From Intestinimonas butyriciproducens (lineage in GTDB: Bacteria > Bacillota > Clostridia > Oscillospirales > Oscillospiraceae): 64,000 nt of DNA. This document shows positions 1-64,000 of the stretch, in pieces. Below the pieces are notes generated by a model, which had not been told where the DNA came from, ran no database searches, and saw only the letters and a program-made list of their open reading frames with translations. The position numbers were made by a program, and so were the translations under genes. Location of the stretch: contig NZ_CP011524.1 of assembly GCF_004154955.1 (NCBI RefSeq), positions 62,001 through 126,000 of the forward strand. Direction: 5' to 3'. How positions within the stretch are numbered: the stretch's first letter is position 1; each line of letters begins with the position of its first letter.

Positions 1-120
1 CTGCCCGGCGTGCTGGGGGTAGACGGAGTGTGGATCGCCGTTCCCTTCGCGGAGCTGGCCTGCTGGGCCCTCTCTATCGGCTTCCTGGCGGCCAAGCGAA
101 ACAAATATCACTATGTATGA
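1..120 (+). CDS. C-terminal end of a MATE-family efflux transporter (partial)
   Basis: An open frame enters from the left edge and stops at the TGA at 118-120, giving 39 residues. They read as a short hydrophobic segment (VWIAVPFAELACWALSIGFL) followed by a basic tail ending RNKYHYV. This is the usual end of a MATE/NorM-type multidrug exporter, whose last helix is followed by a lysine/arginine-rich cytosolic tail. Only the tail is visible, so the assignment rests on the pattern 'D-G-V-W-x-A-x-P-x-A-E' common in MATE C-termini. It is a different gene from the MATE transporter at 528-1913, which lies on the other strand. Confidence 0.6.
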   Translation: MPGVLGVDGVWIAVPFAELACWALSIGFLAAKRNKYHYV

Positions 121-180
121 ACAGAAAAAGGACACGGCGTGATTTAGTGAAGGAAAACTCCCCCTCTTAGTGAAACAACG

Positions 181-423
181 TTGTTTGAAACGTATAGAAT
201 TATTGTGCAGCCCGGTGGAAAGCTGTCCGCACAGCCGCATCTGAAAGGCGCGGAGGAGTTTATCACGGTCTTTGTGGGCGCGGTTGAAATTGTGGTTTCA
301 AATGATCGCTACAGACTTGAAAAAGGCGATTCGATCCGGTTTTGCGCGGATGTTCCTCACGCCTGCTTGAATCCGGGGGCAGAGACGGCAGAATTGAGCA
401 TGCTGATTTACTATAACAAATAA
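181..423 (+). pseudogene. Cupin-domain remnant of an HTH-cupin regulator
   Basis: The frame opens with a TTG and encodes about 80 residues that form one cupin barrel: P-G-G-x-L-x-A-x-P-H near residues 12-20, then a gene-end GDSIRF-x8-H motif. Such cupins normally form the C-terminal half of XRE-family regulators of about 180 residues. Here no helix-turn-helix precedes it, an in-frame stop lies about 35 bases upstream, and no convincing ribosome binding site precedes the TTG. I therefore read it as the 3' remnant of a truncated regulator. A free-standing small cupin protein is the alternative. It is less GC-rich than its neighbours. Confidence 0.5.
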
Positions 424-468
424 GAAAATAACGCAGATGTTCCTGCGTTTCTCAAAAATAAATGCGTA

Positions 469-506
469 TGGGGGTGACGCTTTCTGAAGCGTCACCCCCA
501 TTTTAT
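469..506. terminator. Perfect 14-bp hairpin terminator between convergent genes
   Basis: Arms 469-482 and 487-500 (TGGGGGTGACGCTT and its complement) pair perfectly around the loop TCTG and are followed on the plus strand by TTTTAT. A smaller AACGCAG/CTGCGTT hairpin at 430-449 sits just after the cupin stop. The pair separates the rightward cupin remnant from the leftward MATE gene and probably works in both directions. Confidence 0.75.
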
Positions 507-527
507 GGGCGCAGATGGACGGGGCGG

Positions 528-1913
528 TCAGGCCGCCTCCCGGTCCGCCGAGGCGTCCCGCTCCCGCAGGATACGGGGGAACTTCCACAGGAACACCAGG
601 CCCGTGCAGGTGGCGGCGCAGACGTCCGCCACAGGCTCGGCCAGATAGACGGCAAAGACCTGGTTGGAGAGAAAGTGGGGCAGGATATAGATCAGAGGGA
701 TGAGAAGGGCGATCTTCCGCAGCAGGGCGAGGAAGAGGGAGACCTTGGCCTGCCCCAGGGCCACGAAGGTCTGCTGGCAGGAGAACTGCATCCCCAGCAT
801 GAACATGCCCCCGAAATAGACGTGCAGGGCCCACTCGGCGGCCCGGACCAGCTCCTCCTTGTCGTTGAAGATGGAGATAAAGACGCAGGGGAAGAGCTGT
901 ACGGACAGGAAGAAGACGGTGCTCAGCGCGATACAGGAGAGGAAGAGCAGCTTGAAGGTCCGTCGGACCCGGTCCGTCTTGCCTGCGCCGAAGTTGAAAC
1001 CCAGGATCGGCTGGGCGCCCTGGGTGAGGCCCTGGAGGGGCATCACCAGCACTTGCATGATGGAGGAGGCGATGGTCATGGCCCCCACGTAGGTGTCGCC
1101 GCCGTAGAGCTTGAGAGAGGAGTTAAGGGCGATGTTCACCAGGCTTTCGGTGGACTGCATGATGAAGGGGGACACGCCGATGGCCATGACGGGAAGGAGC
1201 ACCTTGGGATCCAGGCGCAGGTGCCTGGCCTGGATGGTGAGCCTGGACCGCTTTCCCGTGAGGAACTTGAGGACCCACAGGGCGGATACGGCCTGGGAGA
1301 GGATGGTGGCCAGGGCCGCGCCCTGCACGCCCATATCAAAGCCGAAGATCAAGACGGGGTCCAGCACGATGTTGCACACCGCGCCGATGATGACCGTCAG
1401 CATGGAGACGGTGGAAAAGCCCTGGGTGGTGATGAAGTTGTTGAGCCCCAGAGAGAACTGCACCGCGATGGTGCCCCAGAGATAGATCCCAAGATAGTCC
1501 GAGGCGTAGCCCAAGGTGTTCTCGCTGGCGCCGAAGAGGAGCAGCATAGGGTCCTTGAAGACCTGGAAGAGCACGGTGACCACGAGGGAGATGACCACCA
1601 GCAGAGCGGTGCAGCCGCCCAGAATGGCGTTGGCCCCCTCTTGGTCCCCCGCCCCCATGCGGATGGCGGCCTTGGAGCCGCCGCCCATGCCCGCCAGGGC
1701 GGAGAGGGCGGAGATGAACATGATGACGGGAAAGGCCACGCCCAGGCCCGTGAGGGCCAGATCGCCGGTCCCCTCGATATGGCCGATGTACATCCGGTCC
1801 ACGATGTTGTAGAGGGCGTTCACCAGTTGAGCGGTGATGGCCGGGATGGCCAGCCGTATCAGCAGCGACCCTATGGGGTCGTTTCCAAGATCATTCTGGC
1901 GCTTGGATTTCAA
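528..1913 (-). CDS. MATE family multidrug/Na+ antiporter
   Basis: A 461-residue, very hydrophobic protein with about 12 membrane segments in two repeated halves, the usual length and layout of a MATE exporter. The N-terminus GSLLIRLAIPAITAQLVNAL followed by YNIVDRMYIG is the classic first-helix MATE signature, and ALTGLGVAFPV is the second-helix motif. Members export organic cations or drugs in exchange for Na+ or H+; the substrate cannot be read from sequence. It lies 24 bases downstream of the HD-domain gene on the same strand and ends at the bidirectional hairpin at 469-506. Confidence 0.92.
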   Translation of the reverse strand: MKSKRQNDLGNDPIGSLLIRLAIPAITAQLVNALYNIVDRMYIGHIEGTGDLALTGLGVAFPVIMFISALSALAGMGGGSKAAIRMGAGDQEGANAILGGCTALLVVISLVVTVLFQVFKDPMLLLFGASENTLGYASDYLGIYLWGTIAVQFSLGLNNFITTQGFSTVSMLTVIIGAVCNIVLDPVLIFGFDMGVQGAALATILSQAVSALWVLKFLTGKRSRLTIQARHLRLDPKVLLPVMAIGVSPFIMQSTESLVNIALNSSLKLYGGDTYVGAMTIASSIMQVLVMPLQGLTQGAQPILGFNFGAGKTDRVRRTFKLLFLSCIALSTVFFLSVQLFPCVFISIFNDKEELVRAAEWALHVYFGGMFMLGMQFSCQQTFVALGQAKVSLFLALLRKIALLIPLIYILPHFLSNQVFAVYLAEPVADVCAATCTGLVFLWKFPRILRERDASADREAA

Positions 1914-1937
1914 AGTATCGTCTCCTTCTTTCTGGTT

Positions 1938-2543
1938 TCAGTGCTTGCCGGCGGAGGGCTCCCCGTCCTCGCTCTCCAGAAAATAGGTGGCCTCCATGTC
2001 GGCCACCGAGAGGGCGAAGGCCAGGGGATACTGCTGCAGGGCCTGGCCCACCAGGCGGCTGTCCTCCCCGCCGGAAAAGCCCATGTGCCACCGGATGGCC
2101 ATGGCCTCCGGGCGGGTGAGCTTCATAAAGCCGGAGATGATGTACACGGACTTCTCTCCGTGGCCATAGGGGAGCTTGTCCTCATAAAAAAAGGTGGGAA
2201 CCGCCGTCCACTTCCCGTCGGGGCCCTTCACATTGCGGGAGCCCGCCTTGTAGCAGCCGGTCTTGCACAGGTCGTGGAGCAGGGCGGAGACGGCCACCGA
2301 TTCGTCGGGGGCCTCCACCCCATAGAGCTCCTGGACCCGCTCCCGGGCCAGATATTCACGGAGACAGTGGTAGACGTTGACGCTGTGCTCGCACAGCCCT
2401 CCCACATAGGCCCCGTGATAGCGGGCCGAGGCCGGAGAGGTGAAGAAATCCGACTTGTTCTCCAGATAGTCCAGCAGGGCGTCGGCCCCCTCCCGGTGGA
2501 TGTTGGCACGGTAGATCTCGATGAATTCCTCTTTTGCGGACAT
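1938..2543 (-). CDS. HD-domain phosphohydrolase
   Basis: A 201-residue soluble protein with an HD metal-binding fold: H43 in RYHGAYVGGLCEHS, H53, the paired H90-D91 in ALLHDLCK, a further histidine near 128 (YGHGEKS) and D171. The H-x3-GGL-x-EHS arrangement resembles the HD domain of YhaM-type 3'-5' exoribonucleases, but the OB-fold RNA-binding part is absent, so the substrate (nucleotide or RNA end) is unknown. I start at the ATG at 2543 because GGAGG lies seven bases upstream; the frame is open further upstream but there runs antisense-like through the AEC gene. It sits between leftward AEC and MATE genes, spacing 26 and 24 bases, so all three probably share one transcript. Confidence 0.85.
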   Translation of the reverse strand: MSAKEEFIEIYRANIHREGADALLDYLENKSDFFTSPASARYHGAYVGGLCEHSVNVYHCLREYLARERVQELYGVEAPDESVAVSALLHDLCKTGCYKAGSRNVKGPDGKWTAVPTFFYEDKLPYGHGEKSVYIISGFMKLTRPEAMAIRWHMGFSGGEDSRLVGQALQQYPLAFALSVADMEATYFLESEDGEPSAGKH

Positions 2544-2569
2544 GGGGGGACCTCCTTGAATCATATGGT

Positions 2570-3511
2570 TCACAGCGGCAAGATTCCGGACAGACTCTGG
2601 GCGGCCACCGCCATCAGAGGCAGGGTCAGCACCGAGAGCAGGGTGGTGAGGGTGACCATCTGGGCGGCCACGGCGGTGTCCTGCTCGAAGCGCTGGGCCA
2701 GCATCCCGGTAGCCCCTGCCACGGGGACGGCGCACAGGATGATGTTGGCGCAGTAGAGCATGGGGTCCAGACGGAGGGGGAGCAGACACAGCATGGGGAC
2801 CAGAGGGGCGGCCAGCAGCCGGAAGGCGGCCACGCCGTAAAGCCTGGGGCTGGTAAAGCTGCGCTTCAGGTCGGCGCCCGCCATCTGGGCCCCGATGACG
2901 ATCATGGCCAGGGGCGTGTTGAGGTCGGCCAGAAAGCCCACCGCGCTGTCCACCATGGAGGGGAGACGCCCGCCGGTCAGAAACAGAGGCAGCCCTACCA
3001 CGAGCCCCACGGTGGCGGGGCTGACAAGGGCCTGCCGGAGCGTGACACGGCCTCCCATGGTCCTGACGCCGTGGGTCCACAGCAGCAGATTGAACACCAC
3101 CACGGACACCACGCCGTAGATGACCGCCCGTTCCCCCAGGATGGACAGAAGGAGGGGAAGGCCCATAAAGCCGTTGTTTCCATAGACCATGGCAAAGCGC
3201 ATGGGTCCCCGGCGGCATGGGCTCTCCCCGCGAAAGCAGAACAGGGCCACGGCCGCACAGAACAGGGTGGACAGGGCATAAACCGCCGCGAATTCCAGCA
3301 GGAGCCGGACCATGCCGTCGGTGCGCTCAATGGCGAAGGCGTGGATGATGACGCAGGGGGTGACCACGTAGAGGACCAGGGTGGACATCTGGGAGACCCC
3401 GTCGGGATACAGCTTTCCCAACTGGGCCAGGACAAAGCCTGCCCCCATGAGAAGAAACAGCGTGACCACCTGTCCGGCCACCAGAGCAAAATTCGACAGC
3501 ATAGCTTCCAC
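2570..3511 (-). CDS. AEC (auxin efflux carrier) family transporter
   Basis: A 313-residue membrane protein with about ten hydrophobic segments. It shows AEC/BART-superfamily landmarks: G-N-N-G-F-M-G-L-P near residues 110-118 (the conserved 'NxGxxGxP' motif of the first half) and NTPLAMIVIGAQMA near 194-207, the matching region of the second half. Bacterial AEC proteins move organic acids such as malate or malonate; the substrate here is not evident. It is the first gene of the leftward HD-MATE group and is divergent from the ABC exporter, with a promoter candidate at 3571-3600. Confidence 0.88.
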   Translation of the reverse strand: MEAMLSNFALVAGQVVTLFLLMGAGFVLAQLGKLYPDGVSQMSTLVLYVVTPCVIIHAFAIERTDGMVRLLLEFAAVYALSTLFCAAVALFCFRGESPCRRGPMRFAMVYGNNGFMGLPLLLSILGERAVIYGVVSVVVFNLLLWTHGVRTMGGRVTLRQALVSPATVGLVVGLPLFLTGGRLPSMVDSAVGFLADLNTPLAMIVIGAQMAGADLKRSFTSPRLYGVAAFRLLAAPLVPMLCLLPLRLDPMLYCANIILCAVPVAGATGMLAQRFEQDTAVAAQMVTLTTLLSVLTLPLMAVAAQSLSGILPL

Positions 3512-3570
3512 GACACTCTCTGCAAAAAATGGAGAATGGGAGTACTGGTTGCACTCTCAACTAAAGAGAC

Positions 3571-3600
3571 ATTATATCCCGTCCCGCACCACTCTGTAAA
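3571..3600 (-). promoter_or_regulatory. Promoter candidate for the AEC-HD-MATE group
   Basis: On the minus strand TTTACA (3600-3595) and TATAAT (3576-3571) are separated by 18 bases, about 60 bases upstream of the AEC start codon. The match to the vegetative sigma-70 consensus is good. Confidence 0.5.
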
Positions 3601-3611
3601 GGGCGGATCAA

Positions 3612-3641
3612 TTGACAAGATGACCAAAAGGGGGCTATACT
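3612..3641 (+). promoter_or_regulatory. Promoter candidate for the ABC exporter
   Basis: TTGACA at 3612-3617 and TATACT at 3636-3641 are spaced by 18 bases and lie 40 bases upstream of the exporter start, divergent from the AEC promoter. Confidence 0.6.
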
Positions 3642-3680
3642 TAACATCTATTGATCCCAATACTGGAAAGGAGGGGCTCT

Positions 3681-5435
3681 ATGACCCCGGAACAAATGAG
3701 GCGCAGCGGCCATCTGCGCATCTTCGTGTCTTATTACAGACCCCATCTGGCCATCTTCCTGCTGGACATGGTCTGTGCGCTGGGCATCTGCCTGGTGGAC
3801 CTGCTGTTCCCCATGGTTTCCCGTCACGCACTCAACGAGCTGCTGCCCCGGAGCCTGTACGGCGCCTTCTTCGCCCTCATGACCGTGCTGCTGCTGGCCT
3901 ATGTGCTCAAGGGTGTGTTCACCTTCATCGTCACCTATTGGGGACACCTGCTGGGTGTGCGCATCGAGGCGGATATCCGCTCCGACCTCTTTTCCCATAT
4001 GCAGGACCTGTCCTTTTCCTTTTATGACAAGAACCGCACCGGCCAGCTTATGAGCCGGGTCACCGGCGACCTGTTCGAGATCACGGAGCTGGCCCATCAC
4101 GGCCCGGAGGACCTGTTCATCTCCGTCGTCACCCTGACGGGGGCCTTCTGCGTCATGCTTACCATTCGTTGGGAGCTGGCTCTCATCGTCTTTGCCGTGG
4201 TGCCGCTCTTCATCCTCTTCACGGTGCGGCAGCGCAAACGGATGATGGAGGCATCCTCCGAGGTAAAACGGAAGCTGGCGGGCATCAACGGGGACCTTGA
4301 GTCCTCCATCTCGGGTATGCGCACCGCCAAGGCCTTTGCCAACGAAGACGCCGAGATCGACAAGTTCGAGCGGTCCAACGACCAGTTCCGGGGGGCCAAG
4401 CGGGGCTACTACCGGGCCATGGCGGTCTACCACTCCGGGATGGAGCTGGCCATGGGCCTGATGCCGGTCCTGGTCATCGCGGCCGGCGGCTTCTTCATCA
4501 TGCGGGGCGGGATGGACTACATCGACCTGGTCACCTTCACCCTCTATGTCACCACCTTCGTCACCCCCATCCGCAAGCTCTCCGCCTTCGTGGAGCAGTT
4601 CATGCAGGGCATGGCGGGCTTCAAACGGTTCGTGGAGCTCATGCGGGTGGAGCCGGAGGTCACCGACGCCCCCGACGCCAGGGATATCGGAGCGGTGAAG
4701 GGGGACATCCAGGTGGATGACGTCAGCTTCCGTTACAGCCCGGACGCCGAGCCGGTGCTCTCCCATGTGTCCCTTCACGTGCGCCCCGGGGAGACCGTGG
4801 CCGTGGTGGGCCCCTCCGGGGGCGGCAAATCCACCCTCTGCCAGCTCATTCCCAGGTTTTATGATGTCACCGAGGGGGCCATCCGCATCGACGGCCAAGA
4901 TGTGCGCACCCTCACCCAGCACTCCCTTCGGGAGCACATCGGCATCGTCCAGCAGGACGTGTTCCTCTTTGCAGGCACCATCTATGACAATATCCGCTAC
5001 GGACGGCCCGACGCCACCGAGGCGGAGATCGTTGCGGCCGCCAAGAAGGCCGAGATCTACGACGATATCCTGGAAATGCCCGACGGGTTCCAGACCTATG
5101 TGGGCGAACGGGGCGTCATGCTCTCCGGCGGGCAGAAGCAGCGGGTATCCATCGCCCGCATCTTTCTGAAGAATCCCTCCATCCTCGTCCTGGACGAGGC
5201 CACCTCCGCTCTGGACAGCGTGACCGAAGCCAGGATCCAGGGCGCCTTTGACGAGCTGGCCAAGGGCCGTACCACCCTCATCATCGCCCACCGCCTGTCC
5301 ACCATCCGTTCGGCGGAGCGCATCTTGGTCATCGACAACAACCGCATCGCCGAGGAGGGCACCCACGAAGAGCTGATGGCCCGGGGCGGAGAGTACGCCG
5401 GCCTCTACAATGCCCAGAAGTCGGCGGCGGTGTAA
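3681..5435 (+). CDS. ABC exporter half-transporter (MsbA/LmrA type)
   Basis: A 584-residue protein with an N-terminal six-helix exporter domain (about residues 15-315) and a C-terminal ATPase domain. The ATPase has Walker A GPSGGGKST, signature LSGGQKQR, Walker B ILVLDEATSALD and the switch histidine in IIAHRLST. It probably acts as a homodimer exporting a lipid, peptide or drug. I chose the ATG at 3681 because AAAGGAGGGG lies just upstream; an in-frame TTG thirty bases earlier has no such site. It stands alone behind its own promoter, and the next sequence downstream is the mntP riboswitch. Confidence 0.93.
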   Translation: MTPEQMRRSGHLRIFVSYYRPHLAIFLLDMVCALGICLVDLLFPMVSRHALNELLPRSLYGAFFALMTVLLLAYVLKGVFTFIVTYWGHLLGVRIEADIRSDLFSHMQDLSFSFYDKNRTGQLMSRVTGDLFEITELAHHGPEDLFISVVTLTGAFCVMLTIRWELALIVFAVVPLFILFTVRQRKRMMEASSEVKRKLAGINGDLESSISGMRTAKAFANEDAEIDKFERSNDQFRGAKRGYYRAMAVYHSGMELAMGLMPVLVIAAGGFFIMRGGMDYIDLVTFTLYVTTFVTPIRKLSAFVEQFMQGMAGFKRFVELMRVEPEVTDAPDARDIGAVKGDIQVDDVSFRYSPDAEPVLSHVSLHVRPGETVAVVGPSGGGKSTLCQLIPRFYDVTEGAIRIDGQDVRTLTQHSLREHIGIVQQDVFLFAGTIYDNIRYGRPDATEAEIVAAAKKAEIYDDILEMPDGFQTYVGERGVMLSGGQKQRVSIARIFLKNPSILVLDEATSALDSVTEARIQGAFDELAKGRTTLIIAHRLSTIRSAERILVIDNNRIAEEGTHEELMARGGEYAGLYNAQKSAAV

Positions 5436-5460
5436 ACCGCCGGGAAATGCGGGGAATGGG

Positions 5461-5489
5461 TTGACTTATGGAAAAGTTAATGATAACAT
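5461..5489 (+). promoter_or_regulatory. Promoter of mntP, overlapped by a 9-bp dyad
   Basis: TTGACT at 5461-5466 is followed after 17 bases by TAACAT (5484-5489), preceded by a TGA extended -10 element. A perfect inverted repeat, TTATGGAAA (5466-5474) and TTTCCATAA (5493-5501), flanks the -10 region. The dyad could be a repressor or activator operator or the outer part of the leader RNA fold. Confidence 0.55.
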
Positions 5490-5498
5490 ACGTTTCCA

Positions 5499-5572
5499 TA
5501 AGGGAGTAGTCGGCGCATTCTGCGTAGCGGAGCCAACATACTGGAGCGGCAGCTCCTGGCTTTGTTTTCAAT
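5499..5572 (+). ncRNA. yybP-ykoY family Mn2+ riboswitch aptamer
   Basis: The leader of mntP carries both conserved strands of the yybP-ykoY aptamer: AGGGAGTAGTCGGCG at about 5501-5515 and GAGCCAACATACTGGAG at about 5530-5546, the two purine-rich segments that meet at the metal-binding four-way junction in this class. This class is known to sense Mn2+ and to switch on Mn exporters, and the gene below is exactly such an exporter. The aptamer runs straight into an intrinsic terminator, so control is probably transcriptional: Mn2+ binding disfavours the terminator. Confidence 0.9.
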
Positions 5573-5615
5573 GACGAGACTTATCTGTGCAAAGAGATAA
5601 GTCTCGTCATTTTTT
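5571..5615 (+). terminator. Riboswitch expression platform terminator
   Basis: Arms 5571-5586 and 5595-5610 (ATGACGAGACTTATCT and its complement) form a perfect 16-bp stem with an 8-base loop, followed by a run of six T (5610-5615). It lies between the Mn2+ aptamer and the mntP start. Confidence 0.9.
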
Positions 5616-5652
5616 GCCCCAACTGGAGAGAACGTGGGAGGAGTGGATACCT

Positions 5653-6219
5653 GTGAGCTTTTGGGAATGGTTTCTCATTGCGGTGGGCCTGTCTATGGAC
5701 GCCTTTGCCGTGTCCATCTGCAAGGGCCTGTCGGTGGGGGCGGTCCGGGCCCGCCACGCCCTGACCGCAGGACTTTGGTTCGGCGGCTTCCAGGCGCTGA
5801 TGCCCTTTCTGGGCTGGCTGCTGGGCAGCCGCTTTCAGGGACTGATCACCAGTGTGGACCACTGGATTGCCTTCGTGCTGCTGTGTGCCATCGGCGGAAA
5901 CATGGTCCGGGAATCCCGGACATGCGGCGCATGCGGGGAGATGGACGCCTCCTTTGCACCCAAGGTCATGCTTCCCCTGGCCGTGGCCACCAGCATCGAC
6001 GCCCTGGCCGTTGGAGTCACCTTTGCATTCCTTCGGGTGGACATTCTGCCCGCGGTATGCTTCATTGGGGCGGTCACCTTTGTATTTTCCTTTGCGGGCG
6101 TCAAAATGGGAAGCGTTTTTGGGGCCCGGTATCAGTCCAAGGCCGAGCTTTTCGGAGGCGGGGTACTGATCGGGATGGGGATCAAGATTTTGCTGGAGCA
6201 CCTGGGCGTGCTCGGATGA
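5653..6219 (+). CDS. mntP: Manganese efflux pump MntP
   Basis: A 188-residue protein of six hydrophobic segments, the normal size for MntP (DUF204). It shows the two duplicated acidic motifs of the family: GLSMDAFAVS in the first helix and ATSIDALAVG in the fourth, whose aspartates bind the ion. MntP exports Mn2+ and protects against Mn overload. I chose the GTG at 5653 because GGGAGGAG lies nine bases upstream and translation from here gives the canonical start; the frame is open further upstream but overlaps the terminator. The TGA stop overlaps an ATG of the downstream frame, so the pseudouridine synthase is probably co-transcribed. Confidence 0.95.
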   Translation: MSFWEWFLIAVGLSMDAFAVSICKGLSVGAVRARHALTAGLWFGGFQALMPFLGWLLGSRFQGLITSVDHWIAFVLLCAIGGNMVRESRTCGACGEMDASFAPKVMLPLAVATSIDALAVGVTFAFLRVDILPAVCFIGAVTFVFSFAGVKMGSVFGARYQSKAELFGGGVLIGMGIKILLEHLGVLG

Positions 6220-6233
6220 GAGGAGAACGGGAC

Positions 6234-7118
6234 ATGACGCAGATGAGAAAAGTGCTGGCCGTGACGGAGGAGACCACCCTCCTCCCCTTCCTGCTCCGGG
6301 AGGTAACGGGCAAATCCCGGAATACGGTGAAAGGACTGCTCACCCGGCGGCAGGTCATGGTGGACGGGACGGTGGTCACCCGGTTCGACGCCCCTCTGCT
6401 GCCGGGGCAGCAGGTCACGCTTCTCCCGCCGGAGGCAGCCGGGGCGGCGGAGCTCCCCTTCCCGGTGCTCTACCAGGACCGGGATCTGATCGCGGTGGAC
6501 AAGCCCGCCGGGCTTTTGTCCATGGGAAACGAGAAGGAGCGCACCCGTACCGCCTACCGTATGGTCTCTGACTATGTGAAGGCCAGGGAGCCGGGCGGGC
6601 GCATCTTTATTGTCCACCGGCTGGACCGGGATACCTCCGGAGTGCTGGTCTTTGCCAAAAATGAACGGATGAAGCGGGCCCTTCAGGACCACTGGGAGGC
6701 GCTGGTGCAGAAGCGGGGCTACGTGGCCGCCGTGGAAGGAGACCTCCCGGAGCCGGAGGGCACAGTCCGCTCCTACCTGCGGGAGACGGCCACCCATCTG
6801 GTCTACTCCGGACCCAGAGGAAAAGAGGGCCGGGAGGCGGTCACCCACTACCGGGTCCTGGCCCGGGGCAAAGGCTTCTCGCTGGTGGAGGTGACCATCG
6901 ATACGGGGCGCAAAAACCAGATTCGGGTCCATATGCAGGACCTAGGATGCCCTGTGGCAGGGGACCGGCAGTACGGTGCCCAGAGCGATCCTATGGGGCG
7001 CCTGGCCCTTCACGCCCATGTGCTTCGGTTTACCGACCCCAGGAGCAAAAAGACCCTGGAGCTGAAGGCGTCTCTGCCGCTTGGGTTCCAGAAGCTCTTC
7101 CCCGGCGCGGAGCAGTGA
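6234..7118 (+). CDS. RluA-family 23S rRNA/tRNA pseudouridine synthase
   Basis: A 294-residue enzyme with an N-terminal S4 RNA-binding domain (about residues 15-65) and a catalytic RluA domain. The catalytic motif HRLDRDTSG is at 128-136, with the nucleophilic aspartate at 131, and the C-terminal RKNQIRVHMQDLGCPVAGD block is typical of RluA/RluC/RluD enzymes. It isomerises uridine in rRNA or tRNA; which site cannot be said. AGGAG lies eight bases before the ATG at 6234, and mntP ends 14 bases upstream. A terminator follows at 7213. Confidence 0.92.
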   Translation: MTQMRKVLAVTEETTLLPFLLREVTGKSRNTVKGLLTRRQVMVDGTVVTRFDAPLLPGQQVTLLPPEAAGAAELPFPVLYQDRDLIAVDKPAGLLSMGNEKERTRTAYRMVSDYVKAREPGGRIFIVHRLDRDTSGVLVFAKNERMKRALQDHWEALVQKRGYVAAVEGDLPEPEGTVRSYLRETATHLVYSGPRGKEGREAVTHYRVLARGKGFSLVEVTIDTGRKNQIRVHMQDLGCPVAGDRQYGAQSDPMGRLALHAHVLRFTDPRSKKTLELKASLPLGFQKLFPGAEQ

Positions 7119-7212
7119 CACAGGCCGTTCCCGGGCGGCGGATGGGCGGGCGGTCACGGCGCTTGCCGGGTTCCGGGGGACGAAAGGGGCCGGCAGATTT
7201 TTTTGATATGCA

Positions 7213-7238
7213 AAGGGGCCGCAGTGCGGCCCCTTTTT
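7213..7238 (+). terminator. Intrinsic terminator after the pseudouridine synthase
   Basis: AAGGGGCCGC (7213-7222) pairs with GCGGCCCCTT (7226-7235) around a three-base loop and runs into TTTTT. This ends the mntP transcript. Confidence 0.85.
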
Positions 7239-7308
7239 CTTGCCTTTCCAAGGGAAAACGGGTATCATAAGTAAGCTGTGGAAAAATATTTGGAAGGGAA
7301 GCGCGGAT

Positions 7309-8349
7309 ATGGATTTCAATGGCTGCAAGGATTTTTTGATGGAGACGGCGAAGACCCTGCTCGCCGCCGATTCCCCCAGCGGATTCACACAGAACGCGGT
7401 GGCGGCGGCGGAGCGGATCGCGGGCGCCCTGGGCTACGCCACGCGCCGCACCAATAAGGGCGGCCTGGTCATCGAGGTGCCCGGCCGGGAACACACCAAG
7501 CGGATCGGCCTGTGCGCCCATGTGGACACGCTGGGGCTTATGTGCCGGGCCATTACGGATAAGGGGGAGCTGATGATCACCAGGATCGGCGGCCCCATCC
7601 TGCCTACTCTGGATGGGGAGTACTGTAAGATCTACACCCGGGACGGACGGGTTTATACCGGCACCGTCCTCTCCCTCTCCCCTGCCGCCCATGTTTTCGA
7701 CGATGTGCTCACCCGGCCCAGGGACGAGCAGAACATGGCCGTGCGCATCGACGAGAAGGTGCAAAACGCCGAAGAGGTGCGGGCCCTGGGCATCGAGGTG
7801 GGAGACTATATCTGCTTTGACCCCAAGACGACGGTGACGCAGAGCGGCTTCCTCAAGTCCAGGTTCATCGACGACAAGGGCTCCGCCGCCTGCCTGCTGG
7901 CCCTCCTGAAGCTGATGCGGGACGCCGGAACGGCGCCCCGGTATGACACGGAGATCCATTTCACCGTCTATGAAGAGGTGGGGCACGGCGGCGCCGCCAT
8001 CCCCGGTGATCTGGACGAGCTGTTGGCGGTGGATATGGGCTGTGTGGGCAGCGACCTCACCTGCACGGAGTATCAGGTCTCCATCTGCGCCAAGGACTCC
8101 TCCGGCCCTTATGACTACGACATGGTCTCCCGCCTGGTGGCGCTGGCGAAGGAGCGGGGGCTGGACTACGCGGTGGACGTCTATCCCCACTATTCCTCCG
8201 ACGTGTCCGTCACATGGCGGGCGGGCAGCGACGCCAAGGCGGCCCTCATCGGCCCCGGCGTGCACGCCTCCCACGGCATGGAGCGGACGCACTGGGACGG
8301 AATGCGGAACACCATCGCGCTGGCGGCGGCGTATCTGGAGTGCGAGTAA
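7309..8349 (+). CDS. M42 family metallo-aminopeptidase
   Basis: A 346-residue peptidase of the M42 (glutamyl aminopeptidase/endoglucanase-like) family, normal length about 340-360. Metal and catalytic landmarks are present: H71-V-D73 in GLCAHVDTLGL, FIDDKGSAAC with the bridging aspartate, the general-base EE in YEEVGHGG, and the last histidine ligand in the C-terminal GVHASHGMERTHWDGM. It is a cytosolic, probably large self-compartmentalised assembly trimming peptides. The ATG at 7309 follows GGAAGGGA. The oddity is the 3' end: the last 66 coding bases recur twice more downstream inside a 207-bp tandem repeat, and the last copy lacks the stop codon. Confidence 0.92.
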   Translation: MDFNGCKDFLMETAKTLLAADSPSGFTQNAVAAAERIAGALGYATRRTNKGGLVIEVPGREHTKRIGLCAHVDTLGLMCRAITDKGELMITRIGGPILPTLDGEYCKIYTRDGRVYTGTVLSLSPAAHVFDDVLTRPRDEQNMAVRIDEKVQNAEEVRALGIEVGDYICFDPKTTVTQSGFLKSRFIDDKGSAACLLALLKLMRDAGTAPRYDTEIHFTVYEEVGHGGAAIPGDLDELLAVDMGCVGSDLTCTEYQVSICAKDSSGPYDYDMVSRLVALAKERGLDYAVDVYPHYSSDVSVTWRAGSDAKAALIGPGVHASHGMERTHWDGMRNTIALAAAYLECE

Positions 8350-8788
8350 CAAACGGCGGAATGACCGCGCCGGAAGGCGCGTACAAGCGGTTTGCCCGAA
8401 GGGCAAAGCCTTGCCGCCGGGCGGATTCATTCCGCCCCGGCGGGTCTGGACAGCGGGGCCCCCGTGGGAGGCGGAGCCTCTCACGGGGCGCGGACGCACT
8501 GGGACGGAATGCGGAACACCATCGCGCTGGCGGCGGCGTATCTGGAGTGCGAGTAACAAACGGCGGAATGACCGCGCCGGAAGGCGCGTACAAGCGGTTT
8601 GCCCGAAGGGCAAAGCCTTGCCGCCGGGCGGATTCATTCCGCCCCGGCGGGTCTGGACAGCGGGGCCCCCGTGGGAGGCGGAGCCTCTCACGGGGCGCGG
8701 ACGCACTGGGACGGAATGCGGAACACCATCGCGCTGGCGGCGGCGTATCTGGAGTGCGAGCAACAAGCGGCGGAATGGCCGCGCCGGG
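8284..8788. repeat. 207-bp tandem repeat made from the M42 gene end plus a structured element
   Basis: Unit 1 is 8284-8490 and unit 2 is 8491-8697; they look identical base for base. A partial third unit runs 8698-8788. Each unit starts with the last 66 coding bases and stop of the M42 gene (CGGACGCACTGGGACGG onward) and continues into about 125 bases of hairpin-rich non-coding DNA. The period is 69 codons, so every reading frame is preserved across units. The third unit drifts: TAACAAACGG becomes CAACAAGCGG, removing the stop. This explains most of the 530-base gap before recJ. Confidence 0.95.
8366..8488 (+). repeat. Four-hairpin structured element, M42 locus (copy 1; identical copy at 8573-8695)
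   Basis: Hairpins in order: CGCGCC/GGCGCG (8366-8381, loop GGAA); CAAG...CTTG closing TTTGCCC/GGGCAAA (8384-8413); GGGCGGA/TCCGCCC with loop TTCAT (8419-8437); a 13-bp stem with one G-T pair and loop GGA (8460-8488). The same order, linker lengths and loop bases recur at 24001-24122 with different but compensating stem sequences. No protein-coding frame explains it. It could be an RNA element, a non-autonomous mobile unit, or both. Confidence 0.8.
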
Positions 8789-8816
8789 GACAGTGCGAAA
8801 TACAGCTCCTTTTTGC

Positions 8817-8845
8817 TTGTAAGAAGCGCGGTGATTTGATATAAT
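8817..8845 (+). promoter_or_regulatory. Promoter candidate for recJ-relA
   Basis: TTGTAA at 8817-8822 and a perfect TATAAT at 8840-8845 are 17 bases apart, 35 bases upstream of the recJ start, directly after the M42 tandem repeat. Confidence 0.6.
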
Positions 8846-8880
8846 AAAGGGTGATTTTTTGAGATTTTGAGGGCTTGCCG

Positions 8881-10998
8881 ATGAAATATAAAAAGTGGAA
8901 CCAGGCCGCCCCGGACCGGAGCGCCGTCCTGGCGCTGGTGGAGGCAGGGCTGCCGGCCCTTGCCGCCACGGTGCTCTGCGCCCGTGGGGTGGATACGCCG
9001 GAGGCCGCTGCGGCCTTTCTGGCCGCGGCGGACGCCCCCCTCCACGACCCCATGCTCCTGCGGGATATGGACCGGGCCGTGGAGCGGATGGAACGGGCGC
9101 TGGCTGGAAATGAATACATAGCGGTGTACGGCGATTACGACGTGGACGGCATCACCTCCACCTGCCTGCTCACCCGGTTCCTCAGCGCTCGGGGCGCCCG
9201 GGTGCTCCCCTATATCCCCGACCGCCTGGAGGAGGGCTACGGCCTGAACCGGGAGGCCGTGGAGCTGCTGGCGGACAAAGGGGTCACCCTCATCGTTACG
9301 GTGGACTGCGGCATCACCGCTGTGGAGGAGGCGCGGTACGCCGCGTCTCTGGGTCTGGACGTGATCATCACCGACCATCACGAGTGCAAGGACGAACTGC
9401 CCCAGGCGGTGGCCGTGGTGGACCCCCACCGGCGGGACTGCGGCTATCCCTTCCCGTGCCTTGCGGGGGTGGGCGTGGCGCTGAAGCTGGCGCTGGCGCT
9501 CACGCCCGGGCCGGAGCGGGAGCGGGTCCTGAGCGAATATGCCGATCTTGCGGCCATCGGTACGGTGGCCGACGTCATGCAGCTTTCCGGAGAGAACCGC
9601 GCCATCGTGCGCCGGGGCCTCCAGGCGCTGGCACAAACCCGCCGGCCGGGGCTGAGGGCCCTCATCCGGGAGGCCGGGGCGGAGGGCAAGGCCCTGACCG
9701 CCTCCTGCATCGGCTTCACCCTGGCGCCCCGCATCAACGCGGCGGGCCGCATGGGCTGCGCTCCCGTGGCGGCGGAGCTGCTCCTCACGGAGGACCCCGG
9801 GCGGGCGGAGGCGCTCTCCCATGCGCTGTGCGCCCTCAACCGGGAGCGCCAGTCCATCGAGGGGCATATCTATGAGGAGTGCCTGGCCCGGCTGGAGCGG
9901 GAGAGCGCCGGACAGCGGCGCTCCATCGTACTCGCCGGCGAGGGCTGGCACCAGGGCGTGGTTGGCATCGTGGCCTCCCGTCTGGCGGAGAAATACGCCT
10001 GCCCCACATTCATGATTTGCGTCCAGGACGGCCGGGGCAAGGGCTCCTGCCGCTCCTTCGGGGGCTTCAACCTCTTCCGGGCGCTGGAATCCTGCGCCGA
10101 TCTGCTGGATGGCTTCGGCGGCCATGCCCTGGCCGCCGGCTTTACGATCCTGGAGGAGCACATCGGCGCCTTCCGGCAGCGGATCGACCGCTGCGTGGAG
10201 GAGTGGACCGGCGAGCACGAGCTGGCGTCCGCTCTGGAGGTGGACGCCGAGCTGCCCGACGAGAATCTCCTCACCGTGGAGGAGGTGGCCGGACTGGACC
10301 TCCTGGAGCCCTATGGGGCCGGGAACCCCAAGCCGGTGTTCTCCCTCCCGGGCTGTACGGTCTCCTCCCTCGCCGAGGTGGGCGGCGGGCGGCATCTGAA
10401 GCTGCGCCTGAGCCGGGGCGGCCATCTGCTGGACGCCATTTTCTTTTCCGTGGGCGCCGCGGAGACGGGCGTTGCCCCCGGCGACCGGATCGACGTCACG
10501 TTTACCCCCCAGATCAACGAATTCCGGGGGAACCGGAGCGTACAGCTCCAACTGTGCGACCTGCGCCCCGCGCCCACCCGGATGGCGGCGGAGCAGGCCC
10601 TCTATGAGCGGCTGCGCCGGGGGGAGGCCCTTTCTGCCCAGGAGGCGGCGGCACTCATCCCCAGCCGGGCCGAATTTGCGGCGGTGTGGCGGTATCTCAG
10701 CGGCCACGCCCGCCTGGGCCGGGTGGAGGACACCGCGCGCCGCCTGGCCCGGGGCGTCTCCAGGACCTATGGCATCAAGGAGACCGTGATGCGGACCATG
10801 GTATGCCTGGAGGTGCTGGACGAGCACGGCCTCATCCAGGTGGAGCAGACCACCGACCATCTGCGCATCGACCTGTGCCGGGTGGAGGGCAAGGTGGACC
10901 TGGAGTCCTCCGACCTGATGAAGCGCCTGCGGCGCCTGGCGGAGGGCGGAACGCCCGGCACCGGCCCGGCGGGCGCTTCGGCGCGCCGCCCGATCTGA
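8881..10998 (+). CDS. recJ: Single-stranded-DNA-specific exonuclease RecJ
   Basis: A 705-residue 5'-3' ssDNA exonuclease used in recombination and mismatch repair. DHH-family motifs are in order: DYDVDG at 85-90, VDCG near 141-144, TDHHE at 164-168, then the DHHA1 region with GGHALAAGF, and an OB-fold in the C-terminal third (from about residue 455). An extra C-terminal segment beyond the OB-fold, common in Firmicutes, carries a helical domain. The ATG at 8881 is chosen over an in-frame TTG six bases earlier; the ribosome site is weak (GAGGG). relA follows 13 bases later, so the two form an operon as in many Clostridia. Confidence 0.95.
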   Translation: MKYKKWNQAAPDRSAVLALVEAGLPALAATVLCARGVDTPEAAAAFLAAADAPLHDPMLLRDMDRAVERMERALAGNEYIAVYGDYDVDGITSTCLLTRFLSARGARVLPYIPDRLEEGYGLNREAVELLADKGVTLIVTVDCGITAVEEARYAASLGLDVIITDHHECKDELPQAVAVVDPHRRDCGYPFPCLAGVGVALKLALALTPGPERERVLSEYADLAAIGTVADVMQLSGENRAIVRRGLQALAQTRRPGLRALIREAGAEGKALTASCIGFTLAPRINAAGRMGCAPVAAELLLTEDPGRAEALSHALCALNRERQSIEGHIYEECLARLERESAGQRRSIVLAGEGWHQGVVGIVASRLAEKYACPTFMICVQDGRGKGSCRSFGGFNLFRALESCADLLDGFGGHALAAGFTILEEHIGAFRQRIDRCVEEWTGEHELASALEVDAELPDENLLTVEEVAGLDLLEPYGAGNPKPVFSLPGCTVSSLAEVGGGRHLKLRLSRGGHLLDAIFFSVGAAETGVAPGDRIDVTFTPQINEFRGNRSVQLQLCDLRPAPTRMAAEQALYERLRRGEALSAQEAAALIPSRAEFAAVWRYLSGHARLGRVEDTARRLARGVSRTYGIKETVMRTMVCLEVLDEHGLIQVEQTTDHLRIDLCRVEGKVDLESSDLMKRLRRLAEGGTPGTGPAGASARRPI

Positions 10999-11011
10999 AG
11001 AAGGTGATTTT

Positions 11012-13234
11012 ATGGACCCTGTCCTGGAGAGCTATTATGCTCTGGAGGAAAAAGTAAAACAATACAATCCGAATCTGGACACCAAGCGGCTTTTTGCCGC
11101 CTTCCAGTATGCGGACAACGCCCACTCCGGGCAGCTTCGGAAGGATGGGTCCCCCTTCGTCACCCACCCTCTGGCGGTGGCGGAGATCGTGGCCGAGCTG
11201 GAGCTGGATACCGACTCCATCATCGCCGCCCTTCTGCACGACTGCATTGAGGACACCGGCTCCACCCACGAGGAGATCGCCAAGCTCTTTGGCCCGGCGG
11301 TGGCCGACCTGGTGGAGGGGGTCACCAAGCTGACCCGGGTGCAGTATACCTCCAAGGAAGAGGAGCAGATGGAGAACCTCCGGAAAATGCTCATGGCCAT
11401 GGCTAAGGACATCCGGGTGATCCTCATCAAGATCTGCGACCGGCTCCACAATATGCGCACCATGAACTACCAGTCCGCCCGCAAGCAGCGGGAAAAGGCC
11501 CTGGAGACCATGGAGATCTACGCGCCCATCGCCCACCGGCTGGGCATGCAGAAGATCAAATGGGAGCTGGAGGACCTGTCCCTCCAGTACCTGGACCCGG
11601 TGGGCTATCAGGAGATCAGCGACGAGCTGCTCCGCCGCTCCTCCGCCCATGAGGAGTTCATGGCGGGGATCCAGAAGAAGATCAAGGACCGCCTGGCGGA
11701 GGAGGGCATCAAGGCTACCGTCTATGGCCGGGTGAAGCACATCTACTCCATCTACCGGAAGATGTTCGCCCAGAACAAGACCCTGGACGAGATCTTCGAT
11801 CTCTACGCCTTCCGGGTCATCGTGGACGACATCCCAGAGTGCTACAACGTCCTGGGCTGCATCCACGACCTCTTCAAGCCGGTGCTGGGCCGGTTCAAGG
11901 ACTATATCGGCACCCCCAAGCCCAACGGCTACCAGTCCCTGCACACCACGGTCATCGGCCGGGAGGGCATCCCCTTCGAGGTGCAGATCCGCACCTGGGA
12001 GATGCACCACACCGCGGAGTACGGCATCGCCGCCCACTGGAAGTACAAGCAGGGCCTTGCCAACGACAAACTGGGCACCGAGGAGGCCTTCGAGTGGGTC
12101 CGCAAGCTGCTGGAAAATCAGCAGGACACCGACGCGGAGGAGTACGTCCGCACCCTCAAGGTGGACATGTTCGCCGACGAGGTGTTCGTCTTCACCCCCC
12201 GGGGCGACGTGGTGAACCTGCCCGCCGGGGCCACCCCCATCGACTTCGCCTACTCCATTCACTCCGCCGTGGGCAACGCCATGACGGGGGCCAAGGTGAA
12301 CGGGCGCATCGTCACCTTTGATTACCAGCTCCAGTCCGGGGACATTGTGGAGGTTATCACCTCCAAATCCGCCCACGGCCCCAGCCGGGACTGGATGAAG
12401 ATCTGCAAGTCCAACGAGGCGCGGAACAAGATCAAGCAGTGGTTCAAGAAGGAGCGCCGGGAGGAGAACATCGTCACCGGGCGGTCCATGTTCGAGTCCG
12501 AGCTCAAGCGCACCGGGATCTCCCTGGCCGCCATCACCAGCGAGGAGGTGCTGCCCCACCTCCTCAAAAAGGTGGGCTCCGGCTCCCTGGACGATCTGTA
12601 CGCCGCCATCGGCTACGGCGGCATGACCGCCCAGAAGGCGGTGAACCGAATCCGGGACGAGCTGGGCCGCCTGACCCGGGATAAAAATGAGAAGGCCGCC
12701 GCCGAACGCCTGGCCTCCGAGGGGACCTCTCCCCAACTGGCCGCCCCCGCCAAGCTGATCCCCGGTGCCCGGCGCAGTGAATCGGGCATCATCGTGGAGG
12801 GGCTGGACAACTGCCTGGTGAAGTTCGCCAAGTGCTGTACGCCCGTGCCCGGGGATCCGGTGGTGGGATTCATCACCCGGGGCTTCGGCGTGTCCGTCCA
12901 CCGGCAGGACTGCCCCAACGCCGACCCGGCCCGGCGCAAGCCGGAGGAGGAGGGCCGGTGGGTGAAGGTCTCCTGGGGGGAGAGCGAGCTGGCCTCCTAC
13001 CAGACCTCTCTGGAGATCTCCGCCAAGGACCGGGACGCCCTGGCCCTGGATGTGACCATGGCGCTCACCGCCGCGAAGGTCAAGGTGCAGAGCTTCTCCG
13101 CCCGCAGCCTCCCCGACGGGTACGCCATGGTGTCCATCGTGCTGGAAGTGCGGGACCGGAACGAGCTCACCAGCCTCATCAACAAGCTCGGCCAGATCTC
13201 CGGCGTGTACCAGGTGAAACGGGCCACGGGGTAA
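11012..13234 (+). CDS. relA: Bifunctional (p)ppGpp synthetase/hydrolase RelA/SpoT (Rel)
   Basis: A 740-residue stringent-response enzyme of standard length. The N-terminal hydrolase HD domain is intact (HPLAVAEI, then LLHDCIEDT with HD and ED, and ICDRLHNMRT). The synthetase domain follows with GRVKHIYSIYRKM, FDLYAFRVIV and GTPKPNGYQSLHT. The regulatory half has a TGS domain (VFVFTPRGDVVNLPAGATP), a cysteine pair in KCCTPVPGD and a C-terminal ACT domain. Both catalytic centres look functional, so it makes and degrades (p)ppGpp. AAGGTGA precedes the ATG. Downstream lies the first copy of a structured repeat family. Confidence 0.96.
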   Translation: MDPVLESYYALEEKVKQYNPNLDTKRLFAAFQYADNAHSGQLRKDGSPFVTHPLAVAEIVAELELDTDSIIAALLHDCIEDTGSTHEEIAKLFGPAVADLVEGVTKLTRVQYTSKEEEQMENLRKMLMAMAKDIRVILIKICDRLHNMRTMNYQSARKQREKALETMEIYAPIAHRLGMQKIKWELEDLSLQYLDPVGYQEISDELLRRSSAHEEFMAGIQKKIKDRLAEEGIKATVYGRVKHIYSIYRKMFAQNKTLDEIFDLYAFRVIVDDIPECYNVLGCIHDLFKPVLGRFKDYIGTPKPNGYQSLHTTVIGREGIPFEVQIRTWEMHHTAEYGIAAHWKYKQGLANDKLGTEEAFEWVRKLLENQQDTDAEEYVRTLKVDMFADEVFVFTPRGDVVNLPAGATPIDFAYSIHSAVGNAMTGAKVNGRIVTFDYQLQSGDIVEVITSKSAHGPSRDWMKICKSNEARNKIKQWFKKERREENIVTGRSMFESELKRTGISLAAITSEEVLPHLLKKVGSGSLDDLYAAIGYGGMTAQKAVNRIRDELGRLTRDKNEKAAAERLASEGTSPQLAAPAKLIPGARRSESGIIVEGLDNCLVKFAKCCTPVPGDPVVGFITRGFGVSVHRQDCPNADPARRKPEEEGRWVKVSWGESELASYQTSLEISAKDRDALALDVTMALTAAKVKVQSFSARSLPDGYAMVSIVLEVRDRNELTSLINKLGQISGVYQVKRATG

Positions 13235-13237
13235 AAC

Positions 13238-13579
13238 GAAGCGCGGAGCGCCCGGAGCAGCGCGGATGGACCGGAGCGAGGGCGAGCGGCGGGCCGCAAA
13301 GCGGCCCAAAGACCAGCCCGAGTCGGAGGGAAGCCGCGCGTCGCGCAGCCGCCGCAGCGTGACAGGAGAGAAGCGCGGAGCGCCGGGAGCAGGACAACAG
13401 CGAAACACGCAGACGAAAAAACAGGGCGGGCCGAGGCCCGGCGGCATTTTTCGCGGAGTGTTGAGCAGTTATCCGTCGCGGAGGGCGCGGAGCGTGACAG
13501 ACCCGAAGCGCGGAGCGCCCGGGAGCAGGCGCACAGCAAGCCGCAAGGGGGCCCCGCAAAGCCGCAGGGCTTTGTGGGG
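13238..13579 (+). repeat. Structured intergenic repeat, family 2, copy after relA
   Basis: The 400 bases after relA hold no convincing gene. The motif GAAGCGCGGAGCGC followed by CGGGAGCAGG recurs at 13238, 13370 and 13505. Between the last two lies an A5/T5-closed hairpin (CGAAAAA from about 13414 to TTTTTCG near 13451) enclosing ACAGG and CGGCA, and after the third lies a 12-bp stem CCCCGCAAAGCC/GGCTTTGTGGGG at 13552-13579. The same modules in the same order occur at 41319-41523 after sepF. Function unknown. Confidence 0.75.
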
Positions 13580-13638
13580 AGAGGAGCCGGCTTATCGACC
13601 CGGCCATCCTTCCACAAAACGATTAGGGAGCAATGGAA

Positions 13639-13830
13639 ATGCCTACAATAGAGATAGAGAGCAAGATAGCCGACGCCTTCCGGGGCGGGGAGATCCGCCG
13701 CCGGGAGCTGCGGCTCACCGGCGAGGAGGCCGCGTATATCCGTGCGCATTTCGCCGCCGTGGTCCTCCCCATGGAGCCGGAAGAGGGCAAGAGCTGGTAT
13801 GAAATCACCTTTCGGGGAGCTGAAAACTGA
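13639..13830 (+). CDS. Small protein translationally coupled to the D-Asp ligase-like gene
   Basis: A 63-residue charged, soluble protein that I do not recognise. It begins MPTIEIESKIADAFRGG, is helical by appearance, and ends in a possible beta strand SWYEITFRGAEN. The ATG at 13639 has AGGGAG eight bases upstream; an ATG six bases earlier is in frame but too close to the site. Its stop TGA shares an A with the ATG of the ligase gene (TGATG at 13828-13832), so the two are translationally coupled, which suggests matched amounts or a complex. It has no cysteines, so an amino-group carrier of the LysW type is unlikely. Confidence 0.65.
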   Translation: MPTIEIESKIADAFRGGEIRRRELRLTGEEAAYIRAHFAAVVLPMEPEEGKSWYEITFRGAEN

Positions 13831-15038
13831 TGGAGACATCCTTCCTGCCCCTCCTGTTCGGCGGGGATATCAACGTGTACAGCATGGCCCGGGCCTTTCA
13901 TGAGGCCTACGGCATCCGGTCCACCGCCTACGGCAAGTTTGCCACCGGCGTGTGCTATGAGAGCGCCATTTTGGACTACCGGGTCTGCGCCCAAAATGAG
14001 GACGGGCCCACGTTCTTCCAAAACGTGTGCGGCTATGCCGGGGAGCACCCGGACAAGACGGTGCTGGTCATCGGCTGCGGCGACAGCTATGTGAAGCTGG
14101 CGGCCCGCTACCGGGATCAGTTCCCCGCCAACGTGATCGCCCCCTACATCGACTACGATCTGATGGACCGGCTCACCAACAAGGAGAAATTCTATGAGCT
14201 GTGCGACCAGTTCGGCATCGACCACCCCGGCACCTTCGTCTACCGCCGGGAGATGGGCTATGACTTCCAGCTCCCCTTCGGCGCCCCTTACATCTGTAAG
14301 CCCTCCAACGGCGTGGCCTACTGGGAGCACGATTTCCCCGGCAGCGAGAAGGTGTTCTGCCTCCCCACCCGGGAGGCGCTGGAGACCACCCTGGACAAAG
14401 TCTACGCCGCCGGGTACCCCGACTCCATGATCATTCAGGAGTTCATCCCCGGGGACGACAGCTTCATGCGGGTGCTCACCTGCTACTCCGGCGCCGACGC
14501 CAAGGTCAGGCTCATGTGCCTGGGCCACGTGCTTCTGGAGGAGCACACCCCCCACGGCGTCGGCAATCACGCCGTCATCATCACCGAGCCCAACGACGAG
14601 CTGTGCGAAAAATTCCGGCTCTTTCTGGAGGCCCTGCACTTTACCGGCTTTTCCAACTTCGACATCAAGTACGACCAGCGGGACGGGAAATTCAAGGCCT
14701 TTGAGATCAACACCCGCCAGGGGCGCAGCAACTACTACGTCACCGGCGCGGGATACAACCTGGCACGGATTCTGGTGGAGGACCGGGTGGAGCACAGGCC
14801 CCAGCCGCTCACCGTCACCCACAACCGCTCCCTGTGGATGGTGGTCCCCCGCAGGGTGGCCTACGAGTACACCCCCAGGCGCTATCACCAGGAGATGCGC
14901 GCCCTCATCCAGGCGGGAGCGGTCACCAATCCCTTGCGGTACGGCCCGGATTCCGCCCTGAAGCGGAAGCTGAAGCTGGAGAAGAACCAACTGGGGCACT
15001 TCGTCAAATTCAAAAAGTACTACCACCGGCCGGAATAG
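13830..15038 (+). CDS. ATP-grasp ligase, D-aspartate ligase (Asl)-like
   Basis: A 402-residue ATP-grasp enzyme. Its landmarks match the D-aspartate ligase of Enterococcus faecium as I remember it: FGGDINVYSMARAFHEAYG at the N-terminus, PYIDYDLMDRLTNK, IIQEFIPGDDSFMRVL, LMCLGHVLLEEHTP, and the metal/ATP site FSNFDIKYDQRDG with FEINTRQGRS. That enzyme adds D-Asp through its beta-carboxylate to the side chain of L-Lys in peptidoglycan precursors. The aspartate racemase 35 bases downstream supplies D-Asp, as in E. faecium, where ligase and racemase genes are adjacent. Length is normal. The acceptor (Lys or another diamino acid) is not known here. Confidence 0.85.
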   Translation: METSFLPLLFGGDINVYSMARAFHEAYGIRSTAYGKFATGVCYESAILDYRVCAQNEDGPTFFQNVCGYAGEHPDKTVLVIGCGDSYVKLAARYRDQFPANVIAPYIDYDLMDRLTNKEKFYELCDQFGIDHPGTFVYRREMGYDFQLPFGAPYICKPSNGVAYWEHDFPGSEKVFCLPTREALETTLDKVYAAGYPDSMIIQEFIPGDDSFMRVLTCYSGADAKVRLMCLGHVLLEEHTPHGVGNHAVIITEPNDELCEKFRLFLEALHFTGFSNFDIKYDQRDGKFKAFEINTRQGRSNYYVTGAGYNLARILVEDRVEHRPQPLTVTHNRSLWMVVPRRVAYEYTPRRYHQEMRALIQAGAVTNPLRYGPDSALKRKLKLEKNQLGHFVKFKKYYHRPE

Positions 15039-15072
15039 GGCGGCGCCCGGCGGGGATGCAGGAGGCACAGGA

Positions 15073-15780
15073 ATGGAACAAGAGCAGCGCCTGGGCATTT
15101 TGGGGGGGATGGGCCCCCAGGCCACCCAGGTCTTTTACCAGCGGATCCTGGACAAGACCGATGCATCCCGGGACCAGGAGCACGTGCCCACCCTGATCTG
15201 GAGCGACACCGGGATGCCCGACCGCACCCGGGCCATCCTCTCCGGGGAGACGGAGCCGGTTTTTGCCCGGCTGCTCTCCGGCGCCCGCCTGCTGGAGCGG
15301 GAGGGCTGCACCGTGCTGGCCATCCCCTGCAACACCTCCCATTTTTTTGCCGACCGTCTCCAGGCCGGGCTGCGGATCCGCCTTTTGAACATGGTGCGCC
15401 TCTCGGCGGCGGCCATGGCGGCCCGGGGATGTCGGCGGGTGGGCATCCTGGCCACCGACGGCACGGTGCGCACCGGCATCTACCAGCGGGAGTGCGCCGG
15501 GCAGGGCGTGGAGGCCGTGGTCCCGGGGCCCCAGGCCCAGGCCCTCACCATGAGCATCATTTACGACGAGATCAAGCGGGGAGAGAGCGGCTCCCGGGAG
15601 AAGTTCGCCGCCATCGACCGGGACCTCCGGTCCCAGGGGTGCGACGGCGCCATCCTGGCCTGTACGGAGCTGTCGGTGTACAAGGAGTATCACGGTGTGT
15701 CGGAGCTGTACCTGGACGCGATGGACGTGCTGGCCGAGGAGAGCATCCGGGCCTGCGGATATCCCCTACGGAGCGTGTAG
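15073..15780 (+). CDS. Aspartate/glutamate racemase
   Basis: A 235-residue PLP-independent racemase of the Asp/Glu/hydantoin family. It starts LGILGGMGPQAT, the typical aspartate racemase opening, and has both catalytic cysteines: C86 in IPCNTSH and C197 in LACTELS. It interconverts L- and D-aspartate (D-glutamate is possible). GGAGG precedes the ATG. It is co-directional with the D-Asp ligase-like gene, so the pair can make and attach D-Asp to the cell wall. Its last 15 bases overlap the end of a convergent small gene. Confidence 0.9.
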   Translation: MEQEQRLGILGGMGPQATQVFYQRILDKTDASRDQEHVPTLIWSDTGMPDRTRAILSGETEPVFARLLSGARLLEREGCTVLAIPCNTSHFFADRLQAGLRIRLLNMVRLSAAAMAARGCRRVGILATDGTVRTGIYQRECAGQGVEAVVPGPQAQALTMSIIYDEIKRGESGSREKFAAIDRDLRSQGCDGAILACTELSVYKEYHGVSELYLDAMDVLAEESIRACGYPLRSV

Positions 15781-15969
15781 CAGGAAGCGGAAGAGGGCCT
15801 CGCGGTCCGTCTCCTCCCGGTGGAACTCCGCCTCCTGATAGGCCTCGAAGAGACGGAGCTGCTCCGGAGACATAGTGCCCCGCAGGGCCTGCTCCAGGGC
15901 GCGGTCCCGGGGGGCCTCCGGGGCATGGGCCTCGACAAGATCGAAGATTTCAGATAGAATATCATTCAC
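15766..15969 (-). CDS. Small acidic protein divergent from an XRE regulator
   Basis: A 67-residue, glutamate-rich, helical protein. The central MSPEQLRLFEAYQEAEF-x9-EALFRF pattern loosely recalls the DUF6809-type small proteins found beside XRE regulators in Clostridia mobile DNA, but I am not sure of this. It is transcribed away from the XRE gene; their 63-base spacer holds two tandem dyads and a promoter, so the regulator probably controls it. It ends inside the last codons of the racemase. Confidence 0.6.
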   Translation of the reverse strand: MNDILSEIFDLVEAHAPEAPRDRALEQALRGTMSPEQLRLFEAYQEAEFHREETDREALFRFLLHAP

Positions 15970-15975
15970 TGGAAG

Positions 15976-16017
15976 TATCTCCTTTCGGAGATATTATAAT
16001 ATCTCCATACGGATATA
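15976..16017. promoter_or_regulatory. Twin operators and divergent promoter of the XRE gene pair
   Basis: Two dyads of the same type lie in tandem, 24 bases apart: TATCTCC-N4-GGAGATA (15976-15993) and TATCTCC-N4-GGATATA (16000-16017, one mismatch). Between them is the self-complementary ATATTATAATAT, which gives a TATAAT on either strand. On the minus strand TTGACT (16022-16017) sits 18 bases from it, a good promoter for the 67-residue gene. A dimeric XRE protein bound at both dyads would cover the promoter. Confidence 0.7.
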
Positions 16018-16032
16018 GTCAAGGGGGTAGGC

Positions 16033-16245
16033 ATGGAAATTTTGGCGCAACGTATGCGGAGCTTGCGGAAAGAACGGCATATACGCCAGGAAGTCATGGC
16101 AGAGGCCCTTGGCGTCTCTATCAGCGCCTACCGCCGGTATGAGCTCAATGAGCGGGAACCCGCAGCTCCCTTCCTTGTGGACTTTGCCGACTACTTTGGC
16201 GTTTCAACGGACTACCTGCTGGGCCGCAGGGACGAACGGTTGTAG
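16033..16245 (+). CDS. XRE-family transcriptional regulator
   Basis: A 70-residue protein that is almost entirely one lambda-repressor-like helix-turn-helix: RMRSLRKERHIRQEVMAEAL, then GVSISAYRRYELNEREP and a C-terminal YFGVSTDYLLGR. It has no effector domain, so it probably acts as a simple dimeric repressor, most likely of itself and of the divergent 67-residue gene through the twin operators upstream. The pair interrupts the cell-wall locus between the racemase and the Mur ligase fusion. Confidence 0.9.
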   Translation: MEILAQRMRSLRKERHIRQEVMAEALGVSISAYRRYELNEREPAAPFLVDFADYFGVSTDYLLGRRDERL

Positions 16246-16840
16246 GGCCCCCAAGTTGTCCGCCTGCGGGCGGACGGGGATTGGAGGCCCCCCCTCCGGG
16301 GGCCAAACCCATTTCTTTTTCCCTTTGAAAAAGAAACGGTTTTGGATACCAAAGAAAAATGGGCTTTTACGGGGGCCATGGCACGGACCTACCAGGCAAG
16401 ATCAACGGCGTCCATCGTCTTTACGCTCCCTGCGAGCACCAGCCCCGGCCGTTACGGCCTCCGTGGATGGAACACTGACGCGTTGGCGTCCTATCTTGGG
16501 AACGCCTGGTTTTACGACGAGCTTGATGGGTGCGTGCCGACGCGGGAGTCCGGCCCCTGGGGGGTGTCTCCAATAGGGGGGCCGGAGCCCCCCTGATTGG
16601 TCGTTTTTAAAAGGGGAGATTCCAAAGAGGGGGAAGATCGAAATCCCCCTCTTTGGCCCTTCTTTCCCGCCGCTTTCTTTGGGAAGAAAGCGGCGCCCCC
16701 GGAGGGCGGAACCCTCCGTCCCCGTCCCCCCCTCAGGGGGGATATTCTCATCCCGCCCGCTGGCGGACCTTCCCCCGTCCCCCGGAGGGGCACCCCTCCC
16801 AGCCGGGGGGCAGCCCCCAAAAAACCAAAATGAGGTGACA
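16246..16840 (+). other. 600-base hairpin-rich spacer without a confident gene
   Basis: The stretch holds a chain of inverted repeats: GGCCCCC/GGGGGCC near 16287-16305, TTTCTTTTTC/GAAAAAGAAA (16312-16336), GGCCG/CGGCC near 16447-16460, a perfect 13-bp stem CCAAAGAGGGGGA (16622-16634 with 16644-16656), and a perfect 12-bp stem CGCCGCTTTCTT (16668-16679 with 16684-16695). The middle part carries an open frame (16342-16596, 84 codons) rich in Trp and Gly that has no ribosome site; I cannot tell whether it is coding. The region ends at the ribosome site of the Mur ligase fusion. A transcript through it would be heavily folded. Confidence 0.6.
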
Positions 16841-19231
16841 ATGATGGTCCTCCCCATCCGCCCGCTGGGCGATTACTGGCAGCTTTTACAGAAACACGGC
16901 CTCCTCTCCTCGGACAAGCCCCTCCCGGCGGAGCTGCTCTCCCGCCCGGTGCACCTGGTCTCCTGCGACTCCCAGGCCGTGGAGCCGGGGACCCTCTTCA
17001 TCGTCAAGGGGGCCCACTTCCGGGGGCGGTACCTGGCGGACGCGCTGGAAAAAGGGGCCTTCGTCTACCTCTCCGACCATGTGTGGGAGGAGGCGGGCGC
17101 GGCCCCCTGCCTGCTGGTGCGGGACGTGCGCAGGGCTATGGCGCTGCTGGCCGACTTCTACTACGACCACCCCAGCGGCAAGCTCAGCGTGGTGGGGATC
17201 ACCGGCACCAAGGGCAAGTCCTCCACCACGTACTACCTCAAATATATCTTTGACGAGTACCTCTCCGCCAGGAAAAAGCGGCCCAGCGGCGTCATCTCCT
17301 CCATCGACACTTTTGACGGCGTGGAGCGGTTCGAATCCCACCTCACCACGCCGGAGCCCCTGGACCTGGAGCGCCATTTTGCCAACGCCGTGTCCTCCGG
17401 CCTGGAGTACCTCACCATGGAGGTCTCCAGCCAGGCCCTGAAGTACGACCGCATGGACGGCGTGGATCTCTCCGCCGCCGTCTTTCTCAATATCGGCTAT
17501 GACCACATCTCCCCCATTGAGCACCCGGATTTTGAGGACTACTTCGCCTCCAAGCTGAAGATCTTCGCCCACTCCGACCTGGCGGTGGTGAACCTGGACG
17601 CCGACGAGGTGCCCCGGGTCCTCAACGCCGCCCGGGAGCACTGCTCCAGGGTCCTCACCTTCTCCGAGCAGGACCCGGCGGCCGCCGTGTTCGGCTCCCA
17701 GGTCCGCAAGCAGGGCCACGACATCCTCTTCCGGGTCAAGACCCCCCGCTTCAGCCGGGAGTTCCGGCTGACCATGCCGGGGCTCTTCAACGTGCAGAAC
17801 GCCCTGGCCGCCATCGCGGTGTGCGAGGGCCTGGGCATCCCGGAGCAGTGCATCTACGTGGGCCTCATGAAGGCCCGGGTGCCCGGCCGCATGGAGGTCT
17901 ATCAGAATGCCAACGGGCGCATCACCGCCATTGTGGATTACGCCCACAACCGCCTCTCCTTTGAGAAGCTCTTCCTCTCCGTGAAGGAGGAGTACCCTGG
18001 CCGGCGGGTAGTCATCGTCTTCGGCTGTCCGGGCAAAAAGGCTCTGGACCGCCGGAAGGACCTCAGCGAGATCGCCGCCCGGTACGCCGATCTGGTGGTC
18101 ATCACCGAGGAGGACCCCGGCGAGGAGGACGTGCTGGATATTTCCCGGGAGATGGCCGCCCATGTGGAGAACGTGGGCTGCGACTACTCCATCGAGCCCG
18201 ACCGGGGCGAGGCCATCCGCATGGCCGTCATGGGCAGCGAGACGCCCACCGTCATTCTCATCACCGGCAAGGGGGCGGAGACCCGCCAGAAGCGGGGCAC
18301 CGCCTATATCGACTGCGTTTCCGATGTGGAGTACACCAAGCGGTACCTCCACGAATACGACGTGAGCCACCATCTGGACGGCATGGAAAAGGTACTGGGC
18401 CTTTTGGACACCCTGCCCCGTCTGGCCGAGAGCGCCGGCAGGACGGTGGTGCTCAAATACGGCGGCTCCGCCCTGGGCGAGAACGGCGCGGTGGACTCCA
18501 TCCTCCGGGACGTGGCCGCCCTCCAGATGGCGGGAGTCCACGTGGTCCTGGTCCACGGCGGCGGCAGGAGCATCACCGGCTGGCTCTCCCGCATGGGGGA
18601 GGAGAGCGTGTTTCGGGACGGCTACCGGGTCACGGACGACACCGCCATGGACGTGGCGGAGATGGTCCTCTCCGGCCAGGTCAACAAGCAGGTGGTATTG
18701 GCTCTGCGGAAGCTGGGGGTGAAGGCGGCCGGCGTCTCCGGAAAGGACGGCGGCATCCTGAAGGCCAGATGCAAGGACCCGGCCCTGGGCCACGTGGGGG
18801 AGATCGTCTCCGCCGACGCCGCCCTCATCCGGACGCTGCTCACCGGGGGCTATGTGCCCGTGATCTCCCCGGTTGCCGCGGGGGAAAGCTGGGAAAGCTA
18901 TAACTGCAACGCCGACGACGCGGCCTGCGCCGTGGCCGAGGCGCTGAAGGCGGACAAGCTGGTTTTCCTCACCGACGTGGACGGCATTCTGATGGACAGC
19001 CGCAACGCCAAGACGGCCATCTCCTCCCTCACCGCCTCGGAGGCCAGGGAGCTGCTGGACAGTGGCCTCATCCAGGGCGGCATGGTGCCCAAGCTGAGAA
19101 GCTGCGTCCGGGCCCTGGAGAACGGCGTGTCCAAGGTGGCTGTGCTGGACGGACGCATCGACCATGTGATGCTGCTGGACGCCGTGTCCGGCCAGACCAT
19201 GGGCACCACGCTTCGCCGGGACGAGGCATGA
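16841..19231 (+). CDS. Fusion of a MurE-type Mur ligase and an acetylglutamate kinase (ArgB) domain
   Basis: A 796-residue single frame with two complete enzymes. Residues 1 to about 505 form a Mur ligase: P-loop TGTKGKSSTT at about 121-130, HLTTPEPLDL, MEVSSQALKYDRMDGV, NIGYDHISPIEHPDFEDYF, DYAHNR and TGKGAET. The substrate-reading loop is EEDPGEED (423-430), without the arginine of DAP-adding enzymes (DNPR). Residues 515-796 are a full ArgB-type kinase: K539-Y-G-G-S, VHGGGRSI, RVTDDTAMDVAEMVLSG, GVSGKDGG, NADDAACAVAEAL and a GGMVPKL/DGRIDH C-terminus. Start at the tandem ATGs at 16841/16844 after GAGGTGA. The Mur part would add the third stem-peptide residue to UDP-MurNAc-Ala-Glu; the role of the kinase part is unclear. 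An internal ATG at 18383 could give a separate kinase. Confidence 0.88.
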   Translation: MMVLPIRPLGDYWQLLQKHGLLSSDKPLPAELLSRPVHLVSCDSQAVEPGTLFIVKGAHFRGRYLADALEKGAFVYLSDHVWEEAGAAPCLLVRDVRRAMALLADFYYDHPSGKLSVVGITGTKGKSSTTYYLKYIFDEYLSARKKRPSGVISSIDTFDGVERFESHLTTPEPLDLERHFANAVSSGLEYLTMEVSSQALKYDRMDGVDLSAAVFLNIGYDHISPIEHPDFEDYFASKLKIFAHSDLAVVNLDADEVPRVLNAAREHCSRVLTFSEQDPAAAVFGSQVRKQGHDILFRVKTPRFSREFRLTMPGLFNVQNALAAIAVCEGLGIPEQCIYVGLMKARVPGRMEVYQNANGRITAIVDYAHNRLSFEKLFLSVKEEYPGRRVVIVFGCPGKKALDRRKDLSEIAARYADLVVITEEDPGEEDVLDISREMAAHVENVGCDYSIEPDRGEAIRMAVMGSETPTVILITGKGAETRQKRGTAYIDCVSDVEYTKRYLHEYDVSHHLDGMEKVLGLLDTLPRLAESAGRTVVLKYGGSALGENGAVDSILRDVAALQMAGVHVVLVHGGGRSITGWLSRMGEESVFRDGYRVTDDTAMDVAEMVLSGQVNKQVVLALRKLGVKAAGVSGKDGGILKARCKDPALGHVGEIVSADAALIRTLLTGGYVPVISPVAAGESWESYNCNADDAACAVAEALKADKLVFLTDVDGILMDSRNAKTAISSLTASEARELLDSGLIQGGMVPKLRSCVRALENGVSKVAVLDGRIDHVMLLDAVSGQTMGTTLRRDEA

Positions 19232-19341
19232 ATTTCCTGCGCTGCGGCGCGCCAGGACAACAGGCAGATCAGCGGCGCATGAGGCTTTCGCGCATGTGGG
19301 CCGACCCGGCCCGCAAAATCGACTTGTAAGACGAGGTATAC

Positions 19342-20601
19342 ATGGAAGAAGCATATAATACGCAGGTCCTCCCCAACGGGGTGCGCATCGTCACCGAGCA
19401 CGTCCCCTCCGTCCGCTCCGCCTCCCTGGGCATCTGGGTGGGGACCGGTTCCCGTAGCGAGAAGCCGGGCGAGGGCGGGGCCGCCCACTTCATCGAGCAC
19501 ATGGTGTTCAAGGGCACCGAGCGGCGCACCGCCCGGCAGCTCGCCCAGGAGATGGACGCCATCGGCGGCCAGGTGAACGCCTACACCACCAAGGAGTGCA
19601 CCTGTTTTTACGCCCGCAGCCTGGACGAGCATCTCAGCCGGGCCATGGATATGCTCTGCGACATGGTGTTCTGCTCCCGGTTCGACGAGCAGGACGTGCA
19701 GACCGAGCGGGGGGTCATCCTGGAGGAGATCGGGATGTACCGGGACAACCCGGAGGACCTGTGCTCCGAGCGGCTGATGGGGGCGGTGTACAAGGGGACG
19801 CCCCTGGCCCGGCCCATCCTGGGGAAGCGCGCCAGCCTGGAGAAGATGACGGGGGCGTGGCTCAGGGAGTATATGCGCGCCCACTACCTGCCGGGGGACA
19901 TTGTGGTGTCCTTGGCGGGCAGCTTTCCGGAGCTGGTGGTGGAGGAGCTGAAGGCGCGCTTTCTGGCGCTGGAGGGGGGAAAGTCCCCCGCCCCCCGGCC
20001 CGCGGGCTACACCCCTGCCTTTACTCTGAAAAAAAAGTCCATCGAGCAGAACCACCTGACCTTGGCCTTTCCCGGCCTCCCATACGGGCATAAAAAGCGC
20101 TTTGTGCTCCAGCTCCTCTCCTCCATGCTGGGCGGCGGCATGTCCTCCCGGCTCTTTCAGGAGGTGCGGGAGCGGCGGGGGCTTTGCTACTCGGTGTATA
20201 CCTACGGGGCGGGCCACGCCGAGACCGGCGTTTTCGCCATCTATACCGCCCTGGGCAAGGAGACCGAGGCCCAGGCCCTGGAGACCATCTGCCGTACCAT
20301 CCGGGACTTTGCCGAGCACGGCCCCACCGCCGAGGAGCTGGACCGGGCCCGGGAGCTCTCCAAGGCCAATGTGCTCATGGGACTGGAGTCCACCCAGTCC
20401 CGCATGAGCGCCCTGGGCCGCGGGACCCTCCTCCAGGACCGCCCTCTCACCACCGATGAGGTCATCGAGGCCTATAACGCCGTCACGGCGGAGGACGTGC
20501 GGGCGCTGGCCCGGGAGCTGTTTGATTTCAGCCGGGTCTCTCTCTCCGCCGTGGGCCGGGTGGGGGACGAGGATTACTACCGGGGACTCATAGAGGGATG
20601 A
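19342..20601 (+). CDS. M16 family zinc peptidase (mitochondrial processing peptidase-like)
   Basis: A 419-residue peptidase of the short M16B (PqqL/MPP beta-like) type. The inverted zinc motif HFIEHMVF is at 49-56, and the third ligand glutamate lies in ERGVILEEIGMY near residue 130. The C-terminal half has the RLFQEVRERRGLCYSVY block that binds substrate. In Firmicutes this gene is often near recA, dut or sporulation genes and its substrate is unknown. GAGGT precedes the ATG at 19342. It is the last rightward gene before a strong bidirectional terminator. Confidence 0.92.
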   Translation: MEEAYNTQVLPNGVRIVTEHVPSVRSASLGIWVGTGSRSEKPGEGGAAHFIEHMVFKGTERRTARQLAQEMDAIGGQVNAYTTKECTCFYARSLDEHLSRAMDMLCDMVFCSRFDEQDVQTERGVILEEIGMYRDNPEDLCSERLMGAVYKGTPLARPILGKRASLEKMTGAWLREYMRAHYLPGDIVVSLAGSFPELVVEELKARFLALEGGKSPAPRPAGYTPAFTLKKKSIEQNHLTLAFPGLPYGHKKRFVLQLLSSMLGGGMSSRLFQEVRERRGLCYSVYTYGAGHAETGVFAIYTALGKETEAQALETICRTIRDFAEHGPTAEELDRARELSKANVLMGLESTQSRMSALGRGTLLQDRPLTTDEVIEAYNAVTAEDVRALARELFDFSRVSLSAVGRVGDEDYYRGLIEG

Positions 20602-20604
20602 GAT

Positions 20605-20644
20605 AAAAAAGGGCGTACCGCATGTATAAGCGGTACGCCCTTTT
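20605..20644. terminator. Bidirectional terminator between the M16 peptidase and the Mrp-like gene
   Basis: GGGCGTACCGC (20611-20621) pairs with GCGGTACGCCC (20630-20640) around an 8-base loop. AAAAAA precedes it and TTTT follows, giving a T-run on each strand for the two convergent genes. Confidence 0.9.
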
Positions 20645-20657
20645 CTGTCGGGTCGGA

Positions 20658-21482
20658 TCAGAGGCGCTCCAGCGCCTCGGCCACGCCGGCCATGGGATTG
20701 GGCTGGTATTCCTCCACCCTGCCCTCGTCGCAGGCGGCGGCCAGCGCCGGGTCGATGGGGAGCTTGGCCAGGACCTTCAGGCCCAGCCCGGCGGCCACCT
20801 GCTCCACCTTGCTTTCGCCGAAGAGGGCGTGCTCCCCGCCGCAGTCGGGACACTTGAAGTAGCTGTAGTTTTCCACCAGCCCCAGAATGGGGATGTTCAT
20901 CATCTCCGCCATTTTCACCGCCTTGGTGACGATCATGGACACCAGGTCCTGGGGAGAGGTGACCACGATCACGCCGTCCACGGGCAGGGACTGGAACACG
21001 GTGAGGGGCACGTCGCCGGTCCCGGGGGGCATATCCACGAACATATAGTCCACATCGCCCCAGATCACATCGGTCCAGAACTGCTTCACCGTGCCGGCGA
21101 TGACGGGCCCCCGCCAGATCACCGGGTCGGTCTCGTTCTCCGTGAGGAGGTTGAGGCTCATGAGCGCCACACCGCCCTTGCTGACCGCGGGATAGATGCC
21201 CAGCTCGCTGCCTACGGCGTGCTCATGGATGCCGAAGGCGGTGGGGACGGAGGGGCCGGTGATGTCGGCGTCCAGCACGGCCGTCTTTTTGCCCAGCCGG
21301 GCCATGGCGGCGGCCAGGGAGCAGGTGACGGTGGACTTGCCCACGCCCCCCTTGCCGCTTACCACGGCGATGACCTTGCCAACGCTGGAGAGCTCATTGC
21401 AGGGGGCGTGCAGGTCCATGGGGGTGGTGCGCTCCCCGCAGCTCTCGCCGCAGGAGGAGCAGTCATGGGTACATTCGGACAT
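20658..21482 (-). CDS. Mrp/NBP35-family Fe-S cluster carrier ATPase
   Basis: A 274-residue P-loop ATPase of the Mrp/ApbC family, which carries [4Fe-4S] clusters to target enzymes. Features: an N-terminal cysteine cluster (C4, C8, C11, C15 in CTHDCSSCGESC), deviant Walker A GKGGVGKST at about 43-51, switch VDMPPGTGD near 149-157, and the C-x2-C pair in YFKCPDCGG near 211 that holds the bridging cluster. The N-terminal cysteines resemble NBP35. It is the last gene of a leftward series and ends at the bidirectional terminator. Confidence 0.93.
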   Translation of the reverse strand: MSECTHDCSSCGESCGERTTPMDLHAPCNELSSVGKVIAVVSGKGGVGKSTVTCSLAAAMARLGKKTAVLDADITGPSVPTAFGIHEHAVGSELGIYPAVSKGGVALMSLNLLTENETDPVIWRGPVIAGTVKQFWTDVIWGDVDYMFVDMPPGTGDVPLTVFQSLPVDGVIVVTSPQDLVSMIVTKAVKMAEMMNIPILGLVENYSYFKCPDCGGEHALFGESKVEQVAAGLGLKVLAKLPIDPALAAACDEGRVEEYQPNPMAGVAEALERL

Positions 21483-21564
21483 GATCGTGATGTCTCCTTT
21501 TCGTATCGAAGTTTGGGGAATTACAGGATCAGCTGCGGGCGGGATCGTTCCGCCCGCGGCCGCG

Positions 21565-22509
21565 TCAATAGGAATAGCTGCCGCCGCCGATGAATTCCCG
21601 GATCAGGGAGTCCTGAGGCACCAGGGCCGGGTCCAGGGGCTCAAAATAGTCGAAGGACTTCACCAGCGCCTGGAGCTCCGCATACCGCTCGTTGTCCGGG
21701 GATACCTGGTCCACCGCCGCCCGCAGGGGCGCGGCGTAGTTGGCGAAGACCGGAACCTCGTACCGGAGGGAGGAGTCAATGACTACATTGGCCCGGTCCT
21801 TGAAGGGGGAGATGTGGAGCTTTTCGCCCCGGCGGACATTGTACCACATGGAGAGGGTCTCCACCAGGTCCGTGCCCCGGAAATTGTAGTCCCGGACGGC
21901 CCGGCGGGAGATGCGCATCCAGGTGCCCTTGAACCGCAGCGCCTCCCCCTCCAGAATGTTGGAGCGGGCGGAAATATAGAGCGTGGTGGCCTCAGGGTGG
22001 CGGCCGGCGATGTCGTCGTTGAGGGCGTGGATGCCCTCGAAGATGGCGATCTCGTTTTTGCCCAGCTTCAGGGGGGTGCCCCGGCTGTCGTTGCGCATCT
22101 GGCGGGCAAACTCAAATTTGGGGACCACAACCCACTCCCCGTGGGAGAGCTTGGTGAAGGTGTCGTCCAGCAGGTCCATGTCCAGGAGCCTGGGAGACTC
22201 GTAGTCGATGTCCCCCTCGGCGTTCCGGGGCGCGGTACGCCGGTCCAGAGTCTTGAAGTAGTTGTCCATGGAGATGGTGTGGGTGTTCACGCCCCGGCGC
22301 TCCAGCTCCTGCTCCAGCTTCAGGGCCGTGGTGGTCTTCCCAGAGCCGGATGGGCCGGAGAGAAGCACGATGGGACTCTGCTTCATCCGCTCCAGGATGC
22401 GGTCGGCGGCAGATTCCAGCCGCGTCTGGTACACGCCGTCGCACTCGGCCACGAAGGCCGCCGGGGCGGTGCGCAGCTTGCGGTTGATCTCCTCTAGCTG
22501 ATAGGCCAT
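21565..22509 (-). CDS. Uridine kinase-like nucleoside kinase
   Basis: A 314-residue member of the phosphoribulokinase/uridine kinase family. Walker A GPSGSGKTT is at 52-60, followed by SMDNYFK, the uridine-kinase-type substrate motif, DIDYESPRLLDMDLL, and the lid region ISRRAVRDYNFRG. In Clostridia the longer versions carry an N-terminal TGS-like part; here the N-terminus is short. It probably phosphorylates uridine/cytidine or a related compound. GGAGG lies just upstream of the ATG at 22509. Its start overlaps the end of hemZ by 16 bases, so the two are translationally coupled. Confidence 0.85.
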   Translation of the reverse strand: MAYQLEEINRKLRTAPAAFVAECDGVYQTRLESAADRILERMKQSPIVLLSGPSGSGKTTTALKLEQELERRGVNTHTISMDNYFKTLDRRTAPRNAEGDIDYESPRLLDMDLLDDTFTKLSHGEWVVVPKFEFARQMRNDSRGTPLKLGKNEIAIFEGIHALNDDIAGRHPEATTLYISARSNILEGEALRFKGTWMRISRRAVRDYNFRGTDLVETLSMWYNVRRGEKLHISPFKDRANVVIDSSLRYEVPVFANYAAPLRAAVDQVSPDNERYAELQALVKSFDYFEPLDPALVPQDSLIREFIGGGSYSY

Positions 22510-23969
22510 GTGATATCCTCCTTTTGGGCGACGATGGCGTCGATATGGTCGATATATTCCTTGGGATACTTGGGGTTGGAGAGGCGCACCAGACTTCCTG
22601 CGCCGTGATCGATGAGCTTGGTCACGCCGCCGGCCCCTAGGGAAAGGATGGTGTGGAGCTCCTCCATCATGCAGATGTTGTAGAGGCTCTCGCCGCCGGG
22701 ACGGCACCAGCCCACATTTTCAAAGCCGCCGGACATATACTTCTGGCGGTAGAGATAATAGGGCGTATAGCCAGACCCACGCAGCGTTTCCCAGGCGTAG
22801 TCCAGCATGGCCGACACCTCCCCCGGACTGGGGAGGCCGCCGCCTTCCGCCATGAGGCGGGAACCCTTTTTGAGGGCCAGGGTGTGGACGGTGACGTTTT
22901 CCGGGGCCATCGCCACCACCTGGTCCAGGGAGCGGCGGAAGCCCTCCGCCGTGTCCAGGGGGAGGCCGGCGATGAGGTCCATGTTGGCATAGGGGAAGCC
23001 CGCTTCCCGCACCAGGGCCCAGGCCCGGCGGATATCGTCTGCGGCATGGGCCCTGCCGATGGCCCGGAGGACGTGGTCCTCCATGGTCTGGGGGTTTACC
23101 GATACCCGGGTGCAGCCCCTTGTCCGGAGGACGGCCAGCTTTTCAGCCGTGATGGTGTCCGGCCGTCCCGCCTCCACGGTATACTCCACACACGCGGAGA
23201 GATCCACGGCCTCCTCCAACTCCCCCATCAGCCGGTCAAGCTGAGGGGCGGAAAGGGTGGTGGGGGTGCCGCCGCCGAAGTAGACCGAGCGCACCCGCCG
23301 CCCCCCGCGGCGCAGCGCGGCACCGGCGGCCCGGACCTCCCGGCACAGGGCATCCAGATAGGGCTCGAGCATGTGCAGGGACCTCCCCGCGTCGGCGGAG
23401 ATAAAGGAGCAGTAAGCACAGCGGGTGGGACAGAAGGGGATGCCCACATAGAGGGAGACGTCCCCGGGGGCCAGGGAGCCCTTCGCCGCCAGGGAGGCTT
23501 GGGCGCAGTCCAGAGCCAGCCGCCGCCGGGGGGCGGAGACGTGGTAGAGTTCCCGCAGGCGACGCTCCGCCTCCCGCACCGTAAGGCCCCGCTCCAGATC
23601 ACGGGTGGGCAGCTTGACCGGGCGCACGCCGGTCAGGGCCCCCCAGGGGGGCTCACGGCCCAGCGCGTCGGTGCCCGCCCGGTAAAAGGCGTTTTTCAGA
23701 ACGCGCTGAAGCACACGGTCCTGTTCCAGCCGGCCGGCTTCGGGCCCCGGCGCCGGAGCCCGGGCATAGCGGCTGTAGACTGCGCCGCCGTATGTGAGCA
23801 CCGCGTGAGCGGTGACCTGCCGCGGACCCACGGAGAGGCGGAGAAGCAGCGCGTCCTCCCCGGAAAGGGGCGGCGCATCCGGATACTCCGGACGTTCGCC
23901 GGGGAACAGCGTCAGCAGCATCTGCTCGGCGGCATATTTGTAGTTGTGACCGTTCAGGTAGAGCTTCAT
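22494..23969 (-). CDS. hemZ: HemZ, oxygen-independent coproporphyrinogen III oxidase-like radical SAM protein
   Basis: A 491-residue radical SAM protein. The Fe-S motif is C180-x3-C184-x2-C187 (FCPTRCAYCSF), followed by YFGGGTPTTL and VNPQTM, as in HemN/HemW/HemZ. The N-terminal 170-residue extension before the cluster is the HemZ form found in Firmicutes. The ATG at 23969 has GGAGGAGTCT before it. The first 17 codons, MKLYLNGHNYKYAAEQML, also occur in a second degenerate copy at 24127-24177, on the far side of a four-hairpin element. The present start therefore looks like a rebuilt one. Confidence 0.9.
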   Translation of the reverse strand: MKLYLNGHNYKYAAEQMLLTLFPGERPEYPDAPPLSGEDALLLRLSVGPRQVTAHAVLTYGGAVYSRYARAPAPGPEAGRLEQDRVLQRVLKNAFYRAGTDALGREPPWGALTGVRPVKLPTRDLERGLTVREAERRLRELYHVSAPRRRLALDCAQASLAAKGSLAPGDVSLYVGIPFCPTRCAYCSFISADAGRSLHMLEPYLDALCREVRAAGAALRRGGRRVRSVYFGGGTPTTLSAPQLDRLMGELEEAVDLSACVEYTVEAGRPDTITAEKLAVLRTRGCTRVSVNPQTMEDHVLRAIGRAHAADDIRRAWALVREAGFPYANMDLIAGLPLDTAEGFRRSLDQVVAMAPENVTVHTLALKKGSRLMAEGGGLPSPGEVSAMLDYAWETLRGSGYTPYYLYRQKYMSGGFENVGWCRPGGESLYNICMMEELHTILSLGAGGVTKLIDHGAGSLVRLSNPKYPKEYIDHIDAIVAQKEDITWPIS

Positions 23970-24000
23970 AGACTCCTCCAGACACAGATGCTGCTGACGC

Positions 24001-24122
24001 CCGCGCCGTTTGGCGCGGACCAAGCGTTTTGGCCCGGAGCCAAAACCTTGCCGCAGGGGCAATTCATTTGCCCCGAGGAAGAAAAAGAACAGGAGCCCCG
24101 CGGGATGGGACATCCCGTGGGG
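24001..24122 (+). repeat. Four-hairpin structured element, hemZ locus
   Basis: Hairpins in order: CCGCGCC/GGCGCGG with loop GTTT (24001-24018); CAAG/CTTG closing TTTTGGC/GCCAAAA (24021-24050); GGGGCAA/TTGCCCC with loop TTCAT (24056-24074); CCCCGCGGGATG/CATCCCGTGGGG with loop GGA and one G-T pair (24096-24122). Linkers are 2, 5 and 21 bases against 2, 5 and 22 in the M42 copy, and CCTTGCCGC is conserved between hairpins 2 and 3. Stem sequences differ from the M42 copy but stay paired. Confidence 0.8.
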
Positions 24123-24177
24123 ACAGCAGCATCTGTTCGGCGGCATATTTGTAATTGTGGCCGTTCAGGTAGAGCAT
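24064..24177 (-). pseudogene. Truncated upstream copy of the hemZ start
   Basis: The ATG at 24177 overlaps the TGA of the MBL gene (TGATG), an arrangement typical of a coupled operon start. It opens a 37-codon frame: MLYLNGHNYKYAAEQMLL matching HemZ, then unrelated residues from the hairpin element, and a stop inside the TTCAT loop. I infer this was the original hemZ start before the element and duplication separated it from the gene body. Its translation may still deliver ribosomes toward hemZ. Confidence 0.7.
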
Positions 24178-24794
24178 CACGGCTGCTCCGCCAGGGCCTC
24201 CATCAGATAGTAATTGCTTCTCCGCTCCGCGTCCAGGGTGGAGAGTCCTTCGTGGCCGGGGCAGACCCGATAGTCGCCGGCAAGCCTGCCCAGGCGGGCC
24301 AGGGAGGTCATGATCTCCTGATAGCTGCCTCCGGGCAGATCGGTGCGCCCGCAGGAGCCCCGGAACAGCGTGTCGCCGGTGAACAGGATGTCGCCGGTCT
24401 TCAGCACCACGGAGCCTTTGGAGTGGCCGGGGGTGTGGAGGACCTCCACAGTCAGGCCGCCCACCGCCACAGTGTCGCCCTCGTCGTAAAAGCGGAGGAC
24501 TTCCCGGGGGAGCGGCGGGAACATGGTCGGGTTGACCCCTTCGGCGTCGGCGCGGTGGAGATAGACCGGCGTGCCGGGGAAGGCCGCTTCCAGCCCGGCC
24601 ACGCCGCCGGTGTGGTCATAGTGGCCGTGGGTGAGCAGGATGGCCTTCAGGGCGAGCCCGGCCTCCCGGATCATGGACAGGATCTCATTGGGGTCCCCGC
24701 CGGGGTCAATCATGGCGCAGGCCTTGGAGGTCTCGTCCCCCAGCAGATAGCAGTTGGTGCCGATGGGCCCTACGGGCATGGTTTTGACGATCAT
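24177..24794 (-). CDS. MBL-fold metallo-hydrolase (glyoxalase II-like)
   Basis: A 205-residue metallo-beta-lactamase-fold hydrolase. The metal motif T-H56-G-H58-Y-D60-H61 is complete; HTPGHSKGS supplies the next histidine, GDTLF the bridging aspartate, and CPGHEGLST the last histidine. It resembles the small glyoxalase-II-like proteins that sit next to dtd and hemZ in Firmicutes. Its natural thioester substrate is unknown. The ATG at 24794 (MIVKTMPVG) has GAGGAG nine bases upstream and is preferred to a longer open frame. Its stop overlaps the old hemZ start. Confidence 0.9.
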   Translation of the reverse strand: MIVKTMPVGPIGTNCYLLGDETSKACAMIDPGGDPNEILSMIREAGLALKAILLTHGHYDHTGGVAGLEAAFPGTPVYLHRADAEGVNPTMFPPLPREVLRFYDEGDTVAVGGLTVEVLHTPGHSKGSVVLKTGDILFTGDTLFRGSCGRTDLPGGSYQEIMTSLARLGRLAGDYRVCPGHEGLSTLDAERRSNYYLMEALAEQP

Positions 24795-24807
24795 AAGCAC
24801 ACGCTCC

Positions 24808-25251
24808 TCACATGTTGTCGGTATCAAACAGAATGGTCACCGGTCCGTCGTTGACGGAGGCGACCTGCATGTCCGCGCCAAAGCTCCCGTGCTCCGGCGG
24901 AAAACCCAGCCGGCCGCAGGCGGAGAGAAAACGCTCGTAAAGGGGGACGGCCACATCCGGCTTGGCCGCGCCGGTAAAGCCGGGGCGGCGGCTCTTGGTA
25001 TCGGCATACAGGGTGAACTGGGAGACCACCAGGAGGCGACCGCCTACGGCGGAGAGATTCAGATTCATCTTCTCGTTTTCATCCTCAAAGACCCGCAGGC
25101 CCACGATCTTGTCGGCCAGCTTGTCGGCCTGGGCCTCTGTGTCGTCGGGCCCCACGCCCAGCAGCACCAGAAAGCCGCGGCCGATCTCGCCCACGACCTC
25201 TCCCGCGATGGTCACCGATGCGGAGGCCACCCTTGTCACAACTGCTCTCAT
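24808..25251 (-). CDS. dtd: D-aminoacyl-tRNA deacylase
   Basis: A 147-residue DTD of normal length. It hydrolyses D-amino acids mistakenly attached to tRNA. The family motifs are visible: [15 protein letters not shown] at the N-terminus, [10 protein letters not shown] around residues 77-86 (the SQxxL active-site motif), and the cross-subunit G-cisP motif region [16 protein letters not shown] near the C-terminus. It lies 13 bases upstream of the MBL gene in the leftward group. Its presence in a genome that makes D-Asp and D-Ala pools fits a proofreading need. Confidence 0.95.
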
Positions 25252-25296
25252 GCTTACGCTCCGTTCCGGGCGGCGGAGCCGCCCTGTATCTTTTTG

Positions 25297-26364
25297 TTAT
25301 CGGTATTCCCGCTTCATCCCCCTGGCATACAGGGGGTCGAGGTCGAAGACGGCGATGTCGCCGGGCTTGCACTTGAGCTCGGTCACATCCACCAGCGTCT
25401 CCAGCGCCCCGATCTGGCCGATGACCCTGGCCCGCTGGTCTCCGATGTGGACGGACTGTCTCCGGCTCCCCCACCAGTAGCGCAGCAGGGCGGCCAGGCC
25501 GCTCTCCCGGGGCCGCTGCGCGCCGAAGCCGTTCTGATAGCCCACGGGCAGTACGGCCACCCGGGTGGGCTTTTTCATCGTGATGAGGCGGCTGTTGCCC
25601 ACAGTATGGCCCTTGGGGAGCCAGCGGATCTCCTCCAGCGTAGCCTCGCCATAGCCCACCTTCTGGAGGCCGTCGCCCCTTGTGCGTCGGCACCGCCCCA
25701 GAAAGGCGGAGGCCACCCGCACCGCATCCAGCCGGGCGAATTCGTAGTTCATCAGTGCGCTGGAGCCGGCGGCATGGATCACCCCGGTCTCGAACCCGGC
25801 GGCGTGGACGGCCTCCACCACCCGCTGGAACTCCTCCAACTGGGCGGACGCGCCCCGCTCTCCGCCCGCTGCGGCGTGCATCTGGGTATAGATGCCGGAG
25901 ATGGCCACGTTGGGAAGGTAGCGGTACATGGACAGGATCTTGTCCGGCTCCCCGGAGAGAAACCCTCCGTAGCCCATGCCGGTGTCCACCTGAATGTGGG
26001 CCTCCACCACGGTGGAGCGGGCCTCCGCCAGGCCGTTGAGCGCCACGCCGGTGTCATAGGAGCCGATGGTACATACGGCGTTCAGGTCGATGAGCTGCTC
26101 CAGCTCCTCCCGGTCCGTCGTGGAGCGGAGCATCAGGATCTCCTCGTCCACAAAGCCAGCCTTCCGCAGGGCGGCGGCATCCGAGGGCTCGGACACGGCA
26201 AAGCGCCCGATCCCCTCCTCCCGCAGGAGCTTTGCCATTTCGAGCAGGCCGGCCCCGTGGGCGTCTCCGGTGAGGACGGCGTAAATGGCGGCGGCGCCCG
26301 CCTTCTCCTTGATTACGGCGGCATTGCGCCGGATGGCTTCTCTCTCTAGCACCAGGGCTTTCAC
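25297..26364 (-). CDS. Alanine racemase homologue lacking both catalytic residues
   Basis: A 355-residue protein with the full alanine racemase fold: an N-terminal barrel and C-terminal beta domain with VRVASAFLGR and LPVGYQNGFG. The catalytic positions are changed. The PLP-lysine motif normally reads AVVKANAYGHG; here it is AVLTGDAHGAG, with Thr32 at the lysine position. The second catalytic base, the tyrosine of VSYG, is replaced in TVGNS (Asn257). PLP therefore cannot form its usual Schiff base, and racemisation is not expected. The frame is intact and the rest well conserved, which suggests a kept non-racemase role (binding or regulation). A promoter lies at 26411-26440. Confidence 0.85.
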   Translation of the reverse strand: MKALVLEREAIRRNAAVIKEKAGAAAIYAVLTGDAHGAGLLEMAKLLREEGIGRFAVSEPSDAAALRKAGFVDEEILMLRSTTDREELEQLIDLNAVCTIGSYDTGVALNGLAEARSTVVEAHIQVDTGMGYGGFLSGEPDKILSMYRYLPNVAISGIYTQMHAAAGGERGASAQLEEFQRVVEAVHAAGFETGVIHAAGSSALMNYEFARLDAVRVASAFLGRCRRTRGDGLQKVGYGEATLEEIRWLPKGHTVGNSRLITMKKPTRVAVLPVGYQNGFGAQRPRESGLAALLRYWWGSRRQSVHIGDQRARVIGQIGALETLVDVTELKCKPGDIAVFDLDPLYARGMKREYR

Positions 26365-26410
26365 GGCGGGGCCTCCCTCCCGATTTTGCGCCGAAACGGC
26401 GATTATACCT

Positions 26411-26440
26411 ATTATATCACCCGCCGGTGGGCAACGTCAA
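26411..26440 (-). promoter_or_regulatory. Promoter candidate for the racemase homologue
   Basis: On the minus strand TTGACG (26440-26435) and TATAAT (26416-26411) are 18 bases apart, about 47 bases upstream of the start codon and divergent from the microcompartment promoter. Confidence 0.6.
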
Positions 26441-26494
26441 TGAAAGGGCGCGCCGAATAAAGAGGTCACCTGATTCACCGGCGGGGACTGCCGA

Positions 26495-26524
26495 TTGACA
26501 GTTTTGAGAAAATGAGAGTATAAT
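26495..26524 (+). promoter_or_regulatory. Promoter of the microcompartment cassette
   Basis: A consensus TTGACA (26495-26500) and consensus TATAAT (26519-26524) are 18 bases apart, 42 bases upstream of the first shell-protein gene. This is one of the best promoter matches in the window. Confidence 0.75.
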
Positions 26525-26565
26525 GAGTACAATCCACATTACAAAACGCAGGGGGACGGGATCCT

Positions 26566-26928
26566 ATGAGCGGTGCGAACGATCAGATCAGAATCGTACA
26601 GGAGACGGTGGCGGGGAAGGAGATCACCTTTGCCCATGTGATCGGCGGGCCCGCGCCCATCATCTATCAGAAGCTGGGCCTCAATCCCTCTGTGGATTAC
26701 GGCACCTCCGCCATCGGCATCATGAATCTGACGCCGCCGGAGTCCGCGGTGATCGCGGCCGATATCGCGGTCAAGAGCGGAGATGTATATCTGGGCTTTG
26801 CCGACCGCTTTACCGGCACCGTGATCATCACGGGGGAGCTGGCGGACGTCACCACGGCGCTGACGGAGATCGTGAATTACTTCCGGGATGTGCTGGGATA
26901 CGTCGTGTGCAATATCACAAAGAGATAG
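26566..26928 (+). CDS. EutS/PduU-type microcompartment shell protein 1
   Basis: A 120-residue BMC-domain protein of the circularly permuted EutS/PduU class. The core IGIMNLTPPESAVIAADIAVKS followed by GDVYLGFADRFTGTVIITG matches EutS closely; the N-terminal segment RIVQETVAGKEITFAHVIGG forms the small beta barrel that plugs the hexamer pore in this class. Such proteins form facets of ethanolamine or propanediol microcompartments. The gene leads a three-gene cassette with a second shell protein and an EutP GTPase, but no enzyme genes are adjacent. Confidence 0.92.
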   Translation: MSGANDQIRIVQETVAGKEITFAHVIGGPAPIIYQKLGLNPSVDYGTSAIGIMNLTPPESAVIAADIAVKSGDVYLGFADRFTGTVIITGELADVTTALTEIVNYFRDVLGYVVCNITKR

Positions 26929-26939
26929 GAAGTTCAGCT

Positions 26940-27371
26940 ATGGGGAGCCGCATGACACGGGAGGAGCTCCTGGAGAGGGTGTTCTCCCGGAAATATGAAG
27001 AGCTGAAGGGGAAGGACCTGCGCCTAGTCCGGGTAAAGGTGATCGGAAGGGAGATTTCCCTGGCGCAGCTCATCGGCGTGTCCGAGACGAGGATCTATCA
27101 GAACCTGGGCCTCCACATCGGGACCCACCAGGGCGAGGACCACACCGGGGAATCCATCGGCCTGCTGCACATCACGCCGTGGGAGGCCACGGTGGCGGCG
27201 GCGGACATCGCCATGAAGAGCGGCGATGTGGAGCTGGGCTTTTTGGACCGGTTCAGCGGGGCGGTCATCCTTCTGGGCTCCCGGGCGGAGGTCAGGAGCG
27301 CCATGGAGCATGTCCTCGCGTTCTTCCGGCACGAGCTACACTTCACCGTCTGTGAGATCACGGAGAGTTAA
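26940..27371 (+). CDS. EutS/PduU-type microcompartment shell protein 2
   Basis: A 143-residue paralogue of the upstream shell protein. The shared core is IGLLHITPWEATVAAADIAM then KSGDVELGFLDRFSGAVILLG. It carries about 20 extra N-terminal residues (MTREELLERVFSRKYEELKG) that look like a helix, absent from protein 1. Such extensions on shell proteins or cargo can act as encapsulation or contact helices; this is inference. The ATG at 26940 follows AGGAAG; a second ATG at 26952 is possible. Eleven bases separate it from gene 1. Confidence 0.9.
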   Translation: MGSRMTREELLERVFSRKYEELKGKDLRLVRVKVIGREISLAQLIGVSETRIYQNLGLHIGTHQGEDHTGESIGLLHITPWEATVAAADIAMKSGDVELGFLDRFSGAVILLGSRAEVRSAMEHVLAFFRHELHFTVCEITES

Positions 27372-27379
27372 AGGCGAAC

Positions 27380-27895
27380 ATGAAAAAATTATTTTTGATG
27401 GGGCGGAGCGAGGCGGGAAAGACCTCCCTGACCCAGGTACTCAAGGGCGAAGAGCTCCACTACCATAAAACCCAGTACACCAACACGGGGGCCGATATCA
27501 TCGACTCTCCCGGCGAGTACTCGGAGACCAAGCGGTGCGGACTGGGGCTGGCCTGTTTTTCCTTTGAGGCGGATGTGCTGGCCCTGCTGATGGCGGCCGA
27601 TGAGCCCTTCAGCGTGTTTGAGGCGAACTGCCAGTGCTTTACCAACCGGCCGCTCATCGGTATCATTACAAAGATCGACTCCCCCTTCGCCAATGTTCCC
27701 ATGGTGAAAAACTGGATGGTCAATTCCGGCTGTGAGCGCATTTTTGAGGTGAGCAACATCACCCGGGAGGGCATCGGGGAGCTGCTGGACTATCTGAAGG
27801 AGGACCCCGTCAGGCTGACCCTGCAGCAGGCGAAGGACAGGCAGCGGCTGGGTCTTACAGAGTGGGAGGACGCCTCCCAATACGGTATGGCGTGA
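27380..27895 (+). CDS. eutP: EutP/PduV family microcompartment GTPase
   Basis: A 171-residue small GTPase-like protein of the EutP/PduV family. G-motifs: P-loop GRSEAGKTS at 8-16, DSPGEYSE (the DxxG equivalent) near 42-49, and TKID near 95-98. PduV is reported to associate with the microcompartment surface; EutP has been described as an acetate kinase in some species. It starts nine bases after shell gene 2, so the three genes form an operon that ends at the hairpin at 27900. Confidence 0.92.
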   Translation: MKKLFLMGRSEAGKTSLTQVLKGEELHYHKTQYTNTGADIIDSPGEYSETKRCGLGLACFSFEADVLALLMAADEPFSVFEANCQCFTNRPLIGIITKIDSPFANVPMVKNWMVNSGCERIFEVSNITREGIGELLDYLKEDPVRLTLQQAKDRQRLGLTEWEDASQYGMA

Positions 27896-27899
27896 GAAA

Positions 27900-27938
27900 G
27901 GGCCGGCCTTTTTCCCAAACAGGGAAAAAGGCCGGCCC
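27900..27938. terminator. 17-bp perfect hairpin ending the microcompartment cassette
   Basis: GGGCCGGCCTTTTTCCC (27900-27916) pairs perfectly with 27922-27938 around AAACA. It has no classic T-run after it, but lies between convergent genes and is the likely transcription end for both. Confidence 0.7.
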
Positions 27939-27970
27939 TGATGCTTCACAGGACCGCGGCCCGGACGGGC

Positions 27971-28588
27971 TCAGCCCAGATCCTGCCCCAAGTCCTGGAG
28001 AGAGCCGTACATGCCGCCGAAAATAGCGTTTACCAGCTCGAACGACGGGGCGATCTTCCAGTGGTCCTCCTCATAGGTGAGCTCCAGAGTCACGGTGTTG
28101 GTCACCGTCTGGATGTCCTGGCTGTCCAGAAGGCCGGAGAGGATATCCGCCAGGGCGGCGGTCTGCTCCTCCTCGGTGGGCTGCTGGTCTTCGGGCAGGA
28201 AAATGGTGGACATCGTCTGGCTGAAGGCCTCCTGGAGAAAGGCCGCGATCAGCGCGCCCAGGTCCCGGTTGGTGATCTCCGCCGTTATGGCGGCGCTGTC
28301 GCCCTCCTCCTTGACATCGGTGAAGGTCCAGGACAACCCCTCGGTGAAGCGGGGCATCATCTGCTCCATCGCGTCGTCAGCGGCGGAAGCCGTCTCTTCC
28401 GGCGCTTCCTCTCCGCCCTGCAGAATTTCGGAGCCGAAGTAGGCGCCCGCCGTCTTTTCATCCCACTTCTGCACCGCCGTCAGGGCGTTGTCCGCCGCCT
28501 GTTCGGCGCTCTCCCGAGAGGGCGCGCAGCCCGTTAGTCCCAGGAGCAGCGCCAGGGCCGTCAGGCCGGCCGCAAGTTTCCGGTTCAT
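27971..28588 (-). CDS. Secreted lipoprotein of unknown function
   Basis: A 205-residue precursor with a lipoprotein signal: MNRKLAAGLTALALLLGLTGC, lipobox LTGC with C21 as the lipidated residue. The mature part is acidic (many Glu/Asp), helical in its first half and ends in beta-like strands (VTNTVTLELTYEEDHWKIAP), the pattern of a small lipoprotein with a DUF4878/NTF2-like C-terminal domain. GGAGGAG precedes the ATG at 28588. It is single, facing the microcompartment operon across a terminator. I do not recognise a specific family. Confidence 0.8.
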   Translation of the reverse strand: MNRKLAAGLTALALLLGLTGCAPSRESAEQAADNALTAVQKWDEKTAGAYFGSEILQGGEEAPEETASAADDAMEQMMPRFTEGLSWTFTDVKEEGDSAAITAEITNRDLGALIAAFLQEAFSQTMSTIFLPEDQQPTEEEQTAALADILSGLLDSQDIQTVTNTVTLELTYEEDHWKIAPSFELVNAIFGGMYGSLQDLGQDLG

Positions 28589-28733
28589 TTTGTCTCCTCC
28601 TCCAAAATCATGTTTGGGGTCCAGGGCTATCGTAGCACAGGGGACGGGAAGGCGCAACCGGAAACCCGCCTCCCTTCTTGTCGTCTGCGCTGCAGCCGGC
28701 CGTCCGCCCGAGGAAGCGCCAATGGAGCGCACA

Positions 28734-29147
28734 TCATGTCGCTTTTTCCAGGCACTCGCTGCACGCGCCGTCGTGAACAGAAATAATGCCGCCGCATTTG
28801 GAACAGGTATAGGTCTCTTTCTGTGTCTGCATAAACATATCTAACCCGTGCCGTTGTACGAACCTGCTGTTTTCAATAAGGCTTGCCTGATATCTTTTGT
28901 TGTAGCTTTTTTCAAGATTTTTTATAAATTTACAGGGAAAATCGGAACACGCAAAACAGTACGGTAGCCCTTTTTGTCCAACGCAGTCCTTTATCCCGCA
29001 TTTTCGGCAGTGCCCGGGCTTCCCCATATCGCTGTTCAGACAGCCGGCGCATGGCTTGGGGTGGGAACAGCGCCGATAGCAAACCATACAATTCATTCCG
29101 CAGGGAGCGAACATAGCGGTATCGATCTTTTCTTCCGGCATTTTCAT
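28734..29147 (-). CDS. DUF3795-type cysteine-rich protein
   Basis: A 137-residue protein with 16 or so cysteines arranged in C-x2-C and C-x-C pairs: FAPCGMNCMVCY, CSHPKPCAGC, HCRKCGIKDC, YCFACSDFPC, then a C-terminal ribbon TCSKCGG...ACSEC. The APCGMNC start is typical of DUF3795, a family of unknown function that probably binds zinc. The ATG at 29147 has GGAGA upstream. The gene is distinctly AT-richer than its neighbours and sits with the CN hydrolase in a patch that looks acquired. Confidence 0.85.
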   Translation of the reverse strand: MKMPEEKIDTAMFAPCGMNCMVCYRRCSHPKPCAGCLNSDMGKPGHCRKCGIKDCVGQKGLPYCFACSDFPCKFIKNLEKSYNKRYQASLIENSRFVQRHGLDMFMQTQKETYTCSKCGGIISVHDGACSECLEKAT

Positions 29148-29307
29148 AACGCGCGTCTCCTCTCCTGTGACCCCCGGCTTGTCGGGTTTATTATACCATG
29201 CCGCAGGACCCTCCTCAACCGGGATTTTTACCGGAGGCGGTCCGGACAGGATACGGCGCCTGACGCAAAACGGGACGGGCACTTCGCTCCTTGTGTAAGC
29301 AGTCAAC

Positions 29308-30150
29308 CTATCTTTTTGCAAGTGCCCCATATAATTCCGGACGCCTGTTTTCCAAATTCTGATGCTCCCGTTTTTGAAATTCCCTTAACATATCGATATC
29401 TAGCTCGGCAAGGAACAGTCCTTCTGACGCATCCGTCTCTAGGATGCAGGTATCTCTTGATCCTGACAGTCCCGGCAGATATACCACGCCGTCAAACAAG
29501 GTGGAATGACCATTACAATCCGGGTACGGGGCTGGATAATTGCAGGTTGCAATCGCAAACATATTTTCATATGCGCGTCCCCGGAGTTGTGACAGCCGGT
29601 TGATCTCCATTGGGCAGGCGTTCGGCACAAGCACCAGCCCCGCCCCTTTGAGCATTGGTATTCTGGCACTTTCCGGAAATTCACGGTCATAGCAGATCAT
29701 GGACCCCACTTTGAGTTTTCCCTTTGCCGTATCCAACTCGGCAACAATAAACTCATCCCCTGCACACAGTACACTCTCATCATCCGCTTCTCCAAAATTG
29801 CAGATATGTACTTTGGAATACTTGTAAACGGATTTTCCATGACGGTCATAAAGACAAATTGTATTTCGCGGCTTGGGCTTGCATCTTTCCAGAAAGGTGA
29901 TTCCAATCGCCATATCCAGCTCCTTTGCAAGTTCCGCATAACGTGCGACAAATTCACCGTCGGCCGGAATTGCCAGCTCGTTCAGCTTTTCCAAATCGTG
30001 AGGGATATGATACCCGCAGCTCCACATTTCTGGAAACAAGGAAATATCGGCGCCCAGTTTTCTAGCCTCTTTACAATAATGAATCCCTTTTTCCATATTT
30101 TCTTCCACGCACTCAGATGGGAGCAGTTGGAGAAATGCAATTTTTATCAT
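29308..30150 (-). CDS. Carbon-nitrogen hydrolase (nitrilase superfamily)
   Basis: A 280-residue amidase/nitrilase-superfamily enzyme with the catalytic triad in place: Glu in SLFPEMWSCGY (about residue 41), Lys in YKYSKVHICNF (about 113) and Cys in SMICYDREFPESAR (about 152). The family cleaves nitriles, amides or N-carbamoyl compounds; the substrate is unknown. The gene is much less GC-rich than the flanking DNA and uses A/T-ending codons, suggesting horizontal transfer. A promoter candidate lies 39 bases upstream. Confidence 0.92.
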   Translation of the reverse strand: MIKIAFLQLLPSECVEENMEKGIHYCKEARKLGADISLFPEMWSCGYHIPHDLEKLNELAIPADGEFVARYAELAKELDMAIGITFLERCKPKPRNTICLYDRHGKSVYKYSKVHICNFGEADDESVLCAGDEFIVAELDTAKGKLKVGSMICYDREFPESARIPMLKGAGLVLVPNACPMEINRLSQLRGRAYENMFAIATCNYPAPYPDCNGHSTLFDGVVYLPGLSGSRDTCILETDASEGLFLAELDIDMLREFQKREHQNLENRRPELYGALAKR

Positions 30151-30188
30151 ACTATGGACATCTCCTCAAAGATTGCTTTGTTTCTCTG

Positions 30189-30216
30189 AGTATAACACGG
30201 TAAATTTGACTTTCAA
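30189..30216 (-). promoter_or_regulatory. Promoter candidate of the CN hydrolase
   Basis: On the minus strand TTGAAA (30216-30211) and TATACT (30194-30189) are 16 bases apart, about 39 bases upstream of the hydrolase start. Confidence 0.5.
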
Positions 30217-30288
30217 ACTGTGGTTAGTGAAATCGACGGAGTTTAATTCCAGCAACACTTAAGGTAAAAGGGGAGGCGCTTTCCACCC

Positions 30289-30317
30289 TTGTGTTTTCCC
30301 GGGGGAAATGATAAAAT
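30289..30317 (+). promoter_or_regulatory. Promoter candidate of the miaB-mutS series
   Basis: TTGTGT (30289-30294) and TAAAAT (30312-30317) are 17 bases apart, about 36 bases upstream of miaB. Confidence 0.5.
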
Positions 30318-30352
30318 AATCTGAAAAATTGTTTTCCAATGGAGGCGCCGCT

Positions 30353-31768
30353 TTGAATCAGACCACCACACGGATCTCCGGGGAGGAGATCGCCCGACAG
30401 AAGGATTTCTGCGCCCAGATCAAGGCCATGAACGCCCCCCTCCCGGCCCGGCCTCTGGCCTTTGTGGACACCTACGGCTGCCAGCAGAACGAGGCCGACT
30501 CCGAGCGCATCCGGGGTTACCTCACCGAGATGGGGTACGGCTTTACTCAGGACGAGGCCGCGGCGGACGTAATCGTCATCAACACCTGCGCCGTCCGGGA
30601 GCACGCCGAGCAGCGGGTGCTGGGCAATGTGGGGGCCCTCACCCACACCAAGCGCAAGAATCCCAATCAGATCATCTGCCTGTGCGGCTGCATGATGCAG
30701 GAGCCCCATGTGGCGGAGAAGATCCGGCAGTCCTTCCGCCATGTGGACCTGGTCTTCGGGCCCCACGCCCTTTGGCGCTTTCCTGAGCTCCTCTGGCGCA
30801 TCCAGACGAGGAGAGGGCGCATCTTCGAGACCCCCGACGAGCCCGGCTCCATCGCCGAGGGACTTCCCGTCCGGCGGGAGGGGACGGTCAAGGCCTGGGT
30901 CTCCATCATGTATGGGTGCAATAACTTCTGTTCCTACTGCATCGTCCCCTATGTCCGGGGCCGGGAGCGCTCCCGCCGCCCGGAGGACATCCTGTCCGAG
31001 GTAAGGGAGCTGGCCCGGGCCGGATACAAGGACATCACCCTGCTGGGGCAGAATGTGAACTCCTACGGCAAGGACCTGCCTGAGGATGTGGACTTCGCCT
31101 GGCTCCTGCGGGAAGTGAACGCCGTTCCCGGCGATTTCCTCATCCGGTTCATGACCAGCCATCCAAAGGACGCCTCGGAGCGGCTCTTCGACGCCATGGC
31201 GGCATGCGAAAAGGTGGCCCCCCATCTCCACCTCCCCTTCCAGGCGGGAAACGACCGGGTGCTCCGCGCCATGAACCGGGGCTACACCCGGGAGCACTAT
31301 CTGGGCCTTATCCGGGCGCTGCGCGCGCGCATCCCGGACATCGTACTCACCTCTGACATCATTGTGGGTTTCCCCGGTGAGACCACGGAGGAGTTTGAGG
31401 ACACGCTGAAGGTGCTGGAGGAGGTGCGCTTCGACGCCCTCTTTACGTTTATCTACTCCCCCCGGGAGGGGACACCGGCCGCCCGGCTGCCCGACCCGCT
31501 CTCCAGAGAGGAAAAGGCAGCCAATTTCCAGCGCCTGGTGGACCTCCAGAACGCCATTTCGGCGGAAAAGCAGGCCGCCTATGTGGGAAAGACCCTGCGC
31601 TGCCTGGTGGACGTGGTGTCCGAGGACCCCCGTCACAACCTCAATGCCCGGACGGCGGGGGGCAGGCTGGTCCACTTCTCGGGCGACCCCGCGCTGCTGG
31701 GCAGCTATGTGCGGCTGAAGATCACGGGGGCCTCTACTTGGGCCCTCTTTGGGGAACCGGCGGACTGA
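30353..31768 (+). CDS. miaB: tRNA-2-methylthio-N6-isopentenyladenosine synthase MiaB
   Basis: A 471-residue methylthiotransferase with three domains: N-terminal UPF0004 with cysteines in DTYGCQQNE, NTCAVRE and LCGCM (the auxiliary cluster), the radical SAM core with YGCNNFCSYC near residues 189-198, and a C-terminal TRAM domain. It adds a methylthio group to i6A37 in tRNA. I chose the TTG at 30353 because GGAGG is seven bases upstream; upstream in-frame codons have no ribosome site. The partner enzyme MiaA, which makes i6A37, is encoded six genes downstream in the same direction. Confidence 0.95.
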   Translation: MNQTTTRISGEEIARQKDFCAQIKAMNAPLPARPLAFVDTYGCQQNEADSERIRGYLTEMGYGFTQDEAAADVIVINTCAVREHAEQRVLGNVGALTHTKRKNPNQIICLCGCMMQEPHVAEKIRQSFRHVDLVFGPHALWRFPELLWRIQTRRGRIFETPDEPGSIAEGLPVRREGTVKAWVSIMYGCNNFCSYCIVPYVRGRERSRRPEDILSEVRELARAGYKDITLLGQNVNSYGKDLPEDVDFAWLLREVNAVPGDFLIRFMTSHPKDASERLFDAMAACEKVAPHLHLPFQAGNDRVLRAMNRGYTREHYLGLIRALRARIPDIVLTSDIIVGFPGETTEEFEDTLKVLEEVRFDALFTFIYSPREGTPAARLPDPLSREEKAANFQRLVDLQNAISAEKQAAYVGKTLRCLVDVVSEDPRHNLNARTAGGRLVHFSGDPALLGSYVRLKITGASTWALFGEPAD

Positions 31769-31818
31769 TCCGCCGGCCTCTCCGCCCCGGCGCAAATCCG
31801 GAAAAAGGAGAAAAGAGC

Positions 31819-34416
31819 ATGGCTGAGCTGACCCCCATGATGAAGCAGTACAATCAGATGAAGGCGGAGCACCCCGACTGCATCCTGATGTTCCGGCTGG
31901 GCGACTTTTATGAGATGTTCAACGAGGACGCCAAGCTGGTGTCCAAGGAGCTGGACCTCACCCTCACCACCCGGGACCGGAACAAGCCCGCCGAGGAGCG
32001 CACCCCCATGTGCGGCGTGCCCTACCACTCGGTGGAGGCCTATCTGGCCCGGCTCATCGCCAAGGGGTACAAGGTGGCCATCTGCGAGCAGATGGAGGAC
32101 CCTGCCCTGGCCAAGGGGCTGGTGGACCGGGATATCATCCGCATCGTCACCCCCGGTACCGTGATCGACGCCTCCATGCTGGAGGAGGGGAAGAACAATT
32201 TCATCGCCGCCGTCTGCCGGACCGGGTCCGGCGCGGGGGCATGCTTCTGCGACATCTCCACCGGCGAGGTGTCCGCCACCGCCTTTTCGGGGCGGGACTG
32301 GCAGGAGCACCTCTTCAACGAGCTGGGGCGCTTCGCCCCCCGGGAGGCGGTGCTGGACACGGCCGCCTGGGAGGATGTGGAGCTGCGGGAATTCCTGCGC
32401 CTCCGGCTGGACTGCCGCTGTGAGCTGGGCCGGGAGGAGGATTTCGCCCCCGACCGGGCCATGGAGACGGCCCGGAAGCAGTTCCGCACCGGCCTGGAGG
32501 ACCTTCCCGGCGAGGCGGAGGCCGCGGTCCGGGCCTGCGGAGGACTGCTCATCTATCTCTATGAGACCCAGAAGACCGACCTGTCCCATCTCACCGCCTT
32601 CCGGTACTACACCGGGGGGGAGTTTATGGAGCTGGACCTTACCGCCCGGCGAAATCTGGAGCTCACCGAGACCATGCGCGGCAAGGAGAAGAAGGGCTCC
32701 CTCCTCTGGGTGCTGGACAAGACCCGCACCGCTATGGGGCACCGGCTCATCCGCTCCTGGATGGAGCGGCCCCTCCTCTCCCCGGTGCAGGTGAACAAGC
32801 GCCTGGACGCCGTGGAGGATCTGGTGGGGGACGCCATCGCCCGGCAGGAGATCGCCGAGTGCCTCCGGGAGGTGACGGACCTGGAGCGGCTCATCGGGCG
32901 CATCGTTTACGGCACCGCCGGGGCCCGGGACCTGGTGGCCCTCTCCGGCGGCCTGGGGAAGCTGCCCCGGCTCCGGGCGCTCCTCGCTCCGTTCCGCTCC
33001 TCCCTGCTCACGGTCCTGCGGGAGTCCATCGACGACCTCCAGGACCTGCGGGAGCACATTGCCCGGGCGCTGGTGGAGGAGCCGCCCTTCTCCGTCCGGG
33101 AGGGCGGCTTCATCAAAGCGGGCTACAATAGCGACGTGGACTACCTCCGGGACATCATGACCAACGGCAAGTCCATGGTGGCCTCCATCGAACAGTCGGA
33201 GCGGGAAAAGACCGGTATCAAGAACCTGAAGGTGGGCTACAACAAGGTGTTCGGGTATTACATCGAGGTCTCCAAGGCCAATTACGACCTGGTGCCCGAT
33301 ACCTATATCCGCAAGCAGACCTTGGTGAACTGCGAGCGGTTCATCACCCAGGAGCTCAAGGACATGGAGCACACCATCCTCTCCGCCCAGGACCGGATCG
33401 TGGCGCTGGAGTACGAGCTCTTCTGCGCCCTTCGGGAGACGGCGGCCAAAGAGGTCAGTCGCATCCAGCAGACCGCCGCCGCCGTGGCCCAGGTGGACGT
33501 GCTGACCTCCTTCGCCACCGTGGCTGCCGCCGGCGGCTACTGCAAGCCCACGGTGGACCTCTCCGACAAGCTGGACATCACGGAGGGCCGCCATCCGGTG
33601 GTGGAGAAGGTCCTCAAAGACGCCCTCTTCGTTCCCAACGACGTACATATGGACGCGGGGGAAAACCTGGTGGCCATCATTACGGGCCCCAACATGGCGG
33701 GCAAATCCACCTACATGCGGCAGACCGCCCTCATCGTCCTCATGGCCCAGATGGGCGCCTTCGTCCCCGCCAGGAGCGCCCATGTGGGCATTGTGGACCG
33801 GGTATTCACCCGGGTGGGCGCCTCGGACGATCTGGCCGCCGGGCAGTCCACGTTCATGGTGGAGATGACCGAGGTGGCCGAGCTGCTGCGCAACGCCACG
33901 GCCAAGAGCCTGCTGATCCTGGACGAGATCGGCCGGGGCACCAGCACCTACGACGGCATGTCCATCGCCCGCGCGGTGCTGGAATACTGCGCCGACAAAC
34001 GCCGCCTGGGGTGCAAGACCCTCTTTGCCACCCACTACCATGAGCTCACCTGCCTGGAGGGACAGATTCCCGGGGTGAAGAACTACAATGTGGCCGCCAA
34101 GAAGCGGAAGGACGATGTGATTTTCCTGCGCAAGATCGTCCCCGGCCCCGCCGACCAGAGCTACGGCATCGAGGTTGCGGGCCTGGCGGGGGTGCCGGGC
34201 CGGGTCATTGACCGGGCCCGGGACATCCTCTCCGAGCTGGAGGCCGAGGGCTGCCCTGCGCCGGCGCCCGCGGCCCCGGCGGCGGACAGCGGCCAGGTGT
34301 CCTTTCTGGATATGGGGGCCTCCGAGGTGGCCGACCGCCTGCGGCAGGTGGATATCGACACGCTGACCCCCATCGAGGCGATGAATCTGCTGTACGAGCT
34401 GAAAAAGAAGCTGTAA
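31819..34416 (+). CDS. mutS: DNA mismatch recognition protein MutS
   Basis: An 865-residue MutS of normal length. The mismatch-reading N-terminal motif is present (FRLGDFYEMF at about 24-33), then connector, lever and clamp domains. The ATPase has Walker A GPNMAGKST, the conserved TRVGASDDLAAGQSTFMVEM, Walker B LLILDEIGRGTSTYDG and ATHYHEL. The C-terminal helix-turn-helix dimerisation segment ends NLLYELKKKL. It binds mismatches and recruits MutL, encoded two genes downstream. AAGGAG precedes the ATG at 31819. Confidence 0.97.
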   Translation: MAELTPMMKQYNQMKAEHPDCILMFRLGDFYEMFNEDAKLVSKELDLTLTTRDRNKPAEERTPMCGVPYHSVEAYLARLIAKGYKVAICEQMEDPALAKGLVDRDIIRIVTPGTVIDASMLEEGKNNFIAAVCRTGSGAGACFCDISTGEVSATAFSGRDWQEHLFNELGRFAPREAVLDTAAWEDVELREFLRLRLDCRCELGREEDFAPDRAMETARKQFRTGLEDLPGEAEAAVRACGGLLIYLYETQKTDLSHLTAFRYYTGGEFMELDLTARRNLELTETMRGKEKKGSLLWVLDKTRTAMGHRLIRSWMERPLLSPVQVNKRLDAVEDLVGDAIARQEIAECLREVTDLERLIGRIVYGTAGARDLVALSGGLGKLPRLRALLAPFRSSLLTVLRESIDDLQDLREHIARALVEEPPFSVREGGFIKAGYNSDVDYLRDIMTNGKSMVASIEQSEREKTGIKNLKVGYNKVFGYYIEVSKANYDLVPDTYIRKQTLVNCERFITQELKDMEHTILSAQDRIVALEYELFCALRETAAKEVSRIQQTAAAVAQVDVLTSFATVAAAGGYCKPTVDLSDKLDITEGRHPVVEKVLKDALFVPNDVHMDAGENLVAIITGPNMAGKSTYMRQTALIVLMAQMGAFVPARSAHVGIVDRVFTRVGASDDLAAGQSTFMVEMTEVAELLRNATAKSLLILDEIGRGTSTYDGMSIARAVLEYCADKRRLGCKTLFATHYHELTCLEGQIPGVKNYNVAAKKRKDDVIFLRKIVPGPADQSYGIEVAGLAGVPGRVIDRARDILSELEAEGCPAPAPAAPAADSGQVSFLDMGASEVADRLRQVDIDTLTPIEAMNLLYELKKKL

Positions 34417-34443
34417 ACCCTGTCTGAGAAAGGAGCCCTGCCC

Positions 34444-35151
34444 ATGTCAAGCCGGCGCCAATGGCGGCCCCAGTTCTCCCCCTCTGAATTTCGGCGGGGA
34501 TGGGTGTTCTTCGCCCTTTATCTGGTGGTGTTCCCCGTGCTCATGGGGCAGATCCAGCGGATGCTCAGCCAGCGGTTTGAGTTTTTCCTCCAGGCCCCTG
34601 AGTTCAGCCTCATCTATTATTTCCTTCTGCTCTGCGCCACGGTGCTCCTCTTTTGGGGCTTTCTCCGGCACAGCTTCGATATCCTCCTGGACTGGCTGCC
34701 GGAAAACTTGGTTGCCTTCGCGGCGGGGCTTGTGGGGGCCGGGGCGCTCCACTTCCTGGCGATGCGCCTTCCCTATCCGGTGGAGAACCCCAATGCGCTC
34801 CTCTACCCCGAGCAGTTTGCCGCGGCGCCCCAGGCCACCGTCCTGATCCTGGTGGTCCTGATGCCCCTCATCGAGGAGGTGCTGTTCCGGGGGCTCCTCT
34901 TCGGCGGCCTGCGGCGCTACAGCCGCCCCATGGCCTTTGCGGTCTCCACCCTGGGCTACGCTCTCTTCTGCGCGGTCCCCTTCGTGTTTCAGCCGGAGGG
35001 GGCGGACCTCCGGTATCTGCTGCTGGCCGTCCAGTACCTGCCCATGAGTCTGGCCCTCGCCTGGTGCTACGACCACGGGGGCTCCATCTGGTCGGCGGTG
35101 GCCCTCCATATGGCCGTCAACGGCGCTTCCCTCTTCCTGGCGGTGGGCTGA
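34444..35151 (+). CDS. CPBP family intramembrane metalloprotease
   Basis: A 235-residue membrane protein with seven or so hydrophobic segments and the CPBP/Abi motif EEVLFRG at about 139-145, followed by later motifs ending in the HMAVN histidine/asparagine pair near the C-terminus. CPBP proteins are relatives of the CAAX protease Rce1; bacterial ones cleave membrane peptides or give self-immunity to bacteriocins. Its placement between mutS and mutL is unusual and probably reflects co-transcription, not mismatch repair. Confidence 0.85.
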   Translation: MSSRRQWRPQFSPSEFRRGWVFFALYLVVFPVLMGQIQRMLSQRFEFFLQAPEFSLIYYFLLLCATVLLFWGFLRHSFDILLDWLPENLVAFAAGLVGAGALHFLAMRLPYPVENPNALLYPEQFAAAPQATVLILVVLMPLIEEVLFRGLLFGGLRRYSRPMAFAVSTLGYALFCAVPFVFQPEGADLRYLLLAVQYLPMSLALAWCYDHGGSIWSAVALHMAVNGASLFLAVG

Positions 35152-35221
35152 GGTCCACTGCACATGCAGCGCAGGACGGGCTCGCCTGTTTCAGAAAAGC
35201 CCTAAGAAAGGTGGTGGCACA

Positions 35222-37171
35222 GTGCCCCGCATTCAGGTATTGGAATCCCACGTTGCCGACCTCATTGCCGCCGGCGAGGTGGTGGAACGACCCGCCTCCG
35301 TGGTAAAGGAGCTGGTGGAAAACGCCATCGACGCAGGAGCGTCCGCCCTCACGGTGGAGATCCAGCACGGCGGCATGACCTATATCCGTATCACCGACGA
35401 CGGCTGCGGCATGGAACCCGGCGACGTGGAGACGGCTTTCCTCCGCCACGCCACCAGCAAGATCCGCACGGAGTACGACCTGGAGGCCATCGGCACCCTG
35501 GGATTCCGGGGAGAGGCTCTGGCCGCCATCGCCGCCGTGGCCCGGGTGGAGGTGCTCACCCGGACGGCGGAGCGGGATTTCGGCGTCTCCCTCACGCTGG
35601 AGGGGGGTGCGGTTACGGGCCGGGAGGAGGCCGGCTGTCCCAAGGGCACCACCATGGTGGTGCGGGACCTCTTTTACAATACTCCAGCCCGCCTCAAGTA
35701 TATGAAAAAGGACGCCGCCGAGGGGGCCGCCGTTTTCGCCGCCGTCCAGCGGGAGGCGCTGGCCCACCCCGAGGTGTCCATGCGTTTCCTCCGGGACGGG
35801 AAACAGGAGCTGCTCACCCCCGGGGACGGACAGCTCCGCTCCGCCGTTTACGCGGTCCTGGGACGGGACCTGGCGCTGGGCTTTACGGAGGTAAAGGGCT
35901 CCGGGGAGGATGGCGTCACTGTGGAGGGCTTCGCCTCCCTCCCGGCCTGCTGCCGGGGCTCTCGGAGCTGTCAGTATTTCTTTGTCAACGGGCGCTTCAT
36001 CAAATCCCGCACGCTGATGGCCGCCCTGGAGGAGGCCTACCGCAACCAGCACATGGTAGGGAAGTTTCCCGGCTGCGTCCTCCACATGCACACCCGGCTC
36101 AACGGCGTGGATGTGAACGTCCACCCCGCCAAGACCGAGGTGAAGTTCGTCAGTGAAAAACGGGCCTTTGACGCGGTGTATCACGCGGTAAGGGGCGCCC
36201 TGGAGGGGGAGGTCCGCCGCCCGCAGGCGGTGATCCCCGCCGCCCGGCCCCGGGCCCATGATACCGTGACCCCCAATCAGACCGCCTTTTCCGCCGTCCG
36301 CGCGGACCCGGTCCGCCCGGTCCGGCCCGCCTCTCCGCCCCCCGCCGCCCGGCCCGCTGCTTACGCCGCCGGTCCTCTGGAGCCCACCGGCGGGCTGCCC
36401 CTCCACGATTTTGCCCGGCCCCGGTTCGAGTCCCGGCCGGTCCCCGAGACGGCGGACAAGGGCGCCGCGGCCGCGCCGGCAGAGTGCGGGAAGCCGCCTG
36501 CCCCGTCCTCCCCGGCGGGGGCCGCACCCCGGCCGGCCGGCCCCTCCCCCGCACCGGAGAGACCGGCGCCCGCCCCCGGGCCGCAGCGGGCGCCGGCGCC
36601 GGAGACCGACACCTGGACGGTGCGGGGAGAACTCTTTCACACCTATATCCTGGTGGAACAGGGGGAGAAGGCCTACTTCATCGACAAGCACGCCGCCCAT
36701 GAGCGGATGAACTTTGATCGGCTGAAGGCGGCGGGCTATACCCCCATGGTCCAGCGGCTCCTCACCCCTGTGGTGTTCACTCCCGCCCCCGAGGAGGGGG
36801 CGGCGCTCCTCCAAAACCTGGATGTCCTATCCGCCTTTGGGTTTGAGTGCGAGGATTTCGGCGGCGGCGCCGTTCTGGTCCGCCAGTGCCCGGACTATGT
36901 GGACGCCGGAGACGTGGAGGCCACCCTCCTGGAGCTGGCCGGTACCCTGGCCGAGGGGGGGCGGGCCGACCCCGACGGGGCCCGGGACGCCCTGATGGCC
37001 ACCATGTCCTGCAAGGCGGCCATCAAAGGGGGGCAGAAAAACGGCCCCGAGGAGCTGCGGCGGGTGGCCGAGGCGGTGATGAGCGGTGCCGTCAAGTACT
37101 GCCCCCACGGCCGCCCCGTGGCCGTTGAGCTCACCCGGAACCAGTTGGAGAAGCTCTTCAAGCGAGCATGA
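35222..37171 (+). CDS. mutL: DNA mismatch repair protein MutL
   Basis: A 649-residue MutL. The GHKL ATPase motifs are intact: ELVENAIDAGA, DDGCGM, RHATSKI and GFRGEALAAI. A proline/alanine-rich linker (about 345-460) joins it to the C-terminal dimerisation/endonuclease domain. The endonuclease motif, usually DQHAxxERxxYE, reads FIDKHAAHERMNFD, with Lys for Gln and Asp for Glu; CPHGRP, another part of that site, is present. Whether it still nicks is open. The start is a GTG at 35222 after AAGGTGG. Confidence 0.96.
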   Translation: MPRIQVLESHVADLIAAGEVVERPASVVKELVENAIDAGASALTVEIQHGGMTYIRITDDGCGMEPGDVETAFLRHATSKIRTEYDLEAIGTLGFRGEALAAIAAVARVEVLTRTAERDFGVSLTLEGGAVTGREEAGCPKGTTMVVRDLFYNTPARLKYMKKDAAEGAAVFAAVQREALAHPEVSMRFLRDGKQELLTPGDGQLRSAVYAVLGRDLALGFTEVKGSGEDGVTVEGFASLPACCRGSRSCQYFFVNGRFIKSRTLMAALEEAYRNQHMVGKFPGCVLHMHTRLNGVDVNVHPAKTEVKFVSEKRAFDAVYHAVRGALEGEVRRPQAVIPAARPRAHDTVTPNQTAFSAVRADPVRPVRPASPPPAARPAAYAAGPLEPTGGLPLHDFARPRFESRPVPETADKGAAAAPAECGKPPAPSSPAGAAPRPAGPSPAPERPAPAPGPQRAPAPETDTWTVRGELFHTYILVEQGEKAYFIDKHAAHERMNFDRLKAAGYTPMVQRLLTPVVFTPAPEEGAALLQNLDVLSAFGFECEDFGGGAVLVRQCPDYVDAGDVEATLLELAGTLAEGGRADPDGARDALMATMSCKAAIKGGQKNGPEELRRVAEAVMSGAVKYCPHGRPVAVELTRNQLEKLFKRA

Positions 37172-37301
37172 TCCGGAAGAGCCGGCCCGCCGTCTGCATG
37201 CCCTGCCGGAAGGCGGCGCGGCAGCGCAGTTCGGAGAGCTCTTCGGCGGCGTTCCGGACCTTCTCCGCTATGTCAAGGAGGGCTGGCATGTTCACAAAAA
37301 A

Positions 37302-37529
37302 ATGTTTGGGGAACGATTTCGCCGGCTTCGGAAGGAAAAAGGAGAAGCGCAGACGGCCATCGCGCAGGTCTTGGGGGTGACTGTGACCCAAATCAGCGAT
37401 ATGGAAAATGGGAAGACCATGACGACGCTGGAAAAGCTTACAATCATTTGCCAGCACTATCATGTCTCGGCAGACTATCTGCTGGGCCTGACCGACGATC
37501 CGGCGCCCCACGGGAGAAAAGAACCATAG
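37302..37529 (+). CDS. XRE-family regulator between mutL and miaA
   Basis: A 75-residue helix-turn-helix protein: MFGERFRRLRKEKGEAQTAIAQ, then GVTVTQISDMENGKTMTTLEK and HYHVSADYLLGLTDD. It is close in type to the XRE protein at 16033 but not the same. The ATG at 37302 is supported only by frame and family start; the nearest purine-rich site (AAGGAGGG, 37275-37282) is 19 bases upstream. It is followed 12 bases later by miaA and could control part of this series or act on DNA elsewhere. Confidence 0.8.
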   Translation: MFGERFRRLRKEKGEAQTAIAQVLGVTVTQISDMENGKTMTTLEKLTIICQHYHVSADYLLGLTDDPAPHGRKEP

Positions 37530-37541
37530 GAGGAGATGGGA

Positions 37542-38480
37542 GTGGCCCTGAACATCCTTGTCATCTGCGGCCCGACCGCCTCGGGCAAGACCGCCCTGGC
37601 GGTGGAGCTGGCCCTGCTGCTGGGAGGCGAGGTGGTCTCCGCCGACTCCATGCAGATCTACCGCGGCATGGACATCGGCACCGCCAAGCCCACCCCGGAG
37701 GAGATGCGGGGGGTGCCCCACCACATGCTGGACGTGGCCGACCCGGCGGAGGACTATTCCGTGGCCCGGTATGTCCGGGCGGCCTCTGCCTGTGTGGACG
37801 ACATCCTCTCCCGGGGGCGGCTGCCCATTGTGGCCGGGGGCACCGGGCTCTACATCGACAACCTGGTGGCCGGACGGGAATTTGCCTCCTTTACGGGCCG
37901 GTGGCGGGAGCGTCTCCAGGCCAGGGCACGGGAGGAGGGCCTGCCTGTCCTCTATGAGGAGCTGCGGCGGGTGGACCCCCAGCGGGCGGAGCGGCTCCCC
38001 CTCAGCGATGAAAAGCGCATTCTCCGGGCTCTGGAGGTCTGGTACGAGACTGGGGAGACCATCACCGACCACGACCGCCGGACCGCCCAGCTTCCCCCCA
38101 GGTACCGCGCCCTGCGGATCGGCCTGGACTTCGCCCAGCGCCCCGACCTGTGGGCGCGCATTGACGCCCGGGTGGACGAGATGATGGACCGGGGGCTGGA
38201 GGGGGAGGTCCGCAGGCTGCTCTCCGCCGGTGTGCCGGAGGGCTGTACGGCCATGCAGGCCATCGGCTATAAGGAGTTTGCCGCCGCCCTTCGGGGGGAG
38301 GAGCCCCTGTCCGACGCGGTGGCGGCGGTGAAGCTCCGCTCCCGGCAGTACGCCAAGCGGCAGCGCACCTGGTTCCGGCGGAACCGGGATACGAACTGGA
38401 TCTTTTGGGAAAAATCGCCCGACCTTGCAGCGGCGCGACAGAAAGCGACAGCATTTCTGGAAGATTTTGGATTATCATAG
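37542..38480 (+). CDS. miaA: tRNA dimethylallyltransferase MiaA
   Basis: A 312-residue MiaA of normal length. It transfers a dimethylallyl group to A37 of tRNAs that read UNN codons. Motifs: P-loop GPTASGKTAL, DSMQIYRGMDIGTAKPT, HHMLDV, VAGGTGLYI, and the tRNA-contact RSRQYAKRQRTWFR. I prefer the GTG at 37542, eight bases after AGGAGG; the ATG at 37536 touches the ribosome site. It precedes hfq by 35 bases, a common bacterial pairing. Confidence 0.96.
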   Translation: MALNILVICGPTASGKTALAVELALLLGGEVVSADSMQIYRGMDIGTAKPTPEEMRGVPHHMLDVADPAEDYSVARYVRAASACVDDILSRGRLPIVAGGTGLYIDNLVAGREFASFTGRWRERLQARAREEGLPVLYEELRRVDPQRAERLPLSDEKRILRALEVWYETGETITDHDRRTAQLPPRYRALRIGLDFAQRPDLWARIDARVDEMMDRGLEGEVRRLLSAGVPEGCTAMQAIGYKEFAAALRGEEPLSDAVAAVKLRSRQYAKRQRTWFRRNRDTNWIFWEKSPDLAAARQKATAFLEDFGLS

Positions 38481-38515
38481 GTGCATTCCAATAGATAGAG
38501 GAGTGTACATAGACT

Positions 38516-38746
38516 ATGCAGAACAAAATCAATCTCCAGGACAACTTTCTCACCCGCGCCCGCCGGGGCAAGCTGAACGTAACGGTCTTTTTGATGAACG
38601 GCTACCAGCTCCGGGGGGTCATCGCCGGATTCGACCCCTTTGTGGTGGTGCTCATGACCGACAACAAGCAGCAGGTCATCTACAAGCACGCCATCTCCAC
38701 CATCGTGCCCGAGCGGGCCCTGGAACTGGAGGCGGCGGTGGACTGA
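38516..38746 (+). CDS. hfq: RNA chaperone Hfq
   Basis: A 76-residue Hfq of the short Firmicute type without a long C-terminal tail. Sm1 motif: NLQDNFLTRARRGKLNVTVFLMNG-like strand with Q8 at the RNA-binding position (LQDNFL); Sm2 motif: YKHAISTIVP, matching the YKHA signature that closes the uridine pocket. It forms hexamers and helps small RNAs pair with mRNAs. It directly follows miaA, as in many bacteria. Confidence 0.96.
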   Translation: MQNKINLQDNFLTRARRGKLNVTVFLMNGYQLRGVIAGFDPFVVVLMTDNKQQVIYKHAISTIVPERALELEAAVD

Positions 38747-38781
38747 GGACCTGCGGAGATCGATAAGAGGGTTTTCTACGT

Positions 38782-40077
38782 ATGAAGCAAGGCACCGTTC
38801 TCACCCGCGCCGTCATGCTGCTGCTCTTTGCCGTGGTGTGCGCTTATTTCGCGGTGGCCGCCTGGCAGAGCTTTCACCAGAGCGAGTACACCATGGCCAC
38901 CTACGCCTACACGGTGGACGACGCCGTGGAGGCCACCGGGCTCCTGGTGCGGCAGGAGGAGGTCATTCTCTCCGGGCAGGCGGCGGCCATCGTGAATGTG
39001 ATCCCCGACCAGGGGGAAAAGGTGAACGCGGGGGGAACGGTCGCCTATCTCTATCGGGACGAGGCGGCCTTGGAGCGCAAGCGGGAGCTGCGGACCCTGG
39101 AGCTGGAGCGGGAACAGCTCATCTACTCCCTCCAGCGGGGGGACACGGGCTGGGACAACGCCCGGCTGGACCAGAGCATCGTGGACGCGATGGTAGGGCT
39201 CAAGACCTCCGCCGCCTATGGGGATCTCACCGGCCTGGAGGACCAGGTCCTCTCCTTCAAGAGCCTGGTCATCCGGCGGGGGGCCTCCTCCGCCGGCGGC
39301 ACGGCGGACATCCAGGCCAAGGTGGAGGAGATCGACGCCCAGCGCGCGGCGCTCCAGGCCGCGGCGGGACAGGACACCACCCCCATCCGGGTGGACAAGT
39401 CCGGCAGCTTTTCCGCCGTGGCGGACGGGTACGAGGCCCTGCTCACGCCGGATATGCTCTCCACCCTCACCGTCTCCGATCTGACCGCGCTGCTGGTCCG
39501 GAAACCGGAGGCGCCGGAGGGCGCGGTGGGAAAGCTCATCACCAGCTCCACCTGGTACTTCACCGCCGCCCTGCCCGTAAAGACGGCGGAGCGGCTGGTG
39601 GAAGGGCGCTCCGTGAAGGTGCGCTTTTCCCGGGATTGGTCCGGCGAGGTGAGCATGACCATAGAGCGGGTGGGCGAGGAGGAGGACGGAAAGTGCCCGG
39701 TGGTGCTCTCGTCCAGCCGGAGCCTGGCGGATACCAGCCTTTTGCGGAAACAGACGGTGGACATCATATTCAGCAGCACCACCGGCATCCGCGTGCCCAA
39801 AAAGGCGGTGCGGGACGGACTGGTGACCTCCACCGACCCGGAGACACAGGCCGAGGTCACCACCCGGGTCATCGGAGTCTATGTCCTCACCGGCGCCCAG
39901 TCGGAATTCAAGCAGGTGGAGATCCTGGCGGACGACGGGGACTTTTATCTCGTCCGGGCCTCTCTGCCGGACAACCCCACCGAGCTTCAGATCAAAAAGG
40001 CCTTCCGGGCCGGGGACGAGGTGATCGTCTCCTCGGAAGAGATCTACGACGGCAAGGTCATCCTTGCCCCCAGATAG
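38782..40077 (+). CDS. HlyD-like membrane-anchored adaptor in the division gene series
   Basis: A 431-residue protein with one N-terminal membrane helix (residues 8-27) and a large extracytoplasmic part. It has the HlyD/RND-adaptor layout: a biotinyl-lipoyl half (VEATGLLVRQEEVILSGQAAAIVNVIPDQG split across 52-82), a helical hairpin (about 95-200) and beta-barrel segments (about 260-431). No export pump gene is near. Similar proteins precede yggS-sepF in other Clostridia as far as I recall, so the role may lie at the division site or envelope. Role unknown. Confidence 0.75.
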   Translation: MKQGTVLTRAVMLLLFAVVCAYFAVAAWQSFHQSEYTMATYAYTVDDAVEATGLLVRQEEVILSGQAAAIVNVIPDQGEKVNAGGTVAYLYRDEAALERKRELRTLELEREQLIYSLQRGDTGWDNARLDQSIVDAMVGLKTSAAYGDLTGLEDQVLSFKSLVIRRGASSAGGTADIQAKVEEIDAQRAALQAAAGQDTTPIRVDKSGSFSAVADGYEALLTPDMLSTLTVSDLTALLVRKPEAPEGAVGKLITSSTWYFTAALPVKTAERLVEGRSVKVRFSRDWSGEVSMTIERVGEEEDGKCPVVLSSSRSLADTSLLRKQTVDIIFSSTTGIRVPKKAVRDGLVTSTDPETQAEVTTRVIGVYVLTGAQSEFKQVEILADDGDFYLVRASLPDNPTELQIKKAFRAGDEVIVSSEEIYDGKVILAPR

Positions 40078-40094
40078 AGAATGGAGGGATCCTT

Positions 40095-40808
40095 ATGTCG
40101 CCGTTGGCGGAAAACATTGCGAAGGTAAAGGAAGCGATCGTCCGGGCGGCCCGGGAGGCGGGCCGCGATCCGGCGGAGGTCACGCTGGTGGCAGCCACCA
40201 AGGTCCAGACATCGGACACCATCCGGGCGGCCATTGCCGCCGGGGTGACGGTCTGCGGGGAGAACCGGGTGCAGGAGCTCACCGGGCACCTGGACGATTA
40301 CGCCTACGACGGGGCCCGGGTCCATTTCATCGGGCACCTCCAGACCAACAAGGTAAAGTATGTGGTGGGCCGGGTGGACCTCATCGAGTCGGTGGACTCC
40401 CCGCGCCTGCTGGAGGCGGTGGACAGGCAGGCCGAGAAGCTGGGCATCGTCCAGGATATCCTCCTGGAGGTGAACATCGGCCGAGAGGAGAGCAAGGGGG
40501 GCTGTATGCCCGAGGATATCCCGGCCCTGGCCCGGCTGGCCCTCCAGGCGGAGCATGTCCGGCTGCGGGGACTGATGTGCATCCCCCCTGTCGCGGAGGG
40601 TCCCGGCGGGAACAGACCCTTTTTTCAGGAGACACACCAGCTTTTTGTTGACATAAGAAACAAAATAGAGGATAATAAGTCCGATATCAATTGCCTGTCC
40701 ATGGGTATGAGCGGCGACTACGAGGACGCGGTCCGGGAGGGGGCCACCCTGGTGCGGGTGGGCACCGCCTTGTTCGGGCCCCGCCCGCCTCTGCACCGTC
40801 CCGAGTGA
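40095..40808 (+). CDS. YggS/PLPBP family pyridoxal-phosphate homeostasis protein
   Basis: A 237-residue single-barrel PLP-binding protein. The PLP lysine lies in LVAATKVQ (about residue 35), with GENRVQEL, HFIGHLQTNK and MGMSGDYEDAV, where the SMGMS-x-D loop grips the phosphate. The family has no known catalytic reaction and buffers PLP and keto-acid pools. It lies directly upstream of sepF, the standard Gram-positive division-cluster order (ylmE-ylmF). GGAGGG precedes the ATG at 40095. Confidence 0.94.
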   Translation: MSPLAENIAKVKEAIVRAAREAGRDPAEVTLVAATKVQTSDTIRAAIAAGVTVCGENRVQELTGHLDDYAYDGARVHFIGHLQTNKVKYVVGRVDLIESVDSPRLLEAVDRQAEKLGIVQDILLEVNIGREESKGGCMPEDIPALARLALQAEHVRLRGLMCIPPVAEGPGGNRPFFQETHQLFVDIRNKIEDNKSDINCLSMGMSGDYEDAVREGATLVRVGTALFGPRPPLHRPE

Positions 40809-40838
40809 GCCCTTACGACACGAAAGGATGTACATCAT

Positions 40839-41318
40839 ATGGGATTCATTGACGAGATCAAGCGGCTGGCCCGCCCCTATGAGGATGAGGAAGACGAGGA
40901 GGAGTTCGACGACTTCGAGCCCCCCGTCTCCCGTGTGGAGCGCAAGGAGAAGGCCCGGGATGCCCGGGAGTCCACCGGCACGCTCTATTCCGCGGACCCT
41001 GAGCCCCGCCGCAGCAACAAGGTGGTCAACATCCACACCACCACCCAGCTTCAGGTGGTGCTGGTAAAGCCCGACCGCTTTGAGAACGCGGCGGAGATCG
41101 CCGACCACCTGCGGGAGAAGCGCACGGTGGTGCTCAATCTGGAGCAGACCAACAAGGATATTGCCCGCCGTCTGCTGGACTTTCTCTCCGGCGTGGCCTA
41201 TGCCAACGAGGGGAAGATCAAAAAGGTTGCCATTTCCACCTATATCATCACGCCCTATAATGTGGATATCCTGGGCGACCTGATCGACGAGCTGGAGAAC
41301 AACGGATTGTATTTCTGA
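40839..41318 (+). CDS. sepF: Cell division protein SepF
   Basis: A 159-residue SepF: N-terminal amphipathic membrane-binding helix (MGFIDEIKRLARPY), an acidic linker (EDEEDEEEFDDFE), then the conserved C-terminal domain with PDRFENAAEIADHLREKRTV split over 80-100, LLDFLSGVAYANEG and TYIITPYNVDI. SepF rings tether FtsZ filaments and shape the septum. A structured repeat follows its stop codon immediately. Confidence 0.96.
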   Translation: MGFIDEIKRLARPYEDEEDEEEFDDFEPPVSRVERKEKARDARESTGTLYSADPEPRRSNKVVNIHTTTQLQVVLVKPDRFENAAEIADHLREKRTVVLNLEQTNKDIARRLLDFLSGVAYANEGKIKKVAISTYIITPYNVDILGDLIDELENNGLYF

Positions 41319-41640
41319 GAAGGGCGGAGGCCGCGAGCAGGGCAAATAAGACCGAGCGGAGGCAAAAAACAGGTGCGCGGAGCGTACGGCATTTTTGCGA
41401 AGCGGCAGGCTTATTTGCCCGAATGCGAGCGAGCCGCAGCGTGAGAGAAGCGCGGAGCGCACGGGAACAGGCACACAGAGGGCCGCCCAAGGGGGCCCCG
41501 TAAAGCCGCAAGGCTTTGTGGGGAGAGGAGGAAGAACGGAGCGCAGCGGATGCCGGACGCAAGACCGGCGGAGCAGAGCGGAGTTTCTTCCGACGACGAA
41601 GCGCGGAGGCGCAAAGAGCGGTTTGCGCTCCGCCACACTT
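41319..41640 (+). repeat. Structured intergenic repeat, family 2, copy after sepF
   Basis: The 360 bases between sepF and divIVA carry: GAAGGGCGGAGG...GAGCAGG (41319-41341); an 11-bp outer stem GGGCAAATAAG (41340-41350) with CTTATTTGCCC (41410-41420); inside it GCAAAAA/TTTTTGC (41362-41368, 41392-41398) enclosing ACAGG, a small GGA-loop hairpin and CGGC; a second GAAGCGCGGAGCGC (41448-41461); and a 12-bp GCAA-loop hairpin CCCCGTAAAGCC/GGCTTTGTGGGG (41496-41523). A further GGAAGAA/TTCTTCC stem follows (about 41529-41591). The modules match those at 13238-13579. Confidence 0.78.
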
Positions 41641-41680
41641 GTCCGATCACCTTTTACAGATAGAGAAATGAGGGATTACC

Positions 41681-42478
41681 ATGCTGACGCCTCAGGAGGT
41701 CTCTGAGCACGCCTTTGCAAAAGCCGGTTTCGGCGGCTACAATATGGCCATGGTGGACGAGTTCTTGGATCAGTTGACCGAGGACTATACCACCCTGTAT
41801 AAGGAAAATGCGGCGCTTAAGAGCAAGATGAAGGTGCTGGTGGACAAGGTGGAGGAATACCGCTCCACCGAGGACGCCATGCGTAAGACACTGCTCACCG
41901 CCCAGAAGATGGCGGACGACATGGTGAAGGAGGCCGAGGAAAAGCGGGCCTCCCTGGTGTCTCACGCGGAGGAGGAGGCCCGGAAACGGGTGAGCGGCCT
42001 CCGCCAGGAGGTGGAGGCGGAGCAGCTCCGCCTCACCGCCGCCCAGAACGCCACCGCGGCCTATGTGGCCAAGCTCAAGGAGCTCTACCAGCATGAGTTG
42101 GACTATATGAACAGCCTCTCTCAGCTTACGCCGTCCGCGCCCAAGGCGCCCGATCCGGTGGTGACCGCGGTGCAGGACATCGAGGCCTCGGTGCAGCGCA
42201 TCGTGGAGGAAGAACAGGAGGACCTGGAGGACACCAAGGAGTTGCCCACGGAGGAGCTGGACGCCGAGATCTCAGAGGAGAAGCCAGGCGGTCTGTACGG
42301 TGAACTGACCGCCACCTTCCTGGACCGGGATGGCGAGACCGAGCGGAAGATGAAGGTAAACCCGGAGCGCCGGGCGGCCGACCGGGCGGAGGGCGCGCCT
42401 TCCGCGGAGGAGCCCACCAAGCGCCTGAACATCGATTTGGAGCATCTTCAGTTCGGGAAAGATTACGAAATCAAGTAA
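41681..42478 (+). CDS. divIVA: DivIVA/GpsB-type cell division or polarity protein
   Basis: A 265-residue coiled-coil protein. The N-terminal DivIVA membrane-binding domain is seen in MLTPQEVSEHAFAKAGFGGY followed by NMAMVDEFLDQL, and coiled coils run to about residue 160. The acidic, less ordered tail (EEEQEDLEDTKELPTEELD) is variable in the family. DivIVA senses curved membrane at poles and septa. The N-terminus has F-G-G-Y where the usual motif is F-R-G-Y, a small change. It ends the yggS-sepF-divIVA group just before the ileS T-box. Confidence 0.93.
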   Translation: MLTPQEVSEHAFAKAGFGGYNMAMVDEFLDQLTEDYTTLYKENAALKSKMKVLVDKVEEYRSTEDAMRKTLLTAQKMADDMVKEAEEKRASLVSHAEEEARKRVSGLRQEVEAEQLRLTAAQNATAAYVAKLKELYQHELDYMNSLSQLTPSAPKAPDPVVTAVQDIEASVQRIVEEEQEDLEDTKELPTEELDAEISEEKPGGLYGELTATFLDRDGETERKMKVNPERRAADRAEGAPSAEEPTKRLNIDLEHLQFGKDYEIK

Positions 42479-42484
42479 ACCCCC

Positions 42485-42513
42485 TTGACAAAGAGGGCGG
42501 AAGCGGATAAAAT
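42485..42513 (+). promoter_or_regulatory. Promoter of the ileS T-box transcript
   Basis: A consensus TTGACA (42485-42490) and TAAAAT (42508-42513) are separated by 17 bases, just after divIVA. Confidence 0.75.
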
Positions 42514-42518
42514 GCACT

Positions 42519-42774
42519 GGCAATAGGAAAAACGCGTGGAAAAGGACGAGTAGCGCCCCTGTAACCGTACAGAGAGCCGCCGTTTGGGTGAGAGGCGGAC
42601 GGAGAAGGGGTGGGAAGATCACCTTGGAGCGTTCCGCTGAAGGAGGAGTAGGCGGCTACGGTTGGCCCCGTTACCGGCCATGCGAGGGGCCGCGGCATGT
42701 CCGCGGCAAGAAGAGTGGTACCGCAGAGGCTTTCAACGCCTTTGTCTCTTTTTGGAGAGACAAAGGCGTTTTTT
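42519..42774 (+). ncRNA. T-box riboswitch for isoleucine
   Basis: The leader of ileS has the hallmarks of a T-box: a long stem I with an ATC codon at the specifier position (GGGAAGATCACC, ATC at 42618-42620), the conserved T-box sequence AAGAGTGGTACCGC (42711-42724), and a terminator. Uncharged tRNA-Ile pairs with the ATC specifier and its free ACCA end pairs with TGGT in the antiterminator, allowing read-through into ileS. The specifier codon agrees with the downstream synthetase. Confidence 0.93.
42735..42774 (+). terminator. T-box-controlled terminator
   Basis: AACGCCTTTGTCTCT (42735-42749) pairs with AGAGACAAAGGCGTT (42756-42770), followed by a T-run. The left arm overlaps the sequence just after the T-box motif, as needed for antiterminator competition. 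Confidence 0.9.
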
Positions 42775-42829
42775 CGTGCGCGTCCCCATACCGAGAAGCA
42801 GAACAGAAGAGAAAAGGAGAACGCAAGAC

Positions 42830-45634
42830 ATGGACTATAATAAGACCGTCAACCTGCCCCAGACCGATTTCCCCATGCGGGCGGGGCTCCCCAGGCGCGA
42901 GCCAGAGATGCTCCAGGCGATGTATGACAAGGACCTCTACCACAAGATGGTCGCCCGTAACGACGGGAAACCCCTCTTCGTCCTCCACGACGGGCCTCCC
43001 TACGCCAACGGAAACATCCACATCGGTACCGCGCTGAACAAGATCCTCAAGGATATCATCGTCAAAGAGAAAAACATGACGGGCTACTGCTCCCCCTATG
43101 TCCCCGGCTGGGACACCCACGGCCTGCCCATCGAATCCGCCATCCTGAAAAACAAAAAGGTGAAGCGGGATGCGCTCACCACCTCCGAGTTTCGGGAGAA
43201 GTGCAAGGAGTACGCCCTTGATTTTGTGGACAAGCAGCGGGAGCAGTTCAAGCGCCTGGGCGTGCTGGGAGAGTGGGACGATCCCTACCTCACGCTGAAG
43301 CCCCATTTTGAAGCCAAGCAGGTGAAGGTGTTTGGCGAGATGGCCAAAAAGGGCTTTATCTATAAGGGGATGAAGCCGGTGTACTGGTGCCCCCATGACC
43401 AGACCGCCCTGGCCGAGGCCGAGATCGAGTATGCCGACGACCCCTGCACCACCATCTTCGTGAAGTTCCCTGTCCGCGACGACAAGGGAATGCTGGCCCA
43501 ATACTGCGACCTCTCCAAGCTCTTCTTCGTCATCTGGACCACCACGCCCTGGACCATCCCGGGCAATATGGCCATCTGCCTCAACGCCGAGCTGGACTAT
43601 GTGCTGCTGGAGGTTCCCTCCGGAGAAGTCTATGTCCTGGCCCAGACCCTGGCCGAGGGCGTATGCAAGGCTGCGGGCATTGATTTCGGCGCCTGCAAGG
43701 TGCTGGCCACCCTCAAGGGCGCCGCGTTCGAGCTCATGACCGCCGCTCACCCGCTTTTCGACCGGGACTCCGTGATCCTCAACGGTGAGCACGTCACCCT
43801 GGACGCCGGCACCGGCTGCGTGCACACCGCCCCCGGCTTCGGCGCGGAGGACTTCCAGATCTGCCAGCAGTACGACAAGGCGGGCCTCACCCACATCGGC
43901 GTGCCCGTGCCGGTGAACGCCAAGGGCGTTATGACCGACGAGCGGTACAACGGACAGTTCTACGCCGTGGGCAACGACATGGTGGTGGAGGATCTGGGCG
44001 CCTGCGGGGCGCTGCTTGCCAGCGAGAAGATTACCCACTCCTACCCCCACTGCTGGCGCTGCAAGCACCCCATCATCTACCGCGCCACAGAGCAGTGGTT
44101 CTGCTCCGTGGACGCCATCAAGGACGCGGCGGTGAAGGCCTGCGACGCCATCCAGTGGAAGCCCGACTGGGGCAAAGACCGCATGACCTCCATGATCACC
44201 GAGCGCAACGACTGGTGCATCAGCCGCCAGCGGGTCTGGGGCGTGCCCATCCCCATCTTCTACTGCGACGCCTGCGGCGCGGATATCGTCACCCCTGAGA
44301 CCATCGACCACGTCTCCGAGCTGTTCCGGGCGCACGGGTCCAACGTCTGGTTCGACCGGGAGGCCGAAGAGCTGCTCCCCGACGGATTCAAATGTCCCAA
44401 GTGCGGCCACACCCATTTTACCAAGGAGACCGACATCATGGATGTGTGGTTCGACTCCGGCTCCACCCACGCCGCCGTCCTGGACGAGCGCCCCTATCTC
44501 CACTTCCCCGCCGACATCTATCTGGAGGGCGGCGACCAGTACCGCGGCTGGTTCCAATCCTCTATGCTCACCAGCATCGCCGCCAAGGGCGTGGCGCCCT
44601 ACCGGCAGATCATCACCCACGGCTGGACCGTGGACGGCGAGGGCCGGGCCATGCACAAGTCCCTGGGCAACGCCGTGGCGCCCGAAGAGATCATCAAGGA
44701 CTACGGCGCGGACATGCTCCGGCTGTGGGTGGCCTCCGCCGACTACACCCAGGATATGCGCATCTCCAAGGACATCATGAAGCAGCTCTCCGAGGCCTAC
44801 CTCAAGATCCGCAATACCGCCCGGTATATGCTGGGCAACCTGGCGGGCTTTGATCCGGACAGGGATCAGGTGCCCTACGCCCAGATGCAGGCGCTGGACC
44901 GGTACGCCCTCTCCCGCTACAACGAGCTGGTAAAGACCGTCCGCGCCGCCTATGACCGGTATGAGTTCCATGCCGTCTACCGCGCGGTTTACAATTTCTG
45001 CGTCATCGATCTGTCCAACCTGTACCTGGATGTCATCAAGGACCGTCTCTACTGCGAGGGGGCCTCCTCCCCGGAGCGCCGCTCCGCCCAGACCGCCCTG
45101 TATGTCATTCTGGACGGCATGACCCGGCTCATCGCCCCCATCCTGGCCTTTACCTCCGACGAGATCTGGGCCGCCATGCCCCACGCCGCCTCCGACAACG
45201 GCGAGAGCGTCCTGCTCAACGACATGCCCGACGCTTCGCCGGCCCTGGCGCTGGACGAGTCCGCCGCCGGGCGCTGGGACAAGCTCATCTCTCTCCGCGA
45301 CGCCGTGAACAAAGCCCTGGAAAACGCCCGCAAGGCCGGCGTACTCAAGAAGAACCAGGACGCTGAGATCCGGCTCTGGGTTTCGGAGGAGGACGCCGCC
45401 TTCCTGAAGGACGTGGATCTGGCCACGCTGTGCATCGTCTCGAAGATGGAGGTCCTCACCGGCGACGGCGAGGGAGAGACGGCGGAGGACTGCCTAGTGC
45501 CCGCCACCATCGCTGTGACCCTGTCCGACGCCCCCAAGTGCGTCCGCTGCTGGAACCACAACGGGCATGTGGGCGAGGATCACGACCACGCCGAGCTGTG
45601 CCCCCGCTGTGCCGCAGTGGTGAGAGCCCTGTAA
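42830..45634 (+). CDS. ileS: Isoleucyl-tRNA synthetase
   Basis: A 934-residue class I synthetase of bacterial length. Motifs: NGNIHIGTALNK (HIGH motif), the CP1 editing domain with TTPWTIPGN, GTGCVHTAPGFG and HCWRCKHP, the KMSKS-equivalent MHKSLGNAV, and a C-terminal zinc site (CVRCWNH ... LCPRC). It charges tRNA-Ile and edits valine. The ATG at 42830 follows AAAAGGAG; the frame runs open through the T-box upstream but is not coding there. Expression is controlled by the T-box. Confidence 0.97.
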   Translation: MDYNKTVNLPQTDFPMRAGLPRREPEMLQAMYDKDLYHKMVARNDGKPLFVLHDGPPYANGNIHIGTALNKILKDIIVKEKNMTGYCSPYVPGWDTHGLPIESAILKNKKVKRDALTTSEFREKCKEYALDFVDKQREQFKRLGVLGEWDDPYLTLKPHFEAKQVKVFGEMAKKGFIYKGMKPVYWCPHDQTALAEAEIEYADDPCTTIFVKFPVRDDKGMLAQYCDLSKLFFVIWTTTPWTIPGNMAICLNAELDYVLLEVPSGEVYVLAQTLAEGVCKAAGIDFGACKVLATLKGAAFELMTAAHPLFDRDSVILNGEHVTLDAGTGCVHTAPGFGAEDFQICQQYDKAGLTHIGVPVPVNAKGVMTDERYNGQFYAVGNDMVVEDLGACGALLASEKITHSYPHCWRCKHPIIYRATEQWFCSVDAIKDAAVKACDAIQWKPDWGKDRMTSMITERNDWCISRQRVWGVPIPIFYCDACGADIVTPETIDHVSELFRAHGSNVWFDREAEELLPDGFKCPKCGHTHFTKETDIMDVWFDSGSTHAAVLDERPYLHFPADIYLEGGDQYRGWFQSSMLTSIAAKGVAPYRQIITHGWTVDGEGRAMHKSLGNAVAPEEIIKDYGADMLRLWVASADYTQDMRISKDIMKQLSEAYLKIRNTARYMLGNLAGFDPDRDQVPYAQMQALDRYALSRYNELVKTVRAAYDRYEFHAVYRAVYNFCVIDLSNLYLDVIKDRLYCEGASSPERRSAQTALYVILDGMTRLIAPILAFTSDEIWAAMPHAASDNGESVLLNDMPDASPALALDESAAGRWDKLISLRDAVNKALENARKAGVLKKNQDAEIRLWVSEEDAAFLKDVDLATLCIVSKMEVLTGDGEGETAEDCLVPATIAVTLSDAPKCVRCWNHNGHVGEDHDHAELCPRCAAVVRAL

Positions 45635-45684
45635 GTTCCCGGCCGGATAGACCAAACCGCCGCGGGGAGAATAAGAGAATAAGA

Positions 45685-45712
45685 GCGGCCCGCCTGATAA
45701 GAGGCGGGCCGC
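45685..45712. terminator. Hairpin between convergent ileS and aspA
   Basis: GCGGCCCGCCT (45685-45695) pairs with AGGCGGGCCGC (45702-45712). The T-rich flanks are modest on both strands (TTCTTC right, TTATTC on the other strand), fitting a shared terminator. Confidence 0.75.
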
Positions 45713-45748
45713 TTCTTCGTACAAGGGGAGCGATCTGTGGGATCGCTG

Positions 45749-47176
45749 CTACCGCTCCAGCAGCTCTTTGGCGGAAATGCCCGGCTCGGTCATGGAGTAG
45801 GGGTCCAAAATTTTTTCAAGGGTCTCCTCATCCAGAACGCCCTCCTCCAGGATGAGATCCTTCACGGAGCCGCCGGTCTCAATGGCCCGTTTGGCCAGGT
45901 CGGCCGCCGCCTCGTAGCCGATATGGGGGCACAGGGCCGTGATGATGCCCACGCTGTTGTCCACCATGGCCTTGCACCGCGCGGCGTTGGCCGTGATCCC
46001 CACGATGCAGTTGTCCACCAGTGTATGTACCGCGTAGGTCAGGGTCTCCACCGACTGGATGAGATGATAAAAGATAATGGGCTCAAAGGCGTTGAGCTCC
46101 AACTGTCCGGCCTCCGCCGCCATGGTCACGGTCATGTCTCCGCCAATGATATGGAAGGCCACCTGATTGACCACCTCCGGGATCACCGGGTTTACCTTGC
46201 CCGGCATGATGGAGGAGCCGTTCTGGCGGGGCGGCAGGTTGATCTCATTGAAGCCGCAGCGGGGGCCCGAGGAGAGCAGCCTGAGGTCGTTGCACATCTT
46301 GGAGAGATTGACCGCACAGGTCTTTACCGCGCCGGAGACAGCCACAAATTCGTCCAGATTCTGGGTGGCGTCAATGAGGTCAAAGGCCTGGATGAGCCGC
46401 AGGCCCGTGACCTTGGAGAGATTGGGCACGATGCGGCGGAGGTACTGTTCGTCGGCGTTGATGCCGGTGCCGATGGCGGTGCCGCCCATATTGAGGCAGC
46501 GCATCTCATCCTGCGCCCGCTCCAGGCGGACGATGTCCCGGCGGATGGCCTCACTGTAGGCGCGGAATTCCTGCCCCAGACGGATGGGGACCGCGTCCTG
46601 CATCTGGGTGCGTCCCATCTTGATCACCCCGTCGAACTCCTCCGCCTTCTGGGTGAGGGCGGCATACAGCCGCTCCAACTGGATCTGAGCACGGATGAGG
46701 AGCTTGAGCACTGCCATCTTTCCCGCAGAGGGAAAAACATCGTTGGTGGACTGCCCATAGTTCACATGATCATTGGGATTCACCAGGGCGTAGTCCCCCT
46801 TTTCCCCTCCCAGCAGCTCGATGGCCCGGTTGGCGATGACCTCGTTGGCGTTCATGTTGAGACTGGTGCCCGCGCCCCCCTGGATGGGATCCACGATGAA
46901 GGCCTCGTGGAGCTTGCCCGCCGCAATCTCGTCACAGGCGCGGACGATGGCGTCCGCCACCCGTTTGTCCAGCAGGCCGATCTCATAGTTGGTGATAGCC
47001 GATGCCTTTTTGATCTCGGCAATGGAGTTGATGATCTCCGGGTGCATGGTCAGCCCCGTGATGTGAAAGTTTTCCGCCGCCCGCAGGGACTGTACGCCGT
47101 AATACACGTCCTTGGGCACAGACCGCTCTCCAATGGAGTCGTGCTCGGAACGATAGACCGTCTTGACCGCCGCCAT
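45749..47176 (-). CDS. aspA: Aspartate ammonia-lyase
   Basis: A 475-residue lyase of the fumarase/aspartase superfamily. The signature GSSIMPGKVNP is exact, and QGGAGTSLNMNANEVIANRA and GQSTNDVFPSA mark the other active-site segments. It converts L-aspartate to fumarate and ammonia; aspartase is favoured over class II fumarase because of the LNMNANEVIANRA form and the size, but the two are hard to separate by eye. It has its own promoter (47218-47245) and a terminator isolates it from the metal operon upstream. Confidence 0.92.
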   Translation of the reverse strand: MAAVKTVYRSEHDSIGERSVPKDVYYGVQSLRAAENFHITGLTMHPEIINSIAEIKKASAITNYEIGLLDKRVADAIVRACDEIAAGKLHEAFIVDPIQGGAGTSLNMNANEVIANRAIELLGGEKGDYALVNPNDHVNYGQSTNDVFPSAGKMAVLKLLIRAQIQLERLYAALTQKAEEFDGVIKMGRTQMQDAVPIRLGQEFRAYSEAIRRDIVRLERAQDEMRCLNMGGTAIGTGINADEQYLRRIVPNLSKVTGLRLIQAFDLIDATQNLDEFVAVSGAVKTCAVNLSKMCNDLRLLSSGPRCGFNEINLPPRQNGSSIMPGKVNPVIPEVVNQVAFHIIGGDMTVTMAAEAGQLELNAFEPIIFYHLIQSVETLTYAVHTLVDNCIVGITANAARCKAMVDNSVGIITALCPHIGYEAAADLAKRAIETGGSVKDLILEEGVLDEETLEKILDPYSMTEPGISAKELLER

Positions 47177-47217
47177 AAAAATCCCTCCATGAAATTATAG
47201 TTTCATTTTCGAGATTT

Positions 47218-47245
47218 ATTATAGCATGTGTTCCAACATTTGCAA
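47218..47245 (-). promoter_or_regulatory. Promoter of aspA
   Basis: On the minus strand TTGCAA (47245-47240) and a perfect TATAAT (47223-47218) are 16 bases apart, 42 bases upstream of aspA. The surrounding 100 bases are AT-rich. Confidence 0.65.
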
Positions 47246-47291
47246 GCATATTTGCAATAAATATTTCAAATGACGGATAACTTGTAAAAAT

Positions 47292-47316
47292 AGCCCCGCC
47301 GGATTCCGGCGGGGCT
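47292..47316 (-). terminator. Terminator of the metal efflux operon
   Basis: AGCCCCGCCGG (47292-47302) pairs with CCGGCGGGGCT (47306-47316) around ATT; on the minus strand it runs into ATTTTTA. It separates the P-type ATPase gene from aspA. Confidence 0.85.
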
Positions 47317-47368
47317 GCTGCAAAAGACGAGGGGCGGGCGGGGCGGAACGGAACTGTGTAAACAGACC

Positions 47369-49219
47369 CTAGCGGTCGCCTGCCCGAAGGGCGCGCATGG
47401 CGTTGAGAATGGCGATGACGGACACCCCCACGTCGGCAAAGACGGCCTCCCACATGTTGGCCATGCCCAGGGCGCCCAGGGCCAGCACCAGCAGCTTCAC
47501 CCCCAGGGCGAACACGATGTTTTGACGGACAATGCGCAGCGTCTGCTTGGAGATGCGGATGGCGGCGGCGATTTTGGAGGGCTTGTCGTCCATGAGCACG
47601 ATATCGGCGGCCTCGATGGCGGCGTCGGAGCCCAGGCCGCCCATGGCGATGCCCAGGTCCGCCCTGCTGAGCACGGGAGCGTCGTTAATGCCGTCGCCTA
47701 CGAAGGCCAGCTTTCCCCTGCCGGTCTTTTCCTTCAGCAGGGCCTCCACACGCTCTACCTTGCCGGCGGGCAGAAGCTGGGTGTGGACCTCATCCAGGCC
47801 CAGCCGGGCGGCCACATCCTCGCCCACCGCCCTGGTGTCTCCGGTGAGCATGACAGTCTTGCGGACACCCATGGCCTTGAGGGCGGAGATGGCCTGGACG
47901 GCGTCTTCCTTCACCTCGTCGGAGATGACGATGTGTCCCAGATACCGGCCCTCCGACGCCACGTGGACCGTGGTGCCGACCCGGTGGCAGGGGTGCCATT
48001 CCACGCCCACGCGCTCCATGAGCTTGTCATTGCCCACGGCCACCGGGATCCCGTCCACCTCGGCCCTCACGCCATGGCCCGCGATCTCCTCCACGTCCGT
48101 GACCCGGCCCGCGTCGATTTCCCTGCCGTAGGCCTCCCGCAGGGATCTGGAGATGGGGTGGTCGGAATAGCTCTCCGCTAGGGCGGCCAGCTCCAGCAGC
48201 CGTTCCTCCGAGCATTCACCGGGGTGGATGGCGGTGACATTGAATACGCCCTTGGTAAGCGTGCCCGTCTTGTCAAAGACCACGATCTCCGTGTCGGCGA
48301 GCACCTCCAGATAGTTGCCGCCCTTGACCAGAATGCCCGCCCGGGAGGCGCCGCCGATGCCGCCGAAGAAGGAGAGCGGCACCGAGATGACCAGGGCGCA
48401 GGGGCAGGAGATGACCAGGAAGATAAGGGCTCGGTTGAGGCTCTCCGTCCAGTGCATCAGTCCCAGAAGGGGCGGGACCACGGCCAGCAGGACGGCGGCA
48501 ATGACCACCACAGGGGTATAGTAGCGGGCGAACTTGGTGATGAAGTTCTCGGCCCGGGCTTTTTTGCTGCTGGAGTTTTCCACTAGGTCCAGGATCTTGG
48601 CCACGGTGGACTCCTCAAAGGCTTTGGTCACACGGACCTTCAGGAGGCCGGAGAGATTGACGCAGCCGGAGATCACGTCGTCCCCCGGCTCGGCCTCCCG
48701 GGGGAGGGATTCACCGGTGAGGGCGGCGGTGTCCAGTGTGGACTTGCCCTCCAGCACCACGCCGTCCAGGGGCACCCGCTCCCCTGCCTTGATGACGATG
48801 GTGTCCCCCACCGACACCTCGTCAGGGTCCACCTGCACCAGCTCGCCGCCCCGCTCTATATTGGCATAGTCGGGCCGGATATCCATCAGGGCGGTGATGG
48901 ACTGCCGGGACTTGCCCACGGCGTAGGACTGGAAGAGCTCGCCCACCTGATAGAAGAGCATGACGAACACGGCCTCGGGGTACTCGCCGATGCAGAACGC
49001 ACCCAGAGTGGCCAGCGCCATCAGAAAGTTTTCATCAAAGACCTGACCATGGGAGATGTTCCGCGCCGCCCGCCACAAGACGTCCCAGCCGATGACGGCA
49101 TAGGGGACCAAAAAGGCGCACAGCCGGAACCAGCCCTCCAACGGAAGGAGGACCGCCGCTGCCAGCAGCACGGCGCTGGCCAGAATGCGCCAGAGGGTTT
49201 GCTTCTGCTTCTTGCTCAT
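47369..49219 (-). CDS. Heavy-metal translocating P1B-type ATPase (Zn/Cd/Co type)
   Basis: A 616-residue metal pump. Motifs: TGES (LTGESLPRE), the metal-binding CPC in SCPCALVIS, phosphorylation site DKTGTLTKG, the P1B-specific HP dipeptide in YSDHPISRS, and GDGINDAP. It has no N-terminal metal-binding domain; that domain is encoded separately as the 72-residue HMA protein upstream. The CPC plus a CadC-like regulator point to Zn2+/Cd2+/Pb2+ export, though Cu cannot be excluded. The ATG at 49219 has GGAGGC upstream; the longer open frame overlaps the HMA gene. Confidence 0.94.
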   Translation of the reverse strand: MSKKQKQTLWRILASAVLLAAAVLLPLEGWFRLCAFLVPYAVIGWDVLWRAARNISHGQVFDENFLMALATLGAFCIGEYPEAVFVMLFYQVGELFQSYAVGKSRQSITALMDIRPDYANIERGGELVQVDPDEVSVGDTIVIKAGERVPLDGVVLEGKSTLDTAALTGESLPREAEPGDDVISGCVNLSGLLKVRVTKAFEESTVAKILDLVENSSSKKARAENFITKFARYYTPVVVIAAVLLAVVPPLLGLMHWTESLNRALIFLVISCPCALVISVPLSFFGGIGGASRAGILVKGGNYLEVLADTEIVVFDKTGTLTKGVFNVTAIHPGECSEERLLELAALAESYSDHPISRSLREAYGREIDAGRVTDVEEIAGHGVRAEVDGIPVAVGNDKLMERVGVEWHPCHRVGTTVHVASEGRYLGHIVISDEVKEDAVQAISALKAMGVRKTVMLTGDTRAVGEDVAARLGLDEVHTQLLPAGKVERVEALLKEKTGRGKLAFVGDGINDAPVLSRADLGIAMGGLGSDAAIEAADIVLMDDKPSKIAAAIRISKQTLRIVRQNIVFALGVKLLVLALGALGMANMWEAVFADVGVSVIAILNAMRALRAGDR

Positions 49220-49272
49220 GATAACAGCCTCCAAAAGCGGGACCTGGGCGTCCGTGTCCAGGTCCTGCGGGT

Positions 49273-49491
49273 TTACCGGACGATCTGACAGTCGGGCTCC
49301 ACCTTTTTGCACACCCGGACCACTTCATCCAGCACGGCCTCGAACCGTGCGTCCTCCGCATCCAGCGTGAGCTTCTGCGTCAAAAAACTCACAGTGGCGT
49401 CGTTGACGCCGTCGATCTTCTTGATGGCGCCCTCCATCTTGGCGGCACAGTTGGCACAGTCCAGATCGACCAGCTTGAATTTCTTTTTCAT
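49273..49491 (-). CDS. Heavy-metal-associated (HMA) domain protein
   Basis: A 72-residue ferredoxin-like HMA domain. The metal motif D-C-A-N-C (residues 9-13, LDCANCAAKME) is followed by the VNDATVSFLTQKL strand typical of the fold. Aspartate before the first cysteine (DCxxC) is typical of zinc/cadmium domains in place of the GMTCxxC of copper ones. It probably delivers metal to the ATPase or serves as its detached N-terminal domain. GGAGGAG precedes the ATG at 49491; an in-frame GTG/ATG ten codons earlier is less likely. Confidence 0.92.
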   Translation of the reverse strand: MKKKFKLVDLDCANCAAKMEGAIKKIDGVNDATVSFLTQKLTLDAEDARFEAVLDEVVRVCKKVEPDCQIVR

Positions 49492-49560
49492 GACAAACTT
49501 CTCCTCCTTATCAATAACCAATTACATGGGGTAGTATCCTTAGGGGACGCTTCATGTGTC

Positions 49561-49923
49561 TTACTCGCTGATGTGCTCGATACCCTGGTCCAGAATGGTC
49601 CGCACGTGGCCGTCGGCCAGGGCGTAATAGACCTGCTTGCCCTCCCGGCGGTACTTCACCAGTTTCGACTGCTTCAGCGCCCGGAGCTGATGGGAGATGG
49701 CCGACTGCGTCATGCCCAGGAGCTGGGCGATGTCGCACACGCACATCTCGGACTCAAAGAGGACGTACAGGATCTTGATGCGGGTGGAATCTCCAAAGAT
49801 CTTGAAGAGCTCCGCCAGATCGTAGAGGATCTCCTCGTCGGGCATATCCGCGTCCACCTTTTCCACGATCTCCTCATGGATGTGGAAGTCCGCGCACTGC
49901 TCCAGCTCCTTCTGTTCCGCCAT
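49561..49923 (-). CDS. ArsR/SmtB-family metal-sensing repressor (CadC/CzrA-like)
   Basis: A 120-residue winged-helix repressor. The alpha-3N site of CadC-type sensors is seen as ESEMCVCDIAQLL (the ELCVCDL motif), with the N-terminal C-A-D-F-H-I-H histidine/cysteine arm and C-terminal D-G-H-V-x-T-I-x-D-Q-G-x-E-H as the alpha-5 site. The recognition helix is MTQSAISHQLRALKQ. It should release DNA on binding Cd/Zn/Pb and derepress itself and the HMA-ATPase genes that follow. A matching operator overlaps its promoter. Confidence 0.95.
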   Translation of the reverse strand: MAEQKELEQCADFHIHEEIVEKVDADMPDEEILYDLAELFKIFGDSTRIKILYVLFESEMCVCDIAQLLGMTQSAISHQLRALKQSKLVKYRREGKQVYYALADGHVRTILDQGIEHISE

Positions 49924-49942
49924 AAGCTCACCTCAAAAACAA

Positions 49943-49966
49943 ACATATGAGTTATTGTTCATATGT
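49943..49966. promoter_or_regulatory. ArsR-family operator upstream of the metal operon
   Basis: ACATATGA (49943-49950) and TCATATGT (49959-49966) form a perfect dyad around 8 bases. Read on the minus strand it gives ATATGAACA at one half, the usual ArsR/SmtB half-site. It lies just downstream of a TATAAT on the minus strand (near 49969-49976), so bound repressor would block transcription start. Confidence 0.8.
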
Positions 49967-50057
49967 ATTATTATATACAGGCCGCGTCAAATGTCAATAG
50001 GGGCGGAGAAAAAATTTTTTCTTTGCCCCAAAAGCCGTGTGCGGCATACATTAAGCC

Positions 50058-50085
50058 TTGTTTTGTCCAAATTTTGTGATATACT
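50058..50085 (+). promoter_or_regulatory. Promoter of the ABC-F gene
   Basis: TTGTTT (50058-50063) and TATACT (50080-50085) are 16 bases apart, with TGA making an extended -10. The sequence TTTGTGATATACTAT recurs exactly in front of the membrane-protein gene at about 51830-51844. Confidence 0.6.
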
Positions 50086-50137
50086 ATTTGGGCATTTGTT
50101 TGTCATACATGATTACTTTGATATAAAGGAGCACGAC

Positions 50138-51742
50138 ATGATCACAGTTTCCGACCTGAGCCTTCAGTACAGCGGTCAGCCCCTTTTCTCCCACGTGGAT
50201 CTGCAGTTCATCAAGGGGAACTGCTACGGCATCATCGGCGCCAACGGCGCAGGCAAGTCCACCTTTTTGAAGATCCTCTCCGGTGAGCTGGAGCCTTCCT
50301 CCGGCGAGGTGACCATCCTGCCCAAGACCCGTATGTCCGTCCTTCGGCAGGATCAGAACGCCTACAACGCCTATACCGTCATGGATACGGTCATCATGGG
50401 CAACCAGCGCCTTTATGACATCGGCAGGGAGAAGGAGGCCCTCTACGCCAAGGAGGAGATGACGGAGGAGGATGGCATCCGCGCCTGCGAGCTGGAGGAG
50501 GAGTACGCCGAGCTGGGCGGCTGGGAGTCTGAGTCCGACGCCTCACGCATCCTCCAGGGCCTGGGGCTGCCCGTGTCCATGCACTACGATGTCATGGAGA
50601 ACGTGGACGGCCGCCTGAAGGTGAAGGTCCTGCTGGCCCAGGCCCTGTTCGGGAACCCCGACATCCTCCTGCTGGACGAGCCCACCAACAACCTGGACAT
50701 CAACGCCATCAACTGGCTGGAGGACTTCCTGCTGGACTTTGAGGGCACCGTTATCGTGGTGAGCCATGACCGGCACTTCCTCAATACCATCTGCACCCAT
50801 ATCGTGGACATCGACTACAACAAGATCAAGATGTATGTGGGCAACTACGACTTCTGGTACGACGCCTCCCAGCTCATGCAGAATCTGATGAAGAACCAGA
50901 ACAAAAAGAACGAGGAGAAGGCCCAGGAGCTCAAGGAGTTCATCTCCCGCTTCTCCGCCAACAAGTCCAAGAGCAAGCAGGCCACCGCCCGCCGGAAGCT
51001 GCTGGAGAAGATCACGCTGGAGGAGATCCCCGCCTCCTCCCGCCGCTATCCTTGGGTGGCCTTCAGCCCCGACCGGGAGGTGGGCAAGGACATCCTCTTC
51101 GTCACCGAGGTCTCCAAAACGGTGGACGGCGTGAAGCTGCTGGACAAGGTGAGCTTTACGGTGAACCACGGGGACAAAATCGCCTTTGTGGGCGAGAACG
51201 AGAACGCCCAGACCGCCCTCTTCAAGATCCTCACCGGCGAGTGGGAGCCCGACGAGGGCACGGTCAAGTGGGGACAGACCGCCACTTGGTCCTATTTCCC
51301 CAAGGACAACACCGAGTTCTTCAAGGACTGCGACGACAACCTGGTGGAGTGGCTCCGCCAGTTCTCCTCCGACCCCCACGAGGCCTATCTCCGGGGCTTC
51401 CTGGGCCGGATGCTCTTTTCGGGCGACGAGGTATACAAGCCCGTGAAGGTCCTCTCCGGCGGCGAGAAGGTGCGGTGCATGCTCTCCCGGATGATGCTCT
51501 CCGGCGCCAATGTGCTGCTGCTGGATCAGCCCACCAACCACCTGGATCTGGAGTCCATCGCCGCCGTGAACAACGGCCTGGAGGCGGTGAAGTGCAACGT
51601 CCTCTTCTCCTCTCACGACCATCAGATGGTCCAGACTGTGGCCAACCGCATCTTCGACTTTACCCCCGACGGCAAGCTCATCGACCGGCAGATGACCTAT
51701 GACGAGTATCTGGAGCGGACCGCGCAGGAGGCTAGGGCCTGA
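50138..51742 (+). CDS. ABC-F family ATPase (YkpA/YbiT subgroup)
   Basis: A 534-residue protein with two ABC domains and no membrane part, acting on ribosomes. Domain 1: Walker A GANGAGKST, Walker B ILLLDEPTNNLD; its signature reads NVDGRLKVKVLLAQ in place of LSGGQ. Domain 2: signature LSGGEKVRCM, Walker B VLLLDQPTNHLD, but the P-loop is GENENAQTA, lacking the usual GKT lysine. A degenerate second P-loop is typical of this subgroup (others have IAKTT), here with Lys changed to Gln. The linker is rich in lysine. The ATG at 50138 follows AAAGGAG. Confidence 0.9.
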   Translation: MITVSDLSLQYSGQPLFSHVDLQFIKGNCYGIIGANGAGKSTFLKILSGELEPSSGEVTILPKTRMSVLRQDQNAYNAYTVMDTVIMGNQRLYDIGREKEALYAKEEMTEEDGIRACELEEEYAELGGWESESDASRILQGLGLPVSMHYDVMENVDGRLKVKVLLAQALFGNPDILLLDEPTNNLDINAINWLEDFLLDFEGTVIVVSHDRHFLNTICTHIVDIDYNKIKMYVGNYDFWYDASQLMQNLMKNQNKKNEEKAQELKEFISRFSANKSKSKQATARRKLLEKITLEEIPASSRRYPWVAFSPDREVGKDILFVTEVSKTVDGVKLLDKVSFTVNHGDKIAFVGENENAQTALFKILTGEWEPDEGTVKWGQTATWSYFPKDNTEFFKDCDDNLVEWLRQFSSDPHEAYLRGFLGRMLFSGDEVYKPVKVLSGGEKVRCMLSRMMLSGANVLLLDQPTNHLDLESIAAVNNGLEAVKCNVLFSSHDHQMVQTVANRIFDFTPDGKLIDRQMTYDEYLERTAQEARA

Positions 51743-51812
51743 GCCGCGCCTTCCCCATCGGCACCGGCAGGGCGGATTTGCTGAACATTCCCCGATGATC
51801 CGGTGGAGGCGG

Positions 51813-51841
51813 CTGACACGGCCCCCAATTTGTGATATACT
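51813..51841 (+). promoter_or_regulatory. Promoter of the membrane protein-metG pair
   Basis: CTGACA (51813-51818) and TATACT (51836-51841) are 17 bases apart with a TGA extended -10 element. Confidence 0.5.
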
Positions 51842-51942
51842 ATGGCTTGCTGAAGATTGGGAACAGGCCCGGCGCTGGGACGTGTTCACCATTTTCAAAT
51901 AGGCTCCAAGTGAAAAACCACGCCAAGAGAGGACTGGAACGC

Positions 51943-52833
51943 ATGCGCAAAGAGCTTGTCCTGCCGGTGACCGCCGCCGTGAGCGGCGCGGCCGGCTTTT
52001 TCCTGCGCCGCTGGGAGCTGGCCTCCGCTTTCGAGGCGGATACCGGACTGCCCATACCGGGAATGCCCGCCACCTGGGCCCTTATCGCCCTGTCCGCGGC
52101 GACGGTGCTGGCGCTGGCCCTGCTGTGCAGGGGCAGCCACCGGGTATTCCCCGGCGGCTATGACGAGGCATTCTCTGCCCGGGGCCGCACCCTCTACATG
52201 GCCGGCATGGTGGCGGCCGCCTTCCTCATGGTCATCGCCGGGGCCCTCTTCCTGATGGAGCTGCCTCAGCTCTATGCCGAGGCCAAGCTCCAGACCAAGG
52301 GCACCCCCATGCTGGGGCTGCTGCCTAAGGCGTTGCTGGCCGTCCTGGCCCTGTGCTCGGGCTGGAGCCTCTTCCAACTGGGAAAGAACAACTACCGTGG
52401 CGAGGGACAGGGGAAATACAGCTCCAGCCTCCTCATTCCGGCCTATACCGCCTGCATGTGGCTCATCGTGGCCTATCAGGCCCGCTCCGGGGACCCTATC
52501 ATCCTCGACTACGTCTATCAGCTCTTTGCCGTCATCGCCGCGGTGCTGGGCTCCTATTTTATGGCGGGCTTCGGCTTCGAGCGGGCCAAGACCTTTCGGA
52601 GCGCCTTCTTCTCCCTGTGCGCCATGTACTTCATCCTGGTCACGCTGGCCGATACCCACGAGCCGGGCTTCCTGGCCCTGTATCTGGCCTTTTTCCTCTA
52701 TTTTGCCGCCTCTTCCGCGGTGCTGCTCTGCAACGCCCGGCAGCCCCGGGAACCGCGAATGCCGGGGAAGCGGCTTTTGAAGGACACTGAAACAGAAGAT
52801 TTGAATAGGGAGGGAACCCCTGATGAAGGATAA
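51943..52833 (+). CDS. Polytopic membrane protein of unknown function
   Basis: A 296-residue protein with about eight hydrophobic segments (around residues 5-18, 43-60, 84-106, 125-143, 162-178, 190-212, 218-236 and 243-262) and a charged C-terminal tail. I do not recognise a family. The ATG at 51943 is preceded by AGAGAGGA. Its end overlaps the start of metG by 11 bases, so the two are coupled, though a functional link to methionyl-tRNA is not evident. Confidence 0.75.
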   Translation: MRKELVLPVTAAVSGAAGFFLRRWELASAFEADTGLPIPGMPATWALIALSAATVLALALLCRGSHRVFPGGYDEAFSARGRTLYMAGMVAAAFLMVIAGALFLMELPQLYAEAKLQTKGTPMLGLLPKALLAVLALCSGWSLFQLGKNNYRGEGQGKYSSSLLIPAYTACMWLIVAYQARSGDPIILDYVYQLFAVIAAVLGSYFMAGFGFERAKTFRSAFFSLCAMYFILVTLADTHEPGFLALYLAFFLYFAASSAVLLCNARQPREPRMPGKRLLKDTETEDLNREGTPDEG

Positions 52834-54817
52834 CAACACATTTTATATTACCACGCCCATCTATTACCCCTCGGATAAGCTCCACATCGGCCACACCTAC
52901 TGTACCGTGGCCACCGACGCCATGGCCCGCTATAAACGGCTGAAGGGCTGCGACGTGCTTTTCCTCACCGGCACCGACGAGCACGGCCAGAAGATCGAGG
53001 ACAAGGCCAGGGAGGCGGGCATGGAGCCCAAGGCCTTTGTGGACAATATCGTGGAGGGCCCCCGGGGCGTGCTGGATCTGTGGAAGCTGATGGACATCTC
53101 CAATGACCGCTTCATCCGCACCACCGACGACTACCACATGGAGTCGGTCCAGAAGATCTTCAAGCGTCTCTATGAACAGGGCGACATCTACAAGGGCAAA
53201 TACGTGGGCAAGTACTGCAAGCCCTGCGAGTCCTTCTGGACCGAGACGCAGCTGGTGGACGGCAAGTGCCCCGACTGCGGCCGCGAGGTGGTGGACGCCG
53301 AGGAGGAGGCCTATTTCTTCCGCCTCTCCAAATACGCGGGCCGCATCCAGGAGCTGCTGGAGAACACCGACTTCCTGGAGCCCCGCAGTCGGGTGAACGA
53401 GATGGTGAACAATTTCATCAAGCCCGGCCTGGAGGATCTGTGCGTCTCCCGGACCAGCTTTACCTGGGGCGTGCCTGTGGACTTCGATCCGGGCCACGTG
53501 GTCTATGTGTGGATCGACGCCCTCTCCAACTATATCAACGCCCTGGGCTATGAGAACGGCAAATACCATGACTTTGAGAAGTACTGGCCCGCCGACGTCC
53601 ACTTTGTGGGCAAGGAGATCGTCCGCTTCCACTCCATCATCTGGCCCGCCATCCTCATGGCGCTGGACCTGCCCCTCCCCAAGAAGGTGTACGGCCACGG
53701 CTGGCTGCTGCTGGACGGCGGCAAGATGTCCAAATCCAAGGGCAACGTGGTGGACCCCTATGTACTGGCCGAACGCTATGGCGTGGACGCCCTGCGGTAC
53801 TTCCTGCTGCGGGAGTTCCCCTTCGGCTCCGACGGCAATTTTTCCAACGAGGCCCTCATCGGGCGCATCAATACCGACCTTGCCAACGACCTGGGCAATC
53901 TGGTGAGCCGGACCGTGTCCATGGCGGGCAAGTATTTTGAGGGCGGCCGCCTTCCGGAGGAGCAGGCCGAGGGGCCGGAAGACGCCGAGCTCATCGCCCT
54001 GTGCGCCGGCGTGCGGGACCGGTATGAGCAGCACATGGAGAAATTCGCCTTCCAGGAGGCCCTGGTGGACGTCTTTGCCGTAGTCTCCCGCGCCAACAAG
54101 TATATCGACGAGACCAAGCCCTGGGTGCTGGGCAAGGAGGAGGCCCACAAGGCCCGCCTGGCCCGGGTGATGTACAACCTGCTGGAGAGCATCCGCATCT
54201 CTGCGGTGCTGCTGCGGCCCTTCATGCCCTCCACCTGCGAAAAGATCTTTGCCCAGGTGGGCGCGGGGAGCGAGGCGCAGTCCTGGGCGAGCGCCGGAAC
54301 TTGGGGCGTTCTGCCCGCCGGTGTGGCCGTCAAGCGGGGCGAGAACCTCTTCCCCCGCATCGATATGGAAAAGGAGCTGAAGGAATTGGAATCTATGGAG
54401 AAAAAGCCCGCCGAGGCTGCCGCTCCGGCGCCCGAGGCCAAGGCCGAGGGCAAGCAGGAGGCGCCTGCCGCCCCGGCGTATATTACCATTGACGACTTTG
54501 ACAAGGTGAAGTTCGTGACCGCCAAGGTCCTGGCCTGTGAGGCCGTGCCCAAGTCCAGCAAGCTGCTGCGCTTCACCCTGGACTGCGGGGAGGAGTTCCC
54601 CCGGCAGATCCTTTCCGGCATCCACGAGTGGTATGAGCCCGAGGCGCTGGTGGGCAAGACCGTGGTGGCCTGCACCAACCTCAAGCCCCGGAAGATGATG
54701 GGGATCATGTCCAACGGTATGCTCATCTCTGCGGTGAAGGAGGAACCCGACGGTACGGAGAAGCTCCATCTCATCATCCTGGACGACAAGGTGCCCGCCG
54801 GCTACGGTCTGTGCTGA
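52823..54817 (+). CDS. metG: Methionyl-tRNA synthetase
   Basis: A 664-residue class I synthetase. HIGH motif is LHIGHTYCT (about 20-28), KMSKS is exact in GGKMSKSKGN, and the zinc knuckle is CKPCESFW ... CPDCG. After a Lys/Ala/Pro/Glu-rich linker (about 525-550) comes a C-terminal EMAP-II-like tRNA-binding domain (from IDDFDKVKFVTAKVL), as in many Firmicute MetRS. It charges both initiator and elongator tRNA-Met. GGGAGGG precedes the ATG. A strong terminator follows. Confidence 0.97.
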   Translation: MKDNNTFYITTPIYYPSDKLHIGHTYCTVATDAMARYKRLKGCDVLFLTGTDEHGQKIEDKAREAGMEPKAFVDNIVEGPRGVLDLWKLMDISNDRFIRTTDDYHMESVQKIFKRLYEQGDIYKGKYVGKYCKPCESFWTETQLVDGKCPDCGREVVDAEEEAYFFRLSKYAGRIQELLENTDFLEPRSRVNEMVNNFIKPGLEDLCVSRTSFTWGVPVDFDPGHVVYVWIDALSNYINALGYENGKYHDFEKYWPADVHFVGKEIVRFHSIIWPAILMALDLPLPKKVYGHGWLLLDGGKMSKSKGNVVDPYVLAERYGVDALRYFLLREFPFGSDGNFSNEALIGRINTDLANDLGNLVSRTVSMAGKYFEGGRLPEEQAEGPEDAELIALCAGVRDRYEQHMEKFAFQEALVDVFAVVSRANKYIDETKPWVLGKEEAHKARLARVMYNLLESIRISAVLLRPFMPSTCEKIFAQVGAGSEAQSWASAGTWGVLPAGVAVKRGENLFPRIDMEKELKELESMEKKPAEAAAPAPEAKAEGKQEAPAAPAYITIDDFDKVKFVTAKVLACEAVPKSSKLLRFTLDCGEEFPRQILSGIHEWYEPEALVGKTVVACTNLKPRKMMGIMSNGMLISAVKEEPDGTEKLHLIILDDKVPAGYGLC

Positions 54818-54827
54818 GATGCTGAAT

Positions 54828-54867
54828 AAAACCGTGCGCCCCGCCTTTCGGCGGGGCGCACGGTTTT
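54828..54867. terminator. 18-bp bidirectional terminator after metG
   Basis: AAAACCGTGCGCCCCGCC (54828-54845) pairs perfectly with 54850-54867 around TTTC. The A-run and T-run at its ends give terminators on both strands. Confidence 0.92.
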
Positions 54868-55312
54868 ATATTCGCTCCCCTCCCGCCGCAGCAGACGGCG
54901 GCAGGTGTGGTCGATGGCCAGGGCACCCAACGGCGCGGTGAGCAGGATGGAGACCGGGGCGCCCAGCAGGGCGGAGGCCCGCGGGCTCCCGCCCTGAGCC
55001 ATGCCGGTAAAGGAGGAGAAGAGCACAATGACGAATACGTCGTCCACTGAAGCGCCGGCCAGGATCATCTGCGGGATGCCCTTTTCCGCTCCATAGCCCT
55101 CCTCCAGGAGCCGGAGCATCCGGGGAACGAGCACCGCCGGGGAGACCGCGCCCACCACCGCGCCCATGACGGCGGCATCCAGAGTGGACACTCCCATCAG
55201 CCGGGGAGCCAGCAGCACCATCCCCAGCACCTCCAGGCCGGCGGGCAGGAAGCACAGCAGCAGAGCGGGCCTGCCTTGTTTTTTCCCGCAAAGTATTGTA
55301 TCATGAGGGCAG
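54868..55312 (-). pseudogene. Relic of a cation:proton antiporter
   Basis: The minus frame shows a mid-protein segment of a Na+(K+)/H+ exchanger: FLPAGLEVLG, LDAAVMGAVVGAVSPAVLVP, EKGIPQMILAGASVDDVFVI. After GAPVSILL it jumps to TAPLGALAIDHTCRRLL, which looks like the end of such a protein, so the second half is internally deleted. The N-terminal third is absent, since the tatD promoter region begins there. About 150 of an expected 390 or more residues remain. Not expected to function. Confidence 0.7.
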
Positions 55313-55349
55313 AATCATCCCCGGACATGTGCCGGAAGGAGGCTTTTCC

Positions 55350-56117
55350 ATGATTTTCGACACCCACGCCCACTACTATGACGGGGCCTTCGACCCGGAC
55401 CGGGACGAACTGCTTGCGGCCCTCCCCTCCATGGGGGTGGCTCTGGTGGTCTGCCCCGGCTGCGATCTGGAGTCCTCCCGGGCCTCCGTCGCCCTGGCGG
55501 AAAAATTCGGCTATCTTTACGCCGCCGTGGGCTTCCACCCGGAGAACCTGGAGGGGGCCTCTCTGGACCAGCTCGACCAGGTGCGGACCATGTCCGCCCA
55601 CCCCAAGGTGAAGGCCATAGGAGAGATCGGTCTGGACTACTACTGGGTCAAGACCCCCGAGGCCCGGGCCTTCTCACGGGATTTTTTTGACGCCCAGCTC
55701 TCCCTCGCGGAGGAGCTGGACCTGCCTGCCGTCGTCCATGACCGGGACGCACACCGGGACTGTCTGGACATCGTGCGGGCCCATCCCGGCTGCCGGGGGG
55801 TGTTCCACTGCTATTCGGGCAGCGTCGAGGATGCGAAGGTACTGCTGGATCGGGGCTGGATGCTCTCCTTTACCGGGAACATCACCTTTGCCAATGCCCG
55901 GCGTGGCCCCGAGGTGGTGAAATTTATGCCCGTGGACCGCCTGATGCTGGAGACCGACGCCCCCTATATGGCCCCCGAGCCCTTCCGTGGAAAGCGGTGC
56001 GACTCCACCATGATCCGCCTCACCGCCGAGCGGGTGGCCGAGTGGAAGGGGCTCTCCGCAGAGGAAGTGCTGGACATCACGCTGGAGAACGGGGAGCGGT
56101 TCTTCGGTATCGACTGA
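55350..56117 (+). CDS. tatD: TatD-family metal-dependent deoxyribonuclease
   Basis: A 255-residue TIM-barrel hydrolase of the TatD family. Metal ligands: the DTHAHYY start (H-x-H), GEIGLDYYW with the bridging glutamate, HDRDAH and HCYSG, and LETDAPYMAP with the last aspartate. TatD proteins are 3'-5' exonucleases or deaminating nucleases in DNA repair. GGAAGGAGG precedes the ATG at 55350. The radical SAM gene 14 bases downstream belongs to the set known as TatD-associated. Confidence 0.94.
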   Translation: MIFDTHAHYYDGAFDPDRDELLAALPSMGVALVVCPGCDLESSRASVALAEKFGYLYAAVGFHPENLEGASLDQLDQVRTMSAHPKVKAIGEIGLDYYWVKTPEARAFSRDFFDAQLSLAEELDLPAVVHDRDAHRDCLDIVRAHPGCRGVFHCYSGSVEDAKVLLDRGWMLSFTGNITFANARRGPEVVKFMPVDRLMLETDAPYMAPEPFRGKRCDSTMIRLTAERVAEWKGLSAEEVLDITLENGERFFGID

Positions 56118-56131
56118 AGGGAAGGATAAGT

Positions 56132-56749
56132 ATGGAAACCATCTCCTATGAGTACGGCGACGCGCTGTATGTCAACCTCACCAACCGCTGCGACTGCGCC
56201 TGTATCTTCTGCCTGCGCAACAACGGCCACAAGGGCTCCATCTATGCCGACGACCTGTGGCTGGAGCATGAGCCCAGCCGGGAGGAGGCTCTGAGGGACC
56301 TGCTCTCCCGGGACCTCTCCCGGTATACCGAGCTGGTGTTCTGCGGCTTCGGCGAGCCCACCTACCGGATCGACGACCTGCTGTGGCTGGTGGACGAGCT
56401 GAAAAAGGCGGTGCCCCATCTGCCGCCGGTGCGCATCAATACCAACGGCCATGCCAACCTCATCCATGGCCGGGATGTGACGCCCGGGCTGGCCGGACGT
56501 ATCGATGTGCTCTCTATTTCCCTCAACGGCTCCACCCCTGAGGAGTATGTGGCCGTCACCCGCCCCAGGGAGGGGGCGAAGGCATGGGACGCCATGCTGG
56601 ACTTTACCCGCAGCGCAGCCCAGTACGTCCCCACCGTCATGATGACCATCGTCAACAAGGACAAGACGCCGGAGGAGATCGAGGCCTGCCGCCGGATGTG
56701 TGAGCGCCTGGGGGCCACCCTCCGGGTGCGGGAATACATTCCGGACTGA
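56132..56749 (+). CDS. TatD-associated radical SAM protein
   Basis: A 205-residue radical SAM protein shorter than most. The cluster motif is C-x3-C-x2-C in NRCDCACIFCLRN (about 18-30), followed by FCGFGEPTYR (the GGE-like motif) and INTNGHANL. This small family (described as TatD-linked radical SAM) lies directly after tatD in Firmicutes. The reaction is unknown. GGGAAGGA precedes the ATG at 56132. Confidence 0.9.
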   Translation: METISYEYGDALYVNLTNRCDCACIFCLRNNGHKGSIYADDLWLEHEPSREEALRDLLSRDLSRYTELVFCGFGEPTYRIDDLLWLVDELKKAVPHLPPVRINTNGHANLIHGRDVTPGLAGRIDVLSISLNGSTPEEYVAVTRPREGAKAWDAMLDFTRSAAQYVPTVMMTIVNKDKTPEEIEACRRMCERLGATLRVREYIPD

Positions 56750-56804
56750 AATGCAAAAAACGTCGGAGAGGCATAAGCGGGCGTGCGTAAGACAGCATTG
56801 AGTA

Positions 56805-56837
56805 CGCCCGAAGAATCCTAAACTTCTTCGGGCGTTT
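56805..56837 (+). terminator. Terminator of the tatD operon
   Basis: CGCCCGAAGAA (56805-56815) pairs with TTCTTCGGGCG (56824-56834) around 8 bases and is followed by TTT. Confidence 0.8.
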
Positions 56838-56918
56838 CCCTGTGTGAATGATAGGCTTTCCATATTTTGCTGATATACTTTGTTCAGCAAAAGAGTGAGA
56901 AAAATCGAAATTTGAGGA

Positions 56919-57495
56919 TTGAATATGAATATACTACTTCTTTCTGGAAGCCCCAGAAAGAATGGAAATACCAATGCGATTGTGCAACGGGTCGCCGAAA
57001 GATTAAAGACAAACCACAACGTGGAAATTTGCCGCATCACAGACTATCAGATCAACGGTTGTTTGGGCTGCAATCACTGCCAAAGCGTTCTGGATAAACC
57101 CGGCTGTGTGCAGGATGATGATGTGACCCGGCTGTTGGGCAAGGTCATGGACGCCGCTGTACGGGCACTCTTACTCAGGGCAGTTAAAGCTTCTGATGGA
57201 TCGTCATGTAGCGCTGTTCAAATTTGTCGGAGGCTCTGACAAGGCTGTGGACGAAATGGAAATCAAGTCCTTTATTGAGAATAGGCCCGTGGGACTGATT
57301 GTTTCCTGTCAGGGACCAGGGGAAAACAATACGGAACTGGTACAAATGCAGTTCCGCAAATTCTGCGAATCCTCTTTGGCCTTCTGTTTGGGTACGTATA
57401 TCTTCCCATGGTGTTCTCCTGATGTGATAGGCAGCCAATTCTCTGAAGATACACTCAATCGGATTGTCTGTAATGTGGAAGCTCAGAATAAGTGA
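56919..57495 (+). pseudogene. Broken flavodoxin/NAD(P)H-dependent FMN reductase gene
   Basis: The first frame starts MNMNILLLSGSPRKNGNT, the FMN-phosphate loop of the NADPH-dependent FMN reductase family, and continues to CLGCNHCQ and GKVMDA. The frame is then lost; a second frame resumes with LYGHSYSGQLKLLMDRH and runs to 57495. The eight or so residues that normally join the two (D-A-x-V-x-x-T-P) are missing, so a small out-of-frame deletion near 57150-57160 broke the gene. An extended -10 promoter (TGATATACT, 56871-56879) is still present. The region is AT-richer than the chromosome around it. Confidence 0.75.
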
Positions 57496-57806
57496 AATAA
57501 TTTTATCAAACAAACAGGCATGACTTAAAACATCAGCTATGCTCATGTGCGCGTTTCGGCGCGGGATTGCTATATCTTTAGTTATAAAGAGTTCGACAAT
57601 TCCAGTTTGTCGGGATGCTGCAAAATCCTTTCGGAACAAAAGGACGCACTTCTATACTCTCCTATCAGGAGTATTGTACGTCCTGCGCAACTTCATTCTC
57701 CGTCAGCAAGTTTGAATATCATGCAGAAAACAATCCTCCGTATGATTGCAGCATACGGAGGATTCACTGTTTCACGGACGCCGCCCAATGCCCCTCCGAC
57801 GTTTTT
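57496..57806. other. 310-base spacer after the broken flavodoxin gene
   Basis: I see no gene here. The only clear feature is a 13-bp hairpin, AATCCTCCGTATG (57732-57744) with 57752-57764, a probable terminator. Base composition is AT-rich like the broken gene to its left, and the sequence may be decayed coding DNA. Confidence 0.5.
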
Positions 57807-57929
57807 TTACGCCGCGGCGTCCTCCAGCTCGTGGTAGGCCTCGGCCTCGCTGTCCGCTGAAAAGAGGAAGCGGCCCGCTCTGTCGTAGACCTCCACATGC
57901 CCTCTGACCCATTTCATCGTGTACTCCAT
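57807..57929 (-). CDS. 40-residue conserved-looking small protein
   Basis: A small gene: ATG at 57929 preceded by AAAGGAG, stop TAA at 57809-57807. The product starts MEYTMKWVRGHVEVYDRAG and continues as RFLFSADSEAEAYHELED. The pattern (short strand, 'xVYDxxGxFLFSADxxxEA', acidic helix) is one I associate with unannotated small proteins of Clostridia; this is recollection, not a search. Codon use is normal for the chromosome. Function unknown. Confidence 0.65.
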   Translation of the reverse strand: MEYTMKWVRGHVEVYDRAGRFLFSADSEAEAYHELEDAAA

Positions 57930-58010
57930 TTCGTACCGCTCCTTTCTGTTCCTTCAGGATGGTATCAGTATATCGGAGTACATGTCCCATAAAACGGACT
58001 TTTAGAAAAA

Positions 58011-58040
58011 CTCCATGGCGCGGCAATGCGCGCCATGGAG
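58011..58040 (-). terminator. Terminator of the YihY-type gene
   Basis: CTCCATGGCGCG (58011-58022) pairs perfectly with 58029-58040; read leftward it is followed by TTTTTCTAAAA. Confidence 0.85.
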
Positions 58041-58099
58041 CTGAGCGCACGGCGTCCGCGCGCAGAGCGAATGGATGGGGGGAAGAATGGCGCCCTGGG

Positions 58100-58942
58100 C
58101 TATGTTTCATAGCGGACCTTCTTCCGCCGATACCAGACGTAGTTGAATACGTTGCCCAGGATCAGGATATTCCCGCACAGATACAGCCACACCAGCAGGA
58201 TGATGACCGAGGCTAGGGAGCCGTACACCAGAGAATATCGGGAGGACATACCGATGAACCAGGAAAAAAGCATGGAGGCGCACACCAGCGCGGCGGAGGC
58301 CAGCACCCCGCCGGTGAGGATGGGCGGCCGGGGCTTGCCTCTGGGGGCCGCCATGCGATAGGTGAGCAGGACAAAGAGCATGACCAGACAGAAGAGGACC
58401 CAAAAGCGGATCCACTGCCAGTCCCCCACCACCTGCCTCACCCAGGGCAGATAGGTCTCCACCAGATGGAGGAACCAGCTTCCGGTGAGGAGGACCGCCA
58501 GGGAGAGGTAGATGGTGATAAGAAACAGAACGGAGAAAGCCACGCTGGCCACGACCTGGCCTACCCCTCGATAGGTGGTGCGCCCATAGATGTCCGCCAT
58601 GATGTTCATGAGGGCCCGAAAGGCCGCGGAGGCGGAAAAGAGCGTCATGGTGAGGCCCGCGAAGAGCATGGCGTTGGACTGGTTATCGGTGATGTAGAGG
58701 ATATAGTCCCCCAGGATGGAACGGCTCTCCTTGGGGAGAAATTCCTCGGTCCCGGCGAGGATCAGGTTCACGTCCAGGTGCAGCAGCCCCACAAAAGCAT
58801 TGACGCAGATCAGCACCGGAAAGAAGCTGAGAATGAGAAAATAGGCCAGCTCCGCGGCGGACCTGGACACCCGGCGGTCAAAATATACCTCCAGGATCTC
58901 GCGCACAAACCGCACCCCAGCGGATTCCCACAGCCGCCTCAT
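58100..58942 (-). CDS. YihY/BrkB-family membrane protein
   Basis: A 280-residue protein with six membrane segments. Family marks: SRSAAELAYFLILSFFPVLI near the N-terminus (the A-x-x-A-Y-x-x-x-x-S-x-x-P motif) and YGSLASVIILLVWLYLCGNILILG near the C-terminus, each within limits of the family. YihY proteins are widespread and poorly understood; earlier labels as ribonuclease BN were mistaken. I start at the ATG at 58942 (MRRLWESAG), with AGAGAGG upstream; a further ATG at 58990 lacks a ribosome site. A terminator follows at 58040-58011. Confidence 0.9.
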   Translation of the reverse strand: MRRLWESAGVRFVREILEVYFDRRVSRSAAELAYFLILSFFPVLICVNAFVGLLHLDVNLILAGTEEFLPKESRSILGDYILYITDNQSNAMLFAGLTMTLFSASAAFRALMNIMADIYGRTTYRGVGQVVASVAFSVLFLITIYLSLAVLLTGSWFLHLVETYLPWVRQVVGDWQWIRFWVLFCLVMLFVLLTYRMAAPRGKPRPPILTGGVLASAALVCASMLFSWFIGMSSRYSLVYGSLASVIILLVWLYLCGNILILGNVFNYVWYRRKKVRYET

Positions 58943-59071
58943 CCTCTCGCCTGCCTCTCTGTTTTGAAATGAGTTTATACAGTATATCATAGTGTGCCAG
59001 AAATTTCAAATCCCACTCATAGCGTCCCGCAGGTCCGCATATGGTGTTAGAGAACAGAAGAAAGGACGGGG

Positions 59072-60250
59072 ATGCCGATGAGAAGGGGACAAGGCCGGTG
59101 GTCAAAAATGCTCCGGCGGGGGACGGCCCTCTTTTTGACCACGGTCACGGTGTGGGTGCTGTCGCTGACAGCGGACATGGGAGCGGCGGCCCAGACGTTC
59201 CAGACACTGGCGGAGAGCCCCGCCTTTGTCTCCGCCGCCCTCCGGGCGGAGCTGGGGAACCTCACGCTGGAGGACGACCCCATGAACGGCCTGGAAGGCT
59301 GGCAACGGCTGGTCCTCCGCCAATCCCCGGCGCTCATGGCGTTTGAAGGCGGGCCGGACCTCTCCGGGGAACAGCCGGAGCAGGAGCCGGGGGCCACGCA
59401 GGCCCCCTCCATGGAGCCGGACGACCCGGAGGACCCCCACCAGCTTCCGGAGGTGACGACGGCCCCGGAGGACATCGTTGGAAAGACACTCCTCCCGGTC
59501 AGCGCCGACGGCTATGACGCCGCCCAGGGGGTGTACATCGAGAACCGGCCCGGACTGCCCCTGGATGTGGCCGCGCTGGCCTCCGCCCAACTGGAACTCA
59601 CCCTTCCGGAGGAGGGCCCGCAGGTACTCATCATGCACACCCACGGCAGCGAGGCCTATACCCCGGACGGCGAGGACGTCTACACTCCCAGCGGGGAATG
59701 CCGCACGACAGACAAGACCCACAGCGTGGTCCGGGTGGGAGAGGAGATCGCCCAGGTGCTCACCGAGATGGGGCTCTCGGTGATCCATGACACCGAGCTC
59801 TATGACTACCCGGAGTACAACGGCTCCTATGACCGCTCCCTGGCGGCGGTGGAGACCTACCTGGAGCGGTATCCGACCATCAAGGTGGTGATGGACGTCC
59901 ACCGGGACGCGCTGATCGGCGAGGACGGCACCATTTACAAACCCATTACCACCATCAATAGTGAAAAATGTGCCCAGGTCATGCTGGTCATGGGCTCGGA
60001 CGCCAAGTACACGCACCCGAACTGGCGGCAGAACCTGAGCCTGGCGGTGAAGATCCAGAAGGAGATGAACACCCTCTGGCCCACCCTGGCCCGGCCCATC
60101 GGCCTACGGGAAAACCGCTACAATCAACAGCTCACCACCGGCTCCTTGCTGGTGGAGGTGGGCTCTCACGGCAACACCCTCCAAGAGGCCCTGGCTGCGG
60201 CGCGTATGTTCGCCCGGGCCGCGGGGGCGGTGCTGCTGGAGCAGGAGTGA
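59072..60250 (+). CDS. spoIIP: Stage II sporulation protein P
   Basis: A 392-residue SpoIIP. It has an N-terminal membrane anchor (about residues 14-36), a low-complexity Pro/Glu linker (about 95-130) and the catalytic domain: IMHTHGSEAYTP, the zinc-type histidine/glutamate motif, MDVHRDAL, and the C-terminal VEVGSHGNTLQEAL. SpoIIP is an amidase and endopeptidase that, with SpoIID and SpoIIM, thins the septal wall and drives engulfment of the forespore. This marks the organism as a spore former. The ATG at 59072 follows AAAGGACGGGG. Confidence 0.95.
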   Translation: MPMRRGQGRWSKMLRRGTALFLTTVTVWVLSLTADMGAAAQTFQTLAESPAFVSAALRAELGNLTLEDDPMNGLEGWQRLVLRQSPALMAFEGGPDLSGEQPEQEPGATQAPSMEPDDPEDPHQLPEVTTAPEDIVGKTLLPVSADGYDAAQGVYIENRPGLPLDVAALASAQLELTLPEEGPQVLIMHTHGSEAYTPDGEDVYTPSGECRTTDKTHSVVRVGEEIAQVLTEMGLSVIHDTELYDYPEYNGSYDRSLAAVETYLERYPTIKVVMDVHRDALIGEDGTIYKPITTINSEKCAQVMLVMGSDAKYTHPNWRQNLSLAVKIQKEMNTLWPTLARPIGLRENRYNQQLTTGSLLVEVGSHGNTLQEALAAARMFARAAGAVLLEQE

Positions 60251-60262
60251 GCCCATGCGCAA

Positions 60263-60304
60263 ACGCCCCCCTGTGCAGCGCCGTTTTGCTGCACAGGGGG
60301 GCGT
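60263..60304. terminator. 17-bp hairpin between convergent spoIIP and metY
   Basis: ACGCCCCCCTGTGCAGC (60263-60279) pairs perfectly with 60288-60304. T-runs are weak on both sides, but the stem is strong and lies between two gene ends. Confidence 0.75.
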
Positions 60305-60322
60305 CTCTCTCGTGGGGCAAAT

Positions 60323-61603
60323 TTACCCCAGGGCCTGCGCTAGGTCCTCCAGGATGTCGTCGATATGCTCCGTGCCGATGGAAAGCCGGATGGTGTTGGG
60401 CTTGATGCCCTGGTCCAGCAGCTCTTCCGGGCTGAGCTGAGAGTGGGTGGTGGTGGCCGGGTGAATGACCAGGCTCTTCACATCGGCCACATTGGCCAGC
60501 AGGGAGAAGATATTCAGATTGTCGATAAACCGCTGAGCCTCCTCCTGTCCGCCCTTGATCTCAAAGGTAAAAATGGAGGCGCCGCCGTTGGGGAAATACT
60601 TCTGATACAGGGCGTGGTCCGGGTGCTCCGGCAGGGAGGGGTGATTTACGCGCTCCACCTTGGGGTGCCTGCTCAGGTAGTCCACCACCTTCCTGGTGTT
60701 CTCCGCATGGCGGTCCAGCCGCAGGGAGAGGGTCTCCACCCCCTGGAGCAGCAGAAAGGCGTTGAAGGGAGAGATGGTGGCGCCGGTGTCCCGCAGGAGA
60801 ATGGCGCGGATATAGGTGACAAAGGCGGCGGGGCCGGCGGCGTCCGCAAAGGATACGCCGTGATAGCTGGGGTTGGACTCGGCGATGGGGGCGTACTTCC
60901 CCGCGGCCTTCCAGTCGAATTTGCCGGAGTCCACAATGATGCCGCCCAGGGTGGTGCCATGGCCGCCCAGGAACTTGGTGGCCGAGTGGACCACGATATC
61001 GGCGCCATGCGCAATGGGACGGATGAGATAGGGCGTGCCGAAGGTGTTGTCGATGACCAGGGGCAGACCGTGCCTGTGGGCGATGGCGGCGATGGCGTCA
61101 ATGTCCGGGATGTCGCTGTTGGGATTGCCCAGCGTTTCCAGGTAAATTGCCTTGGTGTTTGGCCGGATTGCTCCCTCCACCTGGGACAGGTCGTGGGCGT
61201 CCACAAAGGTAGTGGAGATCCCGAACTGGGGCAGGGTGTGGGCCAGAAGGTTATAGCTGCCGCCGTAAATGGTCTTTTGGGCTACGATATGCTCCCCCGC
61301 CTGGGCCAGAGCCTGGACGGCGTAAGTGATGGCCGCCGCGCCGGAGGCCAGCGCCAGGGCCGCCACGCCGCCCTCCAGGGCCGCCACGCGCTGCTCCAGC
61401 ACGTCCTGGGTGGGATTGGTGAGACGCCCGTAGATATTGCCCGCGTCGGAGAGTCCGAACCGGGCCGCGGCCTGGGCGCAGTCGCGGAACACGTAGGAGG
61501 TGGTCTGATAGATGGGTACCGGCCGGGCGCCGGTGGCGGGATCGGGCTGCTCCTGACCCGCGTGGAGCTGGAGGGTCTCAAAGCGATAGGTGTCGTGGTT
61601 CAT
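60323..61603 (-). CDS. metY: O-acetylhomoserine sulfhydrylase
   Basis: A 426-residue PLP enzyme of the Cys/Met metabolism family. The PLP lysine is in VVHSATKFLGGHG (about residue 209); ETLHxGQ-like start (ETLQLHAGQEQPDPATGARPVP split around residue 9-28) and IYGRLTNPTQDVLE are typical of MetY rather than MetB. It makes homocysteine from O-acetylhomoserine and sulfide, the substrate of MetH encoded divergently. A short leader frame precedes it on the transcript. Confidence 0.95.
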   Translation of the reverse strand: MNHDTYRFETLQLHAGQEQPDPATGARPVPIYQTTSYVFRDCAQAAARFGLSDAGNIYGRLTNPTQDVLEQRVAALEGGVAALALASGAAAITYAVQALAQAGEHIVAQKTIYGGSYNLLAHTLPQFGISTTFVDAHDLSQVEGAIRPNTKAIYLETLGNPNSDIPDIDAIAAIAHRHGLPLVIDNTFGTPYLIRPIAHGADIVVHSATKFLGGHGTTLGGIIVDSGKFDWKAAGKYAPIAESNPSYHGVSFADAAGPAAFVTYIRAILLRDTGATISPFNAFLLLQGVETLSLRLDRHAENTRKVVDYLSRHPKVERVNHPSLPEHPDHALYQKYFPNGGASIFTFEIKGGQEEAQRFIDNLNIFSLLANVADVKSLVIHPATTTHSQLSPEELLDQGIKPNTIRLSIGTEHIDDILEDLAQALG

Positions 61604-61643
61604 AAAAAATACCCGCTTTCTTTTTGATTTTTTTGGTGTCCAC

Positions 61644-61721
61644 TCAAAAAGCGGCGCGGTACATTCGGCTGTTCCGCCACCGGCACAGCCCGGTTTCCAG
61701 CTCCAGATCCGTCCGGTTCAC
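61644..61721 (-). CDS. Possible 25-residue leader peptide of metY
   Basis: On the metY transcript a GTG at 61721 lies eight bases after GAGAGGGGG, a strong ribosome site. It opens a 25-codon frame, MNRTDLELETGLCRWRNSRM then YRAAF, ending 40 bases before metY. Arginine is frequent (5 of 25) and one cysteine is present. Its position between a good promoter and metY suggests translational or attenuation control. No SAM-I or T-box landmark is visible in this leader. An in-frame ATG at 61754 has no ribosome site. Confidence 0.45.
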   Translation of the reverse strand: MNRTDLELETGLCRWRNSRMYRAAF

Positions 61722-61774
61722 GGCGGCGTCCCCCTCTCTGCGCATTAAATTCATATTAAAATACTATGCTTTGC

Positions 61775-61803
61775 GGTATAAGACCGCTGCTCCCATTTGT
61801 CAA
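61775..61803 (-). promoter_or_regulatory. Promoter of metY
   Basis: On the minus strand a consensus TTGACA (61803-61798) and TATACC (61780-61775) are 17 bases apart, leaving a leader of about 165 bases before metY. Confidence 0.55.
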
Positions 61804-61817
61804 GTAGGATTTTTTCG

Positions 61818-61846
61818 TTGCACATTGGGCTTTGGCGTGGTAAAAT
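61818..61846 (+). promoter_or_regulatory. Promoter of the metF operon
   Basis: TTGCAC (61818-61823) and TAAAAT (61841-61846) are 17 bases apart, 30 bases upstream of metF and back-to-back with the metY promoter. Confidence 0.6.
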
Positions 61847-61876
61847 AACCCCCAACGAAAAAAAGGGGTTTTTGCT

Positions 61877-62761
61877 ATGAAGCTGTCGGAACTTCTCTCA
61901 CGGGGGCGGCCCACCGTCTCCTGTGAACTCTTCCCGCCCAAGGTGGGGACCACGCTGGACCAGGTGGAGGGCGTCCTCCGGGACACCGCCGCGCTGAGAC
62001 CCGATTTTATCAGCGTTACCTACGGGGCGGGCGGGAGCACGTCCAAGCGCACCCAGGAGATCGCCGTACGGCTGCAGGACACCTATCATGTCCCCGCCCT
62101 GGCCCACCTCACCTGCGTGTCCTCCACCCGGGAGGAGATATCCTCTATGGTGGCCGCCCTCCGCGCCGCGGGGATCGAGAACATCTTGGCGCTCCGGGGG
62201 GATATCCCCCGGGATGCGGACTTCCCTTCCCCGGAACACTACCACTATGCCAGTGAGCTCATCGGCCACATCCGAAGCCTGGAGGGCGGAAAGGAGCTGT
62301 GCATCGGCGCGGCCTGCTATCCCGAGGGGCACGTGGAATGTCCCCACCGGGAGGACGATATCGATTTCCTGAAGCGGAAGGTGGACATGGGGGTGGACTT
62401 CCTCACCACCCAGATGTTCTTTGACAACGATGTGCTCTACCGTTTTCTCTACCGGGTGCTGGCGAAGGGGATCACGGTGCCGGTGATCGCGGGCATCATG
62501 CCGGTGATGAGCGTCAAGCAGATCCGCCGCTCCTGTGAGCTCTCGGGCACTGTGATGCCCCCGCGGCTCCAAGGCATAGCCGACCGCTTCGGCGACGATC
62601 CCGCCGCCATGCGGCAGGCGGGCATCGCCTACGCCACAGAACAGATCGTGGACCTCGTCGCCCACGGGGTGGAGCACATCCACATCTACACGATGAACAA
62701 GCCCGATGTGGCGGCCAGGATCATGGCCAACCTCTCGGATATCATCCGGCCCCGTGGCTGA
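61877..62761 (+). CDS. metF: 5,10-Methylenetetrahydrofolate reductase
   Basis: A 294-residue FAD-dependent reductase of bacterial length. Landmarks: CELFPPKVG with the catalytic glutamate near 18, FISVTYGAGGST, HLTCV, LALRGDIP and FLTTQMFFD. It makes 5-methyl-tetrahydrofolate for MetH. It overlaps by 8 bases with the next gene, which encodes the MetH activation domain, so the methyl-transfer genes are made together. Confidence 0.96.
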   Translation: MKLSELLSRGRPTVSCELFPPKVGTTLDQVEGVLRDTAALRPDFISVTYGAGGSTSKRTQEIAVRLQDTYHVPALAHLTCVSSTREEISSMVAALRAAGIENILALRGDIPRDADFPSPEHYHYASELIGHIRSLEGGKELCIGAACYPEGHVECPHREDDIDFLKRKVDMGVDFLTTQMFFDNDVLYRFLYRVLAKGITVPVIAGIMPVMSVKQIRRSCELSGTVMPPRLQGIADRFGDDPAAMRQAGIAYATEQIVDLVAHGVEHIHIYTMNKPDVAARIMANLSDIIRPRG

Positions 62762-63404
62762 GATCGACTGGAAGGAGGCGCGCCGCTACCTGGGGCTCCA
62801 CAGGGGCGGCGGTACGGTGGACGAGGTCCTGGAGGCCGGCCTGCGGGACTGCGGACGGGCGCTCATGGCCTGTGCCCGTCCCAGAAGCGTCTGGCGGCGC
62901 TTTCCCCTGGCGCTGGGCGAGGGCCGGGTGGAGACGGCGGGCCTGCAGGTGGAGAGCCTCCACCTCCGCCGGCATCTGGAGGGCTGCACGGCGGTCTGCC
63001 TCTTTGCGGCCACACTGGGACCGGAGGTGGACCGGCTCCTCCACCGCGCCTCGGTCACCGACGTGAGCCGGGCGGTCATGATCCAGGCCTGCGCCGCCTC
63101 CCTGCTGGAGGTCTACTGCGACGAGTGCTGCGCCGCCATCGCGGCCCAGACGGCCGCCGAAGGGCTCACCCTCCGCCCCCGGTTCAGCCCCGGCTACGGG
63201 GACTTCCCCATCTCCTGCCAGCGCGCCCTCCTGCGTGCGCTGGAGGCCCCGAAGCGCATCGGCCTCACCGCCACGGAGACCATGATGCTCACCCCTACCA
63301 AATCGGTCACGGCTCTGGTGGGCCTCTCTCCGGAGGCCGCTCCCTGCCGTCCGGACGGCTGCCGTGCCTGCGGCAAGGCCGACTGCGCCTTCCGTCTGGA
63401 GTGA
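62754..63404 (+). CDS. Detached B12-dependent methionine synthase activation domain protein
   Basis: A 216-residue protein matching the SAM-binding activation domain that forms the C-terminus of long MetH. The key motif RFSPGYGDFPIS (RxxPGYxxxP binds SAM) is at about 143-154, and TMMLTPTKSVTALVGLS follows. It ends with a cysteine cluster (CRPDGCRACGKADC) not found in E. coli MetH. It would re-methylate inactive cob(II)alamin on MetH. The start is a GTG at 62754 inside the end of metF; no clear ribosome site, so coupling is likely. Confidence 0.9.
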   Translation: MAEIDWKEARRYLGLHRGGGTVDEVLEAGLRDCGRALMACARPRSVWRRFPLALGEGRVETAGLQVESLHLRRHLEGCTAVCLFAATLGPEVDRLLHRASVTDVSRAVMIQACAASLLEVYCDECCAAIAAQTAAEGLTLRPRFSPGYGDFPISCQRALLRALEAPKRIGLTATETMMLTPTKSVTALVGLSPEAAPCRPDGCRACGKADCAFRLE

Positions 63405-63469
63405 GGGCCTGGCCCCATCCTCAGAGCACAGCAGCCAGACCCTGAACAACATTCCAAGGAGGACTTTTC

Positions 63470-64000
63470 ATGGATATCCGAACCGAACTGGGCCGCCGCA
63501 TCCTCTTCTGCGACGGAGCCATGGGCACGATGCTCCAGGCCGCCGGCTTGCCCGCCGGGCGGGAGCCGGAGCTCTGGAACCTGGAGCGTCCCGAGGTGGT
63601 CCGCGCCCTCCACGGGCAATATCTGGCCGCCGGAGCGGACATCATTGCCACCAATACCTTTGGAGCCAACGGCGTGAAGCTCTCCGGCCACCCTCTGGAG
63701 GAGATCGCCGCCGCCGCCGTCCGCCTGGCGCGGGAGGCGGTGGAGGGGGCCGGCCGCGGCTGGGTGGCCCTGGACGTGGGGCCCACCGGACGGCTCCTTC
63801 AGCCCATGGGAGACCTGCCCTTTGAGGCCGCTGTGGAGGCCTATGCCCGGGAGATCCGGGCGGGCGTACAAGCGGGGGCGGATTTGGTCTTTCTGGAGAC
63901 CATGAGCGACCTGTATGAGGCCAAGGCGGCGGTGGTGGCCGCCAAGGAGAACAGCGACCTGCCCATCTTCGTCACCCTGGTGCTGGATGAAAAGGGGCGG
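63470..64000 (+). CDS. metH: B12-dependent methionine synthase, homocysteine-binding domain (partial)
   Basis: The first 177 codons of a gene that leaves the window at the right edge. They form the homocysteine methyltransferase barrel: FCDGAMGTMLQAAG, IIATNTFGANGVKL and ALDVGPTGRLLQPMGD, and LVFLETMSDLYEAKAA. The zinc cysteines of this domain lie beyond the edge. Because its activation domain is a separate gene just upstream, this MetH is probably the short form (Hcy, folate and B12 domains only). AAGGAGG precedes the ATG. Confidence 0.93.
   Translation, partial: MDIRTELGRRILFCDGAMGTMLQAAGLPAGREPELWNLERPEVVRALHGQYLAAGADIIATNTFGANGVKLSGHPLEEIAAAAVRLAREAVEGAGRGWVALDVGPTGRLLQPMGDLPFEAAVEAYAREIRAGVQAGADLVFLETMSDLYEAKAAVVAAKENSDLPIFVTLVLDEKGR

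Follow-up and report, generated by a model that had tools for sequence, protein, structure and literature searches.

A single gene of Intestinimonas butyriciproducens joins a MurE-type ligase to an ArgB-type kinase, which raises the question of what a cell wall ligase would do with an arginine-pathway enzyme as its C-terminal domain. The gene occupies positions 16841 to 19231 of the window, the latter being the whole 64,000-nucleotide stretch of contig NZ_CP011524.1 that was analysed; this gene, its parts and its two upstream partner genes described below are on the forward strand. Translation gave 796 residues followed by a stop, with no internal stop. Two adjacent ATGs (16841 and 16844) are candidate start codons, and a GAGGTG, read by eye, precedes both. 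GC3 was 0.91 in the ligase half and the kinase half alike.

The domain assignment was drawn from the frame, Pfam, NCBIfam, AlphaFold2 and Foldseek. Pfam placed Mur_ligase_M at residues 120-328, Mur_ligase_C at 349-478 and AA_kinase at 535-769. The protein scored 310.6 bits against TIGR01085 (murE; cut-off 257.3) and 235.6 bits against TIGR00761 (argB; cut-off 151.3). The ligase domain comprises residues 1-505 (16841 to 18355) and is followed by a linker and the kinase N-helix (residues 511-530; 18371 to 18430), with LPRL in place of the LPYI of ArgB. The kinase domain proper comprises residues 535-792 (18443 to 19216), and the complete ArgB-type kinase spans approximately residues 513-792. An AlphaFold2 model had a mean pLDDT of 85.8 and a pTM of 0.54, the latter leaving the relative placement of the domains unsure; used as a Foldseek query, it matched MurE and acetylglutamate kinase (NAGK) structures. 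A frameshift or assembly artefact was ruled out by the open frame and by full-length fusions in many other genomes. The fusion is real and represents a conserved domain architecture, so that the sequence-only reading of the locus, which had described one 796-codon frame with a full kinase, agrees with the frame, both family databases and the relatives. It had also asked whether the domains are separated by a stop or frameshift, or the architecture already described; neither was found, the literature search (open-licence PubMed Central) returning no description of the fusion and no biochemistry on it.

The genome of the window (one contig, 3.22 Mb, 99.98% complete) was searched for other copies. 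A separate argB was present, as the sequence-only reading had proposed to check, and this and the argC copy lie approximately 1.2 Mb from the fusion. The separate argB adjoins a gene for ArgJ (452.9 bits, cut-off 298) and an argD-like transaminase that scored just below its cut-off (403.9 against 410.05), and an argC_other gene lies upstream of it (340.6, cut-off 229.85). The argC of this genome satisfies TIGR01851, a model checked for this genome only; the argC matches of the 13 family fusion genomes lie under the TIGR01850 cut-off. The other murE passes a DAP-ligase equivalog (542.2 against 373) and adjoins a SpoVD-like penicillin-binding protein (535 bits, below the model cut-off of 688). 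Given this second argB and the DAP-type murE elsewhere in the genome, the fusion is an extra copy of both activities; the fused kinase is 42% identical to the genome's own ArgB. The idea that the fusion serves as sole argB was ruled out in this genome and in 19 of 20 fusion genomes, these 19 having a stand-alone argB in addition to the fusion. In the remaining genome (G037) only the fused argB was found; an assembly gap is possible there because the argC contig ends approximately 860 bases past the argC match. An argC-type gene was found in 20/20 fusion genomes against 20/28 genomes with an unfused second MurE (MurE2; Fisher p 0.014, relatedness ignored).

Among 150 genomes of the family, the full fusion was carried by 13 and MurE2 without kinase by 18, while in one more (G128) the kinase of the fusion is reduced; among 391 genomes of the class, nine carried the fusion (two of these also in the family set) and 10 MurE2 alone. 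A full kinase tail was present in 69 of 80 named loci, these being the best 80 of 342. Named carriers include Intestinimonas, Pseudoflavonifractor capillosus, P. phocaeensis, Lawsonibacter, Evtepia and [Clostridium] viride DSM 6836. A set of 129 coding sequences was reduced to 112 by dropping sequences that matched exactly over residues 30-430, and 109 of these were used for the MurE2 tree together with three references, rows cut by a contig end or with a short ligase being left out. The 109 rows comprised 71 full fusions, nine short-tailed fusions and 29 unfused ligases. Four groups on this tree need eight changes, against a mean of 37 when shuffled, and 14 unfused rows form a clade that lies within the fusions. 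In a kinase tree thinned to 41 of 72 fused kinases, a branch of support 100 sets all 41 apart from the rest. The trees fit one origin of the fusion and several later losses, although the ligase tree is only partly settled in its deeper branching.

The fused ligase carries a P-loop (TGTKGKSS, residues 121-128), retained across the aligned fused ligases, and the carbamylated-Lys position, K238, present in 109/109 MurE2 rows. The pocket for the third residue of the stem peptide is different. TEEDPGEE (residues 422-429; 18104 to 18127) replaces the DNPR of DAP-type MurE and the DNPA of Staphylococcus aureus MurE; across the fusions the motif reads T-E-E-D-(P/S/A)-G-E-E, and the Arg in fourth place is missing. 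The second MurEs aligned from fusion and MurE2 genomes (n=11) read DNPRT in nine cases and DNPRW in two. The fourth-position Arg of DNPR binds the DAP carboxylate, and in S. aureus MurE the side amine of Lys lies in an acidic pocket, where it is held by Asp-406 and Glu-460 (PMC3829189). The same source reports that the S. aureus enzyme takes L-ornithine with a 400-fold lower specificity than Lys. The fusion does not belong with the DAP-adding MurEs, as the DAP equivalogs among the matches listed all scored below their cut-offs and the DNPR Arg is absent. Lack of the DAP-binding Arg together with an acidic pocket predicts Orn or Lys as substrate, and the fused ligase is likely to add a basic amino acid other than DAP.

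Position 424, which corresponds to S. aureus Asp-406 by the motif register around its Pro, is Glu in 71/71 full-length fusions and 9/9 short ones. Of the 29 unfused MurE2, 18 have Asp there and 10 have Glu, one being unread. Glu-424 is older than the fusion, as its presence in those 10 unfused proteins shows. A longer acid opposite a shorter side chain would suit ornithine, so that Glu-424 is no more than suggestive, and ornithine is judged somewhat more probable than lysine as residue 3. Deinococcus MurE was considered as a further reference, since the Deinococcus wall contains ornithine, but was dropped because its motif differs and is not comparable. The wall of Collinsella is of the ornithine type, for which the literature search gave no confirmation, and Collinsella MurE also has Glu at the 424-type position. 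A review lists a Collinsella paper among its references for Eubacterium types including A4beta (PMC11382707).

The alternative that survives best is that the ligase adds L-lysine, producing a Lys-D-Asp wall as in many lactobacilli, and that the kinase is one more ArgB insensitive to arginine, serving the synthesis of arginine or polyamines with no substrate link to the ligase. The Lys-adding family PRK14022 is the second-best NCBIfam match of the fusion, but at 336.9 bits the score is far under the equivalog cut-off of 536 and does not place the protein in that family. The Enterococcus faecalis Lys ligase is 38% identical to the fused ligase, and pool size, namely that of lysine in S. aureus, helps to select residue 3 (PMC3829189). 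However, none of the 80 fused rows has the Asp of Lys-type MurE at 424, and that Asp occurs in all 13 readable members of the nested kinase-less clade of 14. Retention of the fusion by several families is a further point against a kinase without a link to its ligase. This combined reading is considered unlikely, and ornithine is kept as the working substrate in what follows.

The kinase half was compared with a sample of 24 retrieved stand-alone ArgB sequences. Equivalents of Escherichia coli Lys8, Gly11, Gly44-46, Arg66, Asn158, Asp162 and Lys217 were present in 72/72 full-length fused kinases and in 24/24 stand-alone ArgBs; the window protein retains K539, G573-G575, R596, N688, D692, D712 and K751. 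We take Gly44, Gly46, Arg66 and Asn158 to have roles in acetylglutamate kinase. Lys8, Gly11, Gly45, Asp162 and Lys217 are named for the E. coli enzyme (PMC3329491). The core motifs had been described as intact from the window alone, and this held throughout the set. By its TIGR00761 score and catalytic residues the domain is an ArgB, and it is likely to be an active acetylglutamate kinase.

The arginine site is altered. The Tyr of the N-helix LPY was found in 0/72 fused kinases against 24/24 stand-alone ArgBs, and the Gly of EGIGT (replaced by T786 in the window protein, where arginine-sensitive ArgB has Gly) in 0/72 against 23/24. The Glu before that Gly was present in 23/72 against 24/24, and the His in 57/72 fused kinases. 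Both the Tyr and the Gly, which presumably touch arginine directly, are present in 2bty and 2buf, arginine-complexed or arginine-inhibitable NAGK structures. The arginine pocket of NAGK is bounded by the N-helix, helix H and the loop leading to beta16 (PMC3329491, section 8), and the two positions fall in the matching elements of the AlphaFold2 model. With both residues absent throughout, the fused kinases fall outside the arginine-inhibited hexameric NAGKs and are probably insensitive to arginine.

Not all relatives keep a whole kinase. The tail is shortened in 9/109 MurE2 rows, which form two clades on the MurE2 tree and have lost a quarter to half of the kinase domain together with the catalytic residues. 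In two pairs with 214-aa tails (L191/L193 and L192/L199) the tail dN/dS was 0.067 and 0.100, equal to that of the ligase halves; four pairs with 150-aa tails were more relaxed (0.42-0.74). Stretches resembling the N-helix and the C-terminal helix were still discernible, by eye, in the shortened tails. Strong purifying selection on some dead, shortened kinases makes a structural role possible, and supply of a substrate does not by itself explain why the dead tails of two pairs evolve as slowly as their ligases. At least for the 214-aa-tail group, the tail is likely to have a structural or regulatory function, which may coexist with catalysis in other lineages. The more general form of this idea, that the kinase is mainly an oligomerising or regulatory module for the ligase (a NAGK-type hexamer or metabolite sensor) with catalysis secondary, draws on the same two clades. 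It is opposed by the retention of every checked catalytic residue in the full-length kinases, by the 29 MurE2 rows that have no kinase domain and by the relaxed 150-aa tails, and is judged quite unlikely; an acetylglutamate kinase that works as such is preferred.

Two further genes lie upstream of the fusion. An ATP-grasp ligase of 402 aa (13830 to 15038) precedes an Asp/Glu-family amino acid racemase of 235 aa (15073 to 15780; Pfam PF01177). The racemase passed two NCBIfam models, the CuyB cysteate racemase (212.7, cut-off 190) and TIGR00035 (197.2, cut-off 93.1), and its substrate may be aspartate or cysteate. For the ATP-grasp protein, identities of 34-38% along almost the full sequence were found with genes of Lactobacillus crispatus, Latilactobacillus curvatus and Limosilactobacillus fermentum, which are annotated as carboxylate-amine ligase or hypothetical; it was classed with D-aspartate ligases (AslA type) by this whole-length similarity, the wall types of those strains being assumed. 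A sequence search of the PDB gave no match to it. The homologue adjoins a racemase in L. curvatus and asnB in L. crispatus, and neither in L. fermentum. In Lactococcus lactis, AslA (D-Asp ligase) and RacD (racemase) are encoded in one operon and build a D-Asp bridge, and the L. fermentum wall contains ornithine (PMC4155827).

Linkage was counted over non-redundant loci with at least 3.5 kb of upstream sequence (16 full, three short and five unfused loci with less were left out). Both partners were present at 45/55 full-length fusion loci and the ATP-grasp gene at 47/55; for unfused MurE2 the counts were 12/24 and 15/24. Genome searches for the racemase and ATP-grasp genes in 13 genomes without full adjacency found both elsewhere in 10, namely five with unfused MurE2, G077 and four of the Intestinimonas group, whose racemases are 43-50% identical to that of the window. 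The same searches found neither gene in three related MAGs with the fusion (G542-544). Two further fusion loci, L122 and L161, were outside the 13-genome set and have one or both neighbours missing at the locus. RelA/SpoT and RecJ genes lie 5' of the ATP-grasp/racemase pair and an M16 peptidase gene 3' of the fusion; the tested window genes beside the cluster match families other than those of arginine synthesis. The 1-kb gap between racemase and fusion contains a small HTH gene and GC-rich repeats and was not counted in the system because it is only approximately 300 bases in G074. No RNA element in the cluster reached the gathering threshold; the sole RNA-element match in the window was a T-box at 42528. 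The sequence-only reading made no mention of the ATP-grasp/racemase module, and neither the second murE nor the decay of the kinase domain in certain relatives was visible to it.

Each of the 32 MurE2 genomes from the family search had a second MurE match. For a further 30 genome handles (including repeats, G545 having the same matches as G159 and G550 as G132, and partial second matches) only G245 had a single MurE match, its MurE2. That all but one of the searched genomes have another MurE, and that the racemase scores as a cysteate racemase, would be expected if the three genes made a peptide metabolite outside the wall, but similarity of the fusion to MurE begins at residue 35 and includes the N-terminal domain, the ATP-grasp neighbour resembles lactobacillal ligases, and in G245 MurE2 is the only MurE match; a metabolite of this kind is very unlikely. 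Phosphorylation of a different gamma-carboxylate, for example that of D-Glu in the muramyl dipeptide, perhaps assisting the ligase, as the sequence-only reading had also guessed, is highly improbable: the residues after two motifs differ from stand-alone ArgB (Lys for Pro after GGG in 68/72, Asp for Thr after NAD in 71/72), so that the substrate may differ, but the Arg66 and Asn158 positions are unaltered, the acetylglutamate-kinase catalytic residues and ArgB score are kept, MurE forms its own acyl phosphate and the fused MurE retains the P-loop and carbamylated Lys, and an argC-type gene was found in all 20 fusion genomes searched.

The following explanation is proposed for the fusion. It would be a non-DAP MurE, the second of its genome, and would extend UDP-MurNAc-L-Ala-D-Glu by a basic amino acid, for which L-ornithine is the most likely candidate. 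Its acetylglutamate kinase would be freed from arginine feedback inhibition, and through this loss the committed step toward ornithine would continue even with ample arginine; the synthesis would be completed by ArgC, ArgD and ArgJ. The neighbouring racemase would supply D-Asp, and the ATP-grasp ligase would form the cross-bridge by attaching it to the side amine of residue 3. DAP precursor would come from the separate DNPR-type MurE, plausibly for the spore cortex. Taken as a whole, this reading, in which a second MurE adds ornithine, brings along an acetylglutamate kinase insensitive to arginine and belongs to a D-Asp-bridge module, is given about an even chance. The sequence-only reading had guessed at an ornithine route for the stem peptide, and that guess gains support from the DAP-blind acidic pocket, the D-Asp-ligase-type neighbours, the loss of the arginine site and the argC-type gene in all 20 fusion genomes.

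A wider form of the proposal assumes two peptidoglycans per cell in a large group of spore-forming gut Clostridia. The vegetative wall would contain ornithine and D-Asp and be made by a self-supplying MurE with an arginine-blind kinase, the ordinary MurE would make a DAP cortex, and kinase loss in one clade, with the Glu-to-Asp change in the pocket, would mark a shift of the wall from ornithine to lysine. This is held tentatively, as a doubtful extension. We infer the division of labour between the two MurEs from the following distribution. SpoIVA was found in 47/52 genomes, in 35/37 of high quality and in 16/16 fusion genomes at least 90% complete; in G037 it was found as two fragments. The two high-quality genomes without it were G245 (unfused MurE2, 99% complete) and G242, the latter having two MurEs. 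The correlation between MurE2 as sole MurE and lack of SpoIVA has a single genome behind it and serves as no more than a lead. The literature search found no wall analysis or assay of this system and nothing useful on the wall type of Intestinimonas or C. viride.

If true, the proposal would tie control of the arginine pathway directly to wall chemistry in gut bacteria whose walls are poorly known. The host receptors and wall hydrolases that act on fragments of the wall depend in part on residue 3. Both the wall chemistry and the allosteric change predicted by the model are open to simple assays. In the table of a review, the wall entry for Oscillibacter is blank and Faecalibacterium is given as DAP only (PMC11382707).

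Parts of the system resemble known ones. The fused ligase shares its fold, P-loop, carbamylated-Lys position and acidic residue-3 pocket with Lys-type and other non-DAP MurEs, and differs in its Glu-Asp-x-Gly motif, its C-terminal kinase and the DAP-type MurE in the same genome. With Lysinibacillus sphaericus, whose vegetative wall is of the Lys-D-Asp type and whose cortex contains DAP, it would share the need for two MurEs in a dual wall; ornithine is proposed here, unlike in that species, and we know of no kinase fusion in its dual-wall system. The window ATP-grasp protein is similar to the AslA/Aslfm + RacD systems of Lactococcus, Enterococcus and lactobacilli, and its adjoining racemase recalls L. 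curvatus, but the pair is clostridial and linked to a second MurE, and the likeness was drawn through lactobacillal genes rather than the assayed AslA/Aslfm sequences. The kinase shares its catalytic residues and N-helix with hexameric arginine-inhibited ArgB, but lacks the arginine-site Tyr and Gly in all 72 sequences and is fused to a ligase. The acetylglutamate kinases of yeast and Xanthomonas carry an extra acetyltransferase-like domain (PMC3329491). They are likewise acetylglutamate kinases fused to another domain; the partner there is of the acetyltransferase type, whereas here it is a wall ligase.

The GC-rich gap between the racemase gene and the gene for the MurE-type ligase-ArgB-type kinase fusion was found to contain a small helix-turn-helix gene (16033-16245, + strand; Pfam HTH_3, 51.2 bits). 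The corresponding racemase-fusion gap comprises approximately 300 bases in the relative G074. Elsewhere in the window, a T-box leader (42528-42752, + strand; 125.3 bits) overlaps the beginning of a long frame whose end lies at 45634.

The ATP-grasp D-aspartate-ligase-type protein encoded upstream of the fusion has homologues in two unannotated records deposited as phages: H31 (LT985590.1, 2667-3872; 40.5%) and H32 (MT835538.1, 29401-30600; 34.8%). Homology extends over nearly the whole length of the protein, and hints at a wall modification carried by phages.

In a clade that includes Pseudoflavonifractor capillosus, another MurE-like ligase, 33-37% identical, is encoded close 3' of the gene for MurE2, the ligase family of the fusion (loci L142, L145-L147, L149, L150, L152, L153, L164, L171 and L198). 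For genomes G066 and G145, the sole other MurE match was a ligase with the DNPRWEP motif.

Catalytically dead, shortened kinase tails were observed at loci L191-L197, L199 and L057, which fall into two clades; some of these tails are under strong purifying selection. Separately, stand-alone ArgB paralogues in genomes G128 (L217, 5454-6296) and G133 (L218, 1575-2432) lack the catalytic lysine and other active-site motifs but retain the arginine-site tyrosine and glycine. This pattern of loss and retention is the reverse of that seen in the fused kinase, and each paralogue is perhaps a dead arginine sensor.
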